Origin: Terriglobia bacterium
GTDB taxonomy: Bacteria > Acidobacteriota > Terriglobia > Bryobacterales > Bryobacteraceae
Direction of reading: 5' to 3'
DNA length: 64,000 nt
Assembly: GCA_021325235.1 (NCBI GenBank)
Contig: JAJPHN010000025.1
Location: 496,001-560,000, forward strand
Below, piece after piece: positions 1 through 64,000 of the stretch. The notes below the pieces were generated by a model that saw only the letters and a list, made by a program, of their open reading frames with translations, had not been told where the DNA came from and did no database searches. Positions within the stretch are counted from its first letter, which is position 1. Each line of letters begins with the position of its first letter. The position numbers were made by a program, and so were the translations under genes.

Positions 1-286
1 GAGGGCAATCTGCTGACCGCTCCTTACAGTCGCGGCTCTGCAAGCAGCTCGCAATATTGGAAGCGCTAACTGAGCCGCGCGCGTAGCAAGCGGTTTTCCG
101 GATTCCGCAGCGAACACTAGCTAGACGCGGCTTAAGAGTTGGTAAGACAGCACCAAAACCATCAAAGTCAAAAAGAATTGATTCAGAACTCGCATGATGA
201 CTAGCTGAGGCGAATTCCCATTGAATCAAAAAAATGTCTCGGGACACGAGGGATTAGGGAGTTTTCAGGTAACAGAACTCCACGGT

Positions 287-2770
287 TTACTCGTTGCGCA
301 GCGCCACCGCCGGATTCACGGCCGCCGCCCGGATGGCCGGAATCAAACACGCCAGAACCGTAACCGAAACGATGCCGGCAGCGGCCGCGGCGATTGAAAC
401 CGGGTCGTTCGGCGTCAGGCCATACAGCATGGAGCGCAGAACCCGGGTCGCCGCAAGTGTAAGCGGAAGCCCGATCAGCACTCCAAGCGCGCACAGCTTT
501 AGACCCTCGCTCAGGATCATTCGGAGAATGCGGCGGCGCTCCGCCCCAAGCGCCATCCGGATTCCGAGTTCTGATGTCCGGCGCCCCACGTTGTACGCCG
601 TGGTTCCATATAAGCCGGTCGCGACGAGCACCCCGGCGAGCAATCCGAAAAACATCGCCAGCCGCGCTATCAAACGTTCATCCTCTATACCTTTGTCGAA
701 CTGTTCCATCTGCGTCATCGGTTGCAGCGGAGCCAGATCGGGCGAGAAGCCGAGCAGGATTTGCTGGATGTGCGGCAGCAGGACTTTCGGATTGCCGCGT
801 ACGCGCAGCTCAAAGTGCATCGCGCTCAGGTCGCCCACCTGCTCATAAGGGAACCAGGCCATCGGTATCGGCTTCTCGGTAACGCCGCGATACTTGCTGT
901 CGGCGGCCACGCCGACGATGGTGTACGAAAACCGATCGGTAAACGAGGTCGTGTGACCCAGCGGCGAGCGGCCTTTAAAATAACGGTCTGCAAATGTCTT
1001 ATTCACCACCGCCACTTTCGCGCTTTGGGCTGTATCGCTGTCGTTAAAGTCTCGCCCGAAAAGAATGCTGATGCCGAGAGTTCGAAAATAATCCGGGCCG
1101 ACGTTATTCCAGCGCAGCGGAGACTGCTCGAAATCTCCCAGATTTTTGTTATCGACAATGGCGGTGGTATTATTCGCCCAGCCCGAGCCGACGCGATTAC
1201 CCATCAGCGTCGCCGAGTCCACCCCCGGCAGCGATCGCAGCTGCACGAGCAGGGCACGGTAAAACGCGCGTGTCTTGTCTTCGGACTTTGCTTCCACATG
1301 CGGGCTTACGCCGAAAACCAGCAGACCTCCCGGACGGATGCCGAGATTCACATGCTCCAGATTGTTGAGCGTGCGAACCAGCAGCGCCGTGCCCGCCAGC
1401 AGCACCAGGCAGAGGGCGACTTGCAGCACGGTCGTGATACGCCCCAGCCGTGATTTGCCCTTATCGCGAAATGCGGTCGCGCCAGACGTCTTCAGGACCG
1501 CTCCAACGGGTACGCGCGCGACTCGCAGCAGAGGGAGAAAGCCGAACGCGAGCGCGGCAAGAATCGCGAGGGCCAGCGTGAATCCGAGCACGCGCCGGTC
1601 CGGCGTAAGGCTCGCCTCGATACCGGCCCAATTTGCGAGTGCCCGTGTGGCGGATAGGGCGAAGATCCACGCCAGCAAGGCGCCTGCAAAAACGAGCAGA
1701 GCGCTCTCGGCCAGCAACTGCCGGAACAGCCTTGCCCGGCTTCCACCGAGTGCCACCCGAATGGCAAATTCGCGTGCTCGCGCCATATTGCGCGCGGCGA
1801 GCAGCATCGACACGTTACCGCACGCGATGATCAGAATCGCCGCCACCATCGCAAACAGAATGGTGAGCGGTTTCTGGTAGCCCTCGCGATAACCGGCGAG
1901 CCCGCGCGCTGCAACGAGTTGCAGGGTGGGCGGTTTCTCGCCTTTCTGCGGCTTGCCGCCGAGATGCGCATACGCGGCATGCAGGAAGGTTGATGCGGCG
2001 GCAGCCTGCGCCTGTTGTTGCGTGAGACCGGGCGCGGCGCGCCCCGCGAGCAGAATGCACCACCAGTTCGGCGCCGCGTAGTAGTTATCGCCCTGTACAC
2101 CCCAGGCATTGAAGTCGGGGCGATTCTGCAGCGGAATCCAGAGGTCATCCGCATCGCCTCCCAATCCGATGAAGCGGGGGCCTCCAACGCCGACGATAGT
2201 AAACGGCACGCCTTTGATAAACAGCTGCTGACCGACCACGCTGCAATCGTGCGCGAAGCTCCGGTTCCAGTACCCGTAACTTAGAACCGCCACCTGTGTA
2301 TGCTCGCGTTCGTCCCTTGGAGTCAGCAGCCGCCCGCACTCGGCAGAAACACCAAGCCCAGTAAAGTAATTGCCGCTGACCATCTCGCCCGCAACCTCTT
2401 CGAACCGGTTGCCGGAACGCACCGCGATCTTGTTGAAGCCCATCGGCACGTAGGCAATGACATCCGAAAAGGCGTGCTTGTCCTTCCGCAGCTGCTCGAA
2501 GACATATTCGCTGAACGAGGTATTGTTATCACCAGTGTTGCCGGCACCGTTCGGCTGTCCCGGTTCCGTATGCAGCAGGAACACGTTCTGTGGATCGCGT
2601 ACCGGGAGCGTTCGCAGCACCACGGCATTGATGACGCTGAAAATGGCCGCATTCGCGCCGATCCCCAGCGCGAGTGTCAGCACAACGACCAGCGCAAATA
2701 GGGGATTCGCTCCAAGCGAACGCAGCGCCAGCTTCAGATCTTTCGAGAAATCGGCAAACCACTCGCTCAT
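287..2770 (-). CDS. ADOP-type FtsX/MacB-like permease
   Basis: An 827-residue inner-membrane protein with the tandem layout of acidobacterial duplicated orphan permeases. There is a first transmembrane segment near residues 23-50 (LALGIGANAAIFS), a periplasmic MacB-PCD-like domain to about 280, a three-helix FtsX block at about 300-420, then a second periplasmic domain and a second FtsX block from about 705 to the C-terminus (LGIRMALGAERRRILRMI; ending PAVALRNE). No cognate ATPase lies nearby, which is normal for this family. It lacks the N-terminal cytoplasmic extension seen in the copy ending at 34367. It follows the flavin-binding gene by 32 bases on the same strand, so it may be the last gene of that run. 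An AAGGA lies close to the ATG. Function is uncertain: export or envelope mechanotransmission. The family assignment is secure. Confidence 0.9.
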   Translation of the reverse strand: MSEWFADFSKDLKLALRSLGANPLFALVVVLTLALGIGANAAIFSVINAVVLRTLPVRDPQNVFLLHTEPGQPNGAGNTGDNNTSFSEYVFEQLRKDKHAFSDVIAYVPMGFNKIAVRSGNRFEEVAGEMVSGNYFTGLGVSAECGRLLTPRDEREHTQVAVLSYGYWNRSFAHDCSVVGQQLFIKGVPFTIVGVGGPRFIGLGGDADDLWIPLQNRPDFNAWGVQGDNYYAAPNWWCILLAGRAAPGLTQQQAQAAAASTFLHAAYAHLGGKPQKGEKPPTLQLVAARGLAGYREGYQKPLTILFAMVAAILIIACGNVSMLLAARNMARAREFAIRVALGGSRARLFRQLLAESALLVFAGALLAWIFALSATRALANWAGIEASLTPDRRVLGFTLALAILAALAFGFLPLLRVARVPVGAVLKTSGATAFRDKGKSRLGRITTVLQVALCLVLLAGTALLVRTLNNLEHVNLGIRPGGLLVFGVSPHVEAKSEDKTRAFYRALLVQLRSLPGVDSATLMGNRVGSGWANNTTAIVDNKNLGDFEQSPLRWNNVGPDYFRTLGISILFGRDFNDSDTAQSAKVAVVNKTFADRYFKGRSPLGHTTSFTDRFSYTIVGVAADSKYRGVTEKPIPMAWFPYEQVGDLSAMHFELRVRGNPKVLLPHIQQILLGFSPDLAPLQPMTQMEQFDKGIEDERLIARLAMFFGLLAGVLVATGLYGTTAYNVGRRTSELGIRMALGAERRRILRMILSEGLKLCALGVLIGLPLTLAATRVLRSMLYGLTPNDPVSIAAAAAGIVSVTVLACLIPAIRAAAVNPAVALRNE

Positions 2771-2802
2771 ATCCTTCTATATACGACCGAGCGAACCGAA
2801 AG

Positions 2803-3300
2803 TTACAGGTTTCGAGATAACATTTCGGCAGTGAACTGCCGTATTATGGGCGGGTTTTCATCGAAGTCGCTGTAGCGGATCCATCGAGGTCTCACGACGA
2901 AGTACGCAATCCCCGGCCAACTCAGGTGCGCGCGACACTCGGGCCACGTATCGAAGTATATCTGCTGATAACGCGGCAGTTCCTCTGCGGCGATCTCACT
3001 GGCTCGCCCCTCGTATTGAATTGTTTGTTCTCCCGTCCACCTGATGACGAAAGAACAGGCAGGCCGCTCGATAAGGTTCCGATATTTTCGAGAGCTCTTC
3101 ACGGTATCGAAGATAATCTCGAAGTCTTCAGTGATGGCGATCCCCATCAAGGCCGTTTGCGGAACGTTGGAATCTCCGAGCGTACTAAGAACGCCCAGTT
3201 TGCACTTTGAGAAAAACCGGTAGAGTTCTTCTGTCTCAGTCATCGGAGCTGTTGTACTCCGAAGCGCAACTTCTACTTCTTCTCGCGAAGAGCCGTTCAT
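2803..3300 (-). CDS. Pyridoxamine 5'-phosphate oxidase-like FMN-binding protein
   Basis: A 165-residue split-barrel protein of the PNPOx-like family. An N-terminal helix is followed by strands (CKLGVLSTLGDSNVPQTALMG), a typical FMN-phosphate contact region (FDTVKSSRKYRNL) and a C-terminal PRWIRYSDF segment. Such proteins bind FMN, haem or F420 and act as small reductases or oxidases; the substrate cannot be read from sequence. The chosen ATG overlaps the stop of the upstream epimerase gene as ATGA, which supports translational coupling. An internal ATG at 3243 would remove a poorly conserved 19-residue leader and is a possible alternative. It is not PdxH proper: it is short and lacks the usual PdxH C-terminal signature. 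Confidence 0.8.
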   Translation of the reverse strand: MNGSSREEVEVALRSTTAPMTETEELYRFFSKCKLGVLSTLGDSNVPQTALMGIAITEDFEIIFDTVKSSRKYRNLIERPACSFVIRWTGEQTIQYEGRASEIAAEELPRYQQIYFDTWPECRAHLSWPGIAYFVVRPRWIRYSDFDENPPIIRQFTAEMLSRNL

Positions 3301-4403
3301 GCCGAACGCGGTTCGCCCGGGCGGGCGGCATACCGGCTCAACAGCTCGTTCTCAAAGGTGAAATCCGGCTTCGGGTAGTTGCGCTTGGTCAGATAGTGGC
3401 GGTAGGTCGCGCGCAGCCCTTCTTCGAAATCGGTGGGCTTGAACGCCAGCATGCGCTGGGCCTTGGTGATGATTTCGGTAATGGCCGGGATATCGAAATA
3501 TTCGCCGAAATAGAGCTTGTCGACGCCGAATACCTTCCCTCCGGCGCGATGAATGAAATCGCGCGGAATCACCACCAGCTCCGGCTCTTTCACGCCTGCC
3601 GCCCGCGCCAGATCGAGCAGCAATTCATGCTGCGTAATGGGCCGCGTGTTGGCGGTATTGAAGGCGTGGCCGACGGTGTTGCGGCTTTCGATCACGCGCG
3701 CAGCCAGATCCACCAGATCGTGCACATAGATGAACTGCATCAGCCGGTGTCCTTCACTCGGCAAAATGAGCGGGCGCCCCGCGCGCAGACGATCCCAGAA
3801 GAACGCCTCACGATAAAACGGATCGCCCGGTCCGTATACAAAAGGCGGACGCAGCGTCACAATCGGAAAACCGGTTCGCTGATGCAGCCGGAAGAGCGCG
3901 CGTTCGCTCATCGCCTTGTTGCGGCAATACGGATCCGGATGATCGTCCGGTGCAAGCGCATCGCCTTCGTGATGATTCAACCCGTCGCCATAGGCCGCCA
4001 CGCTCGACATGAAAACGTAGCGCGCCACCTTGCCGTCGAAAATCTGCGCCGTGGCTTCTACTTGCGCCCCCGTGGTTCCGCGCTCCCAGTCGTAGGCGAA
4101 ATCGTAGACCGCATCGAAACGCGTTGCGCCGACCGCTTTTCGGATGCTGGCTGCATCGTTACGGTCGGCGCAGAGGTTGTGGACGCGTTTGGAGAAAGGA
4201 TGCCGGTGCTTGCGGTGCAGAATATACACGTCGTGCCCGGCGGCGGCGAGCTTCTCGACCAGTAGCTTCCCGATGAACTGTGTTCCGCCGATCACCAGAA
4301 TCCGCTTCGCTTCCAGGCCGGGTGATTCGGTCGCGATCCGCCGGGTAGCAACGGGGGTTCGGTCGGGAAAGGTTCTGCTTGTCGAAGTCGCCCGCGTAGG
4401 CAT
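3297..4403 (-). CDS. NAD-dependent epimerase/dehydratase (extended SDR)
   Basis: A 368-residue extended short-chain dehydrogenase. The dinucleotide-binding loop is GGTQFIG at residues 39-45. The catalytic Ser lies in FMSSVAAYG and the YxxxK pair in YCRNK. A substrate-domain motif RPPFVYGPGD follows, then a DLV-A-V segment, as in sugar-nucleotide epimerases and reductases. The first 30 residues are Arg/Thr-rich and unlike the family, so translation may start further in. No better ATG exists, so the outermost ATG is kept. It lies 37 bases after the inositol-phosphate synthase and overlaps the next gene by ATGA, so the three are probably co-transcribed. Substrate unknown; a role near cyclitol or sugar-nucleotide metabolism is only inferred from the neighbour. 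Confidence 0.85.
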   Translation of the reverse strand: MPTRATSTSRTFPDRTPVATRRIATESPGLEAKRILVIGGTQFIGKLLVEKLAAAGHDVYILHRKHRHPFSKRVHNLCADRNDAASIRKAVGATRFDAVYDFAYDWERGTTGAQVEATAQIFDGKVARYVFMSSVAAYGDGLNHHEGDALAPDDHPDPYCRNKAMSERALFRLHQRTGFPIVTLRPPFVYGPGDPFYREAFFWDRLRAGRPLILPSEGHRLMQFIYVHDLVDLAARVIESRNTVGHAFNTANTRPITQHELLLDLARAAGVKEPELVVIPRDFIHRAGGKVFGVDKLYFGEYFDIPAITEIITKAQRMLAFKPTDFEEGLRATYRHYLTKRNYPKPDFTFENELLSRYAARPGEPRSA

Positions 4404-4440
4404 TGGTGTTACCTACTTCTTTAGACGGCCCTCAAGCAAC

Positions 4441-5754
4441 TTAGTCGTAATATTCGAGGCCCAGATGCGTGATCAGATCTTCGCCCTTCATCCATCGGAG
4501 CGTGTTCTTCAGCTTCATCAGCTGGATGAAAATATCGTGCTCCGGGTACAGACCGGGCGCCGTCATAGGGCCTTTGAAGTAGAACGAGAGCCACTCCTGT
4601 ATGCCTTTCATTCCGGCACGCTGCGCGAGGTCAAGAAAGAGCACCAGATCCAGCACCAACGGCGCGGCCAGAATCGAATCCCTGCAAAGGAAATCGATCT
4701 TAATTTGCATAGGATAGCCGAGCCAGCCGAAAATGTCGATATTGTCCCAGCCTTCTTTGGCATCTCCGCGGGGCGGATAGTAGTTGATTCGTACTGCATG
4801 GTACAGGTCTTTGTATAGCTCGGGATAGAGCTCCGGCTGAAGAATCTGCTGCAGTACTGAGAGTTTGGTCTCTTCTTTGGTTTTGAACGAGCCCGGGTCT
4901 TCGAGCACCTCGCCGTCGCGATTGCCGAGAATGTTGGTCGAGAACCAGCCCTGCACACCCAGCATGCGCGCCTTGAAGCCCGGCGCGAGCAGCGTCTTCA
5001 TGTAGGTCTGCCCGGTTTTGAAATCTTTTCCGCAGATGGCCACTTCGTTGCGCCGCGCGAGCTCGAGCATGGCCGGTATATCGGTCGTCAGGTTTGGCGC
5101 GCCATTGGCAAACGGCACTCGCAGCTTCAGCGCCGCGTAGGCGTAGATCTGGCTCGGCGAAATTTCGGGATCGCTGCGCCGCAATCCCTCTTCAAACGCT
5201 TCCACGCTTTGATGCACTGCAGCCGACTTATGGAACACCTCCGTCGATCCGCACCAGATCATCACGAGCCGGTTGCAGCCGTTTTTCTGCGCGAAGTCGC
5301 GGATGTCCTGCATCACGGCTTCGGCCAGCTCCATCTTGTTCGAACCCTGCTTCACATTGGGCCCGTCGATTTTGCGCACGTAGTCGTGATCGAAGACGGC
5401 TTTCATCGGCCGGATTGCCGACAGCGGCTCTTTGAGCTGGTCGAGAAGCGTTTGCTCGAGCACTTTGGCGCGCGTGGCCGCCTCATACGCGTTGTCTTCG
5501 TAAATGTCCCAGCCGCCGAAGGCCAGACACTCAAGCGAAGTGAGCGGGACGAACTCTTTGATCTTCGGCGTTCTGCCTTCGGTGCGCTTGCCGAGCCGGA
5601 TGGTTCCAAGCTGCGTCAGCGAACCGATCGGCGCGCCCAATCCGCGCTTCACCGCCTCCACACCCGCGATAAACGTGGATGTAACCGCACCCATTCCCGG
5701 TATCAGAATGCCGAGCTTACCGTGCGCCGGCGCAATACTCACTTCTTTTGCCAA
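4441..5754 (-). CDS. Inositol-3-phosphate synthase (INO1-like)
   Basis: Myo-inositol-1-phosphate synthase family (437 residues): NAD-dependent isomerisation of glucose 6-phosphate to inositol phosphate in the cytosol. The N-terminal Rossmann motif is GILIPGMGAV. The family core is visible in GKDFKTGQTYMKTLLAP, GWFSTNILGNRDG and the lysine-bearing KIDFLCRDSILAAPLVLDL. I place the start at a TTG preceded by AGGAG eight bases upstream; the longer frame adds 14 residues without family similarity. It is the first gene of a minus-strand run with the epimerase. Inositol phosphate may feed phosphatidylinositol or other inositol conjugates; no downstream enzyme of such a pathway is present here. Confidence 0.93.
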   Translation of the reverse strand: MAKEVSIAPAHGKLGILIPGMGAVTSTFIAGVEAVKRGLGAPIGSLTQLGTIRLGKRTEGRTPKIKEFVPLTSLECLAFGGWDIYEDNAYEAATRAKVLEQTLLDQLKEPLSAIRPMKAVFDHDYVRKIDGPNVKQGSNKMELAEAVMQDIRDFAQKNGCNRLVMIWCGSTEVFHKSAAVHQSVEAFEEGLRRSDPEISPSQIYAYAALKLRVPFANGAPNLTTDIPAMLELARRNEVAICGKDFKTGQTYMKTLLAPGFKARMLGVQGWFSTNILGNRDGEVLEDPGSFKTKEETKLSVLQQILQPELYPELYKDLYHAVRINYYPPRGDAKEGWDNIDIFGWLGYPMQIKIDFLCRDSILAAPLVLDLVLFLDLAQRAGMKGIQEWLSFYFKGPMTAPGLYPEHDIFIQLMKLKNTLRWMKGEDLITHLGLEYYD

Positions 5755-5849
5755 GTAACCAACTCCTATGAATCGACTATGCTGCGCGCGGCTCAAAACG
5801 TGACCTTCCGTGAGCGCTGTTGCGTGTCAGGGGCGCGCAGTCCTTGGGC

Positions 5850-5855
5850 TATACT
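5850..5855 (+). promoter_or_regulatory. Putative -10 element (TATACT) of the LytTR regulator
   Basis: TATACT lies in the short gap between the divergent inositol-phosphate synthase and response-regulator genes. No convincing -35 is seen at 17 bases. If used, transcription would begin within a few bases of the ATG at 5864, making that ATG leaderless and giving the GTG at 5900 a short leader carrying AAGG. Read from sequence only. Confidence 0.4.
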
Positions 5856-5899
5856 AACATTCGATGTCACAGGGCAGTACGGGGCAGCAAGGTACCGCT

Positions 5900-6652
5900 G
5901 TGATCTCAACCCTCATTGCAGACGACGAACAACTGGCGCGCGACGAGCTTGTCTTTCTGCTGAAAGACTTCCCCGAAATCGAAGTTGTCGCCACCGCTGC
6001 CAATGGTCTGGAAGCTTTCGAACTCATTCAGGAACTCGAGCCCGAACTGGTCTTTCTCGATGTGCAGATGCCCGGCCTCGACGGATTGGGCGTGATCGCA
6101 AAACTGCGCAGTGCCGGTGCACCGCTGCCGCATTTTGTGCTGACCACTGCCTATGATCAGTACGCAGTAGATGCCTTTCGCCTGGAAGCCCTCGATTACC
6201 TGCTCAAACCGGTCGAGAAAGAACGGCTGGCGGAATCGGTCGGTCGCGCGCGCCGTTTCATCGAAGAAAAACAGGCGCAGGAGAAGCCGCTCGAAGCTGC
6301 TCCGCGTTCCGTTGTGCGCAGCAAGCTGCTGGTAAAGACGAATAATCGCAATCTGATCGTCGACGCACAGGATCTGGTATACGCGACGATCGAGGACGGC
6401 ATGATCACGGTCGCGACGGCGCAGTTCGAAGGCCAGTCCAATTACCGGACCATCGAGGAGCTGCAGTCGAATCTCGATCCCGAGCTCTTTTGGCGTGTGC
6501 ACCGCTCGTTTCTGGTGAACATCAACAAGATTCGTGAAGTGATCCCGTGGTTCAAATCGAGCTTTCAGCTCAAGATGAACGACCGCAAGCAGACCGAAAT
6601 TCCCGTGAGCCGCATTCAGACCCGGCGTTTGCGCACACTGCTGAAGATCTGA
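5900..6652 (+). CDS. LytTR-family response regulator
   Basis: A 250-residue two-component regulator. The receiver domain (residues 1-115) has the acidic DDE at the N-terminus, phospho-acceptor Asp54 in VFLDVQMPG, a Thr-Thr switch in FVLTTAYDQ and Lys103 in LLKP. The LytTR DNA-binding domain (about 140-250) carries RTIEEL, FWRVHRSFLVNINKI and the closing PVSR. I prefer the GTG at 5900, with AAGG seven bases upstream; starting there gives the usual short N-terminus before the first strand. The in-frame ATG at 5864 is the alternative (262 residues). No sensor kinase is adjacent, so it is an orphan here. LytTR regulators usually bind direct repeats at promoters; its targets cannot be told. Confidence 0.92.
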   Translation: MISTLIADDEQLARDELVFLLKDFPEIEVVATAANGLEAFELIQELEPELVFLDVQMPGLDGLGVIAKLRSAGAPLPHFVLTTAYDQYAVDAFRLEALDYLLKPVEKERLAESVGRARRFIEEKQAQEKPLEAAPRSVVRSKLLVKTNNRNLIVDAQDLVYATIEDGMITVATAQFEGQSNYRTIEELQSNLDPELFWRVHRSFLVNINKIREVIPWFKSSFQLKMNDRKQTEIPVSRIQTRRLRTLLKI

Positions 6653-6684
6653 TTTTTGCGTCTGATTCCCATTATCCTGAGGCT

Positions 6685-6924
6685 ATGACCATCACTCTCA
6701 CTCCGCATGCGCAGGAGTTGCTCGAGCAGCAACTTGCAAATGGCGGTTCGCCCGAACAGGTCATCGAACGTGCATTGGAAAGCCTATCGAAAGCCGAGCC
6801 ACCTGCCGGCCGCAAAAAGAAGACTCCCGAAGAAGCGGTGGCGGACATTCGCGAATTACGTAAAGGCCTGACGCTTGGAGGTTTGAAGATAAAGGATCTG
6901 ATCAACGAAGGTCGCAAGTACTGA
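6685..6924 (+). CDS. vapB: VapB-like antitoxin
   Basis: A 79-residue protein opening MTITLTPHAQELLEQQL and ending in a basic/charged tail (ADIRELRKGLTLGGLKIKDLI). This is the layout of antitoxins paired with PIN toxins: an N-terminal DNA-binding segment and a C-terminal toxin-neutralising part. Its TGA overlaps the ATG of the PIN-domain gene by one base (TGATG), the normal toxin-antitoxin coupling. It starts 32 bases after the LytTR regulator. A longer upstream frame overlaps that regulator and is not coding-like. In functional pairs the antitoxin represses its own promoter; no operator was identified here. Confidence 0.75.
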   Translation: MTITLTPHAQELLEQQLANGGSPEQVIERALESLSKAEPPAGRKKKTPEEAVADIRELRKGLTLGGLKIKDLINEGRKY

Positions 6925-7339
6925 TGGCGGGATTCATTGCGGATGCTTCTGCGGCGCTGCCCTGGTGCTTCGCCGAAGAAGCTACTCCCTGGACCGAGGC
7001 TTTACTGGAACGGCTGCAGGCCGGAGAACCGATGGTAGTGCCAGCTCACTGGCCTGTGGAGATTATGAACGGCCTTACCATGGCCCTTCGCAGAAATGGA
7101 ATCGACTCTGACCGCCTGGAGCGCTTCACAGAGGATCTTTTATCGGTCAGCATCAGCATCGAGCCGCCACACATCCCCGAAATTGGAGCCGAATACTTCA
7201 GGCAGCTCGCAGACATCGTCTCACTACCTACGATGCAGCCTACCTGGAACTTGCCCAGCGCACCGGGCTTCCGCTTGCCACCCTCGATCAGGACTTACAC
7301 AAAGCGGCCCGAGCAGAGCAGATTTCTCTACTTGCCTAA
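6924..7339 (+). pseudogene. vapC: VapC-like PIN-domain ribonuclease, frameshifted
   Basis: The first part reads as a PIN-domain toxin (FIADASAALPWCF with the first catalytic Asp; WPVEIMNGL with the conserved Glu). Around 7180-7200 the frame is lost. The missing C-terminal half continues in the -1 register: RRHRLTTYDAAYLELAQRTG, then LPLATLDQDLHKAA, ending at TAA 7337-7339. That segment holds the third and fourth PIN acidic residues (YDAAY, TLDQDL). One missing base explains the break. The unshifted frame runs on to 7508 with non-PIN sequence antisense to the TPR gene. Either the toxin is inactivated, leaving an orphan antitoxin, or the base is a sequence error. The restored 3' end overlaps the convergent TPR gene's stop by four bases. 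Confidence 0.8.
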
Positions 7340-9441
7340 TTCACCCGAGCCGGACCCTGCTCTTTGGCCAGCCGCACGCGCGCATTATCCAGCTTCTTCT
7401 GCACCTTCGCGAGTTCGTCCGGCTCCGCATCGGCCGCTCCGCCGTTATTCAACTCTTCGAGCGACGACTGCCATTGCGCAATCGCCTGCCGCGTCTTGCC
7501 CTGCTTGAAATAGACATCTCCCAGATGATCGTGAATCGTCGGATCCTTCGACATCAGTTGAATCGAACGCGATAGCTGCTGTTCGGCGTCGTCCAGCTTG
7601 TTCATGCGGTAGTAGACCCAACCGAGGCTATCGAGAAACGCATAGTTATTCGGATCGAGATCCACTGCCTTCCGAATCAGCTGCTGCGCTTCGTCCAGCC
7701 GCACATTGCGATCGGCCAGCATGTAGCCCAGATAATTCAGCGCCGAAGCGTTGTTCGGATCCTGCTCGATCACTTGCCGGAAAATGCGCTCTGCCTGTTC
7801 ATACTTTTTCTGCCGTTCGTACATCTCGCCGCGTACGAAGAGCACGTTCACTTTGTCTTCTTTGCTGGTCGAAAGCTTGTCGGCCTGGTCGATGGCCTTC
7901 TCCATCTCGGACCAGTTCTTGCCCTTTTGATACGTGTCCGCGATATACAGCCAGATGTCACGGTCGTTCTTGCCGCCCAGCAGCTTCTTAAACTCCGCTA
8001 CCGCCGGATCGACCTTGCCTTCGTCGGCGAGCAATTGGGCCCGCACCTGAATCAGTGTCTGGTCTTTCGGCCATTTTTTGTCGGCTGCTTCGCTTGCTTC
8101 CTGCGCCTTCGGGTATTGGTGCGCCAGGCGATAGGTCTCGACCACCTCTGCTTCCGCTCGTGGCGCGAGATCGGGATCAAGCGTTTCAATCTGCCGGTAC
8201 GCCGCAACCGCCTGCTCCGTCTGATCCGCTTTGCGATACAGTCCGCCCAACTGGTCGAGGATTTCGACTCGTGCCGCCTTGTGCTGCGGGTCGTAGCTGT
8301 TGCTCGCCGTTTTATCGAGCAGCGCCTTCAGCTCCGCGATTGCATCCGTCGTCTTACCTTCGTCCGACAGCAGATTCGCATCCGCGAAAAGCACTTCCGG
8401 ATTGTCGCCGTCGAGCTCCTTGGCTTTGTTGATCATCTTCCGCGCATCCGCCACCTTCTTCTGCTCGCGATAAATCTGAGCCGAACGCAGATAAGGTGTC
8501 GAGTCCTGCGGATTTGCTTGCATCAACTCCGCGTATGTCTTCAGTGCATCGTCGTACCGGCCGGCCAGCGCCAGATCCTGCGCCATCGCCTGCTTCAGCT
8601 CCACCCGGTTCGGATCCATGTCGACTGCCTTCTTGTAGGCGTCGGCTGCCAGCGCATACTCGTGCATGGATTCGTAATCGTTCGCCAGAATCACCAGCGA
8701 ACGCGGAGAAGGATTCTTCTGCGCCAGCTTTTCGAGCAGTCCGGAGGCGGTCTTCGGATCGCCGCGATCGGAGTACACGCTCGCCAGTCCCACCACCGCA
8801 TCTTCGTCGTCCGGCTCAGCCGCCAGCGCCTGCTTGAAAGCCGCTTCGGCGGAAACCGAATCGTCGACCACACGATCCAGCCGGCCCAGCATCACCAGGC
8901 TCTCCACATCCTTCGGATCTTTCTGCGTGATGTACTTGTACTGCTCGATCGCTTTGCGCGCCATGTTTTCGTCGACGCGATTGCTCTGCGAATCGCCGAT
9001 CTGCTGCGTATAAATATGTGCCAGCACCTTGCGCGCGTTCAGATCGTCGGGATTGTTCTTGATTGCGGTCTGCGCTTCTTCTACCGCATCGCGCAGGCGG
9101 CCCGAAATGCGGTACAGCTCGGCGATATCATCCACCAGAAAGCCCGCGCTCGGGTCTTCCTTCATCGCCTGCCGGAAATTCTCAATCGCCTTGTCGACGT
9201 ATTCGCTGCGGCCGCCCGAATTCGCCGCCAGGTCTTCATATAAATGACCGATTGCGAAATGGTAATAAGCGGAGGCCTTGAGCGAGCTCGCCTGCTTGGT
9301 CGAAGGCGGCAGTTTCTGCGCGTTATCGACGGTTGGGCTCGCATTCTGCGACGCTGCCATCGCCACCAAAGGCACGGCTACAAGCCCGGACAAAAGAAAC
9401 AGAGAAGTACGGCTGAGAAAATGAGTTTTGGGGTGGGGCAT
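7336..9441 (-). CDS. Exported TPR-repeat protein
   Basis: A 701-residue protein with a cleavable-looking signal peptide (basic start, then FLLSGLVAVPLVAMAAS near residues 14-31). A continuous array of tetratricopeptide repeats runs from about residue 55 to 680. Typical repeat signatures include ALAAEPDDEDAVVGLASVYS, AYKKAVDMDPNRVELKQAMA and AVDLDPNNYAFLDSLGWVYY. No enzymatic domain is visible. TPR solenoids of this kind usually scaffold protein complexes in the periplasm or at the outer membrane. The gene is monocistronic, divergent from miaA with 118 bases between. Partner and role unknown. Confidence 0.88.
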   Translation of the reverse strand: MPHPKTHFLSRTSLFLLSGLVAVPLVAMAASQNASPTVDNAQKLPPSTKQASSLKASAYYHFAIGHLYEDLAANSGGRSEYVDKAIENFRQAMKEDPSAGFLVDDIAELYRISGRLRDAVEEAQTAIKNNPDDLNARKVLAHIYTQQIGDSQSNRVDENMARKAIEQYKYITQKDPKDVESLVMLGRLDRVVDDSVSAEAAFKQALAAEPDDEDAVVGLASVYSDRGDPKTASGLLEKLAQKNPSPRSLVILANDYESMHEYALAADAYKKAVDMDPNRVELKQAMAQDLALAGRYDDALKTYAELMQANPQDSTPYLRSAQIYREQKKVADARKMINKAKELDGDNPEVLFADANLLSDEGKTTDAIAELKALLDKTASNSYDPQHKAARVEILDQLGGLYRKADQTEQAVAAYRQIETLDPDLAPRAEAEVVETYRLAHQYPKAQEASEAADKKWPKDQTLIQVRAQLLADEGKVDPAVAEFKKLLGGKNDRDIWLYIADTYQKGKNWSEMEKAIDQADKLSTSKEDKVNVLFVRGEMYERQKKYEQAERIFRQVIEQDPNNASALNYLGYMLADRNVRLDEAQQLIRKAVDLDPNNYAFLDSLGWVYYRMNKLDDAEQQLSRSIQLMSKDPTIHDHLGDVYFKQGKTRQAIAQWQSSLEELNNGGAADAEPDELAKVQKKLDNARVRLAKEQGPARVN

Positions 9442-9559
9442 TCGACCGCTTCGGGGCTATTGGAAATGGCTGCGCGCTCTCGTCCGGCAGCAATTGCCCT
9501 TAGTATAGCGCCGATAAAGGGATGTTCGCCGGGTCGTCCAGGTTACCGAACACCCTGTT

Positions 9560-10468
9560 TTGCACGTGTCTTCTGATCGATTTCCATTAATCGTGATCTG
9601 CGGTCCCACCGGCAGCGGGAAAAGCGCACTCGCCCTCTTTCTCGCTTCCGAACTCGGCGGCGAAATCGTCAATTATGATTCGGTCCAGGTCTATCGCGGG
9701 CTCGACGTCGGCTCTGCCAAGACTCCGCCGGCCGAGCGCCGCGGCATTCCGCATCATCTTATAGATGTCCTGGCTCCCGCTGAGGAGCTGAGTGCCGGCG
9801 CATACGCCCGCCTTGCCCGTCCTGTGCTCCGCGAGATCGCCGAGCGTGGGCGGTTGCCTGTGCTTGTGGGCGGCACTGGATTCTACTTACGAGCTCTTCT
9901 CGACGGTCTCTCTCCGGCTCCCCCGCGCGATCCCGCTTTGCGCAAACGTCTTGCCGAGTCTGCCCAGCGCCGGCCCACCGCCCTGCATCGCCTGCTGCGT
10001 CATCTCGATCCGGAAGCCGCCCGGCGCATCCACCCCAACGATGGCCAGAAGCTCATCCGGGCCATTGAGCTCGCCCGCGCCGAACGGCTTCCACGTGATC
10101 CGCTCACCGGCTTCCGCATCGTCAAAATCGCGCTGAATCCCGATCGCAAACAGCTCTACGCGCGCATTAATCAGCGCACCGAGCAGATGTTCGCCGGCGG
10201 CCTGCTCGAAGAAACCGAATCGCTTCTGAGGGCCGGCCTTCCTGCTGATGCCAAACCGCTGCAGACGCTGGGCTACCGCCAGGCCGTACAGGTGCTCACG
10301 CGACAGACCCCAATCGCGCAAGCCATTCTGGAATGCCAGACCAAAACGCGCCAGTATGCCAAGCGCCAGCTCACCTGGTTTCGTGCTGAACGGGATATCA
10401 CCTGGCTCGAAGGTTTCGGCGACGATCCTCACTTGCAACTCACCGCGCGTTCTTTATCTAAGCTTTAG
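9560..10468 (+). CDS. miaA: tRNA dimethylallyltransferase MiaA
   Basis: A 302-residue enzyme that adds dimethylallyl to A37 of tRNAs reading UNN codons. It shows the P-loop GPTGSGKS (15-22), the DSVQVYRGLDVGSAK segment with the catalytic Asp region, HHLIDV, VGGTGFYLRALL, and the late motif LQTLGYRQAV followed by KTRQYAKRQLTWFR. Length and motif order fit the family. The annotated start is TTG; a GTG two codons later is equally possible, and no strong Shine-Dalgarno decides between them. MiaB and other partners are not nearby. Confidence 0.97.
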   Translation: MHVSSDRFPLIVICGPTGSGKSALALFLASELGGEIVNYDSVQVYRGLDVGSAKTPPAERRGIPHHLIDVLAPAEELSAGAYARLARPVLREIAERGRLPVLVGGTGFYLRALLDGLSPAPPRDPALRKRLAESAQRRPTALHRLLRHLDPEAARRIHPNDGQKLIRAIELARAERLPRDPLTGFRIVKIALNPDRKQLYARINQRTEQMFAGGLLEETESLLRAGLPADAKPLQTLGYRQAVQVLTRQTPIAQAILECQTKTRQYAKRQLTWFRAERDITWLEGFGDDPHLQLTARSLSKL

Positions 10469-10517
10469 AATTCTGCGGACGCGAATCGGCGTATTCAGAG
10501 GCAAGGAGCTGATTTCC

Positions 10518-10865
10518 ATGTTGAAGAAACTTTCTCTGGCCGCCGCCGTCGCAGCCGCCTCGCTCATTGCCTCCGGCAACACCTACAAAGTGAACGTGCT
10601 CGAAGACACGACACTCAACGGCAAACAGATCAAGGCCGGCGACTACAAAGTCGCGCTCGATGGCACGACCGCTACCCTGAAGCACGGCAAAGAAGTCGTG
10701 ACCGTTCCCGCGCACACCGAACAGGCGCAAAGCAAATATCAAAACACCGCGATCAAATACGTCAATAACTCAATCGAAGAGATCCACATCGGCGGCACAA
10801 CCACCAAAATCGTCTTCACGCCCGAGGGCAGCAGCGCTGCAGCTGGAGGGTCCAACCTGAATTAG
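10518..10865 (+). CDS. Small exported beta-rich protein
   Basis: A 115-residue protein starting at an ATG with AAGGAG ten bases upstream. A signal peptide (MLKKLSLAAAVAAASLIASG) precedes a compact domain rich in short beta-like stretches (TYKVNVLEDTTLNGKQIKAG, DYKVALDGTTATLKHGKEVV, IEEIHIGGTTTKIVF), ending in a low-complexity GSSAAAGGSN tail. Proteins of this look are common in Acidobacteria but I know no function. It sits 49 bases after miaA and could share its transcript; the good ribosome site suggests high expression. Confidence 0.8.
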   Translation: MLKKLSLAAAVAAASLIASGNTYKVNVLEDTTLNGKQIKAGDYKVALDGTTATLKHGKEVVTVPAHTEQAQSKYQNTAIKYVNNSIEEIHIGGTTTKIVFTPEGSSAAAGGSNLN

Positions 10866-10952
10866 CTTTCGACCAGCTCAAGATCCGGACGAATCCGCTC
10901 GGCTGTTCAGTCGGGCCCCATCTTCTTGGAATGGTCCCTGGCGGTTGTTTCG

Positions 10953-11390
10953 CTACGAACTCTTGTCAGCCGGGTGGATGGCGGCCAACCACCAGGGCAG
11001 GATATACAAACCAAGCCAGGTCCGCCACAGAAAGCCGGTGACGCAATGCGCCCATGTGATGCGATCGCCGGCAACCATCACCAGCAGCGCCGCCAGAATG
11101 ATCGCGTGCGTGAGTGTCCGGTAGACGCGATAGGCTGCGTTTTCCGCCTGCTGGTTTACCTTGCTTCTGGCCTGAGCCTGCACAGCAAAAGCCACTAGGG
11201 CGAGCACGAATGCCCACACGACATCCACCGATCCCCACCACTTCGGGAATTCGGACGTATCCTTCGCCAGACCGGCACTAAGGGGAAAGATCCACGACAG
11301 CACGAACAACATCGCGGCTGCATACGCCAAGGCGCGAACCCACCCCGTTTCTCTCATAGCAGGATTTTTCGCGTTGACAGTGTACATCAA
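10953..11390 (-). CDS. Small four-helix membrane protein, unknown function
   Basis: A 145-residue hydrophobic protein. Four transmembrane segments are apparent, around residues 20-45 (ALAYAAAMLFVLSWIFPL), 53-70, 92-108 (AIILAALLVMVAG) and 118-136 (FLWRTWLGLYILPWWLAAI). The annotated start adds about 11 residues before MRETGWVRA, which at 11357 may be the real start. I do not recognise the family. It stands alone, convergent with the small exported protein. Confidence 0.6.
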   Translation of the reverse strand: MMYTVNAKNPAMRETGWVRALAYAAAMLFVLSWIFPLSAGLAKDTSEFPKWWGSVDVVWAFVLALVAFAVQAQARSKVNQQAENAAYRVYRTLTHAIILAALLVMVAGDRITWAHCVTGFLWRTWLGLYILPWWLAAIHPADKSS

Positions 11391-11689
11391 TCCCGTTAAC
11401 AGCGCATTTCGAAAAAAGCCACAGGGCGGCGCCGGAGCACGCGGCTGAAGGAATTTCTATGAGCGAAATGTGCGGCAATCAAGTTCAATCCGGCGCGCGG
11501 AAAACCGACGAATGTCAGTCGCAGGCTCAAGGCCAGTCTCTCCGGCGATGGTCTGCGTTGAGAAACCTAAGCGGCGTCCCGGGCCTGGCGCGAAGCGGGC
11601 AAAGAAACTGAAGGGGTCGAGAATGTGGCGATCGAGCGGCGAGCGTACAACGTCCGAGCTCAACCTCTCGTCTGAACTGTTGAGCGAAG
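11391..11689. other. Gene-free gap of about 300 bases
   Basis: No supported gene between two minus-strand genes. Minus-strand frames across it translate to Arg/Ser-rich sequence without family features. One contains a phrase like those produced antisense to tRNA genes, but no cloverleaf could be folded around it. Confidence 0.4.
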
Positions 11690-11929
11690 CTACTCTTGCG
11701 CGGGCATCTGCTGCTCGTTTTCGCGCCAGGCGCTGATCTTCAGGCGACGGCAAACCCAGCACAGATCTTCTTCGCCCGCCGCGTGAGCCGCTGCGCTTTG
11801 CGGTTTGCAGGGCGCTCCGCATACCGCGCACGGTTTGGTCGGCTGCGGCCGCTCCGACTCCACCGACCTCTTCGCCATTTCCAGAATCTCCGGCGAGATC
11901 ACCGGCTCGGAGATCGGTTTCTTTTTCAT
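11690..11929 (-). CDS. Small zinc-ribbon-like protein
   Basis: A 79-residue protein with two CxxC pairs, CAVCGAPC and LCWVCRR, about 25 residues apart: a likely four-cysteine zinc site. The N-terminus is charged (MKKKPISEPVISPEILEMAK). The start is the ATG at 11929; a GTG four codons upstream is the alternative. There is no signal peptide or membrane segment, so it is probably cytosolic. It lies 55 bases downstream of the porin gene on the same strand. Function unknown. Confidence 0.6.
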   Translation of the reverse strand: MKKKPISEPVISPEILEMAKRSVESERPQPTKPCAVCGAPCKPQSAAAHAAGEEDLCWVCRRLKISAWRENEQQMPAQE

Positions 11930-11984
11930 AACTGCTTTCACTATAGAACAGTTCTTCGCGTTTCGAGCCTTATTCCCGTACTGC

Positions 11985-13430
11985 TTACTTCGGCCCGCGC
12001 GCGAAAGTCTCCTTACCTATTTCGGCGTGCAGACGAATCGATTCGATCCAAACCGGCCCGCGATCGTGGTTATACGCCGGATTGTCGACATGCTGCACAT
12101 CGAATCCCGCAAAAAAACCGGGAAACAGCCGCGCGTTGTAGTACGTTTCCCAGATCTTCTCGGGCGCATAGTTCAGCCGCCCGTCGCCGATCAGGAAGTC
12201 GTGACCGCCGAGCGCCAGGTACTCGGTGTGTACCGCCGAAAGTCCGCCCGCGGTAAACTCGGTTGCCGCCGTATCATCCGGCCTTCGCCAGCGCTGTCCC
12301 GTTACCGAAACACCGCCGCTCGCCAGCCGGTCTATCGCCGTGAATGCAAAACTCTCCGTCTTGCCATCGTTCCAGCCGAGGCGCATGAAAACGCCTATAT
12401 CCTTCGTCAGCTCCTGCTCGGCATTCACGCCCACGCCGTACTTCATCGTCCCTGGCTTGCGCGTGGCCGTAATATCCGGCACCGTGCCCTGCTGTTTGGC
12501 CAGATCGATCGATTTCTGATAGGTCCCCGCGTCGGCGTGATTGACATATGGCGTCACCCGCATCGCGCCCGGATGTTTTCGCAGTTCGTACCGGTACTCG
12601 CCCTCGAAGACGTCGCTGCGATCCTCCAGCACGCGCCGGTCAAATCGCAGCCCGTTCGCCACTTTCGGCATCGCGCCGCTTCCATAACGCAGCGACCAGT
12701 TCCGCGTGTGAAACTCGTGCACCCAGCCCCACGTATATCCACGCGTATCCGCTCCGTAATCCCAGGCGCCGTTGTACATCACCGCCCATCCCATAAACTG
12801 CGTGCGCGGATCGTGCGAATAGCGGTTGTTATCGAAGTAGTCAGTCAGCGTGAATCGCCCCACCACGATCGTGTAGCGTGTCATCGGCCGCTCGCCCGCG
12901 AGCTGGTTTTCCTCGCTGCCGAACGACTCCTTCGCGTCTCCAAATCCAAAATCGTGCGAAACATACAGCCGCGCAATGTATGGCTTCGGCGTTGCGCTCG
13001 CTACTCGCGGCAACTCGCCGTTCGATGAATTCGCCAGCCCGTTCACTCCGCTGAATCCGCGTCCGCCGGCGATCTCCGGATCGAAATAGAGCTGCGTGTT
13101 CTGATCGAACCGCAGTCCGAAGAACAGCGTTGTCGTCAGAGAAACATCACGCTCCGGATAATCCTGCAGACTGAATGGACCCTCATACGGCGAATGAAAC
13201 GTGCCGTGATACTGTCCGATAGAAGTCGCCTGCCAGAACAAATTCCAGCGCTCGTTCTCGACCGGCTTTTCCGGCGTCCGGTTCTCTTCCTGGCGCGGGA
13301 TTTCGCCGCCCTGTGCAGGCGGATTCTGTTGCCCGTCGCCCGCTGCCGGCGTCTGCGTCTGTGCAGGAGCGATTGCCCCAAAAATCAACAGAATCGTCAG
13401 CCAAACCGGTGCTATGAATTTGTAACGCAT
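11985..13430 (-). CDS. OprB-like carbohydrate porin
   Basis: A 481-residue outer-membrane protein. A signal peptide (APVWLTILLIFGAIAPAQTQ) is followed by a low-complexity Pro/Gln/Glu linker to about residue 60, then a long beta-strand-rich region. The pattern WNLFWQATSIGQYHGTFHSP, LYFDPEIAGGRGFSGVNGLA, YTIVVGRFTLTDYFDNNRYS and GVFMRLGWNDGKTESFAFTA is typical of OprB and carbohydrate-selective porins. The final strand region is WIESIRLHAEIGKETFARG. It probably admits sugars or small organic solutes. No transporter or catabolic genes are next to it, so the substrate is unknown. It is divergent from the PEP-CTERM gene with 143 bases between. Confidence 0.85.
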   Translation of the reverse strand: MRYKFIAPVWLTILLIFGAIAPAQTQTPAAGDGQQNPPAQGGEIPRQEENRTPEKPVENERWNLFWQATSIGQYHGTFHSPYEGPFSLQDYPERDVSLTTTLFFGLRFDQNTQLYFDPEIAGGRGFSGVNGLANSSNGELPRVASATPKPYIARLYVSHDFGFGDAKESFGSEENQLAGERPMTRYTIVVGRFTLTDYFDNNRYSHDPRTQFMGWAVMYNGAWDYGADTRGYTWGWVHEFHTRNWSLRYGSGAMPKVANGLRFDRRVLEDRSDVFEGEYRYELRKHPGAMRVTPYVNHADAGTYQKSIDLAKQQGTVPDITATRKPGTMKYGVGVNAEQELTKDIGVFMRLGWNDGKTESFAFTAIDRLASGGVSVTGQRWRRPDDTAATEFTAGGLSAVHTEYLALGGHDFLIGDGRLNYAPEKIWETYYNARLFPGFFAGFDVQHVDNPAYNHDRGPVWIESIRLHAEIGKETFARGPK

Positions 13431-13573
13431 TCGTAATTGTTTAGTGCTGTATAGAGCGTTCCCCCAACGCTCGCTTTAGGGTACACGAGAAGTGCTACAG
13501 AACCGTTTCACACCGATGCTGTTTCCGGGGTGCATTTTAGCTGCCTTTCGGCCATCTGGCACAATCAGAAGCT

Positions 13574-14218
13574 ATGCAAAGTTGCTGCGCAGTGTTGTGC
13601 CTGTTTGCCTTTCTTCCGATCGCCTCTGCCGCCACGATCGTTTCGCAAACCAATCCACCGGGAATGCCGCCCAGCACCGGTGTTGGTGCCGATAGCTCGG
13701 AAAGCGTGGCCATCTCCTGGACCATGAACAGCAGTTACAAGAACGTCAACATCGCAGCGTACCTGGTCGGCTCCAATGTTCCCGATTCGGGGACCGCGTA
13801 TCTGACCACGCGCATCGGTCCTTCCACCACCACCTCTGCACAGGTCGCCTCGTCGCCCATCACGTTTCCCGTGTTCGGCCCCGTCTGGCAGACGCTGTTT
13901 TCCGGTCTGACACTCGGTCCGGGCACCTATTACATCGTTCTTTCCTCGACCGAGGCTGTGGGCGGCGGCTGGTCTTTTGCCCCCACTCCCCTGGATGTCA
14001 CAGCTCCCGGCGCCCAGATCGGCAAAAGTCTTTATGGAGTCAATCTGCCATCCAATGCTTATGCTCCCGCCGATCCATACGGGCCCACCTACTCGAACGA
14101 GAATTTCGTATTCGCCGTGCAAGGTGATCCTGTCAACGCAGCCGCTGTTCCCGAGCCGGCCTACTCGATACTTGTGCTGATCGCGTGCGGTGTTATCGCA
14201 AAACGGCGACGCCGCTGA
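13574..14218 (+). CDS. PEP-CTERM sorting-signal protein
   Basis: A 214-residue exported protein: N-terminal signal peptide (MQSCCAVLCLFAFLPIASA), a Ser/Thr/Gly-rich body, and a C-terminal PEP-CTERM tripartite signal (VPEP, hydrophobic helix YSILVLIACGVIA, then KRRRR). Such proteins are processed by exosortase and placed at the cell surface or in exopolysaccharide matrix. No exosortase gene is in this window. The body has no catalytic motif I recognise. The amidohydrolase starts 22 bases later on the same strand, so the two may be co-expressed. Confidence 0.8.
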   Translation: MQSCCAVLCLFAFLPIASAATIVSQTNPPGMPPSTGVGADSSESVAISWTMNSSYKNVNIAAYLVGSNVPDSGTAYLTTRIGPSTTTSAQVASSPITFPVFGPVWQTLFSGLTLGPGTYYIVLSSTEAVGGGWSFAPTPLDVTAPGAQIGKSLYGVNLPSNAYAPADPYGPTYSNENFVFAVQGDPVNAAAVPEPAYSILVLIACGVIAKRRRR

Positions 14219-14240
14219 TTCCATCCACCAGGAAAGACCT

Positions 14241-16253
14241 TTGCTCATCTCTTTACCCGTCCGAACTCTCGTTGCGCTTCTGGCGTTCTTCGCCCCTTTG
14301 GCCGCCGCCCAGCAGACCGAAACCTCCGGCACGTTCGTGCTTCACAAGTTCGCCGCCGCGATCGGCACCGAAACCTACTCGATCGAGACCAAAGCCGACA
14401 CGTACACCCTCACCTCGCATTTCCTCTTCACGGATCGCGGCACCAAAGTGCCTCTCGAAACCACCTTCGTCGCCCGCCGTGCCGATATGATGCCGATCTC
14501 GTACAACGCCAAAGGCAAGTCTTCGCGCCTGGCCGAGATGAACGACACTCTCACCGTCGCGGGCAGCAGCCTCTCCATCAACCGAAGCGGCAAGACGGCC
14601 AACGAAACAGCCGCCTCGCCCTGGTTCGTCGCCGACGGCTATTCTCCCGTCGCCATGCAGGAACAAATGATGCGCTGGTGGCTCACGCACGGCCAGCCCC
14701 GGGAATTCACCGCGTATCCGGCGAAGGTCGCGATCCGCATCGTCCCGGCCGGAACATTAACCATCTCCGGCCGCAAGCTCCAGGGCTACACCATCGCCGG
14801 CCTCATCTGGGGCCAGGAATCGCTCTGGCTCGACGACGCGCGAAACCTCATCGCGCTCGTCAGCACCGATGCCGAATTCGATCACTTCGAAGCCGTCCGC
14901 GAGCCCTATGAGTCGAATCTCGCAACATTCATCGGGGCAGCTGTCAAAGCGGACCTCGGAGCCCTCGCCGCGCTCACCTCCAAAGCCCGCATGCCTCCTG
15001 TCCGCCGCCTCGCCATCACCGGCGCCACTCTCATCGACTCCACCGGCGCAGCTCCCTTCAAAAACAGCGTCATTCTCATCGAGCAGGGCATCATTCGTGC
15101 CGCCGGGTCGCGCGACCAAATCCAACTTCCCAATGATGCAACCGTGCTCGACGCCTCCGGCAAGTTCGCCGTTCCGGGACTCTGGGACATGCACGCCCAC
15201 TACGAACAGGTCGAGTGGGGACCGATCTATCTGGCCGCGGGCGTCACCAGCGTTCGCGACGTTGGCAACGAGTTCGACTTCATCCACACGCTGCATACGG
15301 AACTCGATCGCCGCGAGAATCCCGCCATTGGTCCGCATCTCGAGTTCGCCGGGGTCATCGATGGTCACGGCCCGATCTCACTCGGCGCCGTGCTGGCCGA
15401 TACTCCCACTGAAGCCGAGCAGTGGGTCGAGCGCTACAAAGCCGCCGGTGCACGTCAGATCAAGATCTACAGCTCCGTGAAGCCCGAGATTGTGCGCGCC
15501 ATCACCGCCAAGGCTCATTCCTCGGGCATGACCGTCACCGGCCACATCCCCGAAGGCATGACTGCCATCGAAGGCGTCCACGATGGCATGGACCAGATCA
15601 ACCACATCAGCTACGAAACGCCGTACTTTTCTCGCCCAGTACTGACGGCCGATGGCAAACCGGACCGCACGAAGCCTCCCATCCTGGAAGCGGATGGTCC
15701 CCGCACGAAAGATCTGCTCTCAACGCTCGAAACGCATCGCACGGTTCTCGATCCGACCATTGCGCTGTACGAGGGATTCTCTAACACAGTCCCGCTGGCC
15801 GAGCTCGAACCCGGCATTAATCACCTTCCGCCGCAGCTCCGCGAAGCGCTGGACAATCCTCCGGTTACCGGCGACAAAGTCGCGCTCACGACTCGCCGCT
15901 GGGAGATTCTGGTGGCAACTCTCCGCGCCCTGCACCAGGCTCACATTCCCATCGTCGCGGGAACCGATCAGGCAATTCCCGGCTATTCGCTTCATCGCGA
16001 ACTCGAGCTCTATGTTCAGGCCGGATTCACGCCGCTCGAGGCCCTGCAGTCGGCCACCATCGTCGCGGCCCGTGCGCTCGGCGTCGAGCAGGAATCCGGC
16101 TCGCTCGAAGCAGGCAAGCGCGGCGACGTGCTGCTTCTAAATGCCGATCCGCTCGCCGACATTCACAACACGCGTGCCGTTTGGCGAACTGTAGCCGCCG
16201 GAGCAGTCTACGATCCGGGTCCGCTCTGGCAAAGCGTCGGTTTCCTGCCCTGA
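14241..16253 (+). CDS. Exported amidohydrolase-family enzyme
   Basis: A 670-residue protein from a TTG start with AGGAAAG five bases upstream. The signal peptide covers about 1-23 (VRTLVALLAFFAPLAAA). Residues 25-230 form an extra N-terminal beta-rich domain. From about 260 follows an imidazolonepropionase/prolidase-like amidohydrolase: GTLIDS-type opening (GATLIDSTGAAPF), metal-binding HxH in GLWDMHAHYE, a candidate Lys ligand in RQIKIYSS, His in TGHIPEG and INHISYE, and Asp in AGTDQA. It ends with GSLEAGKRGDVLLLNADPL, the usual return strand of the composite beta domain. Probably a periplasmic metal-dependent hydrolase of peptides or cyclic amides; the substrate is unknown. Confidence 0.87.
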   Translation: MLISLPVRTLVALLAFFAPLAAAQQTETSGTFVLHKFAAAIGTETYSIETKADTYTLTSHFLFTDRGTKVPLETTFVARRADMMPISYNAKGKSSRLAEMNDTLTVAGSSLSINRSGKTANETAASPWFVADGYSPVAMQEQMMRWWLTHGQPREFTAYPAKVAIRIVPAGTLTISGRKLQGYTIAGLIWGQESLWLDDARNLIALVSTDAEFDHFEAVREPYESNLATFIGAAVKADLGALAALTSKARMPPVRRLAITGATLIDSTGAAPFKNSVILIEQGIIRAAGSRDQIQLPNDATVLDASGKFAVPGLWDMHAHYEQVEWGPIYLAAGVTSVRDVGNEFDFIHTLHTELDRRENPAIGPHLEFAGVIDGHGPISLGAVLADTPTEAEQWVERYKAAGARQIKIYSSVKPEIVRAITAKAHSSGMTVTGHIPEGMTAIEGVHDGMDQINHISYETPYFSRPVLTADGKPDRTKPPILEADGPRTKDLLSTLETHRTVLDPTIALYEGFSNTVPLAELEPGINHLPPQLREALDNPPVTGDKVALTTRRWEILVATLRALHQAHIPIVAGTDQAIPGYSLHRELELYVQAGFTPLEALQSATIVAARALGVEQESGSLEAGKRGDVLLLNADPLADIHNTRAVWRTVAAGAVYDPGPLWQSVGFLP

Positions 16254-16263
16254 ATGATTGCCG

Positions 16264-17055
16264 CTATCGCAAGGTAATCTGATCTCCCGGCAGCAACGGC
16301 ATTGCGAGCACTGCCTCCGGATCGCCCTTCACGCGTACCGGCAGCAATCGTCCGTTGTAGAGCCGCTTCATTGTGAACGGCCGTGGCGATTCGATCACGC
16401 TCGACAGCTTGCTACCCCACACCACATCCTGCGGCTTCTGGTTCACCACGATCTTCATGTACACCGCCACTGAGCACGCCTCCGGAAACACCGTGCAATG
16501 CGCCGCACCGTTCCCGCACACCAATTCCGGATCTCGCAGCTGCGCTGCAAGCCCCTTCAGTTCTTCCTCCGAGTTCGCTCCCAGCAGCACCGATCCGCGC
16601 GCATTGCGGCTCCGCGCAAAAACAATCTCGAAGTAGAACCGGTACGCCCGAAAATGCATCTGCGACGGACGAATCAAATCCTGCACCGCCGGATCCGCTT
16701 CCGGCCGGTTTTTCATCGGTTCCACCGCGAGCAGCTTCAACCCGCCTGAACAGACTTCATAGCGCGCCGTCTCGGTTCCCAGAAATCCATCCAGCCCGCG
16801 CCTCGATGCCCCCGGCTTGTAATAGGCATTCTCGATGCGCAGTTCCATCAACGGCTGCAGGTCGACCGATTCGCCTCCGCGCACGAAGCCGTTGTACGCG
16901 CGGGGAATGTCTGGAAACGCAACCTGCTGCGCGTCGGGCGTTCGGAGCAGGTACTCCGGCGTCTCTGGAATCACCTGAAAGGAACGGACTCTTGGCCCGC
17001 ATGAAACCAGAACAACCGCCAGTACCGCGATCGCAAGCGTGCCCGCGCTTCTCAA
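16264..17055 (-). CDS. Lipoprotein of unknown function
   Basis: A 263-residue putative lipoprotein. I place the start at a TTG overlapping the ABC-F stop (TTGA), giving a short signal (LAIAVLAVVLVSCG) with lipobox Cys near residue 19. A longer frame extends into the ABC-F coding region and is not plausible. The mature part contains three spaced cysteines (YEVCSGG, ELVCGNG, CTVFPEACSV) that may form disulfides. It ends LLPVRVKGDPEAVLAMPLLP then GDQITLR. Not recognised. It is probably the third gene of the FUSC / ABC-F / lipoprotein run. Confidence 0.7.
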   Translation of the reverse strand: MRSAGTLAIAVLAVVLVSCGPRVRSFQVIPETPEYLLRTPDAQQVAFPDIPRAYNGFVRGGESVDLQPLMELRIENAYYKPGASRRGLDGFLGTETARYEVCSGGLKLLAVEPMKNRPEADPAVQDLIRPSQMHFRAYRFYFEIVFARSRNARGSVLLGANSEEELKGLAAQLRDPELVCGNGAAHCTVFPEACSVAVYMKIVVNQKPQDVVWGSKLSSVIESPRPFTMKRLYNGRLLPVRVKGDPEAVLAMPLLPGDQITLR

Positions 17056-18857
17056 CGCAGCCCGCTCACTTTCTCCTCCAGCTCGGCCCAGCGTGCATAC
17101 AGCGCGTCCGCCTCGCCTTGCGCTTGCTCGATCTCGGCCAGCGCCTGCTGCAATCGCTTCGGATCGCGCGTGACCTCCACATCTTCGAGCAGCGCCTTCT
17201 TTGCCGCCAGCACTGCATCCGCTTCCGCAATGCGCTGCTCGATCGTCTCCCAATCGCGGTTCTCGAGATAGGAAAGCTTCCTGGCCGGTGCTCTCGCTTT
17301 CTCCGGTGTTTTCCTGCTTTCAACCGCTTCCGTCCCCTGATCACTGCGCTCGGCGAGCCAGGCCTCCCATTGCGCGTAATCGGCAAACAACTGCGCTTCG
17401 CCTGTGCCATCCAGTCCCAGCACCGTGGTCGAAACGCGATCGAGCATAAAGCGGTCGTGCGTCACCAGCACAAGTGCCCCCGGAAACTCGAGCAGATTTT
17501 CTTCGAGGATCTCGAGCGTTGGAATATCCAGATCATTGGTCGGCTCATCCAGCAGCAGCACATCTGCCGGCTCCAGCATCAGCTTCGCAATCAACACCCG
17601 CGCCCGCTCGCCGCACGACAACTTCCTTACCGGCTGGTTCAACTGCTCGCTCGAAAACAAAAACCGCGCCGCCCACGACGCCACATGAATCGGCCTGTCC
17701 TGAAAAATCACCGAATCGCCATCCGGCGCCAGCGCGCGCCGGAGTGTCAACATTGGATCAAGCGTTCGATTCTGTTCGAAGTAAACCATTCGCAGCGATT
17801 GCGCCCGCTCCACTCGCCCCGCACTCGGCTCCAGTTCGCCCAGAATCAGCCGCAGCAGTGTGGTCTTGCCCGAACCATTCGGCCCCACCAGCCCAATCCG
17901 CATCCCCGCCGTGATCGCAAAATTTAGATCCCGCGCAATGGTCCGCTCGCCGAAAGCAAAGGTAACGTCGTCAAACTTCACCAGCCGCTTCGTCGCGCGC
18001 TCGCTCGCCGTAAAGTCGATCCCGGCTGTTCCCGTGCGCTGCCGTCCCTGCAGATCTTTCAGTTCGCCGATCAGCTCATGCGCCTGATCGATGCGCGCCT
18101 TCGCTTTCGTTGCCCGCGCTTTGGGTCCGCGCCGCAGCCACGCAATTTCCGTGCGCACACGATTTTCGAGCGCCTCCTGACGCTTGACCTGGGCCGCCAG
18201 TACTTCTTCTTTTTTCTCGAGAAACGCGGCGTAGTCGCCCGCCACGCGTAGCACCCCCTCGGCATACATCCGGTTCAGCTCCACAATCCCGGTCGCCACA
18301 TTCTGCAGAAAGTACCGATCATGGCTGATCACGATACAGGCAAACGAACCGCTGCGCAGCAACCCCTCGAGCCACTCGATCCCGGCCAGATCGAGATGAT
18401 TCGTCGGCTCGTCCAGCAGCAGCAGATCGGGCTCGGAGACCAGCGCTTTCGCAATCGCCAGCCGCTTGCGCCAGCCGCCCGAAAGTGTCTGGGCTTCGCT
18501 CTCGAATTCGGTGAAACCCGCGCGCCCCAGCGTCTCGCTCTCGAGCCGGTCCCTTTCGCTCGCTGCCACATGCGCCTGCTCGAGCGCCCGCCGAATGACA
18601 TCGCGAACCGTTTCCCCCGGCGCAAATTCCGACTGTTGCGCCACATAACTCACCCGCGTGTTCTTGCGCAGCGCCACCGTGCCGCTGTCCGCTTCGCGCC
18701 TTCCGGCAAGAATCTCGAGCAGCGTCGATTTGCCCGAACCATTCGGCCCGATCAGCCCCAGCCGGTCGCCTTCGGAAACCGCGATCGAAAGATTCTCGAA
18801 CAACGGCTCCGCGCCGTAACGTACCGTCAGCTCCTGTGCGTTGAGTAAAAGCGCCAC
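17052..18857 (-). CDS. ABC-F family ATPase (Uup-like)
   Basis: A 601-residue soluble protein with two ABC domains and no membrane segment. Domain 1: Walker A GPNGSGKS (37-44), signature LSGGW, Walker B LLLLDEPTNHLD. Domain 2: GPNGSGKT, signature LSCGE, LLLLDEPTNDLD. A basic inter-domain linker (RRGPKARATKAKARIDQ) and a C-terminal coiled-coil-like region (540-601) match Uup. ABC-F proteins act on ribosomes or, for Uup, on branched DNA. The second signature has Cys in place of the first Gly, a mild deviation. It starts 21 bases after the FUSC gene and overlaps the lipoprotein start. Confidence 0.92.
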   Translation of the reverse strand: MALLLNAQELTVRYGAEPLFENLSIAVSEGDRLGLIGPNGSGKSTLLEILAGRREADSGTVALRKNTRVSYVAQQSEFAPGETVRDVIRRALEQAHVAASERDRLESETLGRAGFTEFESEAQTLSGGWRKRLAIAKALVSEPDLLLLDEPTNHLDLAGIEWLEGLLRSGSFACIVISHDRYFLQNVATGIVELNRMYAEGVLRVAGDYAAFLEKKEEVLAAQVKRQEALENRVRTEIAWLRRGPKARATKAKARIDQAHELIGELKDLQGRQRTGTAGIDFTASERATKRLVKFDDVTFAFGERTIARDLNFAITAGMRIGLVGPNGSGKTTLLRLILGELEPSAGRVERAQSLRMVYFEQNRTLDPMLTLRRALAPDGDSVIFQDRPIHVASWAARFLFSSEQLNQPVRKLSCGERARVLIAKLMLEPADVLLLDEPTNDLDIPTLEILEENLLEFPGALVLVTHDRFMLDRVSTTVLGLDGTGEAQLFADYAQWEAWLAERSDQGTEAVESRKTPEKARAPARKLSYLENRDWETIEQRIAEADAVLAAKKALLEDVEVTRDPKRLQQALAEIEQAQGEADALYARWAELEEKVSGLR

Positions 18858-18878
18858 TCCTTCATTCTCACGATCGGA

Positions 18879-21071
18879 TCATGTGCTCGGCAGCGGCACT
18901 GGACCTTGTCTCTCGCTCGAGATCTTATTCAAACCCACAAACCGCAGCACCTGCTCGCGCATCGTGTTCATGCTCACGGTCAGCCGGTCGGTCTCGATCA
19001 GCAGATACTCGTCGCGCGCACCCGAGCTCTTCGCCTCTTCGAGCAGCTTGCGATGATCCTCCCGCAGACTCGGCAGCGTCTCGGCCGCAAACTCGGAGCC
19101 GCGCAGCGCCGCCGCCAGATAATACAGCGTGAAATCCACATCCTGTGCAAACGTCTGAAAAGCCGCCGGCATTTGCACCCCCGGCCCGTGTATATAAAAC
19201 GCTTCGAGCGACATCACCCCGCGCACAAACGCATGCGAGCTCGCCAGAATCGAGGTCAGCGCATCCGTTTTCACCTGATCGGCGCCCGGCTCCGAGCACA
19301 CCCTGTCCAGCGATGCCTCCGCTCGCGAACGCGCCTGCCGCCATGCATCCCGCGCGCTGTCCAGTTCGTCTTCGGAAATCTCTTCCACGCCGCTAAGCCG
19401 TTTCGCCACAGCGCGGAAATAATCGCGTGTTCGGTCGATCATCTCCGCCATCGCGTCCGGCACCAGCGTTCGTTCCCACGTCGGCCACACCGCATAAGCA
19501 ATCAGCGCCAGCAGCCCTCCCGCGGCCGTGTTGACGGCGCGTTGACCGATCACATCCATCGGCGAAACACCCGTGATCGCGATCAGAAATACAATCAGGC
19601 CGCTGATCGCCACACTGAAAATTCCATAATTCGCCGGGCCCGCATAACGCAGCGCGAATGTATAAATACCCACCAGCGCCAGCGCCGCGAACGCCGTGTG
19701 CGGCACCACGTGATAGCACAGCGTTGCCAGCAGCAGGCCCGCAAACGTGCCGCCGAGCCGTAGCACGCCGCGGCTGATCGTAGTCGTAAAATCCGGCTTC
19801 AGCACGACGGCTACCGTCATCGGTAGCCAGTAGTTGCGCTGCGTGTTGATGCTGCGCCCAATCCCTGTTCCGATCGCCACACACACCGCCATTCGCACCG
19901 CATGCCGGAATGCCGGGGAACCAAAATGCAGATTCGCTCGGAGCGTCGCCAGCCAGCTTTGCAGCTGCAGCTTGATCGGCGGCGCATACTCCCGCTTTGC
20001 GAACGCCTCGGCGCCCTCTGTCGTGCTGTTCGTCGCCAGCTGCATGATCACGCGCAACTGTCCCGCCAGCACATCCATCGCTCCAGCAAGCTGATCCGCC
20101 GCCGAGCCGCGCTGTCCCTTAGTTGTCTGAATTTCTTCCGTGAGCGCGTTTAGCTGCTGCGCCAAATCCGGCGAAACAGAATCCACTCTGTCCTCGACGA
20201 GCGACTGCCCCACCGCCCGCAGGATCGTCTGGCTCAAGTCCAGCGCTTCCTTCTGAATCTTCAGCTCCGCTTCGCAGCATTCGCCCGCACGCAGCGCATG
20301 CTCCAGCGTCCCTTTGAGCCGCCGCACCGAGTAGATCGAAAAGCGCACGCGCTCCGCCTGGTCATATAGCAGCCGGAATCGCTCACCCTCCAGACTGTGA
20401 TCGCGACCCAGCGCCGAAAGCGTGTCCTGTACCGCCGCGCTCGGCTGTTTCAGAGGCGCCGCCAGGACATCTTCCGGCTCGCTCCCCACATGCTCCGCCA
20501 GATCGAGATAAACTCCGCCGATCGCCTTGCGCTCCGGGCTCGAGCGCCGTATCGGCCAGGACATCAGCGCCAGCGCGGTCTGCAGCAATCCGCCGCCCAG
20601 CACCAGCAGTCCCGCATAAAACGCACCCTTGGGCGAGAGCGCCCCGCGCGCCGCATACACGATGAGCGTGACCAGCGTATTCAGTCCGAGATCGCCCGCG
20701 CGCGTACTGATCGACACCAGCAGGCCGGCCATGAGCGACCAGCCGAACGCCACAATCACGGCCAGCACGTGATAGTTGCCGGTTACCGATCCCAGAAACA
20801 CCGCAACCGCGCCCAGCAACGTCCAGCCCAGCATCCGCCGCGCCCGGTGCGCATAGGGATCGCGGCCATCGGAGTAAGCAACGTTCAGTGCACCGGTCGC
20901 AACTGCCACCGCTGCCAATGGATGTCCGATTGCAATCCCGATCCCGAGCGGCAGCGCCACTCCCGCCGCATTGCGAAACGCCATCCGGACCGTGTTGCGT
21001 TTGCTTTTATCAACCCGCTTCAGAACATCCCAGAACGACGGAATCCACCGCGGTAACGAGCCCTGCGCCAT
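18879..21071 (-). CDS. FUSC-family membrane protein (aromatic acid exporter-like)
   Basis: A 730-residue inner-membrane protein with two blocks of transmembrane helices: residues 30-170 (AAGVALPLGIGIAIGHPLAA, YHVLAVIVAFGWSLMAGLLV) and 385-525 (LPMTVAVVLKPDFTTT, GTFAGLLLATLCYHVVPHTA). Each is followed by a long helical cytoplasmic region. The motif VVLKPDFTTTISRGVLRLGG in block 2 is characteristic of FUSC/YccC/AaeB relatives. These are linked to efflux of fusaric or hydroxylated aromatic acids. No membrane-fusion protein is adjacent, so the partner is unknown. It heads the minus-strand run with ABC-F and the lipoprotein. Confidence 0.85.
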   Translation of the reverse strand: MAQGSLPRWIPSFWDVLKRVDKSKRNTVRMAFRNAAGVALPLGIGIAIGHPLAAVAVATGALNVAYSDGRDPYAHRARRMLGWTLLGAVAVFLGSVTGNYHVLAVIVAFGWSLMAGLLVSISTRAGDLGLNTLVTLIVYAARGALSPKGAFYAGLLVLGGGLLQTALALMSWPIRRSSPERKAIGGVYLDLAEHVGSEPEDVLAAPLKQPSAAVQDTLSALGRDHSLEGERFRLLYDQAERVRFSIYSVRRLKGTLEHALRAGECCEAELKIQKEALDLSQTILRAVGQSLVEDRVDSVSPDLAQQLNALTEEIQTTKGQRGSAADQLAGAMDVLAGQLRVIMQLATNSTTEGAEAFAKREYAPPIKLQLQSWLATLRANLHFGSPAFRHAVRMAVCVAIGTGIGRSINTQRNYWLPMTVAVVLKPDFTTTISRGVLRLGGTFAGLLLATLCYHVVPHTAFAALALVGIYTFALRYAGPANYGIFSVAISGLIVFLIAITGVSPMDVIGQRAVNTAAGGLLALIAYAVWPTWERTLVPDAMAEMIDRTRDYFRAVAKRLSGVEEISEDELDSARDAWRQARSRAEASLDRVCSEPGADQVKTDALTSILASSHAFVRGVMSLEAFYIHGPGVQMPAAFQTFAQDVDFTLYYLAAALRGSEFAAETLPSLREDHRKLLEEAKSSGARDEYLLIETDRLTVSMNTMREQVLRFVGLNKISSERQGPVPLPST

Positions 21072-21141
21072 CTGTATCCACTATCGCCTGCGCCCGAGTG
21101 CGAGCCAGCCGGTGCGATCGTCTGCCTGGCCGGACACGCTC

Positions 21142-21588
21142 TCAATTGCGCGGCGAACGATATTCCATCGCGGACGCGGTGATCAGCAGTGCGGCTTTCG
21201 AAGCATCCAACGCTGCGTACATCCAGTGCAGAGGCGAAAACACAACCGGTGCTCCCGCCAGGATTTCGGAAACGCGGCGATCCAGTTCCGGTAAAAGCCA
21301 GTAGCGTTGAAGCAGCAGCTCGATCACCGCCACCGCAAGCATAATCGCGATCCGGGCTTTCGTACGCGCAAGAATAGCAGCCACCACGACCACGCTGGAA
21401 AAAACAAGTTCGAGCGCGCTGAACCACTGAAAGGTATACCGCCCGACCTCCACTCCAGCGCGCAGACTCAGCGACGCCGCCTGGAATTTCGCCGGGGTCG
21501 CCACGAACGATACGCCGATAATCGTCCCTGCCCACAGCGTCGCCAATATCGGGAGCGTCGCGCGAGCGGCGTGTCTGATGCTGTTCAC
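21142..21588 (-). CDS. Four-helix membrane protein of the haemoglobin operon
   Basis: A 148-residue integral membrane protein with four predicted helices (ILATLWAGTIIGVSFVATP; FQWFSALELVFSSVVVVAAIL; IAIMLAVAVIELLLQRYW; WMYAALDASKAALLITAS). The motif GVSFVATPAKFQAASL near the first helix looks conserved; the whole is loosely like DUF4149/TMEM205 proteins, unverified. The start is GTG, overlapping the cupin stop as GTGA, so it is translationally coupled. It is the last gene of a three-gene unit starting with the truncated haemoglobin; a role in nitrosative stress is inferred only from that. Confidence 0.75.
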   Translation of the reverse strand: MNSIRHAARATLPILATLWAGTIIGVSFVATPAKFQAASLSLRAGVEVGRYTFQWFSALELVFSSVVVVAAILARTKARIAIMLAVAVIELLLQRYWLLPELDRRVSEILAGAPVVFSPLHWMYAALDASKAALLITASAMEYRSPRN

Positions 21589-21911
21589 TGTGCAGCCGCG
21601 TGCTGCTCGGATACATGCACGATCAGCACCAGGTGCTTCTGCTCGCCTGCCGCGACGCTGTGTGCTACCGATCCAGCCAGGCTGATCAGTACGCCGGGCC
21701 GCAGCGCAATCGAATCGCCGTCGCTGACGAAAGTCCCTTCACCCGAGATGCAGTGAACCGAAATCGGTCCAGGTGTCCGATGTTCCGGGATGCCTTCGCC
21801 CGGCTCCAAATGCAGCAGCAGCGCGCGCAATCCGGCCTCACGAAACAACGTCGTCGCGCGTGGCAGGCTATCGCTATCAACCAGATATTGCTGTAAATCG
21901 ATCTGCGGCAT
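21585..21911 (-). CDS. Small cupin protein
   Basis: A 108-residue single-domain cupin. The first motif is GEGIPEHRTPGPISVHCISGEG, with candidate metal ligands His-His; the second is the region LAGSVAHSVAAGEQKHLVLI. The start is an ATG overlapping the haemoglobin stop by one base (TGATG). No signal peptide, so cytosolic. Cupins of this size can bind metal and act as dioxygenases, or simply sense ligands; no substrate can be assigned. Being locked between haemoglobin and membrane protein suggests a role tied to NO or oxygen chemistry. Confidence 0.8.
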   Translation of the reverse strand: MPQIDLQQYLVDSDSLPRATTLFREAGLRALLLHLEPGEGIPEHRTPGPISVHCISGEGTFVSDGDSIALRPGVLISLAGSVAHSVAAGEQKHLVLIVHVSEQHAAAQ

Positions 21912-22315
21912 CAAACGCTCATTGCTTCCGTTGCTTCTGGGGCTGTCGAGCTGTGGAATTGCGAAATCGCTCCGAGCAGGCGGGCACCGATCATCTCTGC
22001 TCGGCTGATAAAGATCTCTGCTGTCTGCTTTTCACACAGCGAGTTTGCGGTTTTGCGCCATAACGCGAGCCAGCGCTCGAAATGAGTCCCGGTCAGCCGC
22101 GGCAGCTTCAGATGCGCAATCATCGGATTTCCTTTGTACGTCCGCGACGCGAGCAACACCGACGACCAGAACCTCTTCATCTTCGCCAGGTGCGGCGTCC
22201 ACTCGTTGCCGATTGCTTCGTCAAAAATTGGACCCAGCACTCGGTCCTGCCGGATCGCGCCGTAGAACGTGTCGACCATCTCGGCAATGCTGTCTTCGTT
22301 TACGCTCTGGTACAT
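21911..22315 (-). CDS. Group III truncated haemoglobin
   Basis: A 134-residue globin of the 2-on-2 group III type, like Campylobacter Ctb. Tyr18 is the likely B10 residue (DTFYGAIRQD), followed by LGPIF. His68 in the AHLKLP segment is the likely proximal F8, and Trp82 in HFERWLALW is the G8 tryptophan. No membrane segment. These proteins bind O2 and NO and are implicated in NO detoxification. The ATG at 22315 is preferred to a TTG two codons earlier. No Shine-Dalgarno is present, and the promoter palindrome lies seven bases upstream, so the mRNA may be nearly leaderless. First gene of the operon with the cupin and membrane protein. Confidence 0.9.
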   Translation of the reverse strand: MYQSVNEDSIAEMVDTFYGAIRQDRVLGPIFDEAIGNEWTPHLAKMKRFWSSVLLASRTYKGNPMIAHLKLPRLTGTHFERWLALWRKTANSLCEKQTAEIFISRAEMIGARLLGAISQFHSSTAPEATEAMSV

Positions 22316-22321
22316 GTTCAA

Positions 22322-22350
22322 CTAAAGATGTATCTATAATACATCTTTAG
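22322..22350. promoter_or_regulatory. NsrR-type operator palindrome
   Basis: A perfect 12-base inverted repeat, CTAAAGATGTAT and its complement, separated by CTATA. The core AAGATGTAT...ATACATCTT matches the general form of the known NsrR site. It fills the gap between the divergent haemoglobin and Rrf2 genes: right end nine bases before the regulator ATG, left end seven bases before the haemoglobin ATG. It contains A/T-rich -10-like sequence on both strands, so one bound dimer could block both promoters. Confidence 0.85.
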
Positions 22351-22359
22351 AGCTTTCCC

Positions 22360-22839
22360 ATGTACCTGACGCGCCAGGCTGATTACGCCATGCGGCTGTT
22401 GATCCATCTGGCCGTTCAGCCCGGCTCCATCACCACCATCCAGGAAGTTGCTGACCGCTTCGGCATCTCGCGCAATCACCTGATGAAGGTCGCGAACCGT
22501 CTGACCAGGGCCGGCTATGTAGCGGGCACTCGCGGCCGCGCGGGCGGGTTGAAACTGGCCCGTAGCGCGGACCGGATCAACATCGGAGAAGTTCTGCGCA
22601 CCGTGGAGGATTGGAATCTGGTCGAATGTTTTGAGAGCTCTTCTCCCAACTGCCGCATCGCCCCCGCCTGTGGCTTACAGTTCGTTCTGAAGGAAGCCGT
22701 CGAAGCATTTCTGGCGGTTCTCGATCGTTATTCGCTGGCAGATGTGGTTCGCAGGAAATCCGTGCTCATTCAGGTTCTCGGCCTGCCGCGAGTCAGCAAA
22801 GGCGTGGAATCATCCCGCATTCCGGGCAGGCATTTCTAG
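22360..22839 (+). CDS. nsrR: Rrf2-family transcription regulator, NsrR-like
   Basis: A 159-residue Rrf2 protein. A winged helix lies at residues 1-75 (DYAMRLLIHLAVQ; FGISRNHLMKVANRL; RGRAGGLKLA). Three cysteines, Cys90, Cys98 and Cys104, have the C-x7-C-x5-C spacing of Bacillus NsrR. Asp8, the fourth cluster ligand known from Streptomyces NsrR, is present. It should therefore hold an NO-sensitive [4Fe-4S] cluster. IscR-type spacing is not seen. The ATG lies just downstream of the palindrome, implying autoregulation and repression of the divergent haemoglobin operon. The last 20 residues are poorly conserved. Confidence 0.88.
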   Translation: MYLTRQADYAMRLLIHLAVQPGSITTIQEVADRFGISRNHLMKVANRLTRAGYVAGTRGRAGGLKLARSADRINIGEVLRTVEDWNLVECFESSSPNCRIAPACGLQFVLKEAVEAFLAVLDRYSLADVVRRKSVLIQVLGLPRVSKGVESSRIPGRHF

Positions 22840-22939
22840 ACTGAATTGTTCGACACACACTTTGCACTCCAGCGAGGCTGCATCTCCTGCTCTAACTGAA
22901 AAACGTGTTCGGCCTCAACTACTGACCGCAGATGATCAG

Positions 22940-22976
22940 GCCGGTCCCGGAAGCATCGTGGCTCCCGGAGGCCGGC
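22940..22976. terminator. Putative bidirectional terminator hairpin
   Basis: The GCCGGTCCCGG arm (22940-22950) pairs with CCCGGAGGCCGGC (about 22965-22976) leaving one bulged A; AGC/GCT extends the stem around a six-base loop. TTTGTGGTTGCCTTT follows. It sits between the convergent Rrf2 and secreted-protein genes. The U-tract is imperfect. Confidence 0.5.
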
Positions 22977-23009
22977 TTTGTGGTTGCCTTTATGCGCTCG
23001 AGCAAACCG

Positions 23010-23762
23010 TCACTGCTTAGGGGTCAGATGATACGTAATCTCGTCCTGGGTCGTGTTGTGATCCTTTCCATATCCATCCGTGAAACTCGCCAGAATGAGA
23101 TCGTTGCCGCTTTGCCGCGCTCCGATCAAGCTGTTCGGATACCACGCTGCGTTATTCGTGCTTGTTTCACATCCCGAGCCGCCGATTCCAAAAGACCAGC
23201 CGCTCGTAGCGATACCGGCTTTCTGAATTCGAGCCGCCAGCACGGGATCCGGTAGCGCACCCACATACCAGTAAGCGCTGTCCGGAAAGGTACAGGCATC
23301 CGCACCCGTGGCAGCCTGCAGTGCCCAGACCGTAGCGCCGCCAGTCGCCACACCCGGCCCGCTTAGGTTCACCAGCATTGTTCCGTTGTATATCGTCGAA
23401 GGACCGCCGTACGTTCCCGCCTTGAAAGACGCGACCAGGAGGTTCGGCGAGGCGTTCACCGTATAGCTCGCAAGCTTTAACTTCCCGCTTGTGGGATCGA
23501 TCGTGAACTGAATGGAAACATCCTGATACGAAAGAGTTCCCTTCGAGTCGTAGACGGGAACGCGCGTGGCCGTAACTGTGCCTCCCGACCCGCTGACGGC
23601 GGCGTACTCGAAGAGTGCCCGGGCGGGATTGGATGTGGCGGCCGAAACCTCATCCTCGATTTGCCCATGCGCGCTCGCTGCGAAAACAGCGCTGAGGCTG
23701 ATCAATGTGCACATCGGCAGCAGTCGCTGAGCCGAGTAGAAGCGTACAAACGATAGGGTCAT
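23010..23762 (-). CDS. Secreted protein of unknown function
   Basis: A 250-residue exported protein. The ATG at 23762 has an excellent AAGGAGG five bases upstream, so the 25 residues added by the longer frame are excluded. A signal peptide covers about 1-34 (MCTLISLSAVFAASAHG). The mature part is Gly/Ser/Thr-rich with beta-like stretches, and two cysteines (DACTFPD, SGCETS) could form a disulfide. No known domain recognised. It is divergent from the ECF sigma factor, 134 bases apart, and could be a target of that sigma factor; this is inference from position. Confidence 0.75.
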   Translation of the reverse strand: MTLSFVRFYSAQRLLPMCTLISLSAVFAASAHGQIEDEVSAATSNPARALFEYAAVSGSGGTVTATRVPVYDSKGTLSYQDVSIQFTIDPTSGKLKLASYTVNASPNLLVASFKAGTYGGPSTIYNGTMLVNLSGPGVATGGATVWALQAATGADACTFPDSAYWYVGALPDPVLAARIQKAGIATSGWSFGIGGSGCETSTNNAAWYPNSLIGARQSGNDLILASFTDGYGKDHNTTQDEITYHLTPKQ

Positions 23763-23896
23763 GCTTTCCTCCTTGAAGCCGTATCTGATGCTCCCGATGC
23801 AGTAACGCTGCCGCGAGTGCGTGACAGCGGCTTGCAAACGTGGCTAACCGCTGATAGGATTCGGAACGGCTGATTCCCGGTAATCCTCAACGAGCT

Positions 23897-24469
23897 ATGC
23901 GCAGTGCATCCGAAAACTCCGTCACGCCTGTGGATGAAACAAGTTGCCGGTACAAGTCCCTGGACGAGCGGTTCAGCCTCATTTACGAGGAGTTATGCCG
24001 GATCGCCTCGGCCATTCGAAGCCGCGACCCTCGTGCCACGATCCGTTCCGCGGCCCTCGTGGACGAGACCTGGCTGAAGCTGAAGGACTCCCCTCGGCTC
24101 GCCGGCACCTCCACCGTGCATTTCAAAGCCATTGCGGCCAAAGCCATGCGCGAAGTCCTCATTCAGGAAGCGCGGCGGCGAAACGCTCGGAAACGAGGTG
24201 GAGACGGTGAAGCGGTGTTTGTCGAGCTTCAGGACGGCGACGCGCGCCTCCGTCCTGTTGAAGCTGAGCTGATCGATCTCGATACAGCGCTCGACGAATT
24301 AGCTCTCATGAATTCTCGTCATGCCGAAATCGTGGAAAAGTTGTTCTTCGGCGGCATGACAATTTCCGAAACCGCCGAGGCCATGTGCGTTTCCGAGTCG
24401 CTTGTCGAACGCGATTGGCGCGCGGCCCGGGCGTGGCTCGCAATGAAACTCCGCCCTCGGGCGATCTAG
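23897..24469 (+). CDS. ECF-type RNA polymerase sigma factor (PF07638-like)
   Basis: A 190-residue sigma-70 relative. The region-2 segment is unusual for classical ECFs (FSLIYEELCRIASAIRSRDP; AALVDETWLKLKDSP; VHFKAIAAKAMREVLIQEAR), matching the group found with Ser/Thr kinases in Acidobacteria and Planctomycetes. Region 4 is the helix-turn-helix LFFGGMTISETAEAMCVSES followed by RDWRAARAWLAMKL. No anti-sigma factor is adjacent; the kinase starts seven bases downstream, so activity is probably controlled by phosphorylation. ECF groups linked to kinases in this way are known. Confidence 0.9.
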   Translation: MRSASENSVTPVDETSCRYKSLDERFSLIYEELCRIASAIRSRDPRATIRSAALVDETWLKLKDSPRLAGTSTVHFKAIAAKAMREVLIQEARRRNARKRGGDGEAVFVELQDGDARLRPVEAELIDLDTALDELALMNSRHAEIVEKLFFGGMTISETAEAMCVSESLVERDWRAARAWLAMKLRPRAI

Positions 24470-24476
24470 GTCCGCT

Positions 24477-27062
24477 ATGGACAGCGCGCGTTGGGAGCAA
24501 GTGCAGGAGATCTTTCATCAAGCCGACTCTTTCGAGGGCGACGGTCAGAAAGAATTCTTGCGCCAGGCCTGCGGGGAAGATCAGGTTCTGTTCACGTGTG
24601 TGCAGCAGATGCTTCATGAGAGCCGGCGCAACGATTCCATCCTCCACCGCGGATTATCTTTTGTCGCCGGATGGATCGTGGACCCGGCAGAAGATCTCCC
24701 GCGCCTGGTGGAGGTCGGCTCTTACCGCCTTCTGCGCATCATCGGCGAAGGCGGTATGGGAGTTGTCTACGCGGCCGAGCATAAGCAGACCCGCAAGAAA
24801 GTCGCCGTCAAATTCCTGGTCGGGGCCGGCATGTCTCCTGCGCGGCTCGCGCGGTTCACCCACGAGATCAGGATGCATGCAGATCTCGCTCATCCCTACA
24901 TCGCCGCCCAGTACGATGCCTCCACCCTCCCGGACGGCACGCCCTTCTTTGTTATGGAGTACATCCACGGTGAGCACTTTGTGGATTATTGCCGGTCGAG
25001 TCGCGCTTCGCTCGCTGCACGTTTGCAGCTCTTTCACCGCGTTTGCGAAGCCGTTGAATATCTCCACGGCAAAGGAATCATTCACCGCGATATCAAACCT
25101 TCCAATATCCTCGTCGATATCTCTGGAACGCCGAAAGTACTCGACTTCGGAATCGCGAAGGAACTGCAGCAAGCCGACGATCAACACACCCGCTCCGAAA
25201 TGCGTATCGGTACTCGGGCTTATGCTGCCCCGGAATGGCTGGAGCAGGGTATTGTCGACCGCGCTACCGACGTGTACTCTCTCGGAGTTATTTTCTTCGA
25301 AATGCTTGCCGGGCAGCATCCCGCTTCGAGTGCTTCTGACGATGAGAAAAGGCCTTCCAAACTTGACACGCGCTTGGCGGGAGTCCCAAAGGCTGCCTGG
25401 CGGGAACTGGACAAAATATCTCAGAAGGCGCTCCAGCGAGATCCGTCCGAACGGTATCGTTCCGTGGAAGCGCTCATTCGAGACCTCAACCATTTCCTTC
25501 GCAGTGAGCCACTGGAAGTGCACGCGCCGAGCCTGGCCTATCGAGTCGAGAAGTTCGCGGCTCGGAATAAAACAGCAGTCCTGGTCGCCTCAGTTGCGGC
25601 GTTGTTGCTCGTGGGAATGGCGGGTTTGTTTGCGTATCGTCTGACCAGCGAACGGAATATCGCCGTCGCCGAACAGCTGCGGCTTAAACGCATTCAGCAC
25701 TTCATGCTCAATATGCTGGGTGCCGACGATCGGGCGGCCGCCCCCTCAAACGACTTGCGCGTCCTGACTTTGCTCGATCGAGCATCCCGCGATGCCACCC
25801 GGCTGAAAGATGATCCTCAAACACAGGCCGAACTACATCGAACTCTCGGCCTCATGTACCGCACTTTAGGCGAGCTGCTCAGGGCGGATTTCCACTTGAA
25901 TCTCGCCTTCAGGCAACTACAATCCACCTCCGGAATCGATCCACGGCAATTAGCCGACGTACTGCTCGAGATTGCCATTCTCAAAGGCGATCAGGCGCAG
26001 ACGGCAGAAGCGCAAAGCGCTCTTCAGCACGCGCTCGCTCTCATCGGCGATCGCTTCCCGCCCGGCGACCCGGTGGTTATTAAAGCGAAGATCACCCAGG
26101 GCCGAATTCTTGCACAGAGCGGCGCGGGCGCCAAGGCGGTCGAAATACTTCGGCCCCTTGCAGATCTGAACATACGCAATCCGGAAGACGAATATCTGCT
26201 CTCCGATGCCCTGTTCACGCTCGAATATGCCGAGAACGAAATCGGAAACTACCGGCAAGCCGACCTGATCAACGCTCGCGGAACTTCGCTCGACCGGAAG
26301 CTCTACGGCGATTCCCATCCTCGCATCGCGTTTCAACTCTCAGATTTGGCTTCCACGCTTGCCACCAGAGGAAACTACCCCAAGGCAGAGGCGCTCTACC
26401 GTCAGGCCGTCGATATTCTGCAACGCTGGTACGGCGAAAATCAACGGGATGTTCTGCAAACCATGACCAGCCTCGCCGCCATTCTGGTCCAGCAGGGTAA
26501 GACCGGCGAAGCCCAGCAAATCTTGCAGCGCGTGCTCGCTGCGGAACGAGCGCCAGGCGATAAGGTTCTTCCCTACTACGGCTGGGCCCTCGACACGCTC
26601 GGCCGACTGGAGCTGAAGCAGGGCGAACTGCAGTCGGCCGAATCGCGTTTCACCCAGGCCTTGGCAATCGACCGCCATGCATTCGGAGACCACGACCACC
26701 AGACTGCCATGGTCGAAGCGCATCTTGCTCAGGTCTTGATCAAAGAACTGCGCTTTACCGAAGCGGAACCCTTGCTTGAGCAATCGCTGCGGACGCTGAA
26801 AGCCAATAGCCACGGCGGCAACATGAGTATTCCCGTAATTGAGGTGCTCCTGGGCGAGGTCCTCGTGAACCTGAAACGATACAGCGAAGCAGAAAGTCAT
26901 CTTCTGGCCGGCCTTGCGCAGCTCGAAAATCAGCATTCGCAACCGTTATTGAAATCCAGGCAAGACGCTCTCAGAAATCTCGTGCTGATATACCGCGCAT
27001 ACGGCCAACCGGAAAAAGCGAGTGCGTATGCCGCTCGCCTCCACTCCTTACAGCGGCCGTGA
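24477..27062 (+). CDS. Membrane Ser/Thr protein kinase with TPR sensor domain
   Basis: An 861-residue PknB-like kinase. The catalytic domain spans about 83-345: glycine loop GEGGMGVVY (90-98), Lys112, the HRDIKPSN catalytic loop (203-210, Asp205), DFG (223-225) and the APE motif (251-253). A single transmembrane helix lies at about 366-388 (KTAVLVASVAALLLVGMAGL). The extracytoplasmic half is a series of TPR-like repeats (FTQALAIDRHAFGDHDHQTA, AEALYRQAVDILQRWYG). An 80-residue N-terminal region precedes the kinase. It probably phosphorylates the sigma factor encoded just upstream. Its stop abuts that of the convergent DUF4097-like gene (TGATCA). Confidence 0.93.
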   Translation: MDSARWEQVQEIFHQADSFEGDGQKEFLRQACGEDQVLFTCVQQMLHESRRNDSILHRGLSFVAGWIVDPAEDLPRLVEVGSYRLLRIIGEGGMGVVYAAEHKQTRKKVAVKFLVGAGMSPARLARFTHEIRMHADLAHPYIAAQYDASTLPDGTPFFVMEYIHGEHFVDYCRSSRASLAARLQLFHRVCEAVEYLHGKGIIHRDIKPSNILVDISGTPKVLDFGIAKELQQADDQHTRSEMRIGTRAYAAPEWLEQGIVDRATDVYSLGVIFFEMLAGQHPASSASDDEKRPSKLDTRLAGVPKAAWRELDKISQKALQRDPSERYRSVEALIRDLNHFLRSEPLEVHAPSLAYRVEKFAARNKTAVLVASVAALLLVGMAGLFAYRLTSERNIAVAEQLRLKRIQHFMLNMLGADDRAAAPSNDLRVLTLLDRASRDATRLKDDPQTQAELHRTLGLMYRTLGELLRADFHLNLAFRQLQSTSGIDPRQLADVLLEIAILKGDQAQTAEAQSALQHALALIGDRFPPGDPVVIKAKITQGRILAQSGAGAKAVEILRPLADLNIRNPEDEYLLSDALFTLEYAENEIGNYRQADLINARGTSLDRKLYGDSHPRIAFQLSDLASTLATRGNYPKAEALYRQAVDILQRWYGENQRDVLQTMTSLAAILVQQGKTGEAQQILQRVLAAERAPGDKVLPYYGWALDTLGRLELKQGELQSAESRFTQALAIDRHAFGDHDHQTAMVEAHLAQVLIKELRFTEAEPLLEQSLRTLKANSHGGNMSIPVIEVLLGEVLVNLKRYSEAESHLLAGLAQLENQHSQPLLKSRQDALRNLVLIYRAYGQPEKASAYAARLHSLQRP

Positions 27063-27845
27063 TCACAATCCGCTCAATGTAATCGATCCGTCTCCCGTCC
27101 GTACTTCCAGAAACGGGCCGCCTCCGTTCAGCTTCCCTTCGAGTTCATGCTCCCGCCGCGTGCCTTGCACTGTCAGCGGCAGGTCGGAATGAATACTCCC
27201 GTCGCCCGTTCGCAGCTGAACATCCGCCGCCAGATCCCGCGGGATCGCCAGATGCACGCTGCCGTCTCCGGTCTCTACTCGCCAGCCCGAATTCAATTTC
27301 GATCCAGGGAGCGCCTGTACCTCCACCGAGCCGTCACTCGTTCGCACCTTCACATCGTCAAAGCGTCCCCGCACATGCAAACTGCCGTCGCCACTGCGCG
27401 CATCGAGCTGTCCCTCCAGGTCATCGCCCTGGATACTTCCATCTCCGGTGTCAACCCGCAACGCTCCATGCAAGCCGCTCAGGTGAATCGATCCATCTCC
27501 GGTGTGTACGTCCGCCGTCAGTTCCCTCGGTACTTTCAAATGCACTTCAATCGACCGCATGCCCCAGCTCCAATGCATGCTCGGCTCCCGGATCTCCACT
27601 TCCACCCGGTTCCCCTCCTGTCGTTCGGTGATCCGTACGCCCGAGGAGCCGATTCCAATGCCTCGGGTCCGCACAAGTGCTGAAATCTCGCGATCGCTTC
27701 CCACCTCGACCGAGACCGAGGCATCCCCCGCCGTCACCCGCAATTCCGGTCTTGCCTGCACCTGCCAAACTTTCGTCCACTCTTCGCCTTTTGCTCCGGT
27801 CAGCCACATAAAACCGACCACTGCACTGTAAATTCCCGCCCGCAT
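27063..27845 (-). CDS. DUF4097-like exported beta-repeat protein
   Basis: A 260-residue protein, from an ATG with AAGGAGG nine bases upstream; the longer frame adds 28 Arg-rich residues and is rejected. A hydrophobic N-terminal segment (AGIYSAVVGFMWLTGAKG) acts as signal or anchor. From about residue 100 the chain is built of repeated strand-turn units of the type TGDGSIHL: HTGDGSIHL, DTGDGSIQG, RSGDGSLHV, RTSDGSVEV, ETGDGSVHL, RTGDGSIHS and a final RTGDGSITL. This is a single-stranded beta-helix as in DUF4097 proteins. Function unknown; possibly surface-exposed or involved in envelope sensing next to the Ser/Thr kinase. Confidence 0.83.
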   Translation of the reverse strand: MRAGIYSAVVGFMWLTGAKGEEWTKVWQVQARPELRVTAGDASVSVEVGSDREISALVRTRGIGIGSSGVRITERQEGNRVEVEIREPSMHWSWGMRSIEVHLKVPRELTADVHTGDGSIHLSGLHGALRVDTGDGSIQGDDLEGQLDARSGDGSLHVRGRFDDVKVRTSDGSVEVQALPGSKLNSGWRVETGDGSVHLAIPRDLAADVQLRTGDGSIHSDLPLTVQGTRREHELEGKLNGGGPFLEVRTGDGSITLSGL

Positions 27846-27955
27846 CGAACCGAACCTCCTTCCTCGCAGGATTGTACGCAATTTTCTCCGGCGACGGTCC
27901 AAACATTCTTGCAGCTTTTGGAGAATCATGCTAATCTACATCAACAAATAGGAGT

Positions 27956-29794
27956 ATGGCGACTCTGACGCTCATCCTCGACCGCGAAAGCTACCCATTG
28001 GGTTCGTTCCTTAAATTTCGCCTCATTGGCGAAGCGAGTGCCGAGGACTGTACCGCCTCCGTTTACCGCCAGGGCGAGAGCCGTCCCGTTCTCGTCAACT
28101 CTTTGAAATTGCAACGTTTGCCGAACGGATTTCAGGAACTTTGGGAGATCCCGGCGGACGCCCCGACGGGGCGTTATCAAGTTCGTTTGGTAATTTCCAA
28201 CGCTCTGCCGCCTCTCGAAGCCTCTTTCTCCCTGTTTCGGCGGGAGATTACCATCGACGCCTTCAATGCCGGCCAGCGCTTCTATTCCGCCGGCGATCCG
28301 ATCTCCTTCGAGCTGAAACTCACAAATCACACCGGCACCATCCGCAAGCGCCTGCGGGTTTCGGTCGGTGAAGCACAGTACCCCTGGATTCGCGCCGCTC
28401 GGGGCGAACGCGAACCGGAGAACTTCGTTTTTTCAGAAGCCCTCGATCTCGCGCCGGGCGAAACCCGGACGCTGACGATCCATGGCCAGACGCGCTGCGG
28501 CGAGCACTCGGGCAGCGTCCAGTACACCGCCACGGTCGAGTCCGGCTCATCCGGCCAGATTGCCGCGTTTCGCAGCACCCCGCCCGTCTTTATCCGCTGC
28601 CCCGAACAGGAAAAACGGCCCGTTTACCCGGCCACCTACATTCATTCGGATCTCTCACAGGTCCGCACGGGCGGCTATCGCCAGTTCTATAACGAGCCGC
28701 TCGCGTCAGGAACCTTCGACCTGGCGCACACGACCTTCCGAGCCAATCAGCCGAATCAGATCGATCTGCAGCCTCCGCTCGACCAGCCCGGCATCCGCAT
28801 TCTCCTCGAACTGCGCTCGAAGGAAGGCGCATTCGTGGACGAAGCACAGGCTCACCGGCATCAGGACCGGTTGCGCGCTGTTCTGCGCTTTGCTCAGCCC
28901 GGACTCTACACACTTCGTGCGCACTTTCTGGCGCCAGGCGGCGACCCGCTGCGTACCGAATCCATTCAGGTTTCGGCTAACGATCTGCCACACTCTATCG
29001 CCGTGGTCTGCGCGCATCCGGACGACGAATTTCTACATCCGGCGGCCATTCGCGCGGCGGTCGAAAACGGCATCCCGGTCGACATCATTTATCTGACCTG
29101 CGGCGATGCAGGCGGAAGCGATCGTTTCTTTGGCACTGACTACACGCCTGCGGAAGCCATCGAATTCGGCCACATTCGCATGGCCGAAGCGCGTGCCGCC
29201 GCGGCCCATCTCGGCATTCCGGCATCGCGGCTGCACTTTCTCGGTCTTCCGGATGGCTTTCTGGAAAACATCCGCCAGGAAACAAACGGCCGGACCCCTG
29301 TTTTCAGCCCGCTGCTCGGCACGGATCACGCTCCGTATCGGGATACCGCTCAGCCAAATCTTCGCTATCAGAAACTCGCCGTGGTGCAGGCTCTCGCCAA
29401 TCTGCTCGCGGCGATTCAGCCCGCGGCCGTCTACACCAGCCATCCCGACGAGCGCCACGCCGATCACAAAGCAGCTGCGCTCTTCACCATCGAAGCGCTG
29501 CAATCGCTGCTCGCTGCCAAACGCCTCGAGCGCCTTCCGGTGATTCGGACCGATCAGTTCTACGGCGCTGCGGCCGGTGAACCGGAGCCCTTCCAATACC
29601 GGTCACACGAGTTTTACGCTTCGGGCGAATCGATGGCGCGCGTGCAGGAAGCCTACTGGTTCTATCAGTCGCAGGGCGGAAACCATGCGCGCGGGCACGT
29701 CCTGAGCTATGCGGATCTGCCGCGCATCGAGTACCATCAGGAAGTCCTCGACTGGGCGCAGCCCGCCAAACTTCCGCTACCCGCGGCAGTATAG
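27956..29794 (+). CDS. PIG-L/LmbE-family deacetylase with beta-sandwich extension
   Basis: A 612-residue protein. Residues 1-340 form beta-rich, Ig-like segments (FKLRLIGEAS-like start; DPISFELKLTNHTGTIRKRL; LDLAPGETRTLTIHGQ) resembling an invasin or CARDB-type fold. From 345 comes the PIG-L domain: AHPDDE zinc site (about 355-360), LTCGDAGGSDRF, LGLPDGFLE and HPDERHADH. These enzymes remove N-acetyl groups from GlcNAc conjugates using zinc. No signal peptide is evident, although the N-terminus would suit a secreted protein. It starts 26 bases before the chosen ATG of no other gene and is followed by a strong hairpin. Substrate unknown. Confidence 0.88.
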   Translation: MATLTLILDRESYPLGSFLKFRLIGEASAEDCTASVYRQGESRPVLVNSLKLQRLPNGFQELWEIPADAPTGRYQVRLVISNALPPLEASFSLFRREITIDAFNAGQRFYSAGDPISFELKLTNHTGTIRKRLRVSVGEAQYPWIRAARGEREPENFVFSEALDLAPGETRTLTIHGQTRCGEHSGSVQYTATVESGSSGQIAAFRSTPPVFIRCPEQEKRPVYPATYIHSDLSQVRTGGYRQFYNEPLASGTFDLAHTTFRANQPNQIDLQPPLDQPGIRILLELRSKEGAFVDEAQAHRHQDRLRAVLRFAQPGLYTLRAHFLAPGGDPLRTESIQVSANDLPHSIAVVCAHPDDEFLHPAAIRAAVENGIPVDIIYLTCGDAGGSDRFFGTDYTPAEAIEFGHIRMAEARAAAAHLGIPASRLHFLGLPDGFLENIRQETNGRTPVFSPLLGTDHAPYRDTAQPNLRYQKLAVVQALANLLAAIQPAAVYTSHPDERHADHKAAALFTIEALQSLLAAKRLERLPVIRTDQFYGAAAGEPEPFQYRSHEFYASGESMARVQEAYWFYQSQGGNHARGHVLSYADLPRIEYHQEVLDWAQPAKLPLPAAV

Positions 29795-29805
29795 CGATCT
29801 AATCC

Positions 29806-29831
29806 AAAGTTGGAGTTTTCTCTCCAACTTT
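29806..29831. terminator. Strong hairpin after the deacetylase gene
   Basis: A perfect 10-base stem, AAAGTTGGAG and CTCCAACTTT, around the loop TTTTCT. It lies 12 bases after the deacetylase stop and 25 bases before the ABC importer start. There is no proper run of T after the stem, so it may be a weak terminator or an operator-like palindrome for the importer. Confidence 0.55.
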
Positions 29832-29856
29832 ACTGGCGCGCCACTTTCCGGTTAGG

Positions 29857-30621
29857 ATGCGCAAAGTGAAACGGTACGCCGGTCCCATCTTATTCATTGT
29901 TCTGCTCCTCATCGCCTGGCAGATCGGGATCGCCTATCAGCCGTCTCATCTGCTTCCGGGCCCAATCGGCACGCTCGCTGGGATCGGCGATCTGATTAGC
30001 CACGGTTTGCTCTTTAAATATGTTGTGGCTTCGTTATTTCGCGTCACGTGGGGCTTTGTGCTGGCGGCCGTTCTCGCCATCCCACTCGGTCTGGCAATTG
30101 GCTGGTACCGCCGCGCGGAACTCGCTTTCAATCCGCTCATTCAGATTTTGCGCCCGATTTCGCCGCTCGCCTGGATACCGATCGCGATCCTGTGGTTCGG
30201 CGTGGGTGACGGTGCGGCGATTTTTCTAATTTTTGTCGGCTGTTTTTTGCCGCTCTTGCTCACTGCGATCAACGCTGTGCAGAGCGTGCCTGCCGTTTAT
30301 GTTAATGCCGGGCGCAATTTCGGCTTGAGTACTCGGGCGCTGCTGTATCGAGTGCTGCTTCCTGCGGTTATGCCACAGTTGATCATCGGTCTGCGCATCA
30401 CGCTCGGCGTCGCCTGGCTGGTCGTGGTGGCAGCCGAGATGATCGCCGTCAATTCCGGGCTTGGTTTTCTGATCGTCGATGCCCGCAATGCCGGCAACCG
30501 CTACGATCTGGTTGTGGCTGGAATGGTTCTGATCGGCATCATCGGTCTGCTGCTCGATGTCTCGATGCGCTCGTTTGAAAAAGTAAAATCGCTCCGCTGG
30601 GGCTACGCGGAGGAGCGCTGA
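29857..30621 (+). CDS. ABC importer permease 1 (NitT/TauT type)
   Basis: A 254-residue inner-membrane permease of the SsuC/NrtB class, with about six transmembrane helices from residue 10 on (ILFIVLLLIAWQIGIAYQP; VTWGFVLAAVLAIPLGLAIG). The cytoplasmic coupling loop (NAGRNFGLSTRALLYRVLLP) and the terminal region ARNAGNRYDLVVAGMVLIGI are typical. It starts with ATG at 29857 and overlaps the ATPase start by one base. A close relative, permease 2, is encoded two genes later, so the transporter is probably a heterodimer. Substrate cannot be read from sequence. Confidence 0.9.
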   Translation: MRKVKRYAGPILFIVLLLIAWQIGIAYQPSHLLPGPIGTLAGIGDLISHGLLFKYVVASLFRVTWGFVLAAVLAIPLGLAIGWYRRAELAFNPLIQILRPISPLAWIPIAILWFGVGDGAAIFLIFVGCFLPLLLTAINAVQSVPAVYVNAGRNFGLSTRALLYRVLLPAVMPQLIIGLRITLGVAWLVVVAAEMIAVNSGLGFLIVDARNAGNRYDLVVAGMVLIGIIGLLLDVSMRSFEKVKSLRWGYAEER

Positions 30622-31409
30622 TGTCGCTGACGGAAGCCATGCAGGCGAAACCGAAGCTCGCCACCAAGATGAGCGTCGAGCATGTCGACATGACGTTTAC
30701 GCGCGACGGCTCCGATATGCGCGTGCTCGACGACATCAATCTCGAAATCGCCGACGGCGAATTCATCTGCCTGCTGGGGCCATCGGGCTGCGGAAAATCG
30801 ACGCTGCTCAGCGCCATGGCCGGCTTCCTCACGCCCACGCGCGGCGAAATACGAATTGATGGCGAAGCGGTGCGCGGTCCCGACCCACGGCGCATCTTTG
30901 TTTTTCAGGAGCGCGGCGTGTTTCCCTGGCTCACCGTGGAAGGGAACATCGGTTTCGGACTTTACAACCTTCCGCGGGCCGAACGCGAACGCCGTATCGC
31001 GCGTTATGTCGAGATGGTCGGACTCAAAGGCTTCGAGAAAACATATCCGGCTGAGCTCTCGGGCGGCATGAAGCAGCGGCTCGAAGTCGCTCGCGCGCTT
31101 GCCGTGAATCCCGACCTGCTCTTGCTCGATGAGCCGTTCGGCGCGCTCGACTCCATTACGCGGCTCGTTATGCGGCGCGAACTGCTGCGCATCTGGGAAG
31201 CCGAGCGCAAAACGGTCGTATTTGTCACGCACGATATCGATGAAGCGGTGCAGCTGGCCGATCGTGTAGTGGTGATGAGCGCCCGCCCGGCTCGCGTGCA
31301 GCAGATTGTCGAAATCGACATCGAACATCCGCGCGATTTGAGCTCGCCACGCTACCTCGAACTGCGCGACGGTATTTTTCAGCAGATCGGCCTGGCACAC
31401 AAAATATGA
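30621..31409 (+). CDS. ABC importer ATPase (NitT/TauT type)
   Basis: A 262-residue nucleotide-binding subunit. Walker A GPSGCGKS (53-60), Q-loop FVFQERGVFPWL, signature LSGGMKQR, Walker B LLLLDEPFGALD and switch His in FVTHDIDEAVQLADR. This is the SsuB/NrtD/TauB subfamily. A roughly 20-residue N-terminal extension (MSLTEAMQAKPKLATK) precedes the ABC domain. The gene is flanked by both permeases, overlapping each by 1-4 bases, so all are in one operon. Confidence 0.93.
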   Translation: MSLTEAMQAKPKLATKMSVEHVDMTFTRDGSDMRVLDDINLEIADGEFICLLGPSGCGKSTLLSAMAGFLTPTRGEIRIDGEAVRGPDPRRIFVFQERGVFPWLTVEGNIGFGLYNLPRAERERRIARYVEMVGLKGFEKTYPAELSGGMKQRLEVARALAVNPDLLLLDEPFGALDSITRLVMRRELLRIWEAERKTVVFVTHDIDEAVQLADRVVVMSARPARVQQIVEIDIEHPRDLSSPRYLELRDGIFQQIGLAHKI

Positions 31410-32170
31410 AACCGCGTGCCTGGGAAAAAATCGCGTGGCCCGTACTCGCCTGCGCGCTGTTCCTGGCGCTTTGGTATCTGCTGGTCGTCTGGAGTAAGAC
31501 CAGAGTTTTTCCGTCGCCGTTCGAAGTGAAGAAAGGCATGGCGGAGCTGATGCACAAAAGTCTGCTCTGGCGGTATATCGGCGATTCGCTGCGCCGGGTT
31601 GCCGTGGGCTTCGGTCTTGCCGCTATCACCGGTATCCCGATTGGGCTCGCGCTGGGCTGGTATCCGGCCGCGAATCGAGTTGTGAATCCCACTCTGCAGT
31701 TGCTGCGGCCCATCAGTCCCATCGCCTGGATCCCGGTCGCGATTATCTTCTTCGGGGTCGGCGATAAAGCAGCGATGTTCCTGATTTTCCTCGGCGCTTT
31801 TTTCCCGATCGTGGTCACTTCGATCGATGGCGTTTCAAATGTACCGCCGATGTTCCGCCAGGCTGGACGGAATTTTGGTTTGAGCCCGGCGCGCCTGCTC
31901 GCCAAAGTAATTTTTCCCGCCGCGCTACCGCGCATTCTGATCGGTCTGCGCATCGCGCTCGGTATCGCCTGGCTGGTTGTGGTTGCGGCTGAGATGATCG
32001 CGGTCGATTCGGGTCTCGGTTACCTCGTCATTGACGCGCGCAACTCCGGCAAGCGCTACGATCTCGTCGTAGCGGCCATGCTGCTGATCGGCGTGATCGG
32101 TCTCGCGCTCGATCTGGCCTTCCGCCGGATCGAGTACATCAAGTCTGTGCGCTGGGGGTTCCGGCATTGA
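31406..32170 (+). CDS. ABC importer permease 2 (NitT/TauT type)
   Basis: A 254-residue permease with the same architecture as permease 1 (WPVLACALFLALWYLLVVW; AVGFGLAAITGIPIGLALG; QAGRNFGLSPARLLAKVIFP; ARNSGKRYDLVVAAMLLIGV). Identity to permease 1 looks high in the coupling loop and C-terminal third but low at the N-terminus, as in an old duplication. It overlaps the ATPase stop by four bases and the binding-protein start by four. Confidence 0.9.
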   Translation: MKPRAWEKIAWPVLACALFLALWYLLVVWSKTRVFPSPFEVKKGMAELMHKSLLWRYIGDSLRRVAVGFGLAAITGIPIGLALGWYPAANRVVNPTLQLLRPISPIAWIPVAIIFFGVGDKAAMFLIFLGAFFPIVVTSIDGVSNVPPMFRQAGRNFGLSPARLLAKVIFPAALPRILIGLRIALGIAWLVVVAAEMIAVDSGLGYLVIDARNSGKRYDLVVAAMLLIGVIGLALDLAFRRIEYIKSVRWGFRH

Positions 32171-33225
32171 GTCTGCGCAACAAGCTCCTTTATTCGGCGC
32201 TCGCCTGGATTGTCGTGACCACAGCGCTGCATGCCTGGCTCAACGTCAACTGGGGGGCCGTGCTCAACAACTACCGGCCTCTGGCGAAGCGCAAAATTAC
32301 CGTGGCCTACATTCCGGTGACCTGCCAGCTTACTTGTCCGGTGACGGATTACATTTCGAAGTTTTCGCAAAACGGTGAGCTGTTTCTGCCGCGCATGTTT
32401 CAGGGTTTTCCGGAAATCAAAGAAGCGCTGATTTCGAACAAGGTGCAGGCCGCCTTCATCGTCGCGCCCATGGCGATTGCGCTTAAAGCCCAGGGTGTGC
32501 CGATCAAGGTCGTGTACCTCGGGCATCGCTACGGAAGCGCAGTGGTCGTTCGCAAGGATGGCCCGATTCATACCTTCGCGGATATGCGCGGCCGCACGGT
32601 CGCGATTCCGAGCCGGTTTTCCGACGAGCGCCTGATCCTGTTTCGCGCGATGAAGGTCTGGCACATGAAGCCGGGCGATATCAAGATGGTCGAAATGGCG
32701 CCGCCGGATGTTTCCGGAGCGCTCGCGGCCGGGGCTATTGATGCGTTCTCGATGGGCGAACCGTTTCCTTCGCAGGCCGAGATGGCCGGTTACGGTCGCA
32801 TTCTGTTTCAGGCGCGCGAATACTGGCCCGATTACATGTCGTGCATCCTGGTGGTGCGGCAGGATCTGATCGACAACCGTCCCGACGTGGTGCAGGTCTT
32901 AGTCGACGGGATTGCGCGTTCCGGACTGTGGCTCGATAAGGGTAAACCGCAGCGCGAGAATGCCGCCGATTTCGTGGGCCGCTTCTACTACAATCAGAAA
33001 CCTGCGCTGCTGCGCTGGGCTCTCACCAAGCCTATGGATCGCGTGATGTACAGCCCGCTGGCACCTCGCCGCGCCGATTTCGATATGGTGCGCGATCTGA
33101 TGATTGAAACCGTCGTGCTCGAAAAACGAATTTCTTTCGACGAGTACGCCGACACACGTTTCTCCGATCGCGCGAGCATTCAAACCGCCTGGAAATACGA
33201 GCCAGGGACCGGTCGAGCACAATAG
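32167..33225 (+). CDS. ABC importer substrate-binding protein, membrane-anchored
   Basis: A 352-residue NMT1/SsuA/NrtA-like binding protein. The start is TTG overlapping the permease stop (TTGA). One N-terminal helix (LLYSALAWIVVTTALHAWLN) has no clear signal-peptidase or lipobox site, so it is probably an uncleaved anchor. The mature part opens KITVAYIPVTCQLTCPVTDY, where the usual substrate-loop position carries a Cys-x3-Cys, and continues FQGFPEIKEALISNKVQAAF and VAPMAIALKAQGVPIKVVYL. The domain pattern (ARGRTVAIPSRFSDE-type hinge) is that of nitrate/sulfonate/pyrimidine binders, but the ligand is not deducible. Confidence 0.85.
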   Translation: MSLRNKLLYSALAWIVVTTALHAWLNVNWGAVLNNYRPLAKRKITVAYIPVTCQLTCPVTDYISKFSQNGELFLPRMFQGFPEIKEALISNKVQAAFIVAPMAIALKAQGVPIKVVYLGHRYGSAVVVRKDGPIHTFADMRGRTVAIPSRFSDERLILFRAMKVWHMKPGDIKMVEMAPPDVSGALAAGAIDAFSMGEPFPSQAEMAGYGRILFQAREYWPDYMSCILVVRQDLIDNRPDVVQVLVDGIARSGLWLDKGKPQRENAADFVGRFYYNQKPALLRWALTKPMDRVMYSPLAPRRADFDMVRDLMIETVVLEKRISFDEYADTRFSDRASIQTAWKYEPGTGRAQ

Positions 33226-33231
33226 AAAAGC

Positions 33232-33819
33232 TTACTGCTTTGGGCGGATCGCCAGCATCGGCAGAACCCAGATCATGGTGACTACCGCGATCAGCGCCAA
33301 CGCAATCGCAGCGTGCACATACGCCAGAGGAATAGCCATCAGATAGAGGGCCAGGCTCGCCAGATGCTTGCCTCGTTCCGCTCGATCCTCGCGCGCGAGC
33401 CGGCCTACCCCGCGGAGATGCCGGTGAATGGCAATCCGCAGCAGCAGAAACGAGAAGCCAGTGATGTTCATCCAGATCGCGTACAGCGCCACCGCAAACG
33501 AATCGAGCTGCTTCTCGATCACATACGCCGTGAAGAACGGCAGCAGCGAGAGACAGAATAGAAACCCGAGATTGGCATAGAGGATGCGCGCGTCGGCGGC
33601 CTCGATACGCTCGATCAGATGCTGGTGATTGATCCAGTAAATGGCCGTAAACGAGAACGAAAGCACGTAAATCACGAGAATGGGCAGAATCGCTCGCAAT
33701 CCCGCGATCCCGTTTTCGTGGGGCACTTTCAGCTCGAGCACCATGATGGTGATGATGACCGCGATCACGCCGTCGGAGAATGCTTCGAGGCGCGCCGTGG
33801 AAGGTGCTTTCTCGGGCAT
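33232..33819 (-). CDS. TMEM175-like potassium channel subunit (DUF1211)
   Basis: A 195-residue, six-helix membrane protein with the TMEM175 hallmark RLEAFSDGVIAVIITIMVLE at residues 10-29. The FSDG motif of helix 1 builds the hydrophobic ion gate in this family. Bacterial members have one such repeat and assemble as tetramers conducting K+. Later helices: ILPILVIYVLSFSFTAIYWI, ILYANLGFLFCLSLLPFFTA, FAVALYAIWMNITGFSFLLL. It follows the DUF2059 gene by five bases and is convergent with the ABC binding-protein gene. Confidence 0.88.
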   Translation of the reverse strand: MPEKAPSTARLEAFSDGVIAVIITIMVLELKVPHENGIAGLRAILPILVIYVLSFSFTAIYWINHQHLIERIEAADARILYANLGFLFCLSLLPFFTAYVIEKQLDSFAVALYAIWMNITGFSFLLLRIAIHRHLRGVGRLAREDRAERGKHLASLALYLMAIPLAYVHAAIALALIAVVTMIWVLPMLAIRPKQ

Positions 33820-33824
33820 GACGG

Positions 33825-34349
33825 CTAGTGAGCCGTTGGCTGACCGGCGGCCTTCATTTTGGGAATGTATTCCTGCACGAGCGCCTGTATGTCTGGGCCG
33901 ATTCCGATCAATTTCTCCTGCGCCGCCTGACTGCCCGCAGCCATGATCTGCGGTGTTTTGGCAACGAGCGACTGGCCCGCCGGCGACTGGTAAAACGCAA
34001 GTATGCCATCGATATCGCTTTCGCTGAAGGCATCTGCGTAAAGCTTCAGATAAACCGGCTTGAGCTGGTCCCAGGAGAGCCTGGTTGTGACAACTTTCAT
34101 CACCTTGCCTTCAAACTCGTCGAAGACTTTCTGTTGTTCCGGATTGAGCTGCGCGCCCATGAATTGCTGGAACATCTGCGACTTTACCTGGTTCTCAATC
34201 AGCGCATACATTTGATTGAGCACCTGGTCGAGCTTTGCCGCCTGGAAGACTTTTTCGATCTTGGCGCTTTTAGAGGCTTCGTCGGCGCGGACGCTCGGCA
34301 CGGCAGCGAGGGCAAGCGTGATCAGGAGAAGATAACGGGCGCGGATCAT
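33825..34349 (-). CDS. DUF2059-domain exported protein
   Basis: A 174-residue protein from the ATG at 34349; the longer frame adds 30 Arg-rich residues overlapping the upstream permease gene and is excluded. Signal peptide at about 1-20 (ARYLLLITLALAAVPSVRA). The mature part is helical: QAAKLDQVLNQMYALIENQV, then the conserved YADAFSESDIDGILAFYQSP and AGQSLVAKTPQIM typical of DUF2059. Function unknown, presumably periplasmic. It starts 17 bases after the permease stop, so is probably in the PadR operon. Confidence 0.85.
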   Translation of the reverse strand: MIRARYLLLITLALAAVPSVRADEASKSAKIEKVFQAAKLDQVLNQMYALIENQVKSQMFQQFMGAQLNPEQQKVFDEFEGKVMKVVTTRLSWDQLKPVYLKLYADAFSESDIDGILAFYQSPAGQSLVAKTPQIMAAGSQAAQEKLIGIGPDIQALVQEYIPKMKAAGQPTAH

Positions 34350-34366
34350 GCGCGTCAGTCTAGCAT

Positions 34367-37009
34367 TTACACGCTGCGCAGCGATTCGACGGGATCCACG
34401 CGCGTGGCTGCGAATGCCGGAGCGAGACAGGCGGCGCATGCGACGAAAAGCAGCAGCACCGGTACAAGAACGAAGCTAAACGGATCGCGAGGGCTGATGC
34501 CGAACAGCCACTCCTGTGTAAAACGCGAAAAGGCGAATGCGCAAGCGAGTCCGACGGCGATGCCGATCGCGGTTAGCACGAGGCCCTTGCCGATGATCAG
34601 CCGCAGAATGTTGGCGCGCGAAGCTCCGAGCGCCAGCCGAACGCCGATCTCCGCTGAACGTTGCGCCACATATTGCGAAAGCAACGCGTACAGCCCAGCG
34701 AGCGCGAGCAGCACGGCAACGATGGCGAAGCCTGCCAGCAAAGCGGTTTGAAACGTGCGGCGGGAATTGCTGGCGTCGACCCGCTGTCCCATGGTTTCGA
34801 CATTCTCGATCGCGAGGGCATCATCGAGGGAATGCAGTGCGGCGCGAACTTCCGGGATGAGAGCGGCCGTGGGCCGGCTAGTCTTCAGTGCAAAATTCAT
34901 CGCGTTGCCGTCGCTTGGCATCGCAATCTGGAACAGTTGGGGCGACGCAGCCGTTTCGATGTTCATATGGTGCATGTCGCCGACGACGCCAATGACAGTT
35001 TCCCAATCGCCGGGAGGTGACCCCTCGCCTAAGCCGAAGCGAATCTGCTGGCCGACGGGATCTTTACCGTTCAGATAGCGCTTCACAAACGTCTGATTCA
35101 CCAGAACCGGCGCGATTTTCAACGCGAGATCTTTTTCGGCGCCGTGTCTTCCCGCGAGCAGTGGCACGCCCATGGCCTGCATAAAGCCCGGCGTAATCAC
35201 GCGCGTCTCGGTGGGCTCCGTCATTCCTGGCCGTCCCTTGACTTCAAGAAAACTAAGGCTGTCGTGGTTCGTTAACGGCAGAGATGTGCTGATTCCCGCC
35301 TGTGCTACCCCGGGCAGCGCGCGCAGCTTCGCAAGGAAATCGCGATAAAAAGCGCTCCGCTGCTCAGGCTTCGCATACTTCTGATCGAGCGCGACGCTGA
35401 AGGTGAGCGTACTCGAAGAGAATCCAGGATGGACGGCCATCAGACGCGCATAACTTCTGACAAGCAGGCTGGTGCCGGTCAGGAGCAGCACCGAAAGAGC
35501 GACCTGTACGGCTATAGAGACGGAGCGAACGCGCTGACCGCCTCCGGCAATGCCTTTGTTGCCGCCTTGCTTCAGTATCTCGTTGACATCCGCTCGCGAG
35601 GCAAACAGAGCCGGTGCAATTCCGCACAGAAAACCGGTCGCGAGCGCAAGAACGAGGGCCGCTAGCAGAACGGGGCCATTGATCGACGCGTTCTCGAAAC
35701 GCGGAATGCCGCCCGGGTTGATCCAAAGCAGGCCTTCTACAGCGGCAATGCAAAACGCCACTCCCAAACAAGCACCCGTGAAACTCAACAGCAGTGATTC
35801 GGTCAGCAACTGGCGTATCAAGCGCGCCCGATCCGCTCCCAACGCGGTGCGCACACCGAGTTCATGGGCACGAGATGTCATGCGCGCGAGCAGCAGATTC
35901 GCCACGTTACTGACAGCAATAAGCAACACCAGCAACGCCGCTCCGAGCAGCAGCCAGAGCATCTTTTTCACCGGCCCGAAAATGGTTTCCGGCATCGAGC
36001 GCACCATGACGGTCCAGCCACGCATGTAAGGGGGATAAAGAGGATCGAGATTCCGCTCCAAAGCTTTCAGCTCGGCTTCTGCGCGTGCTGGAGATACGCC
36101 GGGCCGAAGTCTCGCGATGGCTGCGTCGGCGCTCGTCAAATCTGTTCTATCGGATTTCTGTTTGGCCGTCACGATGAGCGGCAACCACAGATCGGTTCGC
36201 TGCTTGCCCGTCATCACATACGGAACATCGCCCGCCTCGGGATAAGCAAATCCTTTCGGCATCACGCCGATCACGCTATACGACTCCCGATCGAGGCGTA
36301 TCTGCCGGCCTACGATTTGCGGATCGGCTTGAAATTCGGATTTCCAGAGCGCATCGCTCAGCACGGCTACGTGCTCGTGCCCCGGCTGGAAATCACTTTC
36401 CGTAATCGCGCGTCCGATCGCCGGAGCAGCGCTCACCAGGTGAAAGAAGGAACCGGTGACCGAAACCTCCTGCAACCGGCGGACCTGGTTATTGCGAACG
36501 AGGTTTATGCCTCCGTGACTGAGCATCGCCATCGCCGAAAACGAGTGGTTCAGGCGCTGCCAGTCGAAGTAATCGGGATAATTCGGCGCAAGCTCATTGG
36601 GGATATTCGGACCACTGAAGCGCGTATTGGGACTCCACAGATAGACAAGCTGGTCGGGATGCCGAAACGGCAGCGAACGTAGCAGAACGGCATTCACGAG
36701 GCTGAACATGGCGGTACTCGCCCCGATGCCGATGCCGAGCAGAAGAAGAGCAAGCGCCGTTGACGCACGGTTAGCCGCGAAGATGCGAACCGCGTAGCGC
36801 AGATCGGCAATCAGAACGTGCAGGTGCTCGCGAAGGGCGCCAATTGCCAGGTCGGGAACCGTTTCGAGCCAGAGGCGCAGATGCGGCTCGGCCTCCAGGC
36901 GGTCCGCGAAGAGACGCTCCATCTCGCTCGCGTATTCGTGCCGGAATTCGGCCGGATAGGCGTATAACAGCGCGCGGTAGAGATTAGCTTCGCTTTGCGA
37001 GAAGTCCAT
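34367..37009 (-). CDS. ADOP-type FtsX/MacB-like permease with N-terminal extension
   Basis: An 880-residue orphan permease. Residues 1-75 form the cytoplasmic N-terminal module typical of PadR-linked ADOPs (YRALLYAYPAEFRHEYASEM). A first helix follows at 85-108 (ALALLLLGIGIGASTAMFSL), then a periplasmic domain, an FtsX block at about 345-465 (LWLLLGAALLVLLIAVSNVA), a second periplasmic domain, and a final FtsX block from 755 (IGVRLALGASRANILRLIIG) to VDPVESLRSV. Its ATG lies within the 3' end of the PadR gene, 26 bases before that gene ends, so the two are translationally coupled. No ATPase partner nearby. Confidence 0.92.
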   Translation of the reverse strand: MDFSQSEANLYRALLYAYPAEFRHEYASEMERLFADRLEAEPHLRLWLETVPDLAIGALREHLHVLIADLRYAVRIFAANRASTALALLLLGIGIGASTAMFSLVNAVLLRSLPFRHPDQLVYLWSPNTRFSGPNIPNELAPNYPDYFDWQRLNHSFSAMAMLSHGGINLVRNNQVRRLQEVSVTGSFFHLVSAAPAIGRAITESDFQPGHEHVAVLSDALWKSEFQADPQIVGRQIRLDRESYSVIGVMPKGFAYPEAGDVPYVMTGKQRTDLWLPLIVTAKQKSDRTDLTSADAAIARLRPGVSPARAEAELKALERNLDPLYPPYMRGWTVMVRSMPETIFGPVKKMLWLLLGAALLVLLIAVSNVANLLLARMTSRAHELGVRTALGADRARLIRQLLTESLLLSFTGACLGVAFCIAAVEGLLWINPGGIPRFENASINGPVLLAALVLALATGFLCGIAPALFASRADVNEILKQGGNKGIAGGGQRVRSVSIAVQVALSVLLLTGTSLLVRSYARLMAVHPGFSSSTLTFSVALDQKYAKPEQRSAFYRDFLAKLRALPGVAQAGISTSLPLTNHDSLSFLEVKGRPGMTEPTETRVITPGFMQAMGVPLLAGRHGAEKDLALKIAPVLVNQTFVKRYLNGKDPVGQQIRFGLGEGSPPGDWETVIGVVGDMHHMNIETAASPQLFQIAMPSDGNAMNFALKTSRPTAALIPEVRAALHSLDDALAIENVETMGQRVDASNSRRTFQTALLAGFAIVAVLLALAGLYALLSQYVAQRSAEIGVRLALGASRANILRLIIGKGLVLTAIGIAVGLACAFAFSRFTQEWLFGISPRDPFSFVLVPVLLLFVACAACLAPAFAATRVDPVESLRSV

Positions 37010-37334
37010 TGCGTTTCGCCTGTTCGAGTAATTCGGCCATGCGCGCGGCTTCCGCTTTAGCCACTTTGCGGCCTAGCGTAGTCAGCCTGTAATAGCGGCG
37101 CCGCGGATCATCATCCGCGTCGCGCGGCCGTTCGCGCTCGCGCAGTTCAACGACCAGGCCCTGCGCCAGCAGACGTTTGATGGAGCCGTACAGAGTACCC
37201 GCGCTGAGGCGTAGCTTCCCCCCGGTGCGCGCGGCGACGTCCTGCATGATTCCGTAACCATGCTGATCGCGTTCCGCAAGAGCGACCAGAATATGGAAAA
37301 CCTGTGGGCTGAGCGGTAGGAGAGCCTCGTCCAT
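36984..37334 (-). CDS. PadR-family transcriptional regulator
   Basis: A 116-residue winged-helix repressor from the ATG at 37334 (MDEALLPLSPQVFHILVALA). The DNA-binding part contains DQHGYGIMQDVAARTGGKLR then LSAGTLYGSIKRLLAQGLV, the canonical PadR recognition helix, with the wing DPRRRYYRLTTLGRKV. A short C-terminal dimerisation helix follows. The longer frame to 37397 runs through the promoter region and is not used. It controls itself and the overlapping ADOP permease gene. A TATACT -10 and an inverted repeat lie just upstream of the ATG. Confidence 0.92.
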   Translation of the reverse strand: MDEALLPLSPQVFHILVALAERDQHGYGIMQDVAARTGGKLRLSAGTLYGSIKRLLAQGLVVELRERERPRDADDDPRRRYYRLTTLGRKVAKAEAARMAELLEQAKRNGLLAKRS

Positions 37335-37344
37335 TTCAAAACTT

Positions 37345-37380
37345 AGTATATCGCATTGCGGTATAGCAAGGCACGATATA
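37345..37380. promoter_or_regulatory. PadR promoter with inverted repeat
   Basis: Minus-strand TATACT (37345-37350) lies ten bases before the PadR ATG and would give an almost leaderless mRNA. TATATCG (37347-37353) is repeated in inverted form as CGATATA (37374-37380), the first arm overlapping the -10. Such placement suits PadR autorepression. The arms are 20 bases apart, longer than usual, so the operator assignment is tentative. Confidence 0.5.
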
Positions 37381-37524
37381 TACAGAGGAAAGGGCAAGTC
37401 GGGAGAGACTTGCTTTGTCTCGGATTCGGGACGCCTCTATTCCATATCCGGAACGAGACTCAATCCGCTTCCTGTTGCGCTTCAATCATTTGCGGGCGGT
37501 GATCGTCGTGCTCGGGGACCGAGC

Positions 37525-39942
37525 ATGACATGGCTGATGCAGGATCTCCGGTTTGGCCTCCGCTCGATCGTTAAAGACCGCGCATTCTTTTTCACGGCGG
37601 TACTGGCACTGGCGCTCGGGATCGGCTCGGTAACGGTGATCTTCACGGTTGCCGACAGCATCGTGCTGAACCCTTTTCCGTACACGGATGCGCAGCGTAT
37701 TTATGACATCGAAATTCAGGACCGAACGAGTAAAGCCGCGGGAATGCGGAACTGGTTTTCGGTGCCGGAGTTTCTGGATTTGCAGGAACAGAACCAGGTC
37801 TTCGATCAATCGCTAGGGGTGTGGGAGGAGAGCACGCTGCTGGGCGATCCGAGCTCGCCGGAATCGCTCGACACCGATCTGCTGACGGGCAATGCCTTCC
37901 AGATGCTGGGCGTACCGGCTCTGGTCGGACGCGGATTGAAACCGGAAGATGCCAGGCCGGGTGCAGCACCAGTTTTCGTTCTGAGTTACAAGCTCTGGGC
38001 GAATCGCTTTGGAGGGAATCCGACGATTGTCGGGAAAACCTTTCTGCTGAACAATGCGCCGGCGATGCTCGTGGGTATTATGCCGAAGCGCTTTACGTGG
38101 TGGGGTGGAGAGATCTGGCGGCCGGCGATGGTGGACCGCGCTCGGCCTGGAAACAGCCGGTTTGTGCTGTACGGCCATCTGAAACGCGGTCTCGATCGGA
38201 AGGCGGCGCAAGAGAGTATCGCGGCACTTCTCAAACACATGGCGCAGGTCTATCCGGATCGGTATCCGAAGGATTTCAGCGTGAAGATTGACACGCTCGG
38301 CAACCAGACAATCGGACCTTTTCTGCCGATGCTGTATCTGCTGCTCGGAGCGGTTGGATTAATTTTGCTGATTGCGTGCGCAAACGTCGCGAATCTGCTG
38401 CTTGTGCGGGCGACCACGCGCGAGAAGGAATTTGCGATCCGGCGTGCGCTGGGCGCGAGCCGGGTGCGGTTGATTGCGCAACTGCTCAGTGAAAGCCTGC
38501 TGCTGGCGGCGTGCGGATCGATAGCGGGATGCCTGCTGGCGGCTGCGGGTGTGAAGGGACTGATGGCGATTCTGCCGATCTACACGTTCCCGGATGAAGC
38601 AGATGTCAGTCTGAACCCTGAGGTGCTGCTCGCGACGGTGGCGATCACGTTCGTCACCGCGATTCTGTTCGGGCTGGCACCGGCCCTGACCACATCTCGG
38701 CGTGGTTTGAGCGAGTCGATCAGCAGCAGCCGCGGAAATAGCAGTTTCAGGCAAAACCGGTTACAAAACAGCTTCGTGGTGAGCCAGGTAGCACTCTCCC
38801 TGACGCTGCTGACTGCGGCGGGCCTGCTGATGCGAACGTTCCTGCTCGAGCGTGGCGTGGATCTGGGGGTGCGAACGGATCATCTGATGACGACGGCCGT
38901 GGCGCTTCCAGCGAGCTCTTATGTCAAGCCCGCTGCACAGGCACGATTTGTGCGCGAACTGATGGGAAGACTCGAGCGCGTCCCGGGTGTTCTGTCGGCG
39001 GGCGCGGCGGTCGAAACGCCGTCGTTCGGCGCGTTGCCCACAGATTTTGATATTCCCGGTGCTGCGCACGTGTCGGCCTGGAAGGGGGTCGCCTCGCCCT
39101 GCACAAGCGGGTATTTCAAAACGATTGGGTTGCGGTTATTGGCAGGACGCGTGCCGACCGTGGCGGAAGAAAACGATGGACGCCGTGTAGCGGCGATTAA
39201 TGAAACGATGGCGCTGCATTATTTCGGGCAAAGCGCTCCGATCGGGCGCAGGATCGAGCTCAGCGCGTTTCAGAACACGGCAAAGAAGGGCGTGGATTCA
39301 TGGTTCGAGGTGATCGGAGTAGTTTCGGATCTGAAGAACAACGGCGTCCGCGAGGCGGTGTTGCCGGAAGTTTACCTTCCCTATACAACCGGTGATTTCA
39401 GCAACTTCCGTGTCTACGCGCGAACAGCCGGAAGTCCCGAGAGCATGGCGGGAGCGATAACGAAGCAGGTGCTGCTGGTAGATCGAAACGTTGTGCCGCA
39501 GGAGACGCTGAGCATGGACAGGATTCTCGAAATTTCGGCGTATGCGCGGCCGAGATTCGGGCTCGTGCTGCTTTCGACGTTTGCGTCGATGGGCTTGCTG
39601 CTCGTGGTTGTAGGGGTGTACGGAGTGGCCAGCTACTCGGTGGCGCAAAGAGAGCGGGAAGTCGGCATTCGCATGGCGCTCGGCGCGAAGCCGGCTGATA
39701 TTCGGCGGCTGGTACTGCGCAACAGTATGTCGCTGTTGCTTGCGGGCGTCGCTGCCGGGATGGTGCTGACATTCTTTGCCACGCGCCTGCTCGCCAATCA
39801 GATCTGGGGTGTCTCCGCGCATGATCCGATGACGTTCGGAGCGGTGGTGATGCTTCTGGCTGCGGTTGGTTTCGTGGCGTCCTGGTTGCCGTCGCGGCGG
39901 GCGTCGCGGGTCGATCCGGCGATTTGCCTGCGGGCGGAGTAG
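37525..39942 (+). CDS. ADOP-type FtsX/MacB-like permease
   Basis: An 805-residue orphan permease without the N-terminal PadR-linked module. It opens MTWLMQDLRFGLRSIVKDRA, with helix 1 at 20-45 (FFTAVLALALGIGSVTVIFT). A periplasmic domain to about 265 is followed by FtsX block 1 (MLYLLLGAVGLILLIACANV; EKEFAIRRALGASRVRLIAQ), a second periplasmic domain, and FtsX block 2 from about 685 (REVGIRMALGAKPADIRRLV). It is divergent from PadR, with 190 bases between. Function as for the other two copies. Confidence 0.92.
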   Translation: MTWLMQDLRFGLRSIVKDRAFFFTAVLALALGIGSVTVIFTVADSIVLNPFPYTDAQRIYDIEIQDRTSKAAGMRNWFSVPEFLDLQEQNQVFDQSLGVWEESTLLGDPSSPESLDTDLLTGNAFQMLGVPALVGRGLKPEDARPGAAPVFVLSYKLWANRFGGNPTIVGKTFLLNNAPAMLVGIMPKRFTWWGGEIWRPAMVDRARPGNSRFVLYGHLKRGLDRKAAQESIAALLKHMAQVYPDRYPKDFSVKIDTLGNQTIGPFLPMLYLLLGAVGLILLIACANVANLLLVRATTREKEFAIRRALGASRVRLIAQLLSESLLLAACGSIAGCLLAAAGVKGLMAILPIYTFPDEADVSLNPEVLLATVAITFVTAILFGLAPALTTSRRGLSESISSSRGNSSFRQNRLQNSFVVSQVALSLTLLTAAGLLMRTFLLERGVDLGVRTDHLMTTAVALPASSYVKPAAQARFVRELMGRLERVPGVLSAGAAVETPSFGALPTDFDIPGAAHVSAWKGVASPCTSGYFKTIGLRLLAGRVPTVAEENDGRRVAAINETMALHYFGQSAPIGRRIELSAFQNTAKKGVDSWFEVIGVVSDLKNNGVREAVLPEVYLPYTTGDFSNFRVYARTAGSPESMAGAITKQVLLVDRNVVPQETLSMDRILEISAYARPRFGLVLLSTFASMGLLLVVVGVYGVASYSVAQREREVGIRMALGAKPADIRRLVLRNSMSLLLAGVAAGMVLTFFATRLLANQIWGVSAHDPMTFGAVVMLLAAVGFVASWLPSRRASRVDPAICLRAE

Positions 39943-40006
39943 AGCAACGGCGGCGATTTGTTTCTTATTCACTTTGAAGTGGGACGGGCCAGAATGAGAA
40001 GCATCT

Positions 40007-40309
40007 ATGCACACCTTCAGCCCGCTCATTGCTCTTGCGGTGGTTTGCTCGACGGCGGCTACCGATGCCGTTTATGTTTTGTTCACGTCGGCGGTGTCGG
40101 GGCGTAGGCGAGTGGCCGCCGCAAGCTGGAGTAGCGTCTGGTATCTGCTTTCGGCATTTGCGGTGATCAGTTATACGACCAATGCAACATACGTCGTGTT
40201 TGCGGCGCTCGGTTCGTGGCTGGGAGCATTTGGAGCCGTGAGCTGGCTGCGGCGCAGGAACGGAGCTGAGACATCCCCGTCCGCGGCCGCGCCGCTGAAG
40301 CCGATGTAG
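40007..40309 (+). CDS. Small three-helix membrane protein
   Basis: A 100-residue hydrophobic protein with three helices (FSPLIALAVVCSTAATDAVY; VWYLLSAFAVISYTT; NATYVVFAALGSWLGAFGAV) and a short charged tail. The arrangement, with a polar residue-rich break at SGRRRVAAAS, is like small conserved membrane proteins with a swapped helix pair. I do not recognise a family. It lies 64 bases after the ADOP gene and is convergent with the TonB-like gene three bases away. Confidence 0.6.
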   Translation: MHTFSPLIALAVVCSTAATDAVYVLFTSAVSGRRRVAAASWSSVWYLLSAFAVISYTTNATYVVFAALGSWLGAFGAVSWLRRRNGAETSPSAAAPLKPM

Positions 40310-40312
40310 CGT

Positions 40313-41050
40313 TTACTCGGAGAGCGAAAAGTGAACGACGATGGACGTGACGACTTCCACCGGCTCGCCATTTAGCAAGGTGGGACGATATTGCCACTGC
40401 AGAATCGCTTCGCGGGCGGCATTGACCAGAAGTGGATGACCGCTCACGAGTTTGAGGTTCTCGATGCGGCCGTCTTTGCTGATCAGCGCAGTGAATTCGA
40501 CTGTGCCTTGAATGCGCGCGGCTTTGGCAAGCGGAGGGTAAACGGGCTGCACGCGATGGATGAGATTGGCTTCGGCAATTGAGCCCCCGAAACGCAACGG
40601 CTTATCGGGTTTAGCTGGTTTGACAGGCGGCCTGGGTTCTTGCGCAACCGGCAGAGCGGAGCCGCTTGAGCCGAACAGCAGAGTGCTGCCCGCGCCATCG
40701 GCTGCACCTGCCGATTGGGCTCCGGTTATATCAGGCGCGGCGGGGGCATCATTTATTCGCGCGACCTGCTTTGGTATAGCGACGGGCGCAATCAGGTCTT
40801 GGAAATGCGGTAGACGAGGGACGACGGAAACGTGCCGCACGGTGGGTCCGGGTGGTTTCGGAAGGTTGGTGGGCGGCGGCGGAGCCACCAGCATGCTCTT
40901 GAGCTGGGCCATGGGCAGGGCGCGTGTATAGAGTAAGGAAGCCAGGGTGAAGCCGAGAATGACGGCTGCCTGCAAGAGGGTTGAAGCGAGGACGGTGTAA
41001 GGCTGACGCGTTCGTTGCGCAGCGGTGGTTACAAATGTCTGGTCGAACAT
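40313..41050 (-). CDS. TonB-like energy transducer
   Basis: A 245-residue protein. A cytoplasmic N-terminus is followed by one transmembrane helix at about 20-42 (VLASTLLQAAVILGFTLASL), a Pro/Ala-rich periplasmic linker (APPPPTNLPKPPGPT; RPPVKPAKPDKP), and a C-terminal TonB domain from 165 (IHRVQPVYPPLAKAARIQGT; VEFTALISKDGRIENLKLVS; REAILQWQYRPTLLNGEPVE). It probably couples proton-motive force to outer-membrane receptors. ExbB/ExbD are not adjacent. It is divergent from threonine synthase. Confidence 0.9.
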   Translation of the reverse strand: MFDQTFVTTAAQRTRQPYTVLASTLLQAAVILGFTLASLLYTRALPMAQLKSMLVAPPPPTNLPKPPGPTVRHVSVVPRLPHFQDLIAPVAIPKQVARINDAPAAPDITGAQSAGAADGAGSTLLFGSSGSALPVAQEPRPPVKPAKPDKPLRFGGSIAEANLIHRVQPVYPPLAKAARIQGTVEFTALISKDGRIENLKLVSGHPLLVNAAREAILQWQYRPTLLNGEPVEVVTSIVVHFSLSE

Positions 41051-41092
41051 GGTGACTCTCCGTTACGGGCTAAGTAGCTAACTGCAGAGCGT

Positions 41093-41102
41093 CACGATCG
41101 TG
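41093..41102. promoter_or_regulatory. Ten-base palindrome upstream of thrC
   Basis: CACGATCGTG is a perfect palindrome in the 120-base gap between the divergent tonB-like and thrC genes. It may be a regulator site for either; no -10 or -35 could be placed with confidence. Confidence 0.25.
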
Positions 41103-41173
41103 GCTATCTGTAAGGACACCCGGCTGGGGACAGAAGTTCCCGCTGGTTTGCTAAGGTGGAGCGAAACAGCCCC

Positions 41174-42397
41174 ATGTCGCATTTGAGGTGTAGTGTCGCC
41201 GGTTGCGCGACCACATTGGATTTGCATGATCGCGCGCTGGCGTGCCCGCGCTGCGGCGAGCTGCTCGAGGTCGTGATCGATTCTCCCAGCGGCGATGCGA
41301 GCCATCTGAAACGGCTCTGGTTAGGCCGGCGCAGCTCGTTCGATCCGCGAGATGCGAGCGGAGTCTGGCGTTTCCGCGAGTTTCTGCCGCTGGATTATGG
41401 CGCTGAAAATACGATCACGCTGAGCGAAGGCAATACGCCGGTCGTGCGCGGCCAGAAGACGGCGGAGTGGGCTGGCGTGCGCGATCTCTGGTTCAAACAT
41501 CTCGGCTGGAATCCGACGGGGTCGTTTAAGGATCTCGGCATGACGGCCGGTATGACGGAGGCGAAGTTTGCCGGTGCGACGACGGTCGCCTGCGCATCGA
41601 CTGGGAACACCGCCGCCTCGCTGGCAGCATATGCGGCGCGCGCGCGTGTGACGGGCCGTGTGTATCTGCCGGCCGGACAGGCATCCAATAATAAGCTCGC
41701 GCAGGCACTCGATTTTGGTGCGGAGGTGGTCGAGATCGAAGGCAGTTTCGACGATGCTCTGAACCAACTCCTGGCGAGCAAGGATCCCGAGCTTTACTTT
41801 CTGAACTCCATCAATCCGTTTCGAGTGGAAGGACAGAAGACGGCGATGTTCGAGCTGCTCGAGCGGTTCGACTGGCGCGTGCCGGATTATCTGGTAGTGC
41901 CCGGCGGGAATCTTGGGAATTCTTCGGCATTCGGGAAAGCATTGGAAGAGCTGAAGCGCTTCGGCTTCATCGAGCGAGTGCCGCAAATCGTCATCGTACA
42001 GGCGGCGGGCGCGAATCCACTGGCGCGGATGTGGGAAGCGGGAGCAAAGGAGATCACGCCAGTGGCGAAACCGGAGACGGTCGCCACAGCGATTCGGATC
42101 GGCAATCCGCGATCTTGGAGAAAGGCGCTGCATGCGGTGGAACTCTCGGGCGGCTTCGTGATGGACGTGACGGACGAAGAAATCGGCGAGGCGAAGGCCA
42201 TGATCGGGCGGGACGGCATCGGCTGCGAACCGGCTTCGGCGACAACGCTTGCCGGGATTCGTAAGCTCAGGGCGGCGGGAAAACTCGACCGCGACGTCTG
42301 GATTGTGGCGGTGTTGACCGGACACGCGCTGAAGGATACCGATTACATATCGAAACAGCACGAGCGCACAAAACGCGAGCTCGCGCTGGCACATTAA
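41174..42397 (+). CDS. thrC: Threonine synthase
   Basis: A 407-residue PLP enzyme converting O-phosphohomoserine to threonine. An N-terminal zinc-ribbon-like segment has cysteines at 6, 11, 24 and 27. The PLP lysine is Lys119 in NPTGSFKDLGM, and CASTGNTAASLAAYAARA and VPGGNLGNSSAFGKA bind the cofactor phosphate. This is the long-known threonine synthase class found with zinc ribbons. The ATG at 41174 is chosen; a GTG six codons earlier lies on top of the best Shine-Dalgarno (AAGGTGGAG). Its gap from the divergent TonB-like gene holds a short palindrome. Homoserine kinase follows six bases later. Confidence 0.95.
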   Translation: MSHLRCSVAGCATTLDLHDRALACPRCGELLEVVIDSPSGDASHLKRLWLGRRSSFDPRDASGVWRFREFLPLDYGAENTITLSEGNTPVVRGQKTAEWAGVRDLWFKHLGWNPTGSFKDLGMTAGMTEAKFAGATTVACASTGNTAASLAAYAARARVTGRVYLPAGQASNNKLAQALDFGAEVVEIEGSFDDALNQLLASKDPELYFLNSINPFRVEGQKTAMFELLERFDWRVPDYLVVPGGNLGNSSAFGKALEELKRFGFIERVPQIVIVQAAGANPLARMWEAGAKEITPVAKPETVATAIRIGNPRSWRKALHAVELSGGFVMDVTDEEIGEAKAMIGRDGIGCEPASATTLAGIRKLRAAGKLDRDVWIVAVLTGHALKDTDYISKQHERTKRELALAH

Positions 42398-42403
42398 CCT
42401 TTC

Positions 42404-43333
42404 ATGCAGCGCTTTGAAATACGCGTGCCCGGTTCGATTGCGAATCTCGGCCCGGGCTTCGACACGCTGGCGGTAGCAGTCGAGCTCTATCTGACGCTCC
42501 GGGTGACGATACTTGCGGGTCAGAATCAGCTCGAATTCGACTTTTGCGACTGCGCCATTGAAGGCGAGAACTACATCGAGCGCGCGTTTCGTTTCCTGGC
42601 GAGCCAGCGCGGAGGAGCGCATCCGTCGTTACGAGTGGAAGTGTGCAGCGATATTCCGCTCAAAGGCGGACTCGGGAGCAGCGCGGCGGCGACGGTGGCC
42701 GGATTGCGGTTGTATGAAGCGGTAACCGGGCCGCTCTCCACACAGGGATTGCTGAATGCGGCGTGCGCGCTCGAAGGGCATCCGGATAACGCCTCGGCAG
42801 CGCTGCTGGGCGGACTCACGATCAGCTGCCAGATGCCGGATCGCTCGGTTTTCGCGGCACGGCTCGAGTGGCCGGAGGAAGTTTCGTTCCTGGTGCTGAC
42901 GCCGAAGATGTCGCTATCGACTTCGGCTTCGAGAAGAGTGCTGCCCGAAACGGTGCCGCTGGAAGACGCCGTATTCAATCTGCAGCGCGTGGCGTTATTT
43001 CTGCAGGCCGTTCGAAGCCGCGATTATTCGCTGCTGCGGGAAGCGCTGGATGACAGGCTGCATCAGCCGTTTCGAAAGTCGCTGGTGCCGGGTTTGGGAG
43101 ATCTGCTGGGGCTCGAGCATCCCGACTTGCTGGGGGTGTGCCTGAGCGGCGCGGGGCCATCGATTGTGGCATTCGCCGAGCGCAATCTGGATGGTGTGGA
43201 GGCGGCGATCCGGGACACATTCGCGGCGCAGAACCTGCCGTTCGTGATTCGACGGTTAAAGGCGTACACGGAGCGTTCCGCTCATGGCTCGGATAACGCG
43301 GCGCTGGCCAGTTTGCCGAGTTCGCATTCCTGA
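42404..43333 (+). CDS. thrB: Homoserine kinase
   Basis: A 309-residue GHMP-kinase. PGSIANLGPGFDTLAVAVE opens the substrate site, and PLKGGLGSSAAATVAGLRL is the ATP-phosphate loop. EGHPDNASAALLGGLTIS and the late GVCLSGAGPSIVAFAE are the other family motifs. It phosphorylates homoserine, feeding threonine synthase encoded six bases upstream. The last 52 bases overlap the convergent aspartate kinase 3' end. Confidence 0.95.
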   Translation: MQRFEIRVPGSIANLGPGFDTLAVAVELYLTLRVTILAGQNQLEFDFCDCAIEGENYIERAFRFLASQRGGAHPSLRVEVCSDIPLKGGLGSSAAATVAGLRLYEAVTGPLSTQGLLNAACALEGHPDNASAALLGGLTISCQMPDRSVFAARLEWPEEVSFLVLTPKMSLSTSASRRVLPETVPLEDAVFNLQRVALFLQAVRSRDYSLLREALDDRLHQPFRKSLVPGLGDLLGLEHPDLLGVCLSGAGPSIVAFAERNLDGVEAAIRDTFAAQNLPFVIRRLKAYTERSAHGSDNAALASLPSSHS

Positions 43334-44700
43334 TGCACTGCCCGCACGGCTTTATCGAGATGATCGAGCCGCACGACGATGCCGATGGTCAGCTCGCTCG
43401 AGCCCTGCGCGATGGCGATGATGTTCACTTGCTCGCGCGAAATGGCGGTGAAGACGCGGCCGGCTAGACCCGGAGTGCCGCGCATGCCTTCGCCCACTAC
43501 TGCCAGCAGCCCGACGTTTTCATCCACCTCGAGCGGCTTTAGGTAGCCGTGGGAGAGCTCGAGAGAGAGATTGAGCTCGAGTGCTTCGACAGCGGCGTTG
43601 ACGTCGTGTTTGCGGATCAGAAAACAAAAGCTCTGACGATAGCTCGAGCTGGTGAAGACGAGAATCTCTACATTGGCGAGCGCCAAAGCGTCGAGAGCGC
43701 GGGCCATCAGGCGAGTGCCGCTGAGGACGGCATTGGCTGGCTCCATCGAGATAAGAGCCACATTCGACATGGATGTAACGGCGCGCGCGCCTTTCGGCTC
43801 GTCGAAATGCGTGACGATTTTGGTGCCGGGCTTTTCGGGTGCGAAACTGTTTTTGCTCCAGACCGGAATCTGTTTTTCGACCAGCGGCGCGAGCGTGCGC
43901 GGATGCAGAATCTTTGCGCCGTTATAGGCGAGCTCGGCGGCTTCGGCGTAGGTCACTTCATCGAGCACGGCGACGTCGGGCACAAGGCGCGGATCGGCCG
44001 TCATGATGCCGTCGACATCGGTCCAGATCCAAAGCTCTTCGGCATCGAGCGCGGCGGCAAGAATGGAAGCAGAAAAATCGGAGCCGCCGCGGCCTAAGGT
44101 GGTGGGCCGGCCATCACTGGTTGCGCCGTTGAAGCCGGTAACGATCGGAATGATGTCCTGCTCGAGAAGCGGCAGAAGGCGTTCCGCGCAGCGGGCGCGA
44201 GTGGGCTCCATCAGCGGCGAGGCGTTGCCGAAAACGGCGTCGGTGACGATGACATCGCTGCCGCTGACCGCCTGTGCGGGGCGTCCCTGCTGCCGGATAT
44301 AGTGTGCCAGAATTTCGGAAGAGAGTTTCTCGCCGATGGCGATGGCTTCGTCCACCGAACGCGGCGGACGTTCACCCAGCATCAGAACGCCCTTGGAGAT
44401 GCGCTCGAATTCGGTAACCAGCGCTTCCACCGCGTTGGCTGCTTCGGTCTGCAAGCCGAGCTCATGGATTGTTTCCGTGTGCCGCGCACGAAGCTTCTGG
44501 ATGTTGGCCGTAACGCCCGCGCGATCTCCGAGCTCGGCTCGATGCAGAGTATCGAGCAGCAGGTCGGTGACCTTCGACATCGCTGAAACGACCACCGCAA
44601 CCGGCTTTTTCTCGCGCGTGATGAGTGCGGCGGCAACGCGCATTCGCTCCGCGCTGCCCATACTGGTGCCGCCGAATTTCATCACGAGCAGATTCTTCAT
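43282..44700 (-). CDS. lysC: Aspartate kinase (LysC-type, monofunctional)
   Basis: A 472-residue enzyme making aspartyl phosphate, the first step towards lysine, threonine and methionine. It opens MKNLLVMKFGGTSMGSAERM, with the KFGGTS nucleotide motif. TLGRGGSDFSASILAAAL and IWTDVDGIMTADPRLV follow. Two C-terminal ACT domains (from about 310: GVDENVGLLAVVGEGM-like and VNIIAIAQGSSELTIGIVV) give allosteric control. No fused homoserine dehydrogenase. The ATG at 44700 fits the family; the longer frame adds ten residues. It converges on thrB with a 52-base overlap. Confidence 0.95.
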   Translation of the reverse strand: MKNLLVMKFGGTSMGSAERMRVAAALITREKKPVAVVVSAMSKVTDLLLDTLHRAELGDRAGVTANIQKLRARHTETIHELGLQTEAANAVEALVTEFERISKGVLMLGERPPRSVDEAIAIGEKLSSEILAHYIRQQGRPAQAVSGSDVIVTDAVFGNASPLMEPTRARCAERLLPLLEQDIIPIVTGFNGATSDGRPTTLGRGGSDFSASILAAALDAEELWIWTDVDGIMTADPRLVPDVAVLDEVTYAEAAELAYNGAKILHPRTLAPLVEKQIPVWSKNSFAPEKPGTKIVTHFDEPKGARAVTSMSNVALISMEPANAVLSGTRLMARALDALALANVEILVFTSSSYRQSFCFLIRKHDVNAAVEALELNLSLELSHGYLKPLEVDENVGLLAVVGEGMRGTPGLAGRVFTAISREQVNIIAIAQGSSELTIGIVVRLDHLDKAVRAVHQECELGKLASAALSEP

Positions 44701-44816
44701 TGTTTTTTGTATTTTGGCATGGAGTGCCAACTCGAATGGCGGCTCATGACGACAACTTCCGGCGTGCTTCGAGCATCAGACAGGAAAGCGCCGCTCTGAG
44801 GCGCAAAGGAGATGAT

Positions 44817-45806
44817 ATGCCGCTTCCGAGGGACGAAAGAATTGTCGCTCTCGGCGAAAAGCTGATCGAGCAATTTGATGCCATTTTCGGGGTTCATCCC
44901 GGCTTCAGATCGGCGCATGCGAAGGGTATTTTGCTGCGCGGAAGCTTCACTCCAGGCGCGGGGGCAGGCAGGCTTACGCGGGCACCGCATATCCAGCGCG
45001 AATCGACGCCGGTATCGGCGCGGTTCTCGAATTCGACAGGTCTTCCTACAATTGCCGACAACGACCCGAGCGCGGATCCTCGCGGACTTGCCATTCGATT
45101 TCATCTAGGGGAGCATGTCCACACGGATATCGTGAGCCACTCGGCTGATGGCTTTCCCACCCGAACCGGCGAAGAATTCCTCGAATTTCTGAAGGCGGTT
45201 GCCGCATCTGGCGCGGCTGGTGGTGGTTCGTCTTCCGCTCTTGATCGGTTTCTGGCTGCGCACCCGGCCGCGCTGGCCTTCGCGCAAACTCCGAAGCCAA
45301 TGCCCGTCAGCTTTGCGACGGAAAGGTATTTCGGCGTGACCGCGATGCGCTTTATCAACGATGAGGGCCAGGCTCGTTACGGGCGTTACCGTATTGTTCC
45401 CCAATCCGGCGAACAGCACTTCAGCGCGGACGAGGCCAAGCCGAAGAATCCGAACTATCTCTTCGATGAGCTTGGCGGGCGGTTAGGCTCAGGTCCGATT
45501 CGGTTTCATATTCGCGTCCAACTCGCCGAGCCGGGCGATGTAGTGGATGATGCGACGATCCACTGGCCGGCAGAACGCGAGATCGTCGATTTCGGTACGC
45601 TCGAGTTGTCATCGATTGCGCCGGAGAACGCCCGGGAGCAGCAGAAAATCATTTTCGATCCTATCCCGCGGGTAGATGGCATCGAGCCGTCCGGCGATCC
45701 TTTGCTGGAGCTAAGAGCGGCGGTTTACCTCCTGAGCGGACGACGACGGCGAAAGTCTCCCGAGATCGAAGATCGAAGCAGTGCATCGCCTCCGGTTGCC
45801 TCCTGA
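44817..45806 (+). CDS. Catalase-related haem peroxidase (SrpA-like)
   Basis: A 329-residue catalase-fold protein from an ATG with AAGGAG six bases upstream. Family signatures are RSAHAKGILLRGSFTPGAGA with the distal His, RFSNSTGLPTIADNDPSADP, RGLAIRFHLGEHVHTDIVSH and TRTGEEFLEFLKAV. It ends in a basic tail (SGRRRRKSPE). Small catalase-like proteins of this type are mostly peroxidases using organic peroxides. No signal peptide. It is divergent from aspartate kinase, with about 115 bases between. Confidence 0.85.
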   Translation: MPLPRDERIVALGEKLIEQFDAIFGVHPGFRSAHAKGILLRGSFTPGAGAGRLTRAPHIQRESTPVSARFSNSTGLPTIADNDPSADPRGLAIRFHLGEHVHTDIVSHSADGFPTRTGEEFLEFLKAVAASGAAGGGSSSALDRFLAAHPAALAFAQTPKPMPVSFATERYFGVTAMRFINDEGQARYGRYRIVPQSGEQHFSADEAKPKNPNYLFDELGGRLGSGPIRFHIRVQLAEPGDVVDDATIHWPAEREIVDFGTLELSSIAPENAREQQKIIFDPIPRVDGIEPSGDPLLELRAAVYLLSGRRRRKSPEIEDRSSASPPVAS

Positions 45807-45835
45807 CTCAAAGGGGCGGCGTTTATAGATGACGT

Positions 45836-46348
45836 TTACAGATATCGTTCGCGCAGAATGCGCAGATGATGCGCGACGTGCCCGGCGGCGATGAACGCAA
45901 GTGCTCGAACGGTGAATTGACAATCGCTGGCAATACCGGTGCGCAGCCAGGCTTCGTCCGGAAGGTTGGTGAAAAACGAGATCGTGGACGCGCGGACCTG
46001 TTCAAACTCAGCGCGATGCGCCGCGAAAGATACGCTATCGGCGGCGGCGCCCGACACGGCGATGTTCTGGTCGTAGCTTGGCAAAGGTGTAGAAAAGCCG
46101 CGAGCGAACCAGAGTGCACGAAAGACAAAGGAGCGCTCCGTATCGGTCAGATGATTCACGACCTGCCGGATGCTCCACTTCTCCGGCGCATAGCGGTGAA
46201 GCGACTGTTCCTCGTTTATGCCTGCAAGGACCGAGCGCGTTTCGTCGAGCTGGGCCTTGAGAATCTCGACCGGATCGTCACCCTCGGCCTGATTGATGTA
46301 GGTGAAGTAGTAGGGAGCGGCTTCGTTGGCTTCGGGGCGGCCTCGCAT
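45836..46348 (-). CDS. DinB-family metal-binding protein
   Basis: A 170-residue four-helix DinB/YfiT-like protein. The first ligand His is in RQVVNHLTDTERSFVFRALW, the other two in FIAAGHVAHHLRILRERYL. Together they form the usual three-His metal site. The ATG at 46348 is used; the longer frame enters the upstream glycosyltransferase. DinB proteins in other phyla are thiol-dependent transferases or hydrolases. It begins five bases after the glycosyltransferase stop, so is in its operon. Function unknown. Confidence 0.85.
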   Translation of the reverse strand: MRGRPEANEAAPYYFTYINQAEGDDPVEILKAQLDETRSVLAGINEEQSLHRYAPEKWSIRQVVNHLTDTERSFVFRALWFARGFSTPLPSYDQNIAVSGAAADSVSFAAHRAEFEQVRASTISFFTNLPDEAWLRTGIASDCQFTVRALAFIAAGHVAHHLRILRERYL

Positions 46349-46353
46349 GAACC

Positions 46354-47559
46354 TCACTCTAGCGCGGGCTGGATGCGCGCCGCGACCGGCAATGGCCGTA
46401 CGCGCCGGCAATACTCGTAGGCGGCGAAAACCTGTTCGAGCACGGAGTCCCAGGATTGCGTCACAGCCCAGGCGCGAGCGGATTCGCGCATTATGTCGTG
46501 GAGCCTGGGATCGGCCATGAGCTGATTGACCGCGCTGACGAATTCCCAGTCGTTTCGGGCGACAAATCCGGTTTGTGCGTGCTGCACCAGGAATTTCGGG
46601 CCGCCATCGGCAGTCACGACGGCCGGAACACCGGAGGCAAGCGCTTCGAGGACAACATTGCCGAAAGTATCGGTGCGCGACGGAAAGACAAACAGATCCA
46701 TATCGGCATACGCATCTGCCAAAGCGTCGCCACGCAGAACTCCGGTGAAGATGGCGTTCGGAAGATGCTGATACAGCCAGGACTGCTCGCGGCCTTCGCC
46801 CACGATCATCAGCTCGAAGTTCTGGCGGCCGAGAGTGCGCAGATCAGAATCGAGCGCGGCCAGGAAGCGCACGTTCTTTTCAGCAGTCAGCCGGCCGACG
46901 TATCCGATACGAAACGTGTTGGAGGTTCGATGGCGCCGCCGGGGCGTGAAAAGGCTGGTATCGACGCCGCGCTCCATCAGGAAAACGGGCTTTCCGGTAA
47001 GCCGGCCGAGCATGTCCATCAGTTCGCGGTTGGGCGCGAGTATGACCTGCGCCTTGCGATAGAACCAGCCGAGAATGCCGAGAGCGAGCCGCTCCACCCG
47101 CTGCGCAATCGCGCGGCTGATGCGGGGACTGAGGAACGCCAGCAGCCTTTCCAGGCGGCGCGCGGCGTATTCGTGGAGGCTGGTGTGCCAGGAGATGACG
47201 AGCGGCAGTCGCAGGCGGCGTGCGAGATAGCAGCCGAGCGTCCCCATATCACCGGGACCGGTGATGTGGATCAGGTCGGCGCCAAAATTTCGGAGCTCAG
47301 CTTCGAGGCGCCGTGCGTAGCGAAAAAGAAACGGGTCGTAATCGAGGTGCGCATCCAGGCCGATGCGGCCGGCGCCGCGCGTGATCTGGACAATGCGAAC
47401 CGCACCATCTTCGATGATGTCCGGCTTGGGTCCGCAGTGAATGCTCAGCAGCGGTAATTGACGCCGGCGAGCGAAAGCCTCGAGCTGCCGGCTGGTGTGG
47501 GCAACGCCGTTGACTTCGTGAAACGTGTCGGGAAGGAAGGCCGCGCGCGCGGGAGGCAT
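46354..47559 (-). CDS. GT4-family glycosyltransferase
   Basis: A 401-residue GT-B transferase. N-domain: DTFHEVNGVAHTSRQLEAFA with the glycine-rich loop, and DLIHITGPGDMGTLGCYLAR. C-domain: FRIGYVGRLTAEKNVRFLAA, then GEGREQSWLYQHLPNAIFTG, and the EX7E-like nucleotide-sugar motif FPSRTDTFGNVVLEALASGV. AAAGGGGAG precedes the ATG. It probably adds a sugar to a lipid or polysaccharide acceptor. It is sandwiched between a PHP-type phosphoesterase-like gene (17 bases upstream) and DinB. Confidence 0.92.
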   Translation of the reverse strand: MPPARAAFLPDTFHEVNGVAHTSRQLEAFARRRQLPLLSIHCGPKPDIIEDGAVRIVQITRGAGRIGLDAHLDYDPFLFRYARRLEAELRNFGADLIHITGPGDMGTLGCYLARRLRLPLVISWHTSLHEYAARRLERLLAFLSPRISRAIAQRVERLALGILGWFYRKAQVILAPNRELMDMLGRLTGKPVFLMERGVDTSLFTPRRRHRTSNTFRIGYVGRLTAEKNVRFLAALDSDLRTLGRQNFELMIVGEGREQSWLYQHLPNAIFTGVLRGDALADAYADMDLFVFPSRTDTFGNVVLEALASGVPAVVTADGGPKFLVQHAQTGFVARNDWEFVSAVNQLMADPRLHDIMRESARAWAVTQSWDSVLEQVFAAYEYCRRVRPLPVAARIQPALE

Positions 47560-47576
47560 GTAAAGCTCCCCTTTCC

Positions 47577-48752
47577 TTACGGCAGGGGCTCGGAAAAAGC
47601 AGTTATGGTTCCGATGGTAGCGCGAAGAGCCGAGAGGATCTGCGGTTTGCCGGCGAGCTGCATGGCGCGGACGAACTGGCGAACAATCAGCGGGCCTCCA
47701 TCGGCCCAGACGCTCGCAAGCGGCACGATGTTTTCAGTGCCCGGTTCACGATAAAACACTCGCTCGTTCCAGAGACGCCGGCCCGGAGCGTTTTCCGGGT
47801 ACTCGCGGACGATATCAGCCATCGTGCGCAGAACGCGGACTTTCAGGGGTTCGCGATATTGGGGCATGAAAACAATGTGGCTACGGCGTTCATACCGGAT
47901 CTCTTCGACGAAGCCGGCAAAGGTCTCGGCCCGGGTGAGGTTCAGGATCGCGTTCGGTTCCCGTCCGTGACGATCGCCGCCCGAGATCGCCGGCAGATCA
48001 ATTTCGGCTGCGAGCCGGACAACTTCGGCGTTCTCCTTTGAGGAGCGGAGACCATTCAGCTCGAGAGCATGGAAGAATTCGCCGTAGCGCGCGAGCAGTT
48101 GGCCGAGAGCGCGGCGGTGCAGATCGGCCCCAATGCCCTTCTCGTCCCAGAGCGGGTGATTCAGAACCAGCAAAACGTGTTCGAACGAGTTGAGCGTGGC
48201 CAGCAGCGTTTCCAGTCCTGCGCTCGGCTGACGCGTATAGGCGGCCATTTCGGACTCCAGAGCGCGGGCGTGTTCGGCGGGAAGGTTGTGGACTCCCAGA
48301 TGGAAGAAAGTCGGGCCGAACGGGATCGTCCATTCGGTTGAGATGGGTGCATGAGCGAAGCGATCGAGCACGCGCAGGAGCTGGGCGGCGCGCATATCGT
48401 CGTGATCGGTGAGCGAGACGAGCGCGGGCAAACCGAAGCGGCGCTGGATCTGTTTCTCTTCGAGCCGGTAGGCCTGTCGCGGGGCGAGCGGCGGCGTCCA
48501 GAACGCACGATTGAAATCAAAATTTGAGCCGCGACGGGTGGCGTATTCAGCCTCCTGACGGCGAATGGCGCTGCCGAGATACGGCACGCGCGCCGTATAA
48601 CGCGGTATCATTCCGAGGCTCTCCTCGGAAAACATGGTGTGACTATGGAGCGAGACACCCGCCCGAAACGGATGGACAGCGCGGCCGGCGCCGGCGCTCT
48701 GGGCGGAGTTCCTGGAATAGATCTGGAAAGTGGTTTCTGCTGAAACACGCAT
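47577..48752 (-). CDS. PHP-domain protein
   Basis: A 391-residue protein with a PHP-type metal site: SLHSHTMFSEES (first His-x-His), LTDHDDMRAA (His-Asp), LVLNHPLWDEKG (His) and ISGGDRHGREPN (Asp-x-His). PHP domains are phosphoesterases or, in DNA polymerases, nucleases. The ATG at 48752 has GGGGAGAAG eight bases upstream. The C-terminal 130 residues (REYPENAPGRRLWNERVFYR) have no known domain. First gene of the PHP / glycosyltransferase / DinB operon. Possibly acts on a phosphorylated sugar intermediate; this is inference. Confidence 0.8.
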   Translation of the reverse strand: MRVSAETTFQIYSRNSAQSAGAGRAVHPFRAGVSLHSHTMFSEESLGMIPRYTARVPYLGSAIRRQEAEYATRRGSNFDFNRAFWTPPLAPRQAYRLEEKQIQRRFGLPALVSLTDHDDMRAAQLLRVLDRFAHAPISTEWTIPFGPTFFHLGVHNLPAEHARALESEMAAYTRQPSAGLETLLATLNSFEHVLLVLNHPLWDEKGIGADLHRRALGQLLARYGEFFHALELNGLRSSKENAEVVRLAAEIDLPAISGGDRHGREPNAILNLTRAETFAGFVEEIRYERRSHIVFMPQYREPLKVRVLRTMADIVREYPENAPGRRLWNERVFYREPGTENIVPLASVWADGGPLIVRQFVRAMQLAGKPQILSALRATIGTITAFSEPLP

Positions 48753-48885
48753 GCGGATCTTCTCCCCTGCAACCACTGTCTCGGAGCCGTATTGCGGAGC
48801 CGTTTGCGCGTCATGAATTGATGGTTAAAACAGAGTGCTGCAGAAACGTTCGGGACTGCTGGACCCGCGGGCCCAATCCTTGGAA

Positions 48886-48910
48886 CCTGTTCCTTTGCAG
48901 GAGGTACAGG
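48886..48910 (+). promoter_or_regulatory. Hairpin masking a Shine-Dalgarno sequence
   Basis: CCTGT (48886-48890) pairs with ACAGG (48906-48910) and TCCT with AGGA (48899-48902) around the loop TTGC, leaving GGT bulged. The AGGAGG of the small leader reading frame lies inside the 3' side of this stem. Folding could limit its translation. Confidence 0.4.
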
Positions 48911-48912
48911 AA

Positions 48913-48966
48913 ATGCTAGCCGGATCGGGTTTTTCGGGGTTTTTGGAAGGCGCGATGGATTGGTAA
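48913..48966 (+). CDS. Possible 17-residue leader peptide
   Basis: An ATG with a perfect AGGAGG eight bases upstream opens an 18-codon frame encoding MLAGSGFSGFLEGAMDW, then TAA. The sensor-kinase GTG follows 11 bases after the stop and has only a weak ribosome site. The frame could couple or tune kinase translation. No similarity known; it may be chance, but the ribosome site is the best in the local region. Confidence 0.4.
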   Translation: MLAGSGFSGFLEGAMDW

Positions 48967-48977
48967 AGTAAAGTGTC

Positions 48978-50641
<1,664 letters not shown>

Positions 50642-50645
<4 letters not shown>

Positions 50646-51040
50646 GCGCCTCCAATCTCGGTTTTCTGCTATTTTCAGGCGGCATTTGCGGCGTGGCTTT
50701 CGAACTGCTGCGGCCTGGATTTTATGTGCCGGGCGCGCTGGGTGCGGGAGCAGTTTTGGCCGGCTTGTTTGTGCTGTGTGCGCACGCGAGGCAGCCCGGT
50801 GCTTTGGCGGCCGCAATCGCGATATCGACAGTGCTAGTCATTCTTGAGAACTGGTCACCGGTTGGGTGGGTGAGCGGGATTATGGGAACTCTCGTGCTGG
50901 CCGTTGCGCCCGCGATATGGTCAAACGCGAACGCATGGCTAACTGTTCCGATCGCTCTAACGGCCGGGCTGGCAGCTACAAGCCTGCTCGGCCGCACCCG
51001 TCGCGCCCGGCGAACAAAGATACGAGAAGCGGCCCGATAA
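50642..51040 (+). CDS. NfeD-like small membrane protein
   Basis: A 132-residue protein with four hydrophobic segments: GFLLFSGGICGVAFELLRPG, GALGAGAVLAGLFVLCAHA, ALAAAIAISTVLVIL and GWVSGIMGTLVLAVAPAIW. The opening FELLRPGFYVPGALGAG is the helix-hairpin motif of NfeD proteins. The usual C-terminal OB-fold is missing, and the chain ends in a basic tail. Its ATG overlaps the kinase stop (ATGA), so it belongs to that operon. NfeD proteins partner stomatins in membrane quality control; no stomatin is nearby. Confidence 0.65.
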
Positions 51041-51049
51041 ACTTCAGTC

Positions 51050-51922
51050 ATGGCCTCCTTGCGCCTCAGGCGCGAGCTCACCAGTCTTATTTTTTTTCTG
51101 GCAATCTTCCTTCAGGCAGGATGCCTCGTGCGTCACCGTACCGTTGTGCCGCAAGGTCAGAAGGTTGCAAAGCCGCTGCTCACCGCCAGCAAGGACGAAC
51201 TGATTCAGCGTATCCATCAGGTTTACGATCCGATTCAGTCGTTTACTATCAAGACCGATATGTCTCCTTCCGTCGGAGGTCTGTTCGGGGGCCAGGTGAC
51301 GGATTATCCAACGATTACCGGTTACATACTTTTCCTGCGGCCTGACAATATACGAGTAATCGGGCTCGATCCGGTGATTCATTCGACGGCGTTCGATATG
51401 GTTTCTACCGGAAACGATTTCAAAGTTTCCATTCCGGCGAAGAGCGCCTTCATCGAAGGACGGAACGACGCGCCAGCTAATTCGAAAAACAAGCTCGAGA
51501 ACCTGAGGCCGACAGCGTTCCTGAACGCGCTGCTCATACGGCCGCCGGATCCAGGAACCGTAACGATTCTCCAGGACGATACGAACGAGAGCAAGGCGAT
51601 TTACATCGTGATGATGATCGGGCATGAGGGCGATCGATACTATCCGATTCGCAACGTCTATTTCGACCGTTACACACTCGAGATCAACCGGCAGAAAACG
51701 TTCGATAAAGACGGCGAGATTCTCAGTGAGACGCGCTATTCAAAGTGGAGCCCGCATAACGGCATCCAGTTTCCTTCAACGATTGATATTCAGCGGCCCA
51801 AAGATGGCTACGAAGTTGTGCTGGATATCAACGACATCAAAATCAACGCGGGTGACGTCACGGCGCAGAAATTTGTTCTCACTCAACCGCCGGGCTCGAA
51901 ACTGAAGCAGCTCGAGGAGTGA
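51050..51922 (+). CDS. Lipoprotein, DUF4292/LolA-like fold
   Basis: A 290-residue lipoprotein: basic start, hydrophobic ELTSLIFFLAIFLQAGC with lipobox LQAGC (Cys near residue 25). The mature part reads as antiparallel beta with a long central helix, as in LolA/LolB/DUF4292 proteins: IQSFTIKTDMSPSV, GYILFLRPDNIRVIGLDPVI, YYPIRNVYFDRYTLEINRQK, WSPHNGIQFPSTIDIQRPKD. Such proteins bind lipid or lipoprotein in the periplasm. It lies nine bases after the NfeD-like gene on the same strand and is convergent with the dihydroxyacetone kinase gene. Confidence 0.75.
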   Translation: MASLRLRRELTSLIFFLAIFLQAGCLVRHRTVVPQGQKVAKPLLTASKDELIQRIHQVYDPIQSFTIKTDMSPSVGGLFGGQVTDYPTITGYILFLRPDNIRVIGLDPVIHSTAFDMVSTGNDFKVSIPAKSAFIEGRNDAPANSKNKLENLRPTAFLNALLIRPPDPGTVTILQDDTNESKAIYIVMMIGHEGDRYYPIRNVYFDRYTLEINRQKTFDKDGEILSETRYSKWSPHNGIQFPSTIDIQRPKDGYEVVLDINDIKINAGDVTAQKFVLTQPPGSKLKQLEE

Positions 51923-51946
51923 ACGCGCGCCGCTGAGCATGGCAGG

Positions 51947-53656
51947 TCAATCCAGAACCGATTCCACCACCGCTTCGAGCCAGATGACCGCAGCGATAGC
52001 GCCGGGATCGGGATGGCCCACGGAACGTTTTCCAAGATAGCTGGCGCGGCCGCGGCGGGCGAGTAGTTTCGTGGTGTTTTCCGCCGAGCTGCGAGCGGCT
52101 GCGAGCGCGTCCAGCAGCGCTTCCGGTGTTGAGGCTTCTGCGTGCAGGCGATCGAGCAGCGTGCGGGCAAACGGGACGAGTGCGTCGAGCATGGTGCTAT
52201 CGCCCAGACGCGCGCCGCCCAGTTCGGCGATCGCTTCCGTACCTTCGAGCAGCGCGGTCGCCCAGGCTTTCGCATCCTGCGGAGAGGCGCCTTCCAGCGA
52301 AGTGCCAGCGCGCAGAAAGAGGACACCATAAAGCGGGCCGGAAGAGCCGCCGAGCACGTGCTGAAGCTTGCGGCCGATGGCTTTGAGAAGCGCGGGCGAA
52401 TTGTCGAGCGGGAGGAAGGGGATGGCTGCGCGAAGGGAAGCAGCGGCGCGCGCCATATTCTGCCCGAGATCGCCGTCGCCTACTGCGCGGTCGAGCTCAG
52501 TCAGTTTGTTTTCGGCGGCTGAAAGCGCATCTGCGGCGTGCGTAAGGATGCGGACCATTCGCCGGTTGGGTTCGCTTTCGGAAATGCGCGGCGTAGCTTG
52601 TGTGTTTTCGGGTTGAGACGTCGTGAGGATCGGACTCCAGTCGCCGGGCGGTTGCTTCACAGCGCGCGGCCAGGCTGGAGCTGACGTCGAGGCGTCGAGC
52701 CATTTCAATCGTTCGTCATCTACCCGAAGAAGCGAGATCGAGAGCCCGGCCATGTCGAGTGACGTGAGAAACGGGCCGGCGTAGAGTCGTTCGATTTCGA
52801 TCTGCTGCGAGCGCAGCCGTTCGATGACGCGCCGTGCAGCGATCGCCATTTCAATCCCTGTTGTGCTGCCGAGATTATTGAGCAGAACTGCGACCCGGTT
52901 CTGTCTGGTTAAACGCATGGCGGTTGAGACTTCAGCAACGAGATGATCCAACAGCTCGTTCGCAGGAGCGCTGGCGATTCGGCTCACTCCGCGCTCGCCA
53001 TGAATCCCGAGGCCGAGTTCGACTTCATCTTCGAGGGCAAAGGCGGGTCGGTCTAGAGTAGGAGCGCTGCCTCCCGATAACGCGACTCCCATGGTTCCTA
53101 CTTCGGCGGCGGCGGCGCGGGCGAGAGTGGCTACCTGGGGCAGGTCCAGCCCAGCCGCTGCGGCAGCGCCCGCGATTTTGTGCACGAAGATGGTTCCGGC
53201 GAGCCCGCGCCGGCCCGCATGATCCTGCGATTGCAAAAGCGCAACATCGTCGGCAACCACCACGGTATCGACAAGCAGACCTTCGGCGCGCGCCATTTCG
53301 GCCGCCATCCCGAAATTGAGACGGTCGCCCGTGTAATTCTTGACGATGAGCAACGCGCCGAGCCGGCCCGTGACGGTGCGAATCGCTGCAACGATCGAAT
53401 CCACGCTGGGCGATGTGAAAATCTCGCCGGCCACAGCCGCCGTGAGCATACCGGGGCCGACGTATCCGGCATGCGCCGGCTCGTGACCGCTGCCACCGCC
53501 CGAGATGAGAGCCACCTGGCGGTCGCGTACCGCATCAGCATCCGCTCGAACGACGACGTAATGCTCGGCCAATCGCGCCAGATTCGGATTCAGCGCGATC
53601 AGCCCGTCCACCATTTCGTCGATGATCCGCGCGGGATCGTTGATGAGCTTGCGCAT
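51947..53656 (-). CDS. ATP-dependent dihydroxyacetone kinase (DhaK-DhaL fusion)
   Basis: A 569-residue single-chain enzyme of the Citrobacter type. The DhaK domain covers residues 1-330: ALISGGGSGHEPAHAGYVGP binds substrate, and His219 in GLGIHGERG forms the covalent hemiaminal with dihydroxyacetone. The DhaL domain lies at about 360-569, with the Mg-ATP loop AVGDGDLGQNMARAA and VLGGSSGPLYGVLFLRAG. No DhaM is present, consistent with ATP as donor. It phosphorylates dihydroxyacetone or glyceraldehyde. The gene stands alone, divergent from the flavin monooxygenase. Confidence 0.93.
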   Translation of the reverse strand: MRKLINDPARIIDEMVDGLIALNPNLARLAEHYVVVRADADAVRDRQVALISGGGSGHEPAHAGYVGPGMLTAAVAGEIFTSPSVDSIVAAIRTVTGRLGALLIVKNYTGDRLNFGMAAEMARAEGLLVDTVVVADDVALLQSQDHAGRRGLAGTIFVHKIAGAAAAAGLDLPQVATLARAAAAEVGTMGVALSGGSAPTLDRPAFALEDEVELGLGIHGERGVSRIASAPANELLDHLVAEVSTAMRLTRQNRVAVLLNNLGSTTGIEMAIAARRVIERLRSQQIEIERLYAGPFLTSLDMAGLSISLLRVDDERLKWLDASTSAPAWPRAVKQPPGDWSPILTTSQPENTQATPRISESEPNRRMVRILTHAADALSAAENKLTELDRAVGDGDLGQNMARAAASLRAAIPFLPLDNSPALLKAIGRKLQHVLGGSSGPLYGVLFLRAGTSLEGASPQDAKAWATALLEGTEAIAELGGARLGDSTMLDALVPFARTLLDRLHAEASTPEALLDALAAARSSAENTTKLLARRGRASYLGKRSVGHPDPGAIAAVIWLEAVVESVLD

Positions 53657-53897
53657 GATTCTCAGATTACGGCGAGCTCGAGCCTGAGGTGAATGTTTTT
53701 TGCGAGTTGCGCCTGATTTGGCGCGCTGGATAAAGGGGGACGAGCGAGCGCAGATATCTCGCCTTCTCCACTTTCAGGATATCGCGAGACGGGGGGCTTG
53801 CCGCAAGCCCCGGCTCGTACCGCATAATGGCCGGACCATGCGAAAACCTGGCGAAATCAAAAAGCACGAAAATGATCGGAACGATGCCGGCGGAGAG

Positions 53898-55370
53898 ATG
53901 CCGGTGAGAAGTCATGCGGTCGTGATTGCAGGCGGCGGCCCGACTGGCCTTATGCTGGCTGGTGAACTGGCTCTGGCGGGGGTCGATGTGGCGGTCATCG
54001 AGCGGCGCGAAACGCAGGAACTCACCGGGTTGCGCGCAGGCGGCCTGCACATACGTACGCTCGAGCTGCTCGATCAGCGCGGAATCGCCGACCGCTTCCT
54101 TTCACAAGGGCAGAGGATTCCGGGTGCATTTTTCGGCGGCATCACTCTCGACATGAGCGATACGCCCACTCGCCACAACTACTTCCTCGCGCTCTGGCAG
54201 ACGCGCATCGAATGTACTCTGGCCGAGTGGGTTGCGGAACTCAGAGTCCCGCTCTACCGTGGACACGAGCTGACGGGCTTCGCACAGGACGAAGACGGCG
54301 TCACGGTCGAGCTCTCCAGCGGTCAATCGTTGCGAGCGAAATATCTCGTAGGCTGCGATGGGGGCCGAAGCCGGGTTCGCAAAAAAGCTGAAATCGATTT
54401 CCCCGGCTGGGACGCGTCGACGAGCTACCTGATTGCTGAAATCGAAACCACTGAGGAGCCGGCCTGGGGTATCCGTCGAAGTGAAAAAGGCATCAACGCG
54501 ATCGCCAAAGTCGACGATGCGGGCTATGCGCGCGCCGTGTTGAACGAAAACCAGGTAGGTCAGAGCGATGAGCCAACATTGGACGACGTCCGCAGCGCGC
54601 TGATAAGCGTCTATGGGACCGATTATGGTCTGCGTAGCGCCGGCTATATCTCGCGATTCAGCGATATGACGCGCCAGGCAGCCTCGTATCGGAACGGACG
54701 CGTGCTGCTGGCCGGCGATGCAGCGCACGTACATTCTCCGAAGAGCGGCCAGGGCCTCAATATCGGCATTCAGGATGCGGTGAATCTCGGCTGGAAACTC
54801 GCCCAGGTGGTGCACGGGACATCGCCTGAGAGTCTTCTGGACAGCTATCATGCCGAGCGGCACCCGGTTGGCGCACGCGTGCTGCGCAACACGATGGCGC
54901 TTACGGCGCTCGACCGCGGCGAGGACCGTGTCGATGCTTTGCGTGAGATGATGTGCGAACTGCTTCAAAGCGATGAGCCGCGCCGGCACTATGTGGCGAT
55001 GATCTCCGGTCTCGACATTCGCTACGAACTCGGCAAGGGACATCCACTGCTTGGCCGCCGCATGCCCGATCTCGATCTGATCAGTACGGACGGCTCAGTG
55101 CGCGTCTATACGTTGCTGCACACGGGCCGCCCGGTATTTCTCAATCTGGATGAATCTCGAAGCTTCGACATTGCTCCATGGGCAAATCGCGTGCAGCGTA
55201 TCGACGCGAAATACGAAGGTAAGTGGCAGCTTCCGGCGCTCGGGATGATATCAACGCCCGAAGCCGTGCTGATTCGGCCCGACGGGTACGTCGCCTGGGC
55301 CGGTGACGATGGCCAATCCGGACTGGCTCATGCGTTGACCGCCTGGTTCGGAGCGCCCGCAGCCGCATGA
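53898..55370 (+). CDS. Class A FAD monooxygenase, rifampicin-monooxygenase-like
   Basis: A 490-residue flavoprotein hydroxylase. The FAD/Rossmann loop is IAGGGPTGLMLAGELALAG, followed by RAGGLHIRTLELLDQRGIAD, the DG motif YLVGCDGGRSRVRKKA and the GD motif VLLAGDAAHVHSPKSGQGLN with IQDAVNLGWKL. A C-terminal thioredoxin-like domain (from about 390) ends the chain. Order and wording resemble rifampicin monooxygenase and polyketide hydroxylases. The ATG at 53898 (GGAGAG upstream) starts the enzyme; the longer frame adds 66 non-family residues. NAD(P)H is the likely reductant. Substrate may be an aromatic compound; resistance is not established. Confidence 0.85.
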   Translation: MPVRSHAVVIAGGGPTGLMLAGELALAGVDVAVIERRETQELTGLRAGGLHIRTLELLDQRGIADRFLSQGQRIPGAFFGGITLDMSDTPTRHNYFLALWQTRIECTLAEWVAELRVPLYRGHELTGFAQDEDGVTVELSSGQSLRAKYLVGCDGGRSRVRKKAEIDFPGWDASTSYLIAEIETTEEPAWGIRRSEKGINAIAKVDDAGYARAVLNENQVGQSDEPTLDDVRSALISVYGTDYGLRSAGYISRFSDMTRQAASYRNGRVLLAGDAAHVHSPKSGQGLNIGIQDAVNLGWKLAQVVHGTSPESLLDSYHAERHPVGARVLRNTMALTALDRGEDRVDALREMMCELLQSDEPRRHYVAMISGLDIRYELGKGHPLLGRRMPDLDLISTDGSVRVYTLLHTGRPVFLNLDESRSFDIAPWANRVQRIDAKYEGKWQLPALGMISTPEAVLIRPDGYVAWAGDDGQSGLAHALTAWFGAPAAA

Positions 55371-55532
55371 TTCCGGCCAGGTGCTTCGATTCGGGTGCAG
55401 CCTTTCCGAGAATCGGGCAAGAAGTTGTTCAGAAACGAACAGCGCGCCGATCGTCACTGTGCTTAACTTGTTGCATCCAGAGATTCGGTCGAGATGCGAC
55501 CGCTGGTATGGCGGTTGCATCCTGAAAGGGTC

Positions 55533-56684
55533 ATGACAAGCACGATCCCTGCTGGAAAATCCATGTCCAATGTAGGCACGCGTACGGTTCTGGTGGTGGA
55601 TGATCAGCCGGACGTGCTCGAAGCGCTACGGCTCGTGCTGAAAGGCGCGGGATACACGGCGCGCATGGCGGATTCGCCGGAGAGCGCTCTGGCTGCGGCG
55701 GCGGCGTACGATCCGGATCTGATCGTAATCGACATGAACTACGATCAGGACACGACCTCGGGCGAAGAGGGGATCGTGCTGCTCGACCGTTTGCGTGCGC
55801 TGCGGCGGCATGTTCCGATCCTCGCCATGACAGGCTGGAGCACGATCGAAATCGCGGTGCGTGCCATGCAACATGGCGCGGCGGATTTCATTACCAAGCC
55901 GTGGGACGTGAAGCAGTTGCTGGCGACGTTTGAGAAACACCTGAATTCCGGTCGAGGCGAGGATCACAACAACGAGCGCGCCCACGCGACCGATCTGGCT
56001 ATTGCGCGGCGCATTCAGCAGAAGCTGCTTCCGCCGAACGAGTATCACGCAGCCGGCCTGCAGTTTCATTGCGCGTTTCTGCCGGCCGGCGATGTAGGCG
56101 GAGATCTGTACGATTTCTTTGAGCTTGACGAGCATCGCGTTGCCTTTCTGCTGGCCGATGTTTCCGGCAAGGGCATGGCAGCGGCGCTGCTTGTGGCGAC
56201 ACTACAGGCGACGATCCGCGGGCAGCGCGAGATTGCTGCGGATCCGGGCGTACTGGTGGAGCGCGTAAACCGCTTGTTCTACCAGGCCACACGTCCCGAG
56301 CATTTCGCCACTATGTTTTTTGGCGTCTACGATGCGCGGGAGCGGATGGTGCGCTATGTGAATTGCGGACATCCCCCGGCCGTGCACGTACCTCACACCG
56401 GCGAGCACACGCTGCTGAAACCAACGGCATTGATCCTGGGCGCGTTCGAACGGTCGAACTTCCCCGAGGAGCGATTGCCGTTCGAAGCGGGCGATCGGCT
56501 GGTGTTGTATTCCGATGGCGTCTCGGAGGCCGGCATGGACGAGGATGACGGCTGGGCGCTCGATGCGATCCGAGTACTCGGAAGGAAAAACGGACAGTCG
56601 ATTGCAGGCTCGCTCGCGGCTGCCGCGAATGCGCGCGATGCGCAGATGGACGATATCACCGTGCTCGAGATACGAGCGGAGTAA
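55533..56684 (+). CDS. Response regulator with PP2C phosphatase output (RsbU-like)
   Basis: A 383-residue protein. The receiver domain (about 15-130) starts TVLVVDDQPDVLEALRLVLK. The phospho-acceptor region VIDMNYDQDTTSGEEGIVLL has an inserted loop between the Asp and the usual MP, as in some NtrX/RpfG-like receivers. From 160 comes a SpoIIE/PP2C serine phosphatase domain: LLPPNEYHAAGLQFHCAFLP, AGDVGGDLYDFFEL, LADVSGKGMAAALLVATLQA, YVNCGHPPAVHV, LYSDGVSEA and MDDITVLEIRAE. Such proteins dephosphorylate anti-sigma-factor antagonists, releasing a stress response. The start could also be ATG 55563. Confidence 0.9.
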   Translation: MTSTIPAGKSMSNVGTRTVLVVDDQPDVLEALRLVLKGAGYTARMADSPESALAAAAAYDPDLIVIDMNYDQDTTSGEEGIVLLDRLRALRRHVPILAMTGWSTIEIAVRAMQHGAADFITKPWDVKQLLATFEKHLNSGRGEDHNNERAHATDLAIARRIQQKLLPPNEYHAAGLQFHCAFLPAGDVGGDLYDFFELDEHRVAFLLADVSGKGMAAALLVATLQATIRGQREIAADPGVLVERVNRLFYQATRPEHFATMFFGVYDARERMVRYVNCGHPPAVHVPHTGEHTLLKPTALILGAFERSNFPEERLPFEAGDRLVLYSDGVSEAGMDEDDGWALDAIRVLGRKNGQSIAGSLAAAANARDAQMDDITVLEIRAE

Positions 56685-56707
56685 GGCACAGTTCGTCTCT
56701 GAATGGT

Positions 56708-56995
56708 TCAAGTGAGAGCGGACAGCAGGCTTTCCGGGCTTACAGAGTCGAAGACCAACACGCCGAGTACGAAGACCTCCACGTCCGCCATCGGCTGGGA
56801 AGCGAAGAACAAAGTGCCATTAAAGTCGAGTTGGTTCATTTGTTGAAGGAAGCGCACGTAGCGCTCCGGTAGCTCGGTCCCGAAGGATGAACTCACCCGA
56901 GCAGGCAGGCGCACCAGACTCTCGGGCACGACGGCATCGGGATGCCGCTGATGGGCACGCAGGCGTATCGGATCAAGGTCGTTGCGGATATGCAC
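56708..56995 (-). pseudogene. Gene fragment, possibly YbjN-like
   Basis: The minus strand encodes a 95-residue frame whose C-terminal half (ERYVRFLQQMNQLDFNGTLF, FASQPMADVEVFVLGVLVFD) has good codon use and ends normally. The first half is degenerate and overlaps another fragment on the plus strand, so the 5' part appears lost. The pattern of a helix followed by strands loosely resembles YbjN/secretion-chaperone domains; this is not secure. Confidence 0.35.
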
Positions 56996-57249
56996 GAACC
57001 GGCAATCTGCCGTTCGATACGGTCCGCACGTTATTCGAGCTATCGAAACTGGTCACGCGCGACAAGATCAAGGACATCAAAATCGAATTCTGGTCCGATG
57101 AAAGCCATGGCGACGCCCTGTCGAGCTTCAAGTTTCACGGCTGGATCAGCTCCTGCAACGTCGCCAGCGGCGTGAATCATACGCTCACTATCTTGTTGCA
57201 GCCCTCGCTCGATGCGAAGCAGTTCGTCGACATGCAGCACGGCAATTAA
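56942..57249 (+). pseudogene. Frameshifted gene fragment, unknown function
   Basis: The frame starting at ATG 56942 (MPLMGTQAYRIKVVADMH) continues only if one base is supplied near 56995. It then continues in the next register as TGNLPFDTVRTLFELSKLVT, IKIEFWSDESHGDALSSFKF, HGWISSCNVASGVNHTLTIL and LQPSLDAKQFVDMQHGN, stop TAA at 57247-57249. Both halves have coding-like third bases. It looks 5'-truncated and frameshifted, or carries a sequence error. I do not recognise the family; the closing pattern recalls tube proteins of contractile systems, untested. Confidence 0.45.
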
Positions 57250-57342
57250 CCGAACCTCGAAAATACCGAGAGTCGGCATATATCGATCTGTCGACGTGCG
57301 CGGCATTCATCGCTAACCGCCCGCGGTGATATTTTGGCTGCG

Positions 57343-58125
57343 ATGAGCTCTTCTCTGGATCTGTTTAATTTGAGCGGACGAGTAGCGGTGGTGATGGGCG
57401 GGACCTCCGGCATCGGACGCGAATTGGCGCTGGGGCTTGCCAGCGCCGGTGCCGACGTGGTCGCAACGGGACGCCGCGAAGCCCTGGTTGACGCTGTTGC
57501 GGGCGAAATTGAAGAGATGGGCCGTCGCACCCTGCGCAAAACGGCCGATGCTTCAAAACGCGAATCGATCGATGCTCTGCGCGACTCTGTAGTCGCGGAA
57601 CTCGGCGGGGTCGACATTCTGGTTAATGCGGCCGGGCAGACGTTTCGGAAACCGACAGCAGATGTCTCCGAAGCGCAGTGGAACAACCTCTTCGACGTCA
57701 ATCTGACCGGAACCCTGCGTGCCTGCCAGAGTTTTCATGAGGCGCTCGCCAAGAGCGGACGCGGGCGCGTGATCAATATCGCCTCGCTCACTTCGTACCT
57801 GGGATTTATGGAGGTGACCGCGTACGCAGCTTCCAAAGCGGCGGTGCTCGGCTTGACACGCAATCTCGCAGTTGAATGGGCGCGCGAGGAAATCAAGGTG
57901 AACGCCATCGCACCAGGCGTGTTTCGCACTGAGTTGAACTCGGCATTGCTCGACGGAACAGAACGCGGACGTGAACTGCTACTGCGAACCCCGATGAAGC
58001 GTTTTGGCAAGACCTCGGAACTGGTTGGAACTGCCATCTTGTTAGCTTCGGATGCGGCCTCGTTCATTACGGGCCAATGCATCGGCGTCGATGGAGGCTT
58101 TCTGGCGAGCGGCGTGAATCAGTAA
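57343..58125 (+). CDS. SDR-family oxidoreductase
   Basis: A 260-residue classical short-chain dehydrogenase. It has VVMGGTSGIGREL (cofactor loop), NAAG in VDILVNAAGQTF, the catalytic Ser in INIASLTSYLG, YAASK with Tyr/Lys, and PG in NAIAPGVFRTELN. It ends DGGFLASGVNQ. GlcDH/FabG-like; the closest types act on sugars or polyols (gluconate or sorbose), but the substrate is uncertain. The start may be TTG 57334 or ATG 57343. It is 28 bases before cystathionine beta-synthase, so possibly co-transcribed. Confidence 0.9.
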   Translation: MSSSLDLFNLSGRVAVVMGGTSGIGRELALGLASAGADVVATGRREALVDAVAGEIEEMGRRTLRKTADASKRESIDALRDSVVAELGGVDILVNAAGQTFRKPTADVSEAQWNNLFDVNLTGTLRACQSFHEALAKSGRGRVINIASLTSYLGFMEVTAYAASKAAVLGLTRNLAVEWAREEIKVNAIAPGVFRTELNSALLDGTERGRELLLRTPMKRFGKTSELVGTAILLASDAASFITGQCIGVDGGFLASGVNQ

Positions 58126-58153
58126 AGCGCGCGCGGCGACAATAGGAAAGGGA

Positions 58154-59536
58154 TTGAACGGCTCCATGACTGTTGCGCCACCGCCCACGCTCGCACTGAT
58201 CGGCAATACGCCGCTGGTTGAACTGACAGGTTTCGATACCGGCCCGTGCGAACTGTTCCTGAAGCTTGAGTCGCAGAATCCGGGCGGCTCGATCAAGGAT
58301 CGGATGGCAGTCTCGATGATCGAAGCAGCCGAGCGCTCGGGGGCGCTCAAGCCGGGCGACACGATCGTCGAAGCGACCGCGGGCAACACGGGCATCGGGC
58401 TCGCATTGGTAGCAGCGATCAAAGGGTACCGGCTGATTCTCGTGATTCCCGATAAGATGTCGCCTGAAAAGATCGCCCACGCGCGCGCACTCGGAGCCGA
58501 TATCCGGATCACTCGCTCGGACGTGGGCCCTGGCCATCCCGAGTATTACCAGGACATGGCAGCGCGGATTGCGCGGGAGGCACCGCGCGGCTACCACATC
58601 AATCAGTTCGGCAACCAGGCGAATCCGCTGGCGCACGAGATTACCACCGGGCCCGAAGTGTGGCACCAGATGGATCACCGCGTGGATGCGGTTGTATGCG
58701 GGGTCGGTTCAGGCGGAACGCTGACGGGTTTAAGCCGATTCTTCGCTCGCGTCCAGCCCGAATGCGAGATGGTGCTGGCGGATCCCGAGGGCTCGTCGCT
58801 CGCCGAATTTGTGCGCAGCGGAAATTTAGTTCCGTCGGGAAATTATGCGGTAGAGGGCATCGGCGGAAGTTGTGTGCCGCAGGTAGCGGATTTTTCGCGC
58901 GTGCACAAGGCTTACAGTATCAGCGATCGCGAGAGCTTTTCGACCGCGCGCGAATTGTTGAAGAAAACAGGTATCTTCGGCGGCCCGTCATCCGGTACGC
59001 TGCTTGCCTCGGCGCTGCGTTACTGCCGCGAACAGAAAGAGCCGAAACGAGTCGTGACGTTCGTCTGCGACACAGGATCGAAGTATCTGTCGAAGATGTA
59101 CAACGATTACTGGATGCTCGATCAGGGGTACGCTGAACGCCCGGCTACCGGAACATTGCGCGAATTGATCACGCGGCGCTATGAGGAAGGCGCAGTCATT
59201 ACGGTGGCGCCGGAAGATACATTGCTCACCGCGTGGCAGCGTATGCGCATGGCGGATATTTCGCAGGTGCCGGTAATCGAGAACGCGCGCTGCGTCGGTG
59301 TGCTCGACGAATCCGATCTGCTTCTGGCGTTGCACGACGATGCCAATCGATTCAAATCTCCTGTGCGCGAGGCCATGAGCAGCCGCCTGGAGACGGTTTC
59401 CGCCGATGCGGCTCTCCCGGCGGTCTATGACATTGTGAATCGCGGATTGGTGGCGCTTGTGACCGAAGGCGATAGCTTCCTCGGCTTGATTACGCGTTCG
59501 GATCTGCTGAGTCACTTACGCAGGAAACTTCAGTAA
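58154..59536 (+). CDS. Cystathionine beta-synthase
   Basis: A 460-residue PLP enzyme joining serine and homocysteine. PLP Lys48 lies in NPGGSIKDRMA. EATAGNTGIGLALVAAI is the phosphate loop, and GVGSGGTLTGLSRFF and GGPSSGT follow. The C-terminal 120 residues form two CBS domains (VITVAPEDTLLTAWQRMRM; SRLETVSADAALPAVYDIVN) that may bind adenosyl ligands. The pairing with a gamma-acting enzyme next door marks reverse transsulfuration. The TTG start with AGGAAAGGG close upstream is kept; ATG 58166 is the alternative. Confidence 0.93.
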   Translation: MNGSMTVAPPPTLALIGNTPLVELTGFDTGPCELFLKLESQNPGGSIKDRMAVSMIEAAERSGALKPGDTIVEATAGNTGIGLALVAAIKGYRLILVIPDKMSPEKIAHARALGADIRITRSDVGPGHPEYYQDMAARIAREAPRGYHINQFGNQANPLAHEITTGPEVWHQMDHRVDAVVCGVGSGGTLTGLSRFFARVQPECEMVLADPEGSSLAEFVRSGNLVPSGNYAVEGIGGSCVPQVADFSRVHKAYSISDRESFSTARELLKKTGIFGGPSSGTLLASALRYCREQKEPKRVVTFVCDTGSKYLSKMYNDYWMLDQGYAERPATGTLRELITRRYEEGAVITVAPEDTLLTAWQRMRMADISQVPVIENARCVGVLDESDLLLALHDDANRFKSPVREAMSSRLETVSADAALPAVYDIVNRGLVALVTEGDSFLGLITRSDLLSHLRRKLQ

Positions 59537-59546
59537 ATCGGAAAAT

Positions 59547-60695
59547 ATGAATTACAAATTCGGAACCCGCGCCATCCATGCGGGTCAGGAGCCCGATCCA
59601 TCCACTGGCGCGATTATGACGCCGATCTATGCGACGTCGACCTATGTGCAGCAGAGCCCGGGCGTGCACAAAGGCTTCGAGTATTCGCGCTCGCAGAATC
59701 CGACGCGCTTTGCCTATGAGCGCTGCGTGGCCGATCTCGAAGGCGGCGCCCGGGGATTTGCCTTCGCTTCCGGGCTGGCGGCTATGTCCACCATTCTCGA
59801 ATTGCTCGATACTGGCGCACATGTGATTACGGGAGACGATCTCTATGGTGGGACGTACCGGCTCTTTGAACGTGTTCGAAAGCGCAGCGCGGGGTTGCAA
59901 TGCAGCTTCGTCGATATGTCGGATCCGGGCGCGATCGAAAAAGCCTGGCGGCCGAATACGAAAATGGTGTGGGTCGAGACGCCCTCCAATCCGCTATTGA
60001 AACTGGCGGATCTGAGCGCGATCGGCAAACTGGCGCGGGGACGAGGCGCGCTGACCGTTTCCGACAATACGTTCGCGAGTCCGTTTCTGCAGCGGCCCCT
60101 CGAGCATGGTTTCGACCTGGTGGTGCATTCGGCCACCAAGTATCTGAACGGGCATTCGGATATGGTTGGCGGGGTGGTGGTGGTGAAGCATCCAGAGCTG
60201 GCGGACACGGTCAAATTTCTTCAGAATGCGATCGGAGCGATTGCGGCACCTTTCGACTCGTTTCTGGCGCTGCGCGGGTTGAAGACGCTGCATCTGCGTA
60301 TGGAGCGGCATTGCTCGAATGCACTGGCGCTGGCTGCATGGCTTGAGACGCATCCGGCCATTGAACGCGTGATCTATCCGGGATTGCCCTCGCATCCGCA
60401 GCATGAACTGGCAAAACGGCAGATGTCGGCCTTCGGCGGCATGATCACCGCGATTGTGAAGGGCGGTCTCGAGAAATCCCGGAGAATGCTTGAGCGTTGC
60501 CGAATCTTCGCCCTTGCCGAGAGTTTAGGCGGAGTCGAGAGCCTGATCGAGCACCCGGCCATCATGACGCACGCCTCTATACCGGCCGAGCAGCGGCAGG
60601 CGGCGGGCATTTCGGATGGACTGGTGCGGATCTCGGTGGGCGTCGAGGATTTAGACGATCTGCGGGCCGATCTGAACCAGGCCTTGAACGGGTAG
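59547..60695 (+). CDS. Cystathionine gamma-lyase / gamma-synthase
   Basis: A 382-residue Cys/Met-metabolism PLP enzyme. The PLP lysine is Lys198 in HSATKYLNGHSDMVGG. YSRSQNPTRFAYERC and FASGLAAMSTILELLDTG bind cofactor phosphate, and SLGGVESLIEHPAIMTH ends the active site. Immediately downstream of cystathionine beta-synthase (10 bases), it probably cleaves cystathionine to cysteine, completing conversion of homocysteine to cysteine. Gamma-synthase activity cannot be excluded by sequence. Confidence 0.92.
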   Translation: MNYKFGTRAIHAGQEPDPSTGAIMTPIYATSTYVQQSPGVHKGFEYSRSQNPTRFAYERCVADLEGGARGFAFASGLAAMSTILELLDTGAHVITGDDLYGGTYRLFERVRKRSAGLQCSFVDMSDPGAIEKAWRPNTKMVWVETPSNPLLKLADLSAIGKLARGRGALTVSDNTFASPFLQRPLEHGFDLVVHSATKYLNGHSDMVGGVVVVKHPELADTVKFLQNAIGAIAAPFDSFLALRGLKTLHLRMERHCSNALALAAWLETHPAIERVIYPGLPSHPQHELAKRQMSAFGGMITAIVKGGLEKSRRMLERCRIFALAESLGGVESLIEHPAIMTHASIPAEQRQAAGISDGLVRISVGVEDLDDLRADLNQALNG

Positions 60696-60732
60696 CCCCG
60701 AGAGTTTTCCGGGCTCCGCCGGACTAGTCTAT

Positions 60733-62673
60733 GTGCGTTCCGGTTGGCTGATTCTGGTTGCCCTTGGTGTCTCTGCGCTGGCGCAGACCCCGGGCGATGC
60801 CGAGCTGAACAGCGCCTATAAAGCACTCTCAGCGAAGGATTACGATAACGCCATCGCACTGTTTCGCAAAGGCTTAGCTGCGCAACCGCAGAACGCGAAA
60901 GTACATAAGGATTTAGCCTACACGCTGCTCAAGGCGGGCGAAAACGCGGATGCGCGGGATGAGTTTGAGCGCGCTCTACAAATCGATCCAAAGGACGAAA
61001 CCGCGGCGCTCGAGTTTGCCTTTCTCGCCTACGAGACGAAGAAGCCGATCGACGCGCGGCGCATGTTCGACAAGCTGCGACACTCAGCCAATCCGGCGAC
61101 CAGAGCAACGGCCGAGCAGGCGTTTCAGAACATCGACAAGCCGCTGGCCGATGGCATCGCGCGCTGGCAGGAGGCGCTCCGGCGAGCTCCCGATCCGAAC
61201 GCGCTCTCCACATTCAGCGCGCATTGGGAGCTGGCGCAGACGGCGGAGCTGCGGGACGATTTGCCGCTGGCTGCCGAGCAATTCGAGATATGCCGCAAGC
61301 TGAAGCCGCAATTGCCGGAGCTGCTGCTCATTTTGGGGCGCGTCTGGGCTGCCGGGGGACGGGCGGAAGAAGCGCATGCCGCTCTGCTGGCTGCTTCCCG
61401 ATCGAAGGACTCCCGCACCGCCGAACAGGCTCTGGCGCAGCTGGGCACGCGCTATCCCTATCCATACGAATTCACGGCTGCCATCAAGCTCGATCCGCAA
61501 AATGTGACGCTGCGCAAAGAACTCGCCTACCTGTATCTCGCCATGCACAAACAGGCGGAGGCGATCGAGCAGTTTGAACAGATTCTGGTTCTGGATGCGA
61601 GCGACGCAGCCGTTCGCGAGCAGCTCGATGCACTGCGCGGTCTCAAATCCCGTCCGGCGGCATCGGCTCCGCAAGCCGCGAAAGTGGATGCCAAAGCCAT
61701 GGGTTTGAAAAGTCTGAAGCTCGGCTATATGCGCGATGCGATTCGTTACCTGCAGCAGGCGCACGAAGAAAATCCCGAAGATGCCGAAGTCCTGCTGGGA
61801 CTCGGCTATGCCTACAATCTGGCGAAAGACGACTCGGAGGCACTGGTATGGTTCAATCGCGCGCGCCAGTCGGATGATCCTGCCACTGCGGCAGAGGCAT
61901 CAAAGGCGTATCACAATCTGCGTGGAGACCCGACGCCGGAAACCAGCGTATTCACAACACCCGTATTTTCGACGCGCTGGCACGATGCCTTTGCCTGGGG
62001 ACAAGTTAAGCGCACCATACCAATGCCCTGGCTCGGGAACGCGAACCGGTTCTTATCGTTCTATGTCTCGGCGCTGTTTGATGGAGACCTGAAAGGCAGC
62101 GTGCCGAATCAGGCGCTCGCGCCTCAGTATCTCTCTACCAGCTCGGTCACGCTTGGGGCAGGTGTTTCGACTAGGACCTGGCATCACATCACGGCGTCGG
62201 TGCAAGCTGGTGAGGCAATCAATTACCTCCCATCACGCCACGATGTGGGGCGTGCGATTCCGGATTATCGTGCTGACTTGAATTTCGTGAAAGGCTTTGG
62301 GCATCTGCTCGGGAGCAAAAATAACGGCCTATTCTACGAGACCACGGCAGACGCAGTTTACATTCATCGCTTCGATAAAGACTGGCTGTTCTACTGGGAT
62401 AATCGCGCGGGCGAAACGCTGCATTTCGGCGGTAGCTTTTCCGCACAGGCCCTCTTCAATCTGAACTATGTTCGCGACTTGAAGAGCGAATACTGGGCCA
62501 ATACGTTGGAAATGGGCCCAGGGCTGAAATTCCACACACCGGGAATGCCTCCTAATCTGTATCTGTCAATAGATGCACTCCACGGCTTCTATACTGCGTG
62601 GTCGCCCAAGCCGAACTATAACGATCTGCGCGTCAGCATTACTTACGGAGCGACCAAAACGACAAAATGGTGA
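60733..62673 (+). CDS. TPR protein with outer-membrane barrel-like C-terminus
   Basis: A 646-residue protein. Signal peptide (WLILVALGVSALAQ) about 1-18. TPR repeats run from about 22 to 400 (NAIALFRKGLAAQPQNAKVH; ARDEFERALQIDPKDETAAL; AIEQFEQILVLDASDAAVRE). The last 240 residues have alternating beta strands and aromatic ends (FLSFYVSALFDGDLKG; TADAVYIHRFDKDWLFYWDN; YDLRVSITYGATKT-like end) as in the NfrA/PgaA/PelB class of export porins. It probably guides polysaccharide across the outer membrane. The next gene overlaps its stop by four bases (GTGA) and is glycoside-hydrolase-like, supporting the idea. Confidence 0.75.
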   Translation: MRSGWLILVALGVSALAQTPGDAELNSAYKALSAKDYDNAIALFRKGLAAQPQNAKVHKDLAYTLLKAGENADARDEFERALQIDPKDETAALEFAFLAYETKKPIDARRMFDKLRHSANPATRATAEQAFQNIDKPLADGIARWQEALRRAPDPNALSTFSAHWELAQTAELRDDLPLAAEQFEICRKLKPQLPELLLILGRVWAAGGRAEEAHAALLAASRSKDSRTAEQALAQLGTRYPYPYEFTAAIKLDPQNVTLRKELAYLYLAMHKQAEAIEQFEQILVLDASDAAVREQLDALRGLKSRPAASAPQAAKVDAKAMGLKSLKLGYMRDAIRYLQQAHEENPEDAEVLLGLGYAYNLAKDDSEALVWFNRARQSDDPATAAEASKAYHNLRGDPTPETSVFTTPVFSTRWHDAFAWGQVKRTIPMPWLGNANRFLSFYVSALFDGDLKGSVPNQALAPQYLSTSSVTLGAGVSTRTWHHITASVQAGEAINYLPSRHDVGRAIPDYRADLNFVKGFGHLLGSKNNGLFYETTADAVYIHRFDKDWLFYWDNRAGETLHFGGSFSAQALFNLNYVRDLKSEYWANTLEMGPGLKFHTPGMPPNLYLSIDALHGFYTAWSPKPNYNDLRVSITYGATKTTKW

Positions 62674-64000
62674 TACGGCGATTGCTGGCGCTCCTGGTTG
62701 GCCTGTCGGGGCTGGCACACGCCACAACATTTGAGACACGGGGCGCAGATTCCAAGACATGGGCCGCGATTCTGGGTTCGGTCGGGTTCACCGAGGCTCA
62801 CGATGGGAGCGCAGGGATTGTGATCGCGCCTGCCGAACGTTTGCCCGAAGCCGCAGCTCTGGCGCAGTGGCATATCGTGATTCTCGAAGGTTCCGGTGCG
62901 GGCGCGGCAGCTTTCGGGATTTCGGCGAAATCGGAGACAATCAAGGTCCGGCAGATCGAAGATGAGCATGCGCCGAAGATGCAGATCATCTGGGAAAGTC
63001 CGGTGGATGTGCCGCGCGCGGAGATCCCGGCGGATTTTCAGATTTTTGCGAAAGAGAAGTGGACGGGCGCGCCCCTGGTTGCCGGAAAGCGCATCGGGCA
63101 CGGCGCGGTCTTATGGCTTGCGACCGATCCCGGCGCAACGGGTATCGAACGCTTTCCGTATCTGCTGCAGGCTTTACAGGATCTCGGCTGGTCGCCTGCC
63201 GCAGAAAGCGTAAATCTCTGGGCATTTTTCGATTCGGCGTATCGCGTGCGGGCAGATCCCGAGTATCTGGCGCACTGGTGGCGCCGTGCAGGCATTTCGG
63301 TGTTGCACGCTGCCGCCTGGCACAACATGGAACCCGATGCAGGCCGCGACGAGTATCTTGCCAAAGTGATCACCGCCTGCCATCACAACGCCATTTCGGT
63401 GTACGCGTGGCTCGAGCTGCCGCATGTGAGCGAGGCGTTCTGGGATGCACATCCGGAATGGCGCGAAAAAACGGCGGCCGGGCAGGATGCGCAACTCGAC
63501 TGGCGCAAGCTCATGAACCTCGAAAACCCGCAGTGCCGCGCCGCTGTTGCGACACTCGTACAGAAACTGCTGGCGCGCTTCGATTGGGATGGCGTGAATC
63601 TGGCTGAACTGTATTTCGAATCGCTCGAGGGTGCGAGTAACCCGGCGCGCTTTACGCCGATGAACAACGATGTTCGAGCGGAGTTCCAGCAGGCCAACGG
63701 CTTCGATCCGAAGCTGCTGTTCGACGCGGCATCGGCTTACGCGGCCGCGAGCCACCCGGAAGCATTGCGCAAGTTTCTTGATTTTCGAGCCGCGCTGGCG
63801 ACACGTATGCAGCAGCAATGGCTCGATGTTGTCGCTGGGACGCGAGCGCAAAAGCCGTATCTGGACACCGTCGTCACTCATATCGACGATCGTTTCGACA
63901 CCGGCATTCGCGACGAGCTGGGCGCGGACGTTGCCAAGACGTTGCCGTTGATCACAGCTCGGCGCGCGACCTTGTTGGTGGAAGATCCGGCACCGCTTTG
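62670..64000 (+). CDS. Secreted glycoside-hydrolase-like protein, partial at window end
   Basis: Open from GTG 62670 to the end of the window (over 443 residues, no stop seen). The start overlaps the TPR-gene stop (GTGA). Signal peptide: RRLLALLVGLSGLAHA. Residues 20-170 form an N-terminal domain; from 180 a TIM-barrel-like region reads NLWAFFDSAYRVRADPEY, AISVYAWLELPHVSEAFWDA, HPEWREKTAAGQDAQLDWRK, LMNLENPQCRAAVATLV and FDWDGVNLAELYFESLEGAS. The HPEW/LMNLENP/WDGVNLAELYFE pattern is that of GHL10/DUF187 and PgaB-like hydrolase domains. The Glu in LAELYFE is a candidate catalytic residue. Likely processes an exopolysaccharide; the 3' end is missing. Confidence 0.75.
   Translation, partial: MIRRLLALLVGLSGLAHATTFETRGADSKTWAAILGSVGFTEAHDGSAGIVIAPAERLPEAAALAQWHIVILEGSGAGAAAFGISAKSETIKVRQIEDEHAPKMQIIWESPVDVPRAEIPADFQIFAKEKWTGAPLVAGKRIGHGAVLWLATDPGATGIERFPYLLQALQDLGWSPAAESVNLWAFFDSAYRVRADPEYLAHWWRRAGISVLHAAAWHNMEPDAGRDEYLAKVITACHHNAISVYAWLELPHVSEAFWDAHPEWREKTAAGQDAQLDWRKLMNLENPQCRAAVATLVQKLLARFDWDGVNLAELYFESLEGASNPARFTPMNNDVRAEFQQANGFDPKLLFDAASAYAAASHPEALRKFLDFRAALATRMQQQWLDVVAGTRAQKPYLDTVVTHIDDRFDTGIRDELGADVAKTLPLITARRATLLVEDPAPL

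Follow-up and report, generated by a model that had tools for sequence, protein, structure and literature searches.

A probable NO-defence switch in Acidobacteriota: an NsrR-type regulator, one operator and a group III truncated haemoglobin operon

At this locus, a gene for an Rrf2-type regulator diverges from three genes for a group III truncated haemoglobin (trHbIII), a small cupin and a four-helix membrane protein, with a palindrome between the two transcription units (Table 1; positions are those of the window, that is, the whole 64-kb stretch of DNA that was analysed). The open reading frames were confirmed at 22360-22839 (+), 21911-22321 (-), 21585-21914 (-) and 21142-21588 (-). The operon proposed in the first-pass annotation, in which the three target genes are joined by overlaps of one and four bases, is seen in the sequence, since the trHb and cupin genes share one base in TGATG (cupin counted from ATG 21911) and the cupin and membrane genes share the four bases GTGA. 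The trHb more likely starts at ATG 22315 (MYQ..) than at TTG 22321, because MY is found at the corresponding point in the relatives at L011 and L012, and TTG 22321 lies directly against the operator; six bases separate the operator from ATG 22315. The FUSC (18879-21071) and ABC-F (17052-18857) genes lie downstream on the same strand after gaps of 70 and 21 bases, and were rejected as an extension of the operon because both are missing behind the membrane gene in L012 and L047.

Table 1. Features of the regulator-operon locus in window coordinates.
Feature	Position	Strand	Evidence
NsrR-type Rrf2 repressor, 159 aa, D8 + C90/C98/C104	22360..22839	+	PF02082, NCBIfam, PDB match, tree
Proposed NsrR operator, perfect 12+5+12 palindrome, both divergent transcripts	22322..22350	.	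Exact NsrR consensus
TATAAT, putative -10-like hexamer within operator	22335..22340	+	Sequence only, inferred
TATTAT, other strand of operator centre	22341-22336	-	Sequence
Group III truncated haemoglobin (trHbIII), 134 aa from ATG 22315	21911..22315	-	2ig3, relatives' profile, haem-pocket residues
Cupin_2 protein, single-domain, 108 aa from ATG 21911	21585..21911	-	PF07883, alignment, AlphaFold2 barrel
DUF4149-like four-helix membrane protein, 148 aa	21142..21588	-	PF13664 sub-cut-off match, model

The regulator is a clear member of the Rrf2 family (PF02082, 119 bits against a cut-off of 30, 1.8e-34), and its nearest solved structure in the PDB is NsrR 5n07 (1e-16). Its translation contains the C-x7-C-x5-C cysteines and Asp8 that had been described for it; we take these four residues to be cluster ligands, a role presumably shared with the Streptomyces NsrR structure. 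Among the NCBIfam models, NsrR scores best (139 bits) and RirA next (125.5 bits), and we call the protein NsrR-type because 139 bits is below the NsrR cut-off of 182, as are the scores of two NO-linked alphaproteobacterial regulators (125 and 129 bits). In a tree of 23 rows, which has long branches and does not include RirA, the regulator shares a group with E. coli NsrR and with the NO-linked regulators from other loci (support 94/92), while E. coli IscR and three Rrf2 paralogues from the same genome fall outside. The earlier reading of the protein as NsrR-like is upheld, apart from the score under the NCBIfam cut-off. Every regulator that lies close to a trHb or membrane gene and has a readable N-terminus carries Asp at the D8 position. 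The regulators of L050 and L124 and the first copy in L072 have three cysteines each; in L050 and L124 these are spaced C-x2-C-x5-C, and therefore the x7-x5 spacing is not general at such loci. Two relatives of the regulator occur in other settings in the same taxonomic family: a paralogue in G008 (59% identical) precedes two multicopper oxidases that appear NirK-like by eye, and a relative in G071 (44%) comes after genes for a truncated globin and a reductase of ferredoxin type. The latter order resembles the Legionella NsrR target as described in the available text of two papers (PMC1274295, PMC3820574).

The palindrome, CTAAAGATGTAT-CTATA-ATACATCTTTAG at 22322-22350, is the sole pair of 12/12 arms with a 5-base spacer in the 64 kb, the runner-up matching at 10/12. 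Within it, GATGTAT-N5-ATACATC agrees at all 14 defined positions with the published NsrR consensus, gATGyAT-(N5)-ATrCATc, as given in the accessible part of its source (PMC1274295). The exact consensus occurs at one place in the whole 5.03-Mb, 60-contig genome, whose contig 22 carries the window, with two more places at one mismatch, and a reversed-pattern control gave no match in the whole genome; the perfect 12+5+12 palindrome of NsrR form reported at first is thus borne out as a unique exact site. None of 2000 single-base shuffles of 22300-22370 equalled the operator score. When the shuffle test was run on 17 stretches across loci, in 13 of them no more than 4 of 2000 shuffles reached the observed score, and in L150 18 of 2000 did, whereas no operator site was present in the stretches of L047 and L015. 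The stretch of L017 ended before its site, a 12/14 match overlapping the putative trHb start, so that its figure (832/2000) says nothing on that site. TATAAT and TATTAT occupy the operator centre, one per strand, and therefore a bound repressor would cover both putative -10 regions, but a promoter scan of the divergent region found no sigma-70 -35/-10 pair.

The best solved relative of the trHb is the group III protein 2ig3 (7.8e-24), followed by YjbI (4e-5), and a profile of 19 relatives matches the trHb at 1.4e-32. In our alignment (A4), the conserved haem-pocket columns are Y20, H44, H70 and W84, counted from TTG 22321, which we take to be B10 (Y20), E7 (H44), the proximal histidine (H70) and G8 (W84). 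Together, the 2ig3 match, the profile and these residues support the earlier naming of a group III truncated haemoglobin as the operon's target, and many annotated plasmid relatives bear the same name, "group III truncated hemoglobin". No viral relatives were found with a single-protein query, which reaches close relatives only. As far as we know, neither the function nor the electron donor of group III truncated haemoglobins is settled.

The cupin matches PF07883 at 35.3 bits (cut-off 27.2, 9.2e-9), and its AlphaFold2 model is a barrel (pLDDT 89). A fold search with this model gave 565 matches at E<=0.001, the best being 3fjs (2.4e-8); the closest folds are small, functionally uncharacterised RmlC-like cupins (3fjs, 1yhf), and the best 50 of the 565 matches, for the most part cupins with unknown or varied functions, gave no functional pointer. 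The conserved residues are H44, C54 and H84, counted from ATG 21911; all 11 aligned cupins (A5) have the first and the last His, and nine have the Cys. The full cupin metal motif is HxH..E..H, of which the usual second His and the Glu are missing here. The genome has two copies of the cupin at E<=0.001, and the second (44% identical) comes after a Crp/FNR gene whose divergent neighbour encodes a quinol NO reductase (qNor; PF22085 + COX1). No site of at least 12/14 lies near this qNor (best 11/14), and therefore there was no sign of a wider NsrR regulon. An NnrS search gave no match in this genome, and likewise none in any control genome.

The setting of the cupin elsewhere is frequently linked to NO. 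In a sample of 150 genomes of the family, own genome included, the cupin occurs at 10 places in nine genomes (E<=1e-8): six are beside a trHb, one is at the genome's own qNor, two have none of the modelled NO genes within 1.5 kb, and one is fused to DUF2249, which we take to be COG4309, beside a hemerythrin gene, the cupin half scoring under the Pfam cut-off. COG4309 is reported to be co-transcribed with nor genes in the available part of PMC1274295. In another acidobacterial family (f22), where 30 trHb loci of 47 places were examined, qNor lies beside trHbIII in 12; among these 12, the cupin is just upstream of qNor in seven (L037, L038, L185, L186, L187, L192, L194), a Crp/FNR gene adjoins the trHb in 11, mostly convergently (the exception being L192), and the membrane gene is present in two (L037, L038). 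An NsrR-like gene was found at only three of the 30 trHb loci examined, own included (L135, L148, L150). Against plasmids, the cupin matched 10 records, and in the one context viewed, on a Deinococcus H69 plasmid, none of the annotated names is that of an NO gene; with L185 as a second cupin query, no plasmid matched.

The membrane protein scores 18.1 bits with PF13664 (DUF4149), under the cut-off of 24.6, although 18 of 41 members of its family match this model at E<=0.01, and for that reason we name it DUF4149-like. Its AlphaFold2 model has four long helices (mean pLDDT 96) and matched no PDB fold at E<=0.001.

A test set beforehand, on gene order and palindrome in relatives, gave a divided answer. 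A trHb match at E<=0.001 is present in eight of the 150 family genomes, and an operator of at least 12/14 lies at or just upstream of the trHb start in seven of the eight: besides the window's site, 13/14 in G101, G128, G008 and G080 (two contigs), and 12/14 in G111 and in G071, where it overlaps the putative trHb start. No site of this quality was found in the 14-kb G026 locus, nor at L015, a second trHb of G080. The trHb-cupin order recurs in six of the eight (G000, G128, G008, G080, G071, G111), the trHbs of G071 and G111 being divergent in sequence (about 24-28% identical), whereas the full trHb-cupin-membrane order is confined to two (G000, G128). A divergent NsrR-like gene is present in four (G000, G101, G008, G111). 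In G101 the regulator and trHb stand alone, with neither partner adjoining the trHb; in G128, whose assembly is 92% complete, there is no close regulator (best 37%). The G026 locus matched none of the partner queries; its weak trHb match (27%) looks by eye like a different trHb group. With the operator in 7/8, the cupin in 6/8 and all three target genes in 2/8, the core is therefore the trHb and operator, usually joined by the cupin and occasionally by the membrane gene as a third.

Operator sites were also found beyond the family. A 13/14 site lies upstream of trHbIII in Fodinicurvata (L072) and in a Pseudomonadota MAG (L124), and L085 and L087 each have a 12/14 site upstream of a regulator-trHb pair. 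In Brevundimonas (L050), a 14/14 site lies between an NsrR-type gene and a DUF1971-Hmp-membrane gene set, in which the membrane gene is behind Hmp. Three plasmid loci with an Rrf2 gene and trHbIII (L196, L197, L198) have no site above 10/14 in the stretches examined, and therefore the operator is not universal. Matches of 12-13/14 near position 8380 of L049, L053, L056, L060 and L062 were set aside as lying inside the ccoN coding sequence, and so was a look-alike at 2784 of L058.

At least 561 relatives of the membrane protein were confirmed when the species-genome collection was scanned, and the counts in this paragraph refer to the best 80 of these at least 561. A trHbIII gene lies within 1.5 kb of the membrane gene at 30 of the 80 loci and anywhere in the locus at 32; among the 30, the two genes share a strand in 26, and in 20 they overlap or are at most 150 bases apart. 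By record title, these 30 loci are from Acidobacteriota, Alphaproteobacteria, Bacteroidota and Actinomycetota, and one of them, L048 (the same locus as L012), is from the window's own genus. Other neighbours are NsrR-like (15) and Crp/FNR-like (11) regulators and the cbb3 gene ccoN (10), with NnrS within 5 kb (4), narI within 2.5 kb (3), Hmp (1) and qNor (1) being rarer. Any NO-linked neighbour is present at 38/80 loci, and no NO-linked neighbour that was modelled at 42/80; 39/80 have none of the nine modelled genes, 27 of these 39 being actinobacterial by title. The raw cupin count of 6/80 includes three actinobacterial neighbours (L107, L120, L121), which were rejected as weakly scoring and seemingly another kind of cupin.

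The arrangement around the membrane gene varies between lineages. The typical order in Mesorhizobium and its kin is trHbIII-membrane-NsrR-ccoN, in Roseivirga (L066) it is CRP-trHbIII-membrane-cupin, and in L124 it is trHbIII-(DUF1971)-qNor-membrane. An annotated plasmid carries, in order, a group III truncated hemoglobin, a hypothetical protein and an Rrf2 regulator, and the hypothetical protein belongs to the membrane family. Among 395 other genomes of the phylum, the membrane protein is present in 13 (E<=1e-3) and trHbIII in 42 (E<=1e-10), with both in nine of the 13; the hypergeometric value of 4e-7 is inflated by kinship and combines different E-value limits.

Altogether, we consider it probable that the locus is a self-contained NO-defence switch consisting of an NsrR-type repressor, one operator and the trHbIII-cupin-membrane operon, and we infer that it would work through Fe-S sensing, repression and NO consumption. 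In this scheme, the repressor would hold an Fe-S cluster on its three cysteines and Asp8 and, when bound to the 29-bp palindrome, would cover both divergent promoters, thereby repressing itself and the operon; NO would wreck the cluster, the repressor would leave, and all four genes would be made, after which trHbIII might bind and consume NO. The cupin would most likely be a small metal/thiol protein that aids iron proteins which consume NO or have been damaged by it, and the membrane protein a bilayer-side partner tying NO removal to the respiratory membrane; these two roles, read from gene neighbourhood alone, are held with rather low confidence. A further possibility, which we hold to be rather doubtful, is that the DUF4149-like protein and the His/Cys cupin are a cross-phylum NO-handling pair that plugs into trHbIII, Hmp or qNor, under NsrR or Crp/FNR, and that here forms a membrane-docked NO-removing complex with trHbIII.

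Other explanations were weighed against the same evidence. The regulator could be a sensor of iron or Fe-S status (RirA-like or IscR-like), making the operon a haem or iron-economy unit. The RirA score is close to that of NsrR, the x7-x5 Cys spacing is common to RirA and Bacillus NsrR, and the L050 regulator scores higher with the RirA model (131.6) than with NsrR (129.3) although its gene flanks hmp. However, the operator is that of NsrR, the neighbours elsewhere are Hmp, qNor, NnrS and nitrate reductase, the Asp at D8 is shared by all regulators with a readable N-terminus at trHb or membrane-gene loci, and IscR and the three paralogues stand outside the regulator's tree group, so we regard an iron sensor as very unlikely. 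Alternatively, the functional unit might be the regulator, operator and trHbIII only, with the cupin and membrane genes as passengers on the transcript. The overlapping reading frames, the cupin's company with the trHb in most trHb-bearing family genomes, the spread of trHbIII-membrane neighbours over four phyla (best 80 of at least 561 loci) and the presence of cupin and membrane genes with trHbIII and qNor beside a different regulator type in the other acidobacterial family (L037, L038) all make this unlikely, even though the three-gene order is found in just two of the eight genomes, the G101 trHb has neither partner adjoining, and more than half of the best 80 of at least 561 membrane-family loci have no NO-linked neighbour that was modelled.

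It is also conceivable, but improbable in our judgement, that trHbIII handles oxygen, sulfide or haem at low oxygen, with NO being only a signal of anoxia. Genes for cbb3 oxidase are neighbours in alphaproteobacterial loci, and a group III trHb of M. avium is placed in the hypoxia (DosR) regulon in the available text of PMC11876180. The qNor, Hmp and NnrS neighbours argue against this reading, as does Bradyrhizobium, whose group III trHb is described, in the portion of the paper at hand, as NnrR-dependent along with denitrification genes (PMC6710368).

This locus, whose compact operon has a repressor with a single site and only two partner genes and recurs in part across phyla, yields a short candidate list of trHbIII partners. 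It also flags as likely NO-linked a membrane family that is named "hypothetical protein" or DUF4149 in annotated plasmid records, and it suggests NsrR control in Acidobacteriota, a phylum common in soil, which is a site of NO and nitrous oxide turnover.

Among known systems, the solved globin closest to the window's trHb is 2ig3, a group III protein that we take to be Campylobacter Ctb. Ctb is controlled by NssR, a Crp/FNR regulator, according to the available part of PMC3820574, and its regulator type therefore differs from the Rrf2 NsrR-type of the window. As for the cupin, Thermus NsrT and a Sphingopyxis cupin are likened to it by family and gene context alone. A third protein, E. coli YeaR, is annotated as DUF1971, which presumably has the cupin fold and adjoins trHbIII or Hmp in alphaproteobacteria; however, DUF1971 is a Pfam family distinct from the window's Cupin_2, and YeaR is absent from the best 50 of the 565 fold matches. 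YeaR (yeaR-yoaG) is NsrR-regulated in the available account (PMC5320621). In Thermus, where the set nsrR-nsrS-nsrT is beside norCBH, NsrT is a 98-aa Cupin_2 protein encoded with NsrR, for which iron-centre repair was suggested by the authors, and the metal/thiol helper role that we tentatively propose echoes this suggestion (PMC5748679, accessible part). Like the locus here, the Thermus set combines an NsrR-type gene with a Cupin_2 protein, and it adjoins NO reductase genes; it differs in its NsrS partner, in its operator and in that no trHb is described in the operon in that part of the paper (PMC5748679). The cupin-norB-nnrS2 operon of Sphingopyxis granuli is NO-induced, a table row of 5 to 14 / 4 to 18 being read as fold induction under anaerobiosis / NO donor; it joins a cupin gene with an NO reductase, and no trHb or membrane partner is mentioned in the available text (PMC6472365).

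Published examples of cupins in NsrR or norB clusters thus already exist (PMC5748679, PMC6472365, each available in part), and the initial view that neither partner was known from NsrR regulons has to be given up for cupins in general (also PMC5320621, available in part) and kept, within the literature searched, for the membrane partner. The search, which reached few subscription journals, found nothing on this protein, and none of the DUF4149 papers that it turned up, judged by titles, concerned NO. A close parallel is with the NsrR regulons of proteobacteria and bacilli, which, as far as the available text of PMC1274295 goes, likewise have an Rrf2 regulator beside a globin target under the same consensus, the glbN-ferredoxin reductase operon of Legionella being a precedent for a truncated globin under NsrR. 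In place of Hmp or GlbN-reductase, the locus described here has trHbIII with a cupin and a membrane partner, and it belongs to the phylum Acidobacteriota (compared with PMC1274295, same text).

Only short gaps separate the trHbIII-cupin-membrane operon, the FUSC-type transporter gene and the ABC-F-like gene (see table), and it is possible that all are co-transcribed; this arrangement after the operon was not kept in the two loci checked. A gene judged by eye to be SAM-methyltransferase-like lies close to the module in both related loci, L012 and L047, and tehB homologues are among the NsrR targets predicted elsewhere (PMC1274295). According to a Sphingopyxis study, the operon divergent from nsrR, SGRAN_3394-3396, shows the strongest NO induction (100 to 200-fold), and its proteins are described there as not well defined (PMC6472365).

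Features near the module and in related loci
Feature	Location	Remark
FUSC-type transporter gene	18879-21071	same strand as operon, after it
ABC-F-like gene	17052-18857	same strand as operon, after it
SAM-methyltransferase-like gene	L012 3041-3607; L047 306-893	by eye
qNor, Crp/FNR, second cupin	G000:C48:68048-71370 and flanks (L200)	same genome as module
Cupin-DUF2249 fusion	L208 1180-1791	family relative
Regulator remainder, membrane gene	L047 949-1782	relative
NsrR-type paralogue, two multicopper oxidases	L178 4615-8443	G008
Rrf2 gene / group III trHb-DUF1971-hmpA	L197 3171-5967	Polymorphobacter plasmid

In L047, where the first 58 regulator residues were not found and operator, trHb and cupin are absent, the rest of the regulator adjoins the membrane gene, reflecting either a natural deletion or a misassembly. 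In L178, the NsrR-type paralogue (59%) precedes two multicopper oxidase genes and cytochrome-like genes (judged by eye), with an operator-like palindrome (11/14 consensus positions) at 5303.

The module cupin recurs in its own genome as a second copy (44% identical) following a Crp/FNR gene that is divergent from a quinol NO reductase gene. In L208 a cupin of this type is fused to DUF2249, next to hemerythrin and radical-SAM genes.

Among Mesorhizobium-like genomes, the order trHbIII-membrane protein-NsrR-type gene stands immediately upstream of the cbb3 oxidase gene ccoN (L049, L052, L053, L056, L058, L062 and L070), and some of these seven loci also contain NnrS or Crp/FNR genes. On the Polymorphobacter plasmid, the trHb-DUF1971-hmpA genes are divergent from the Rrf2 gene, with a small hypothetical ORF between Rrf2 and trHb; the trHb and DUF1971 reading frames share 4 bases, an arrangement closely resembling that of trHb and cupin in the module.
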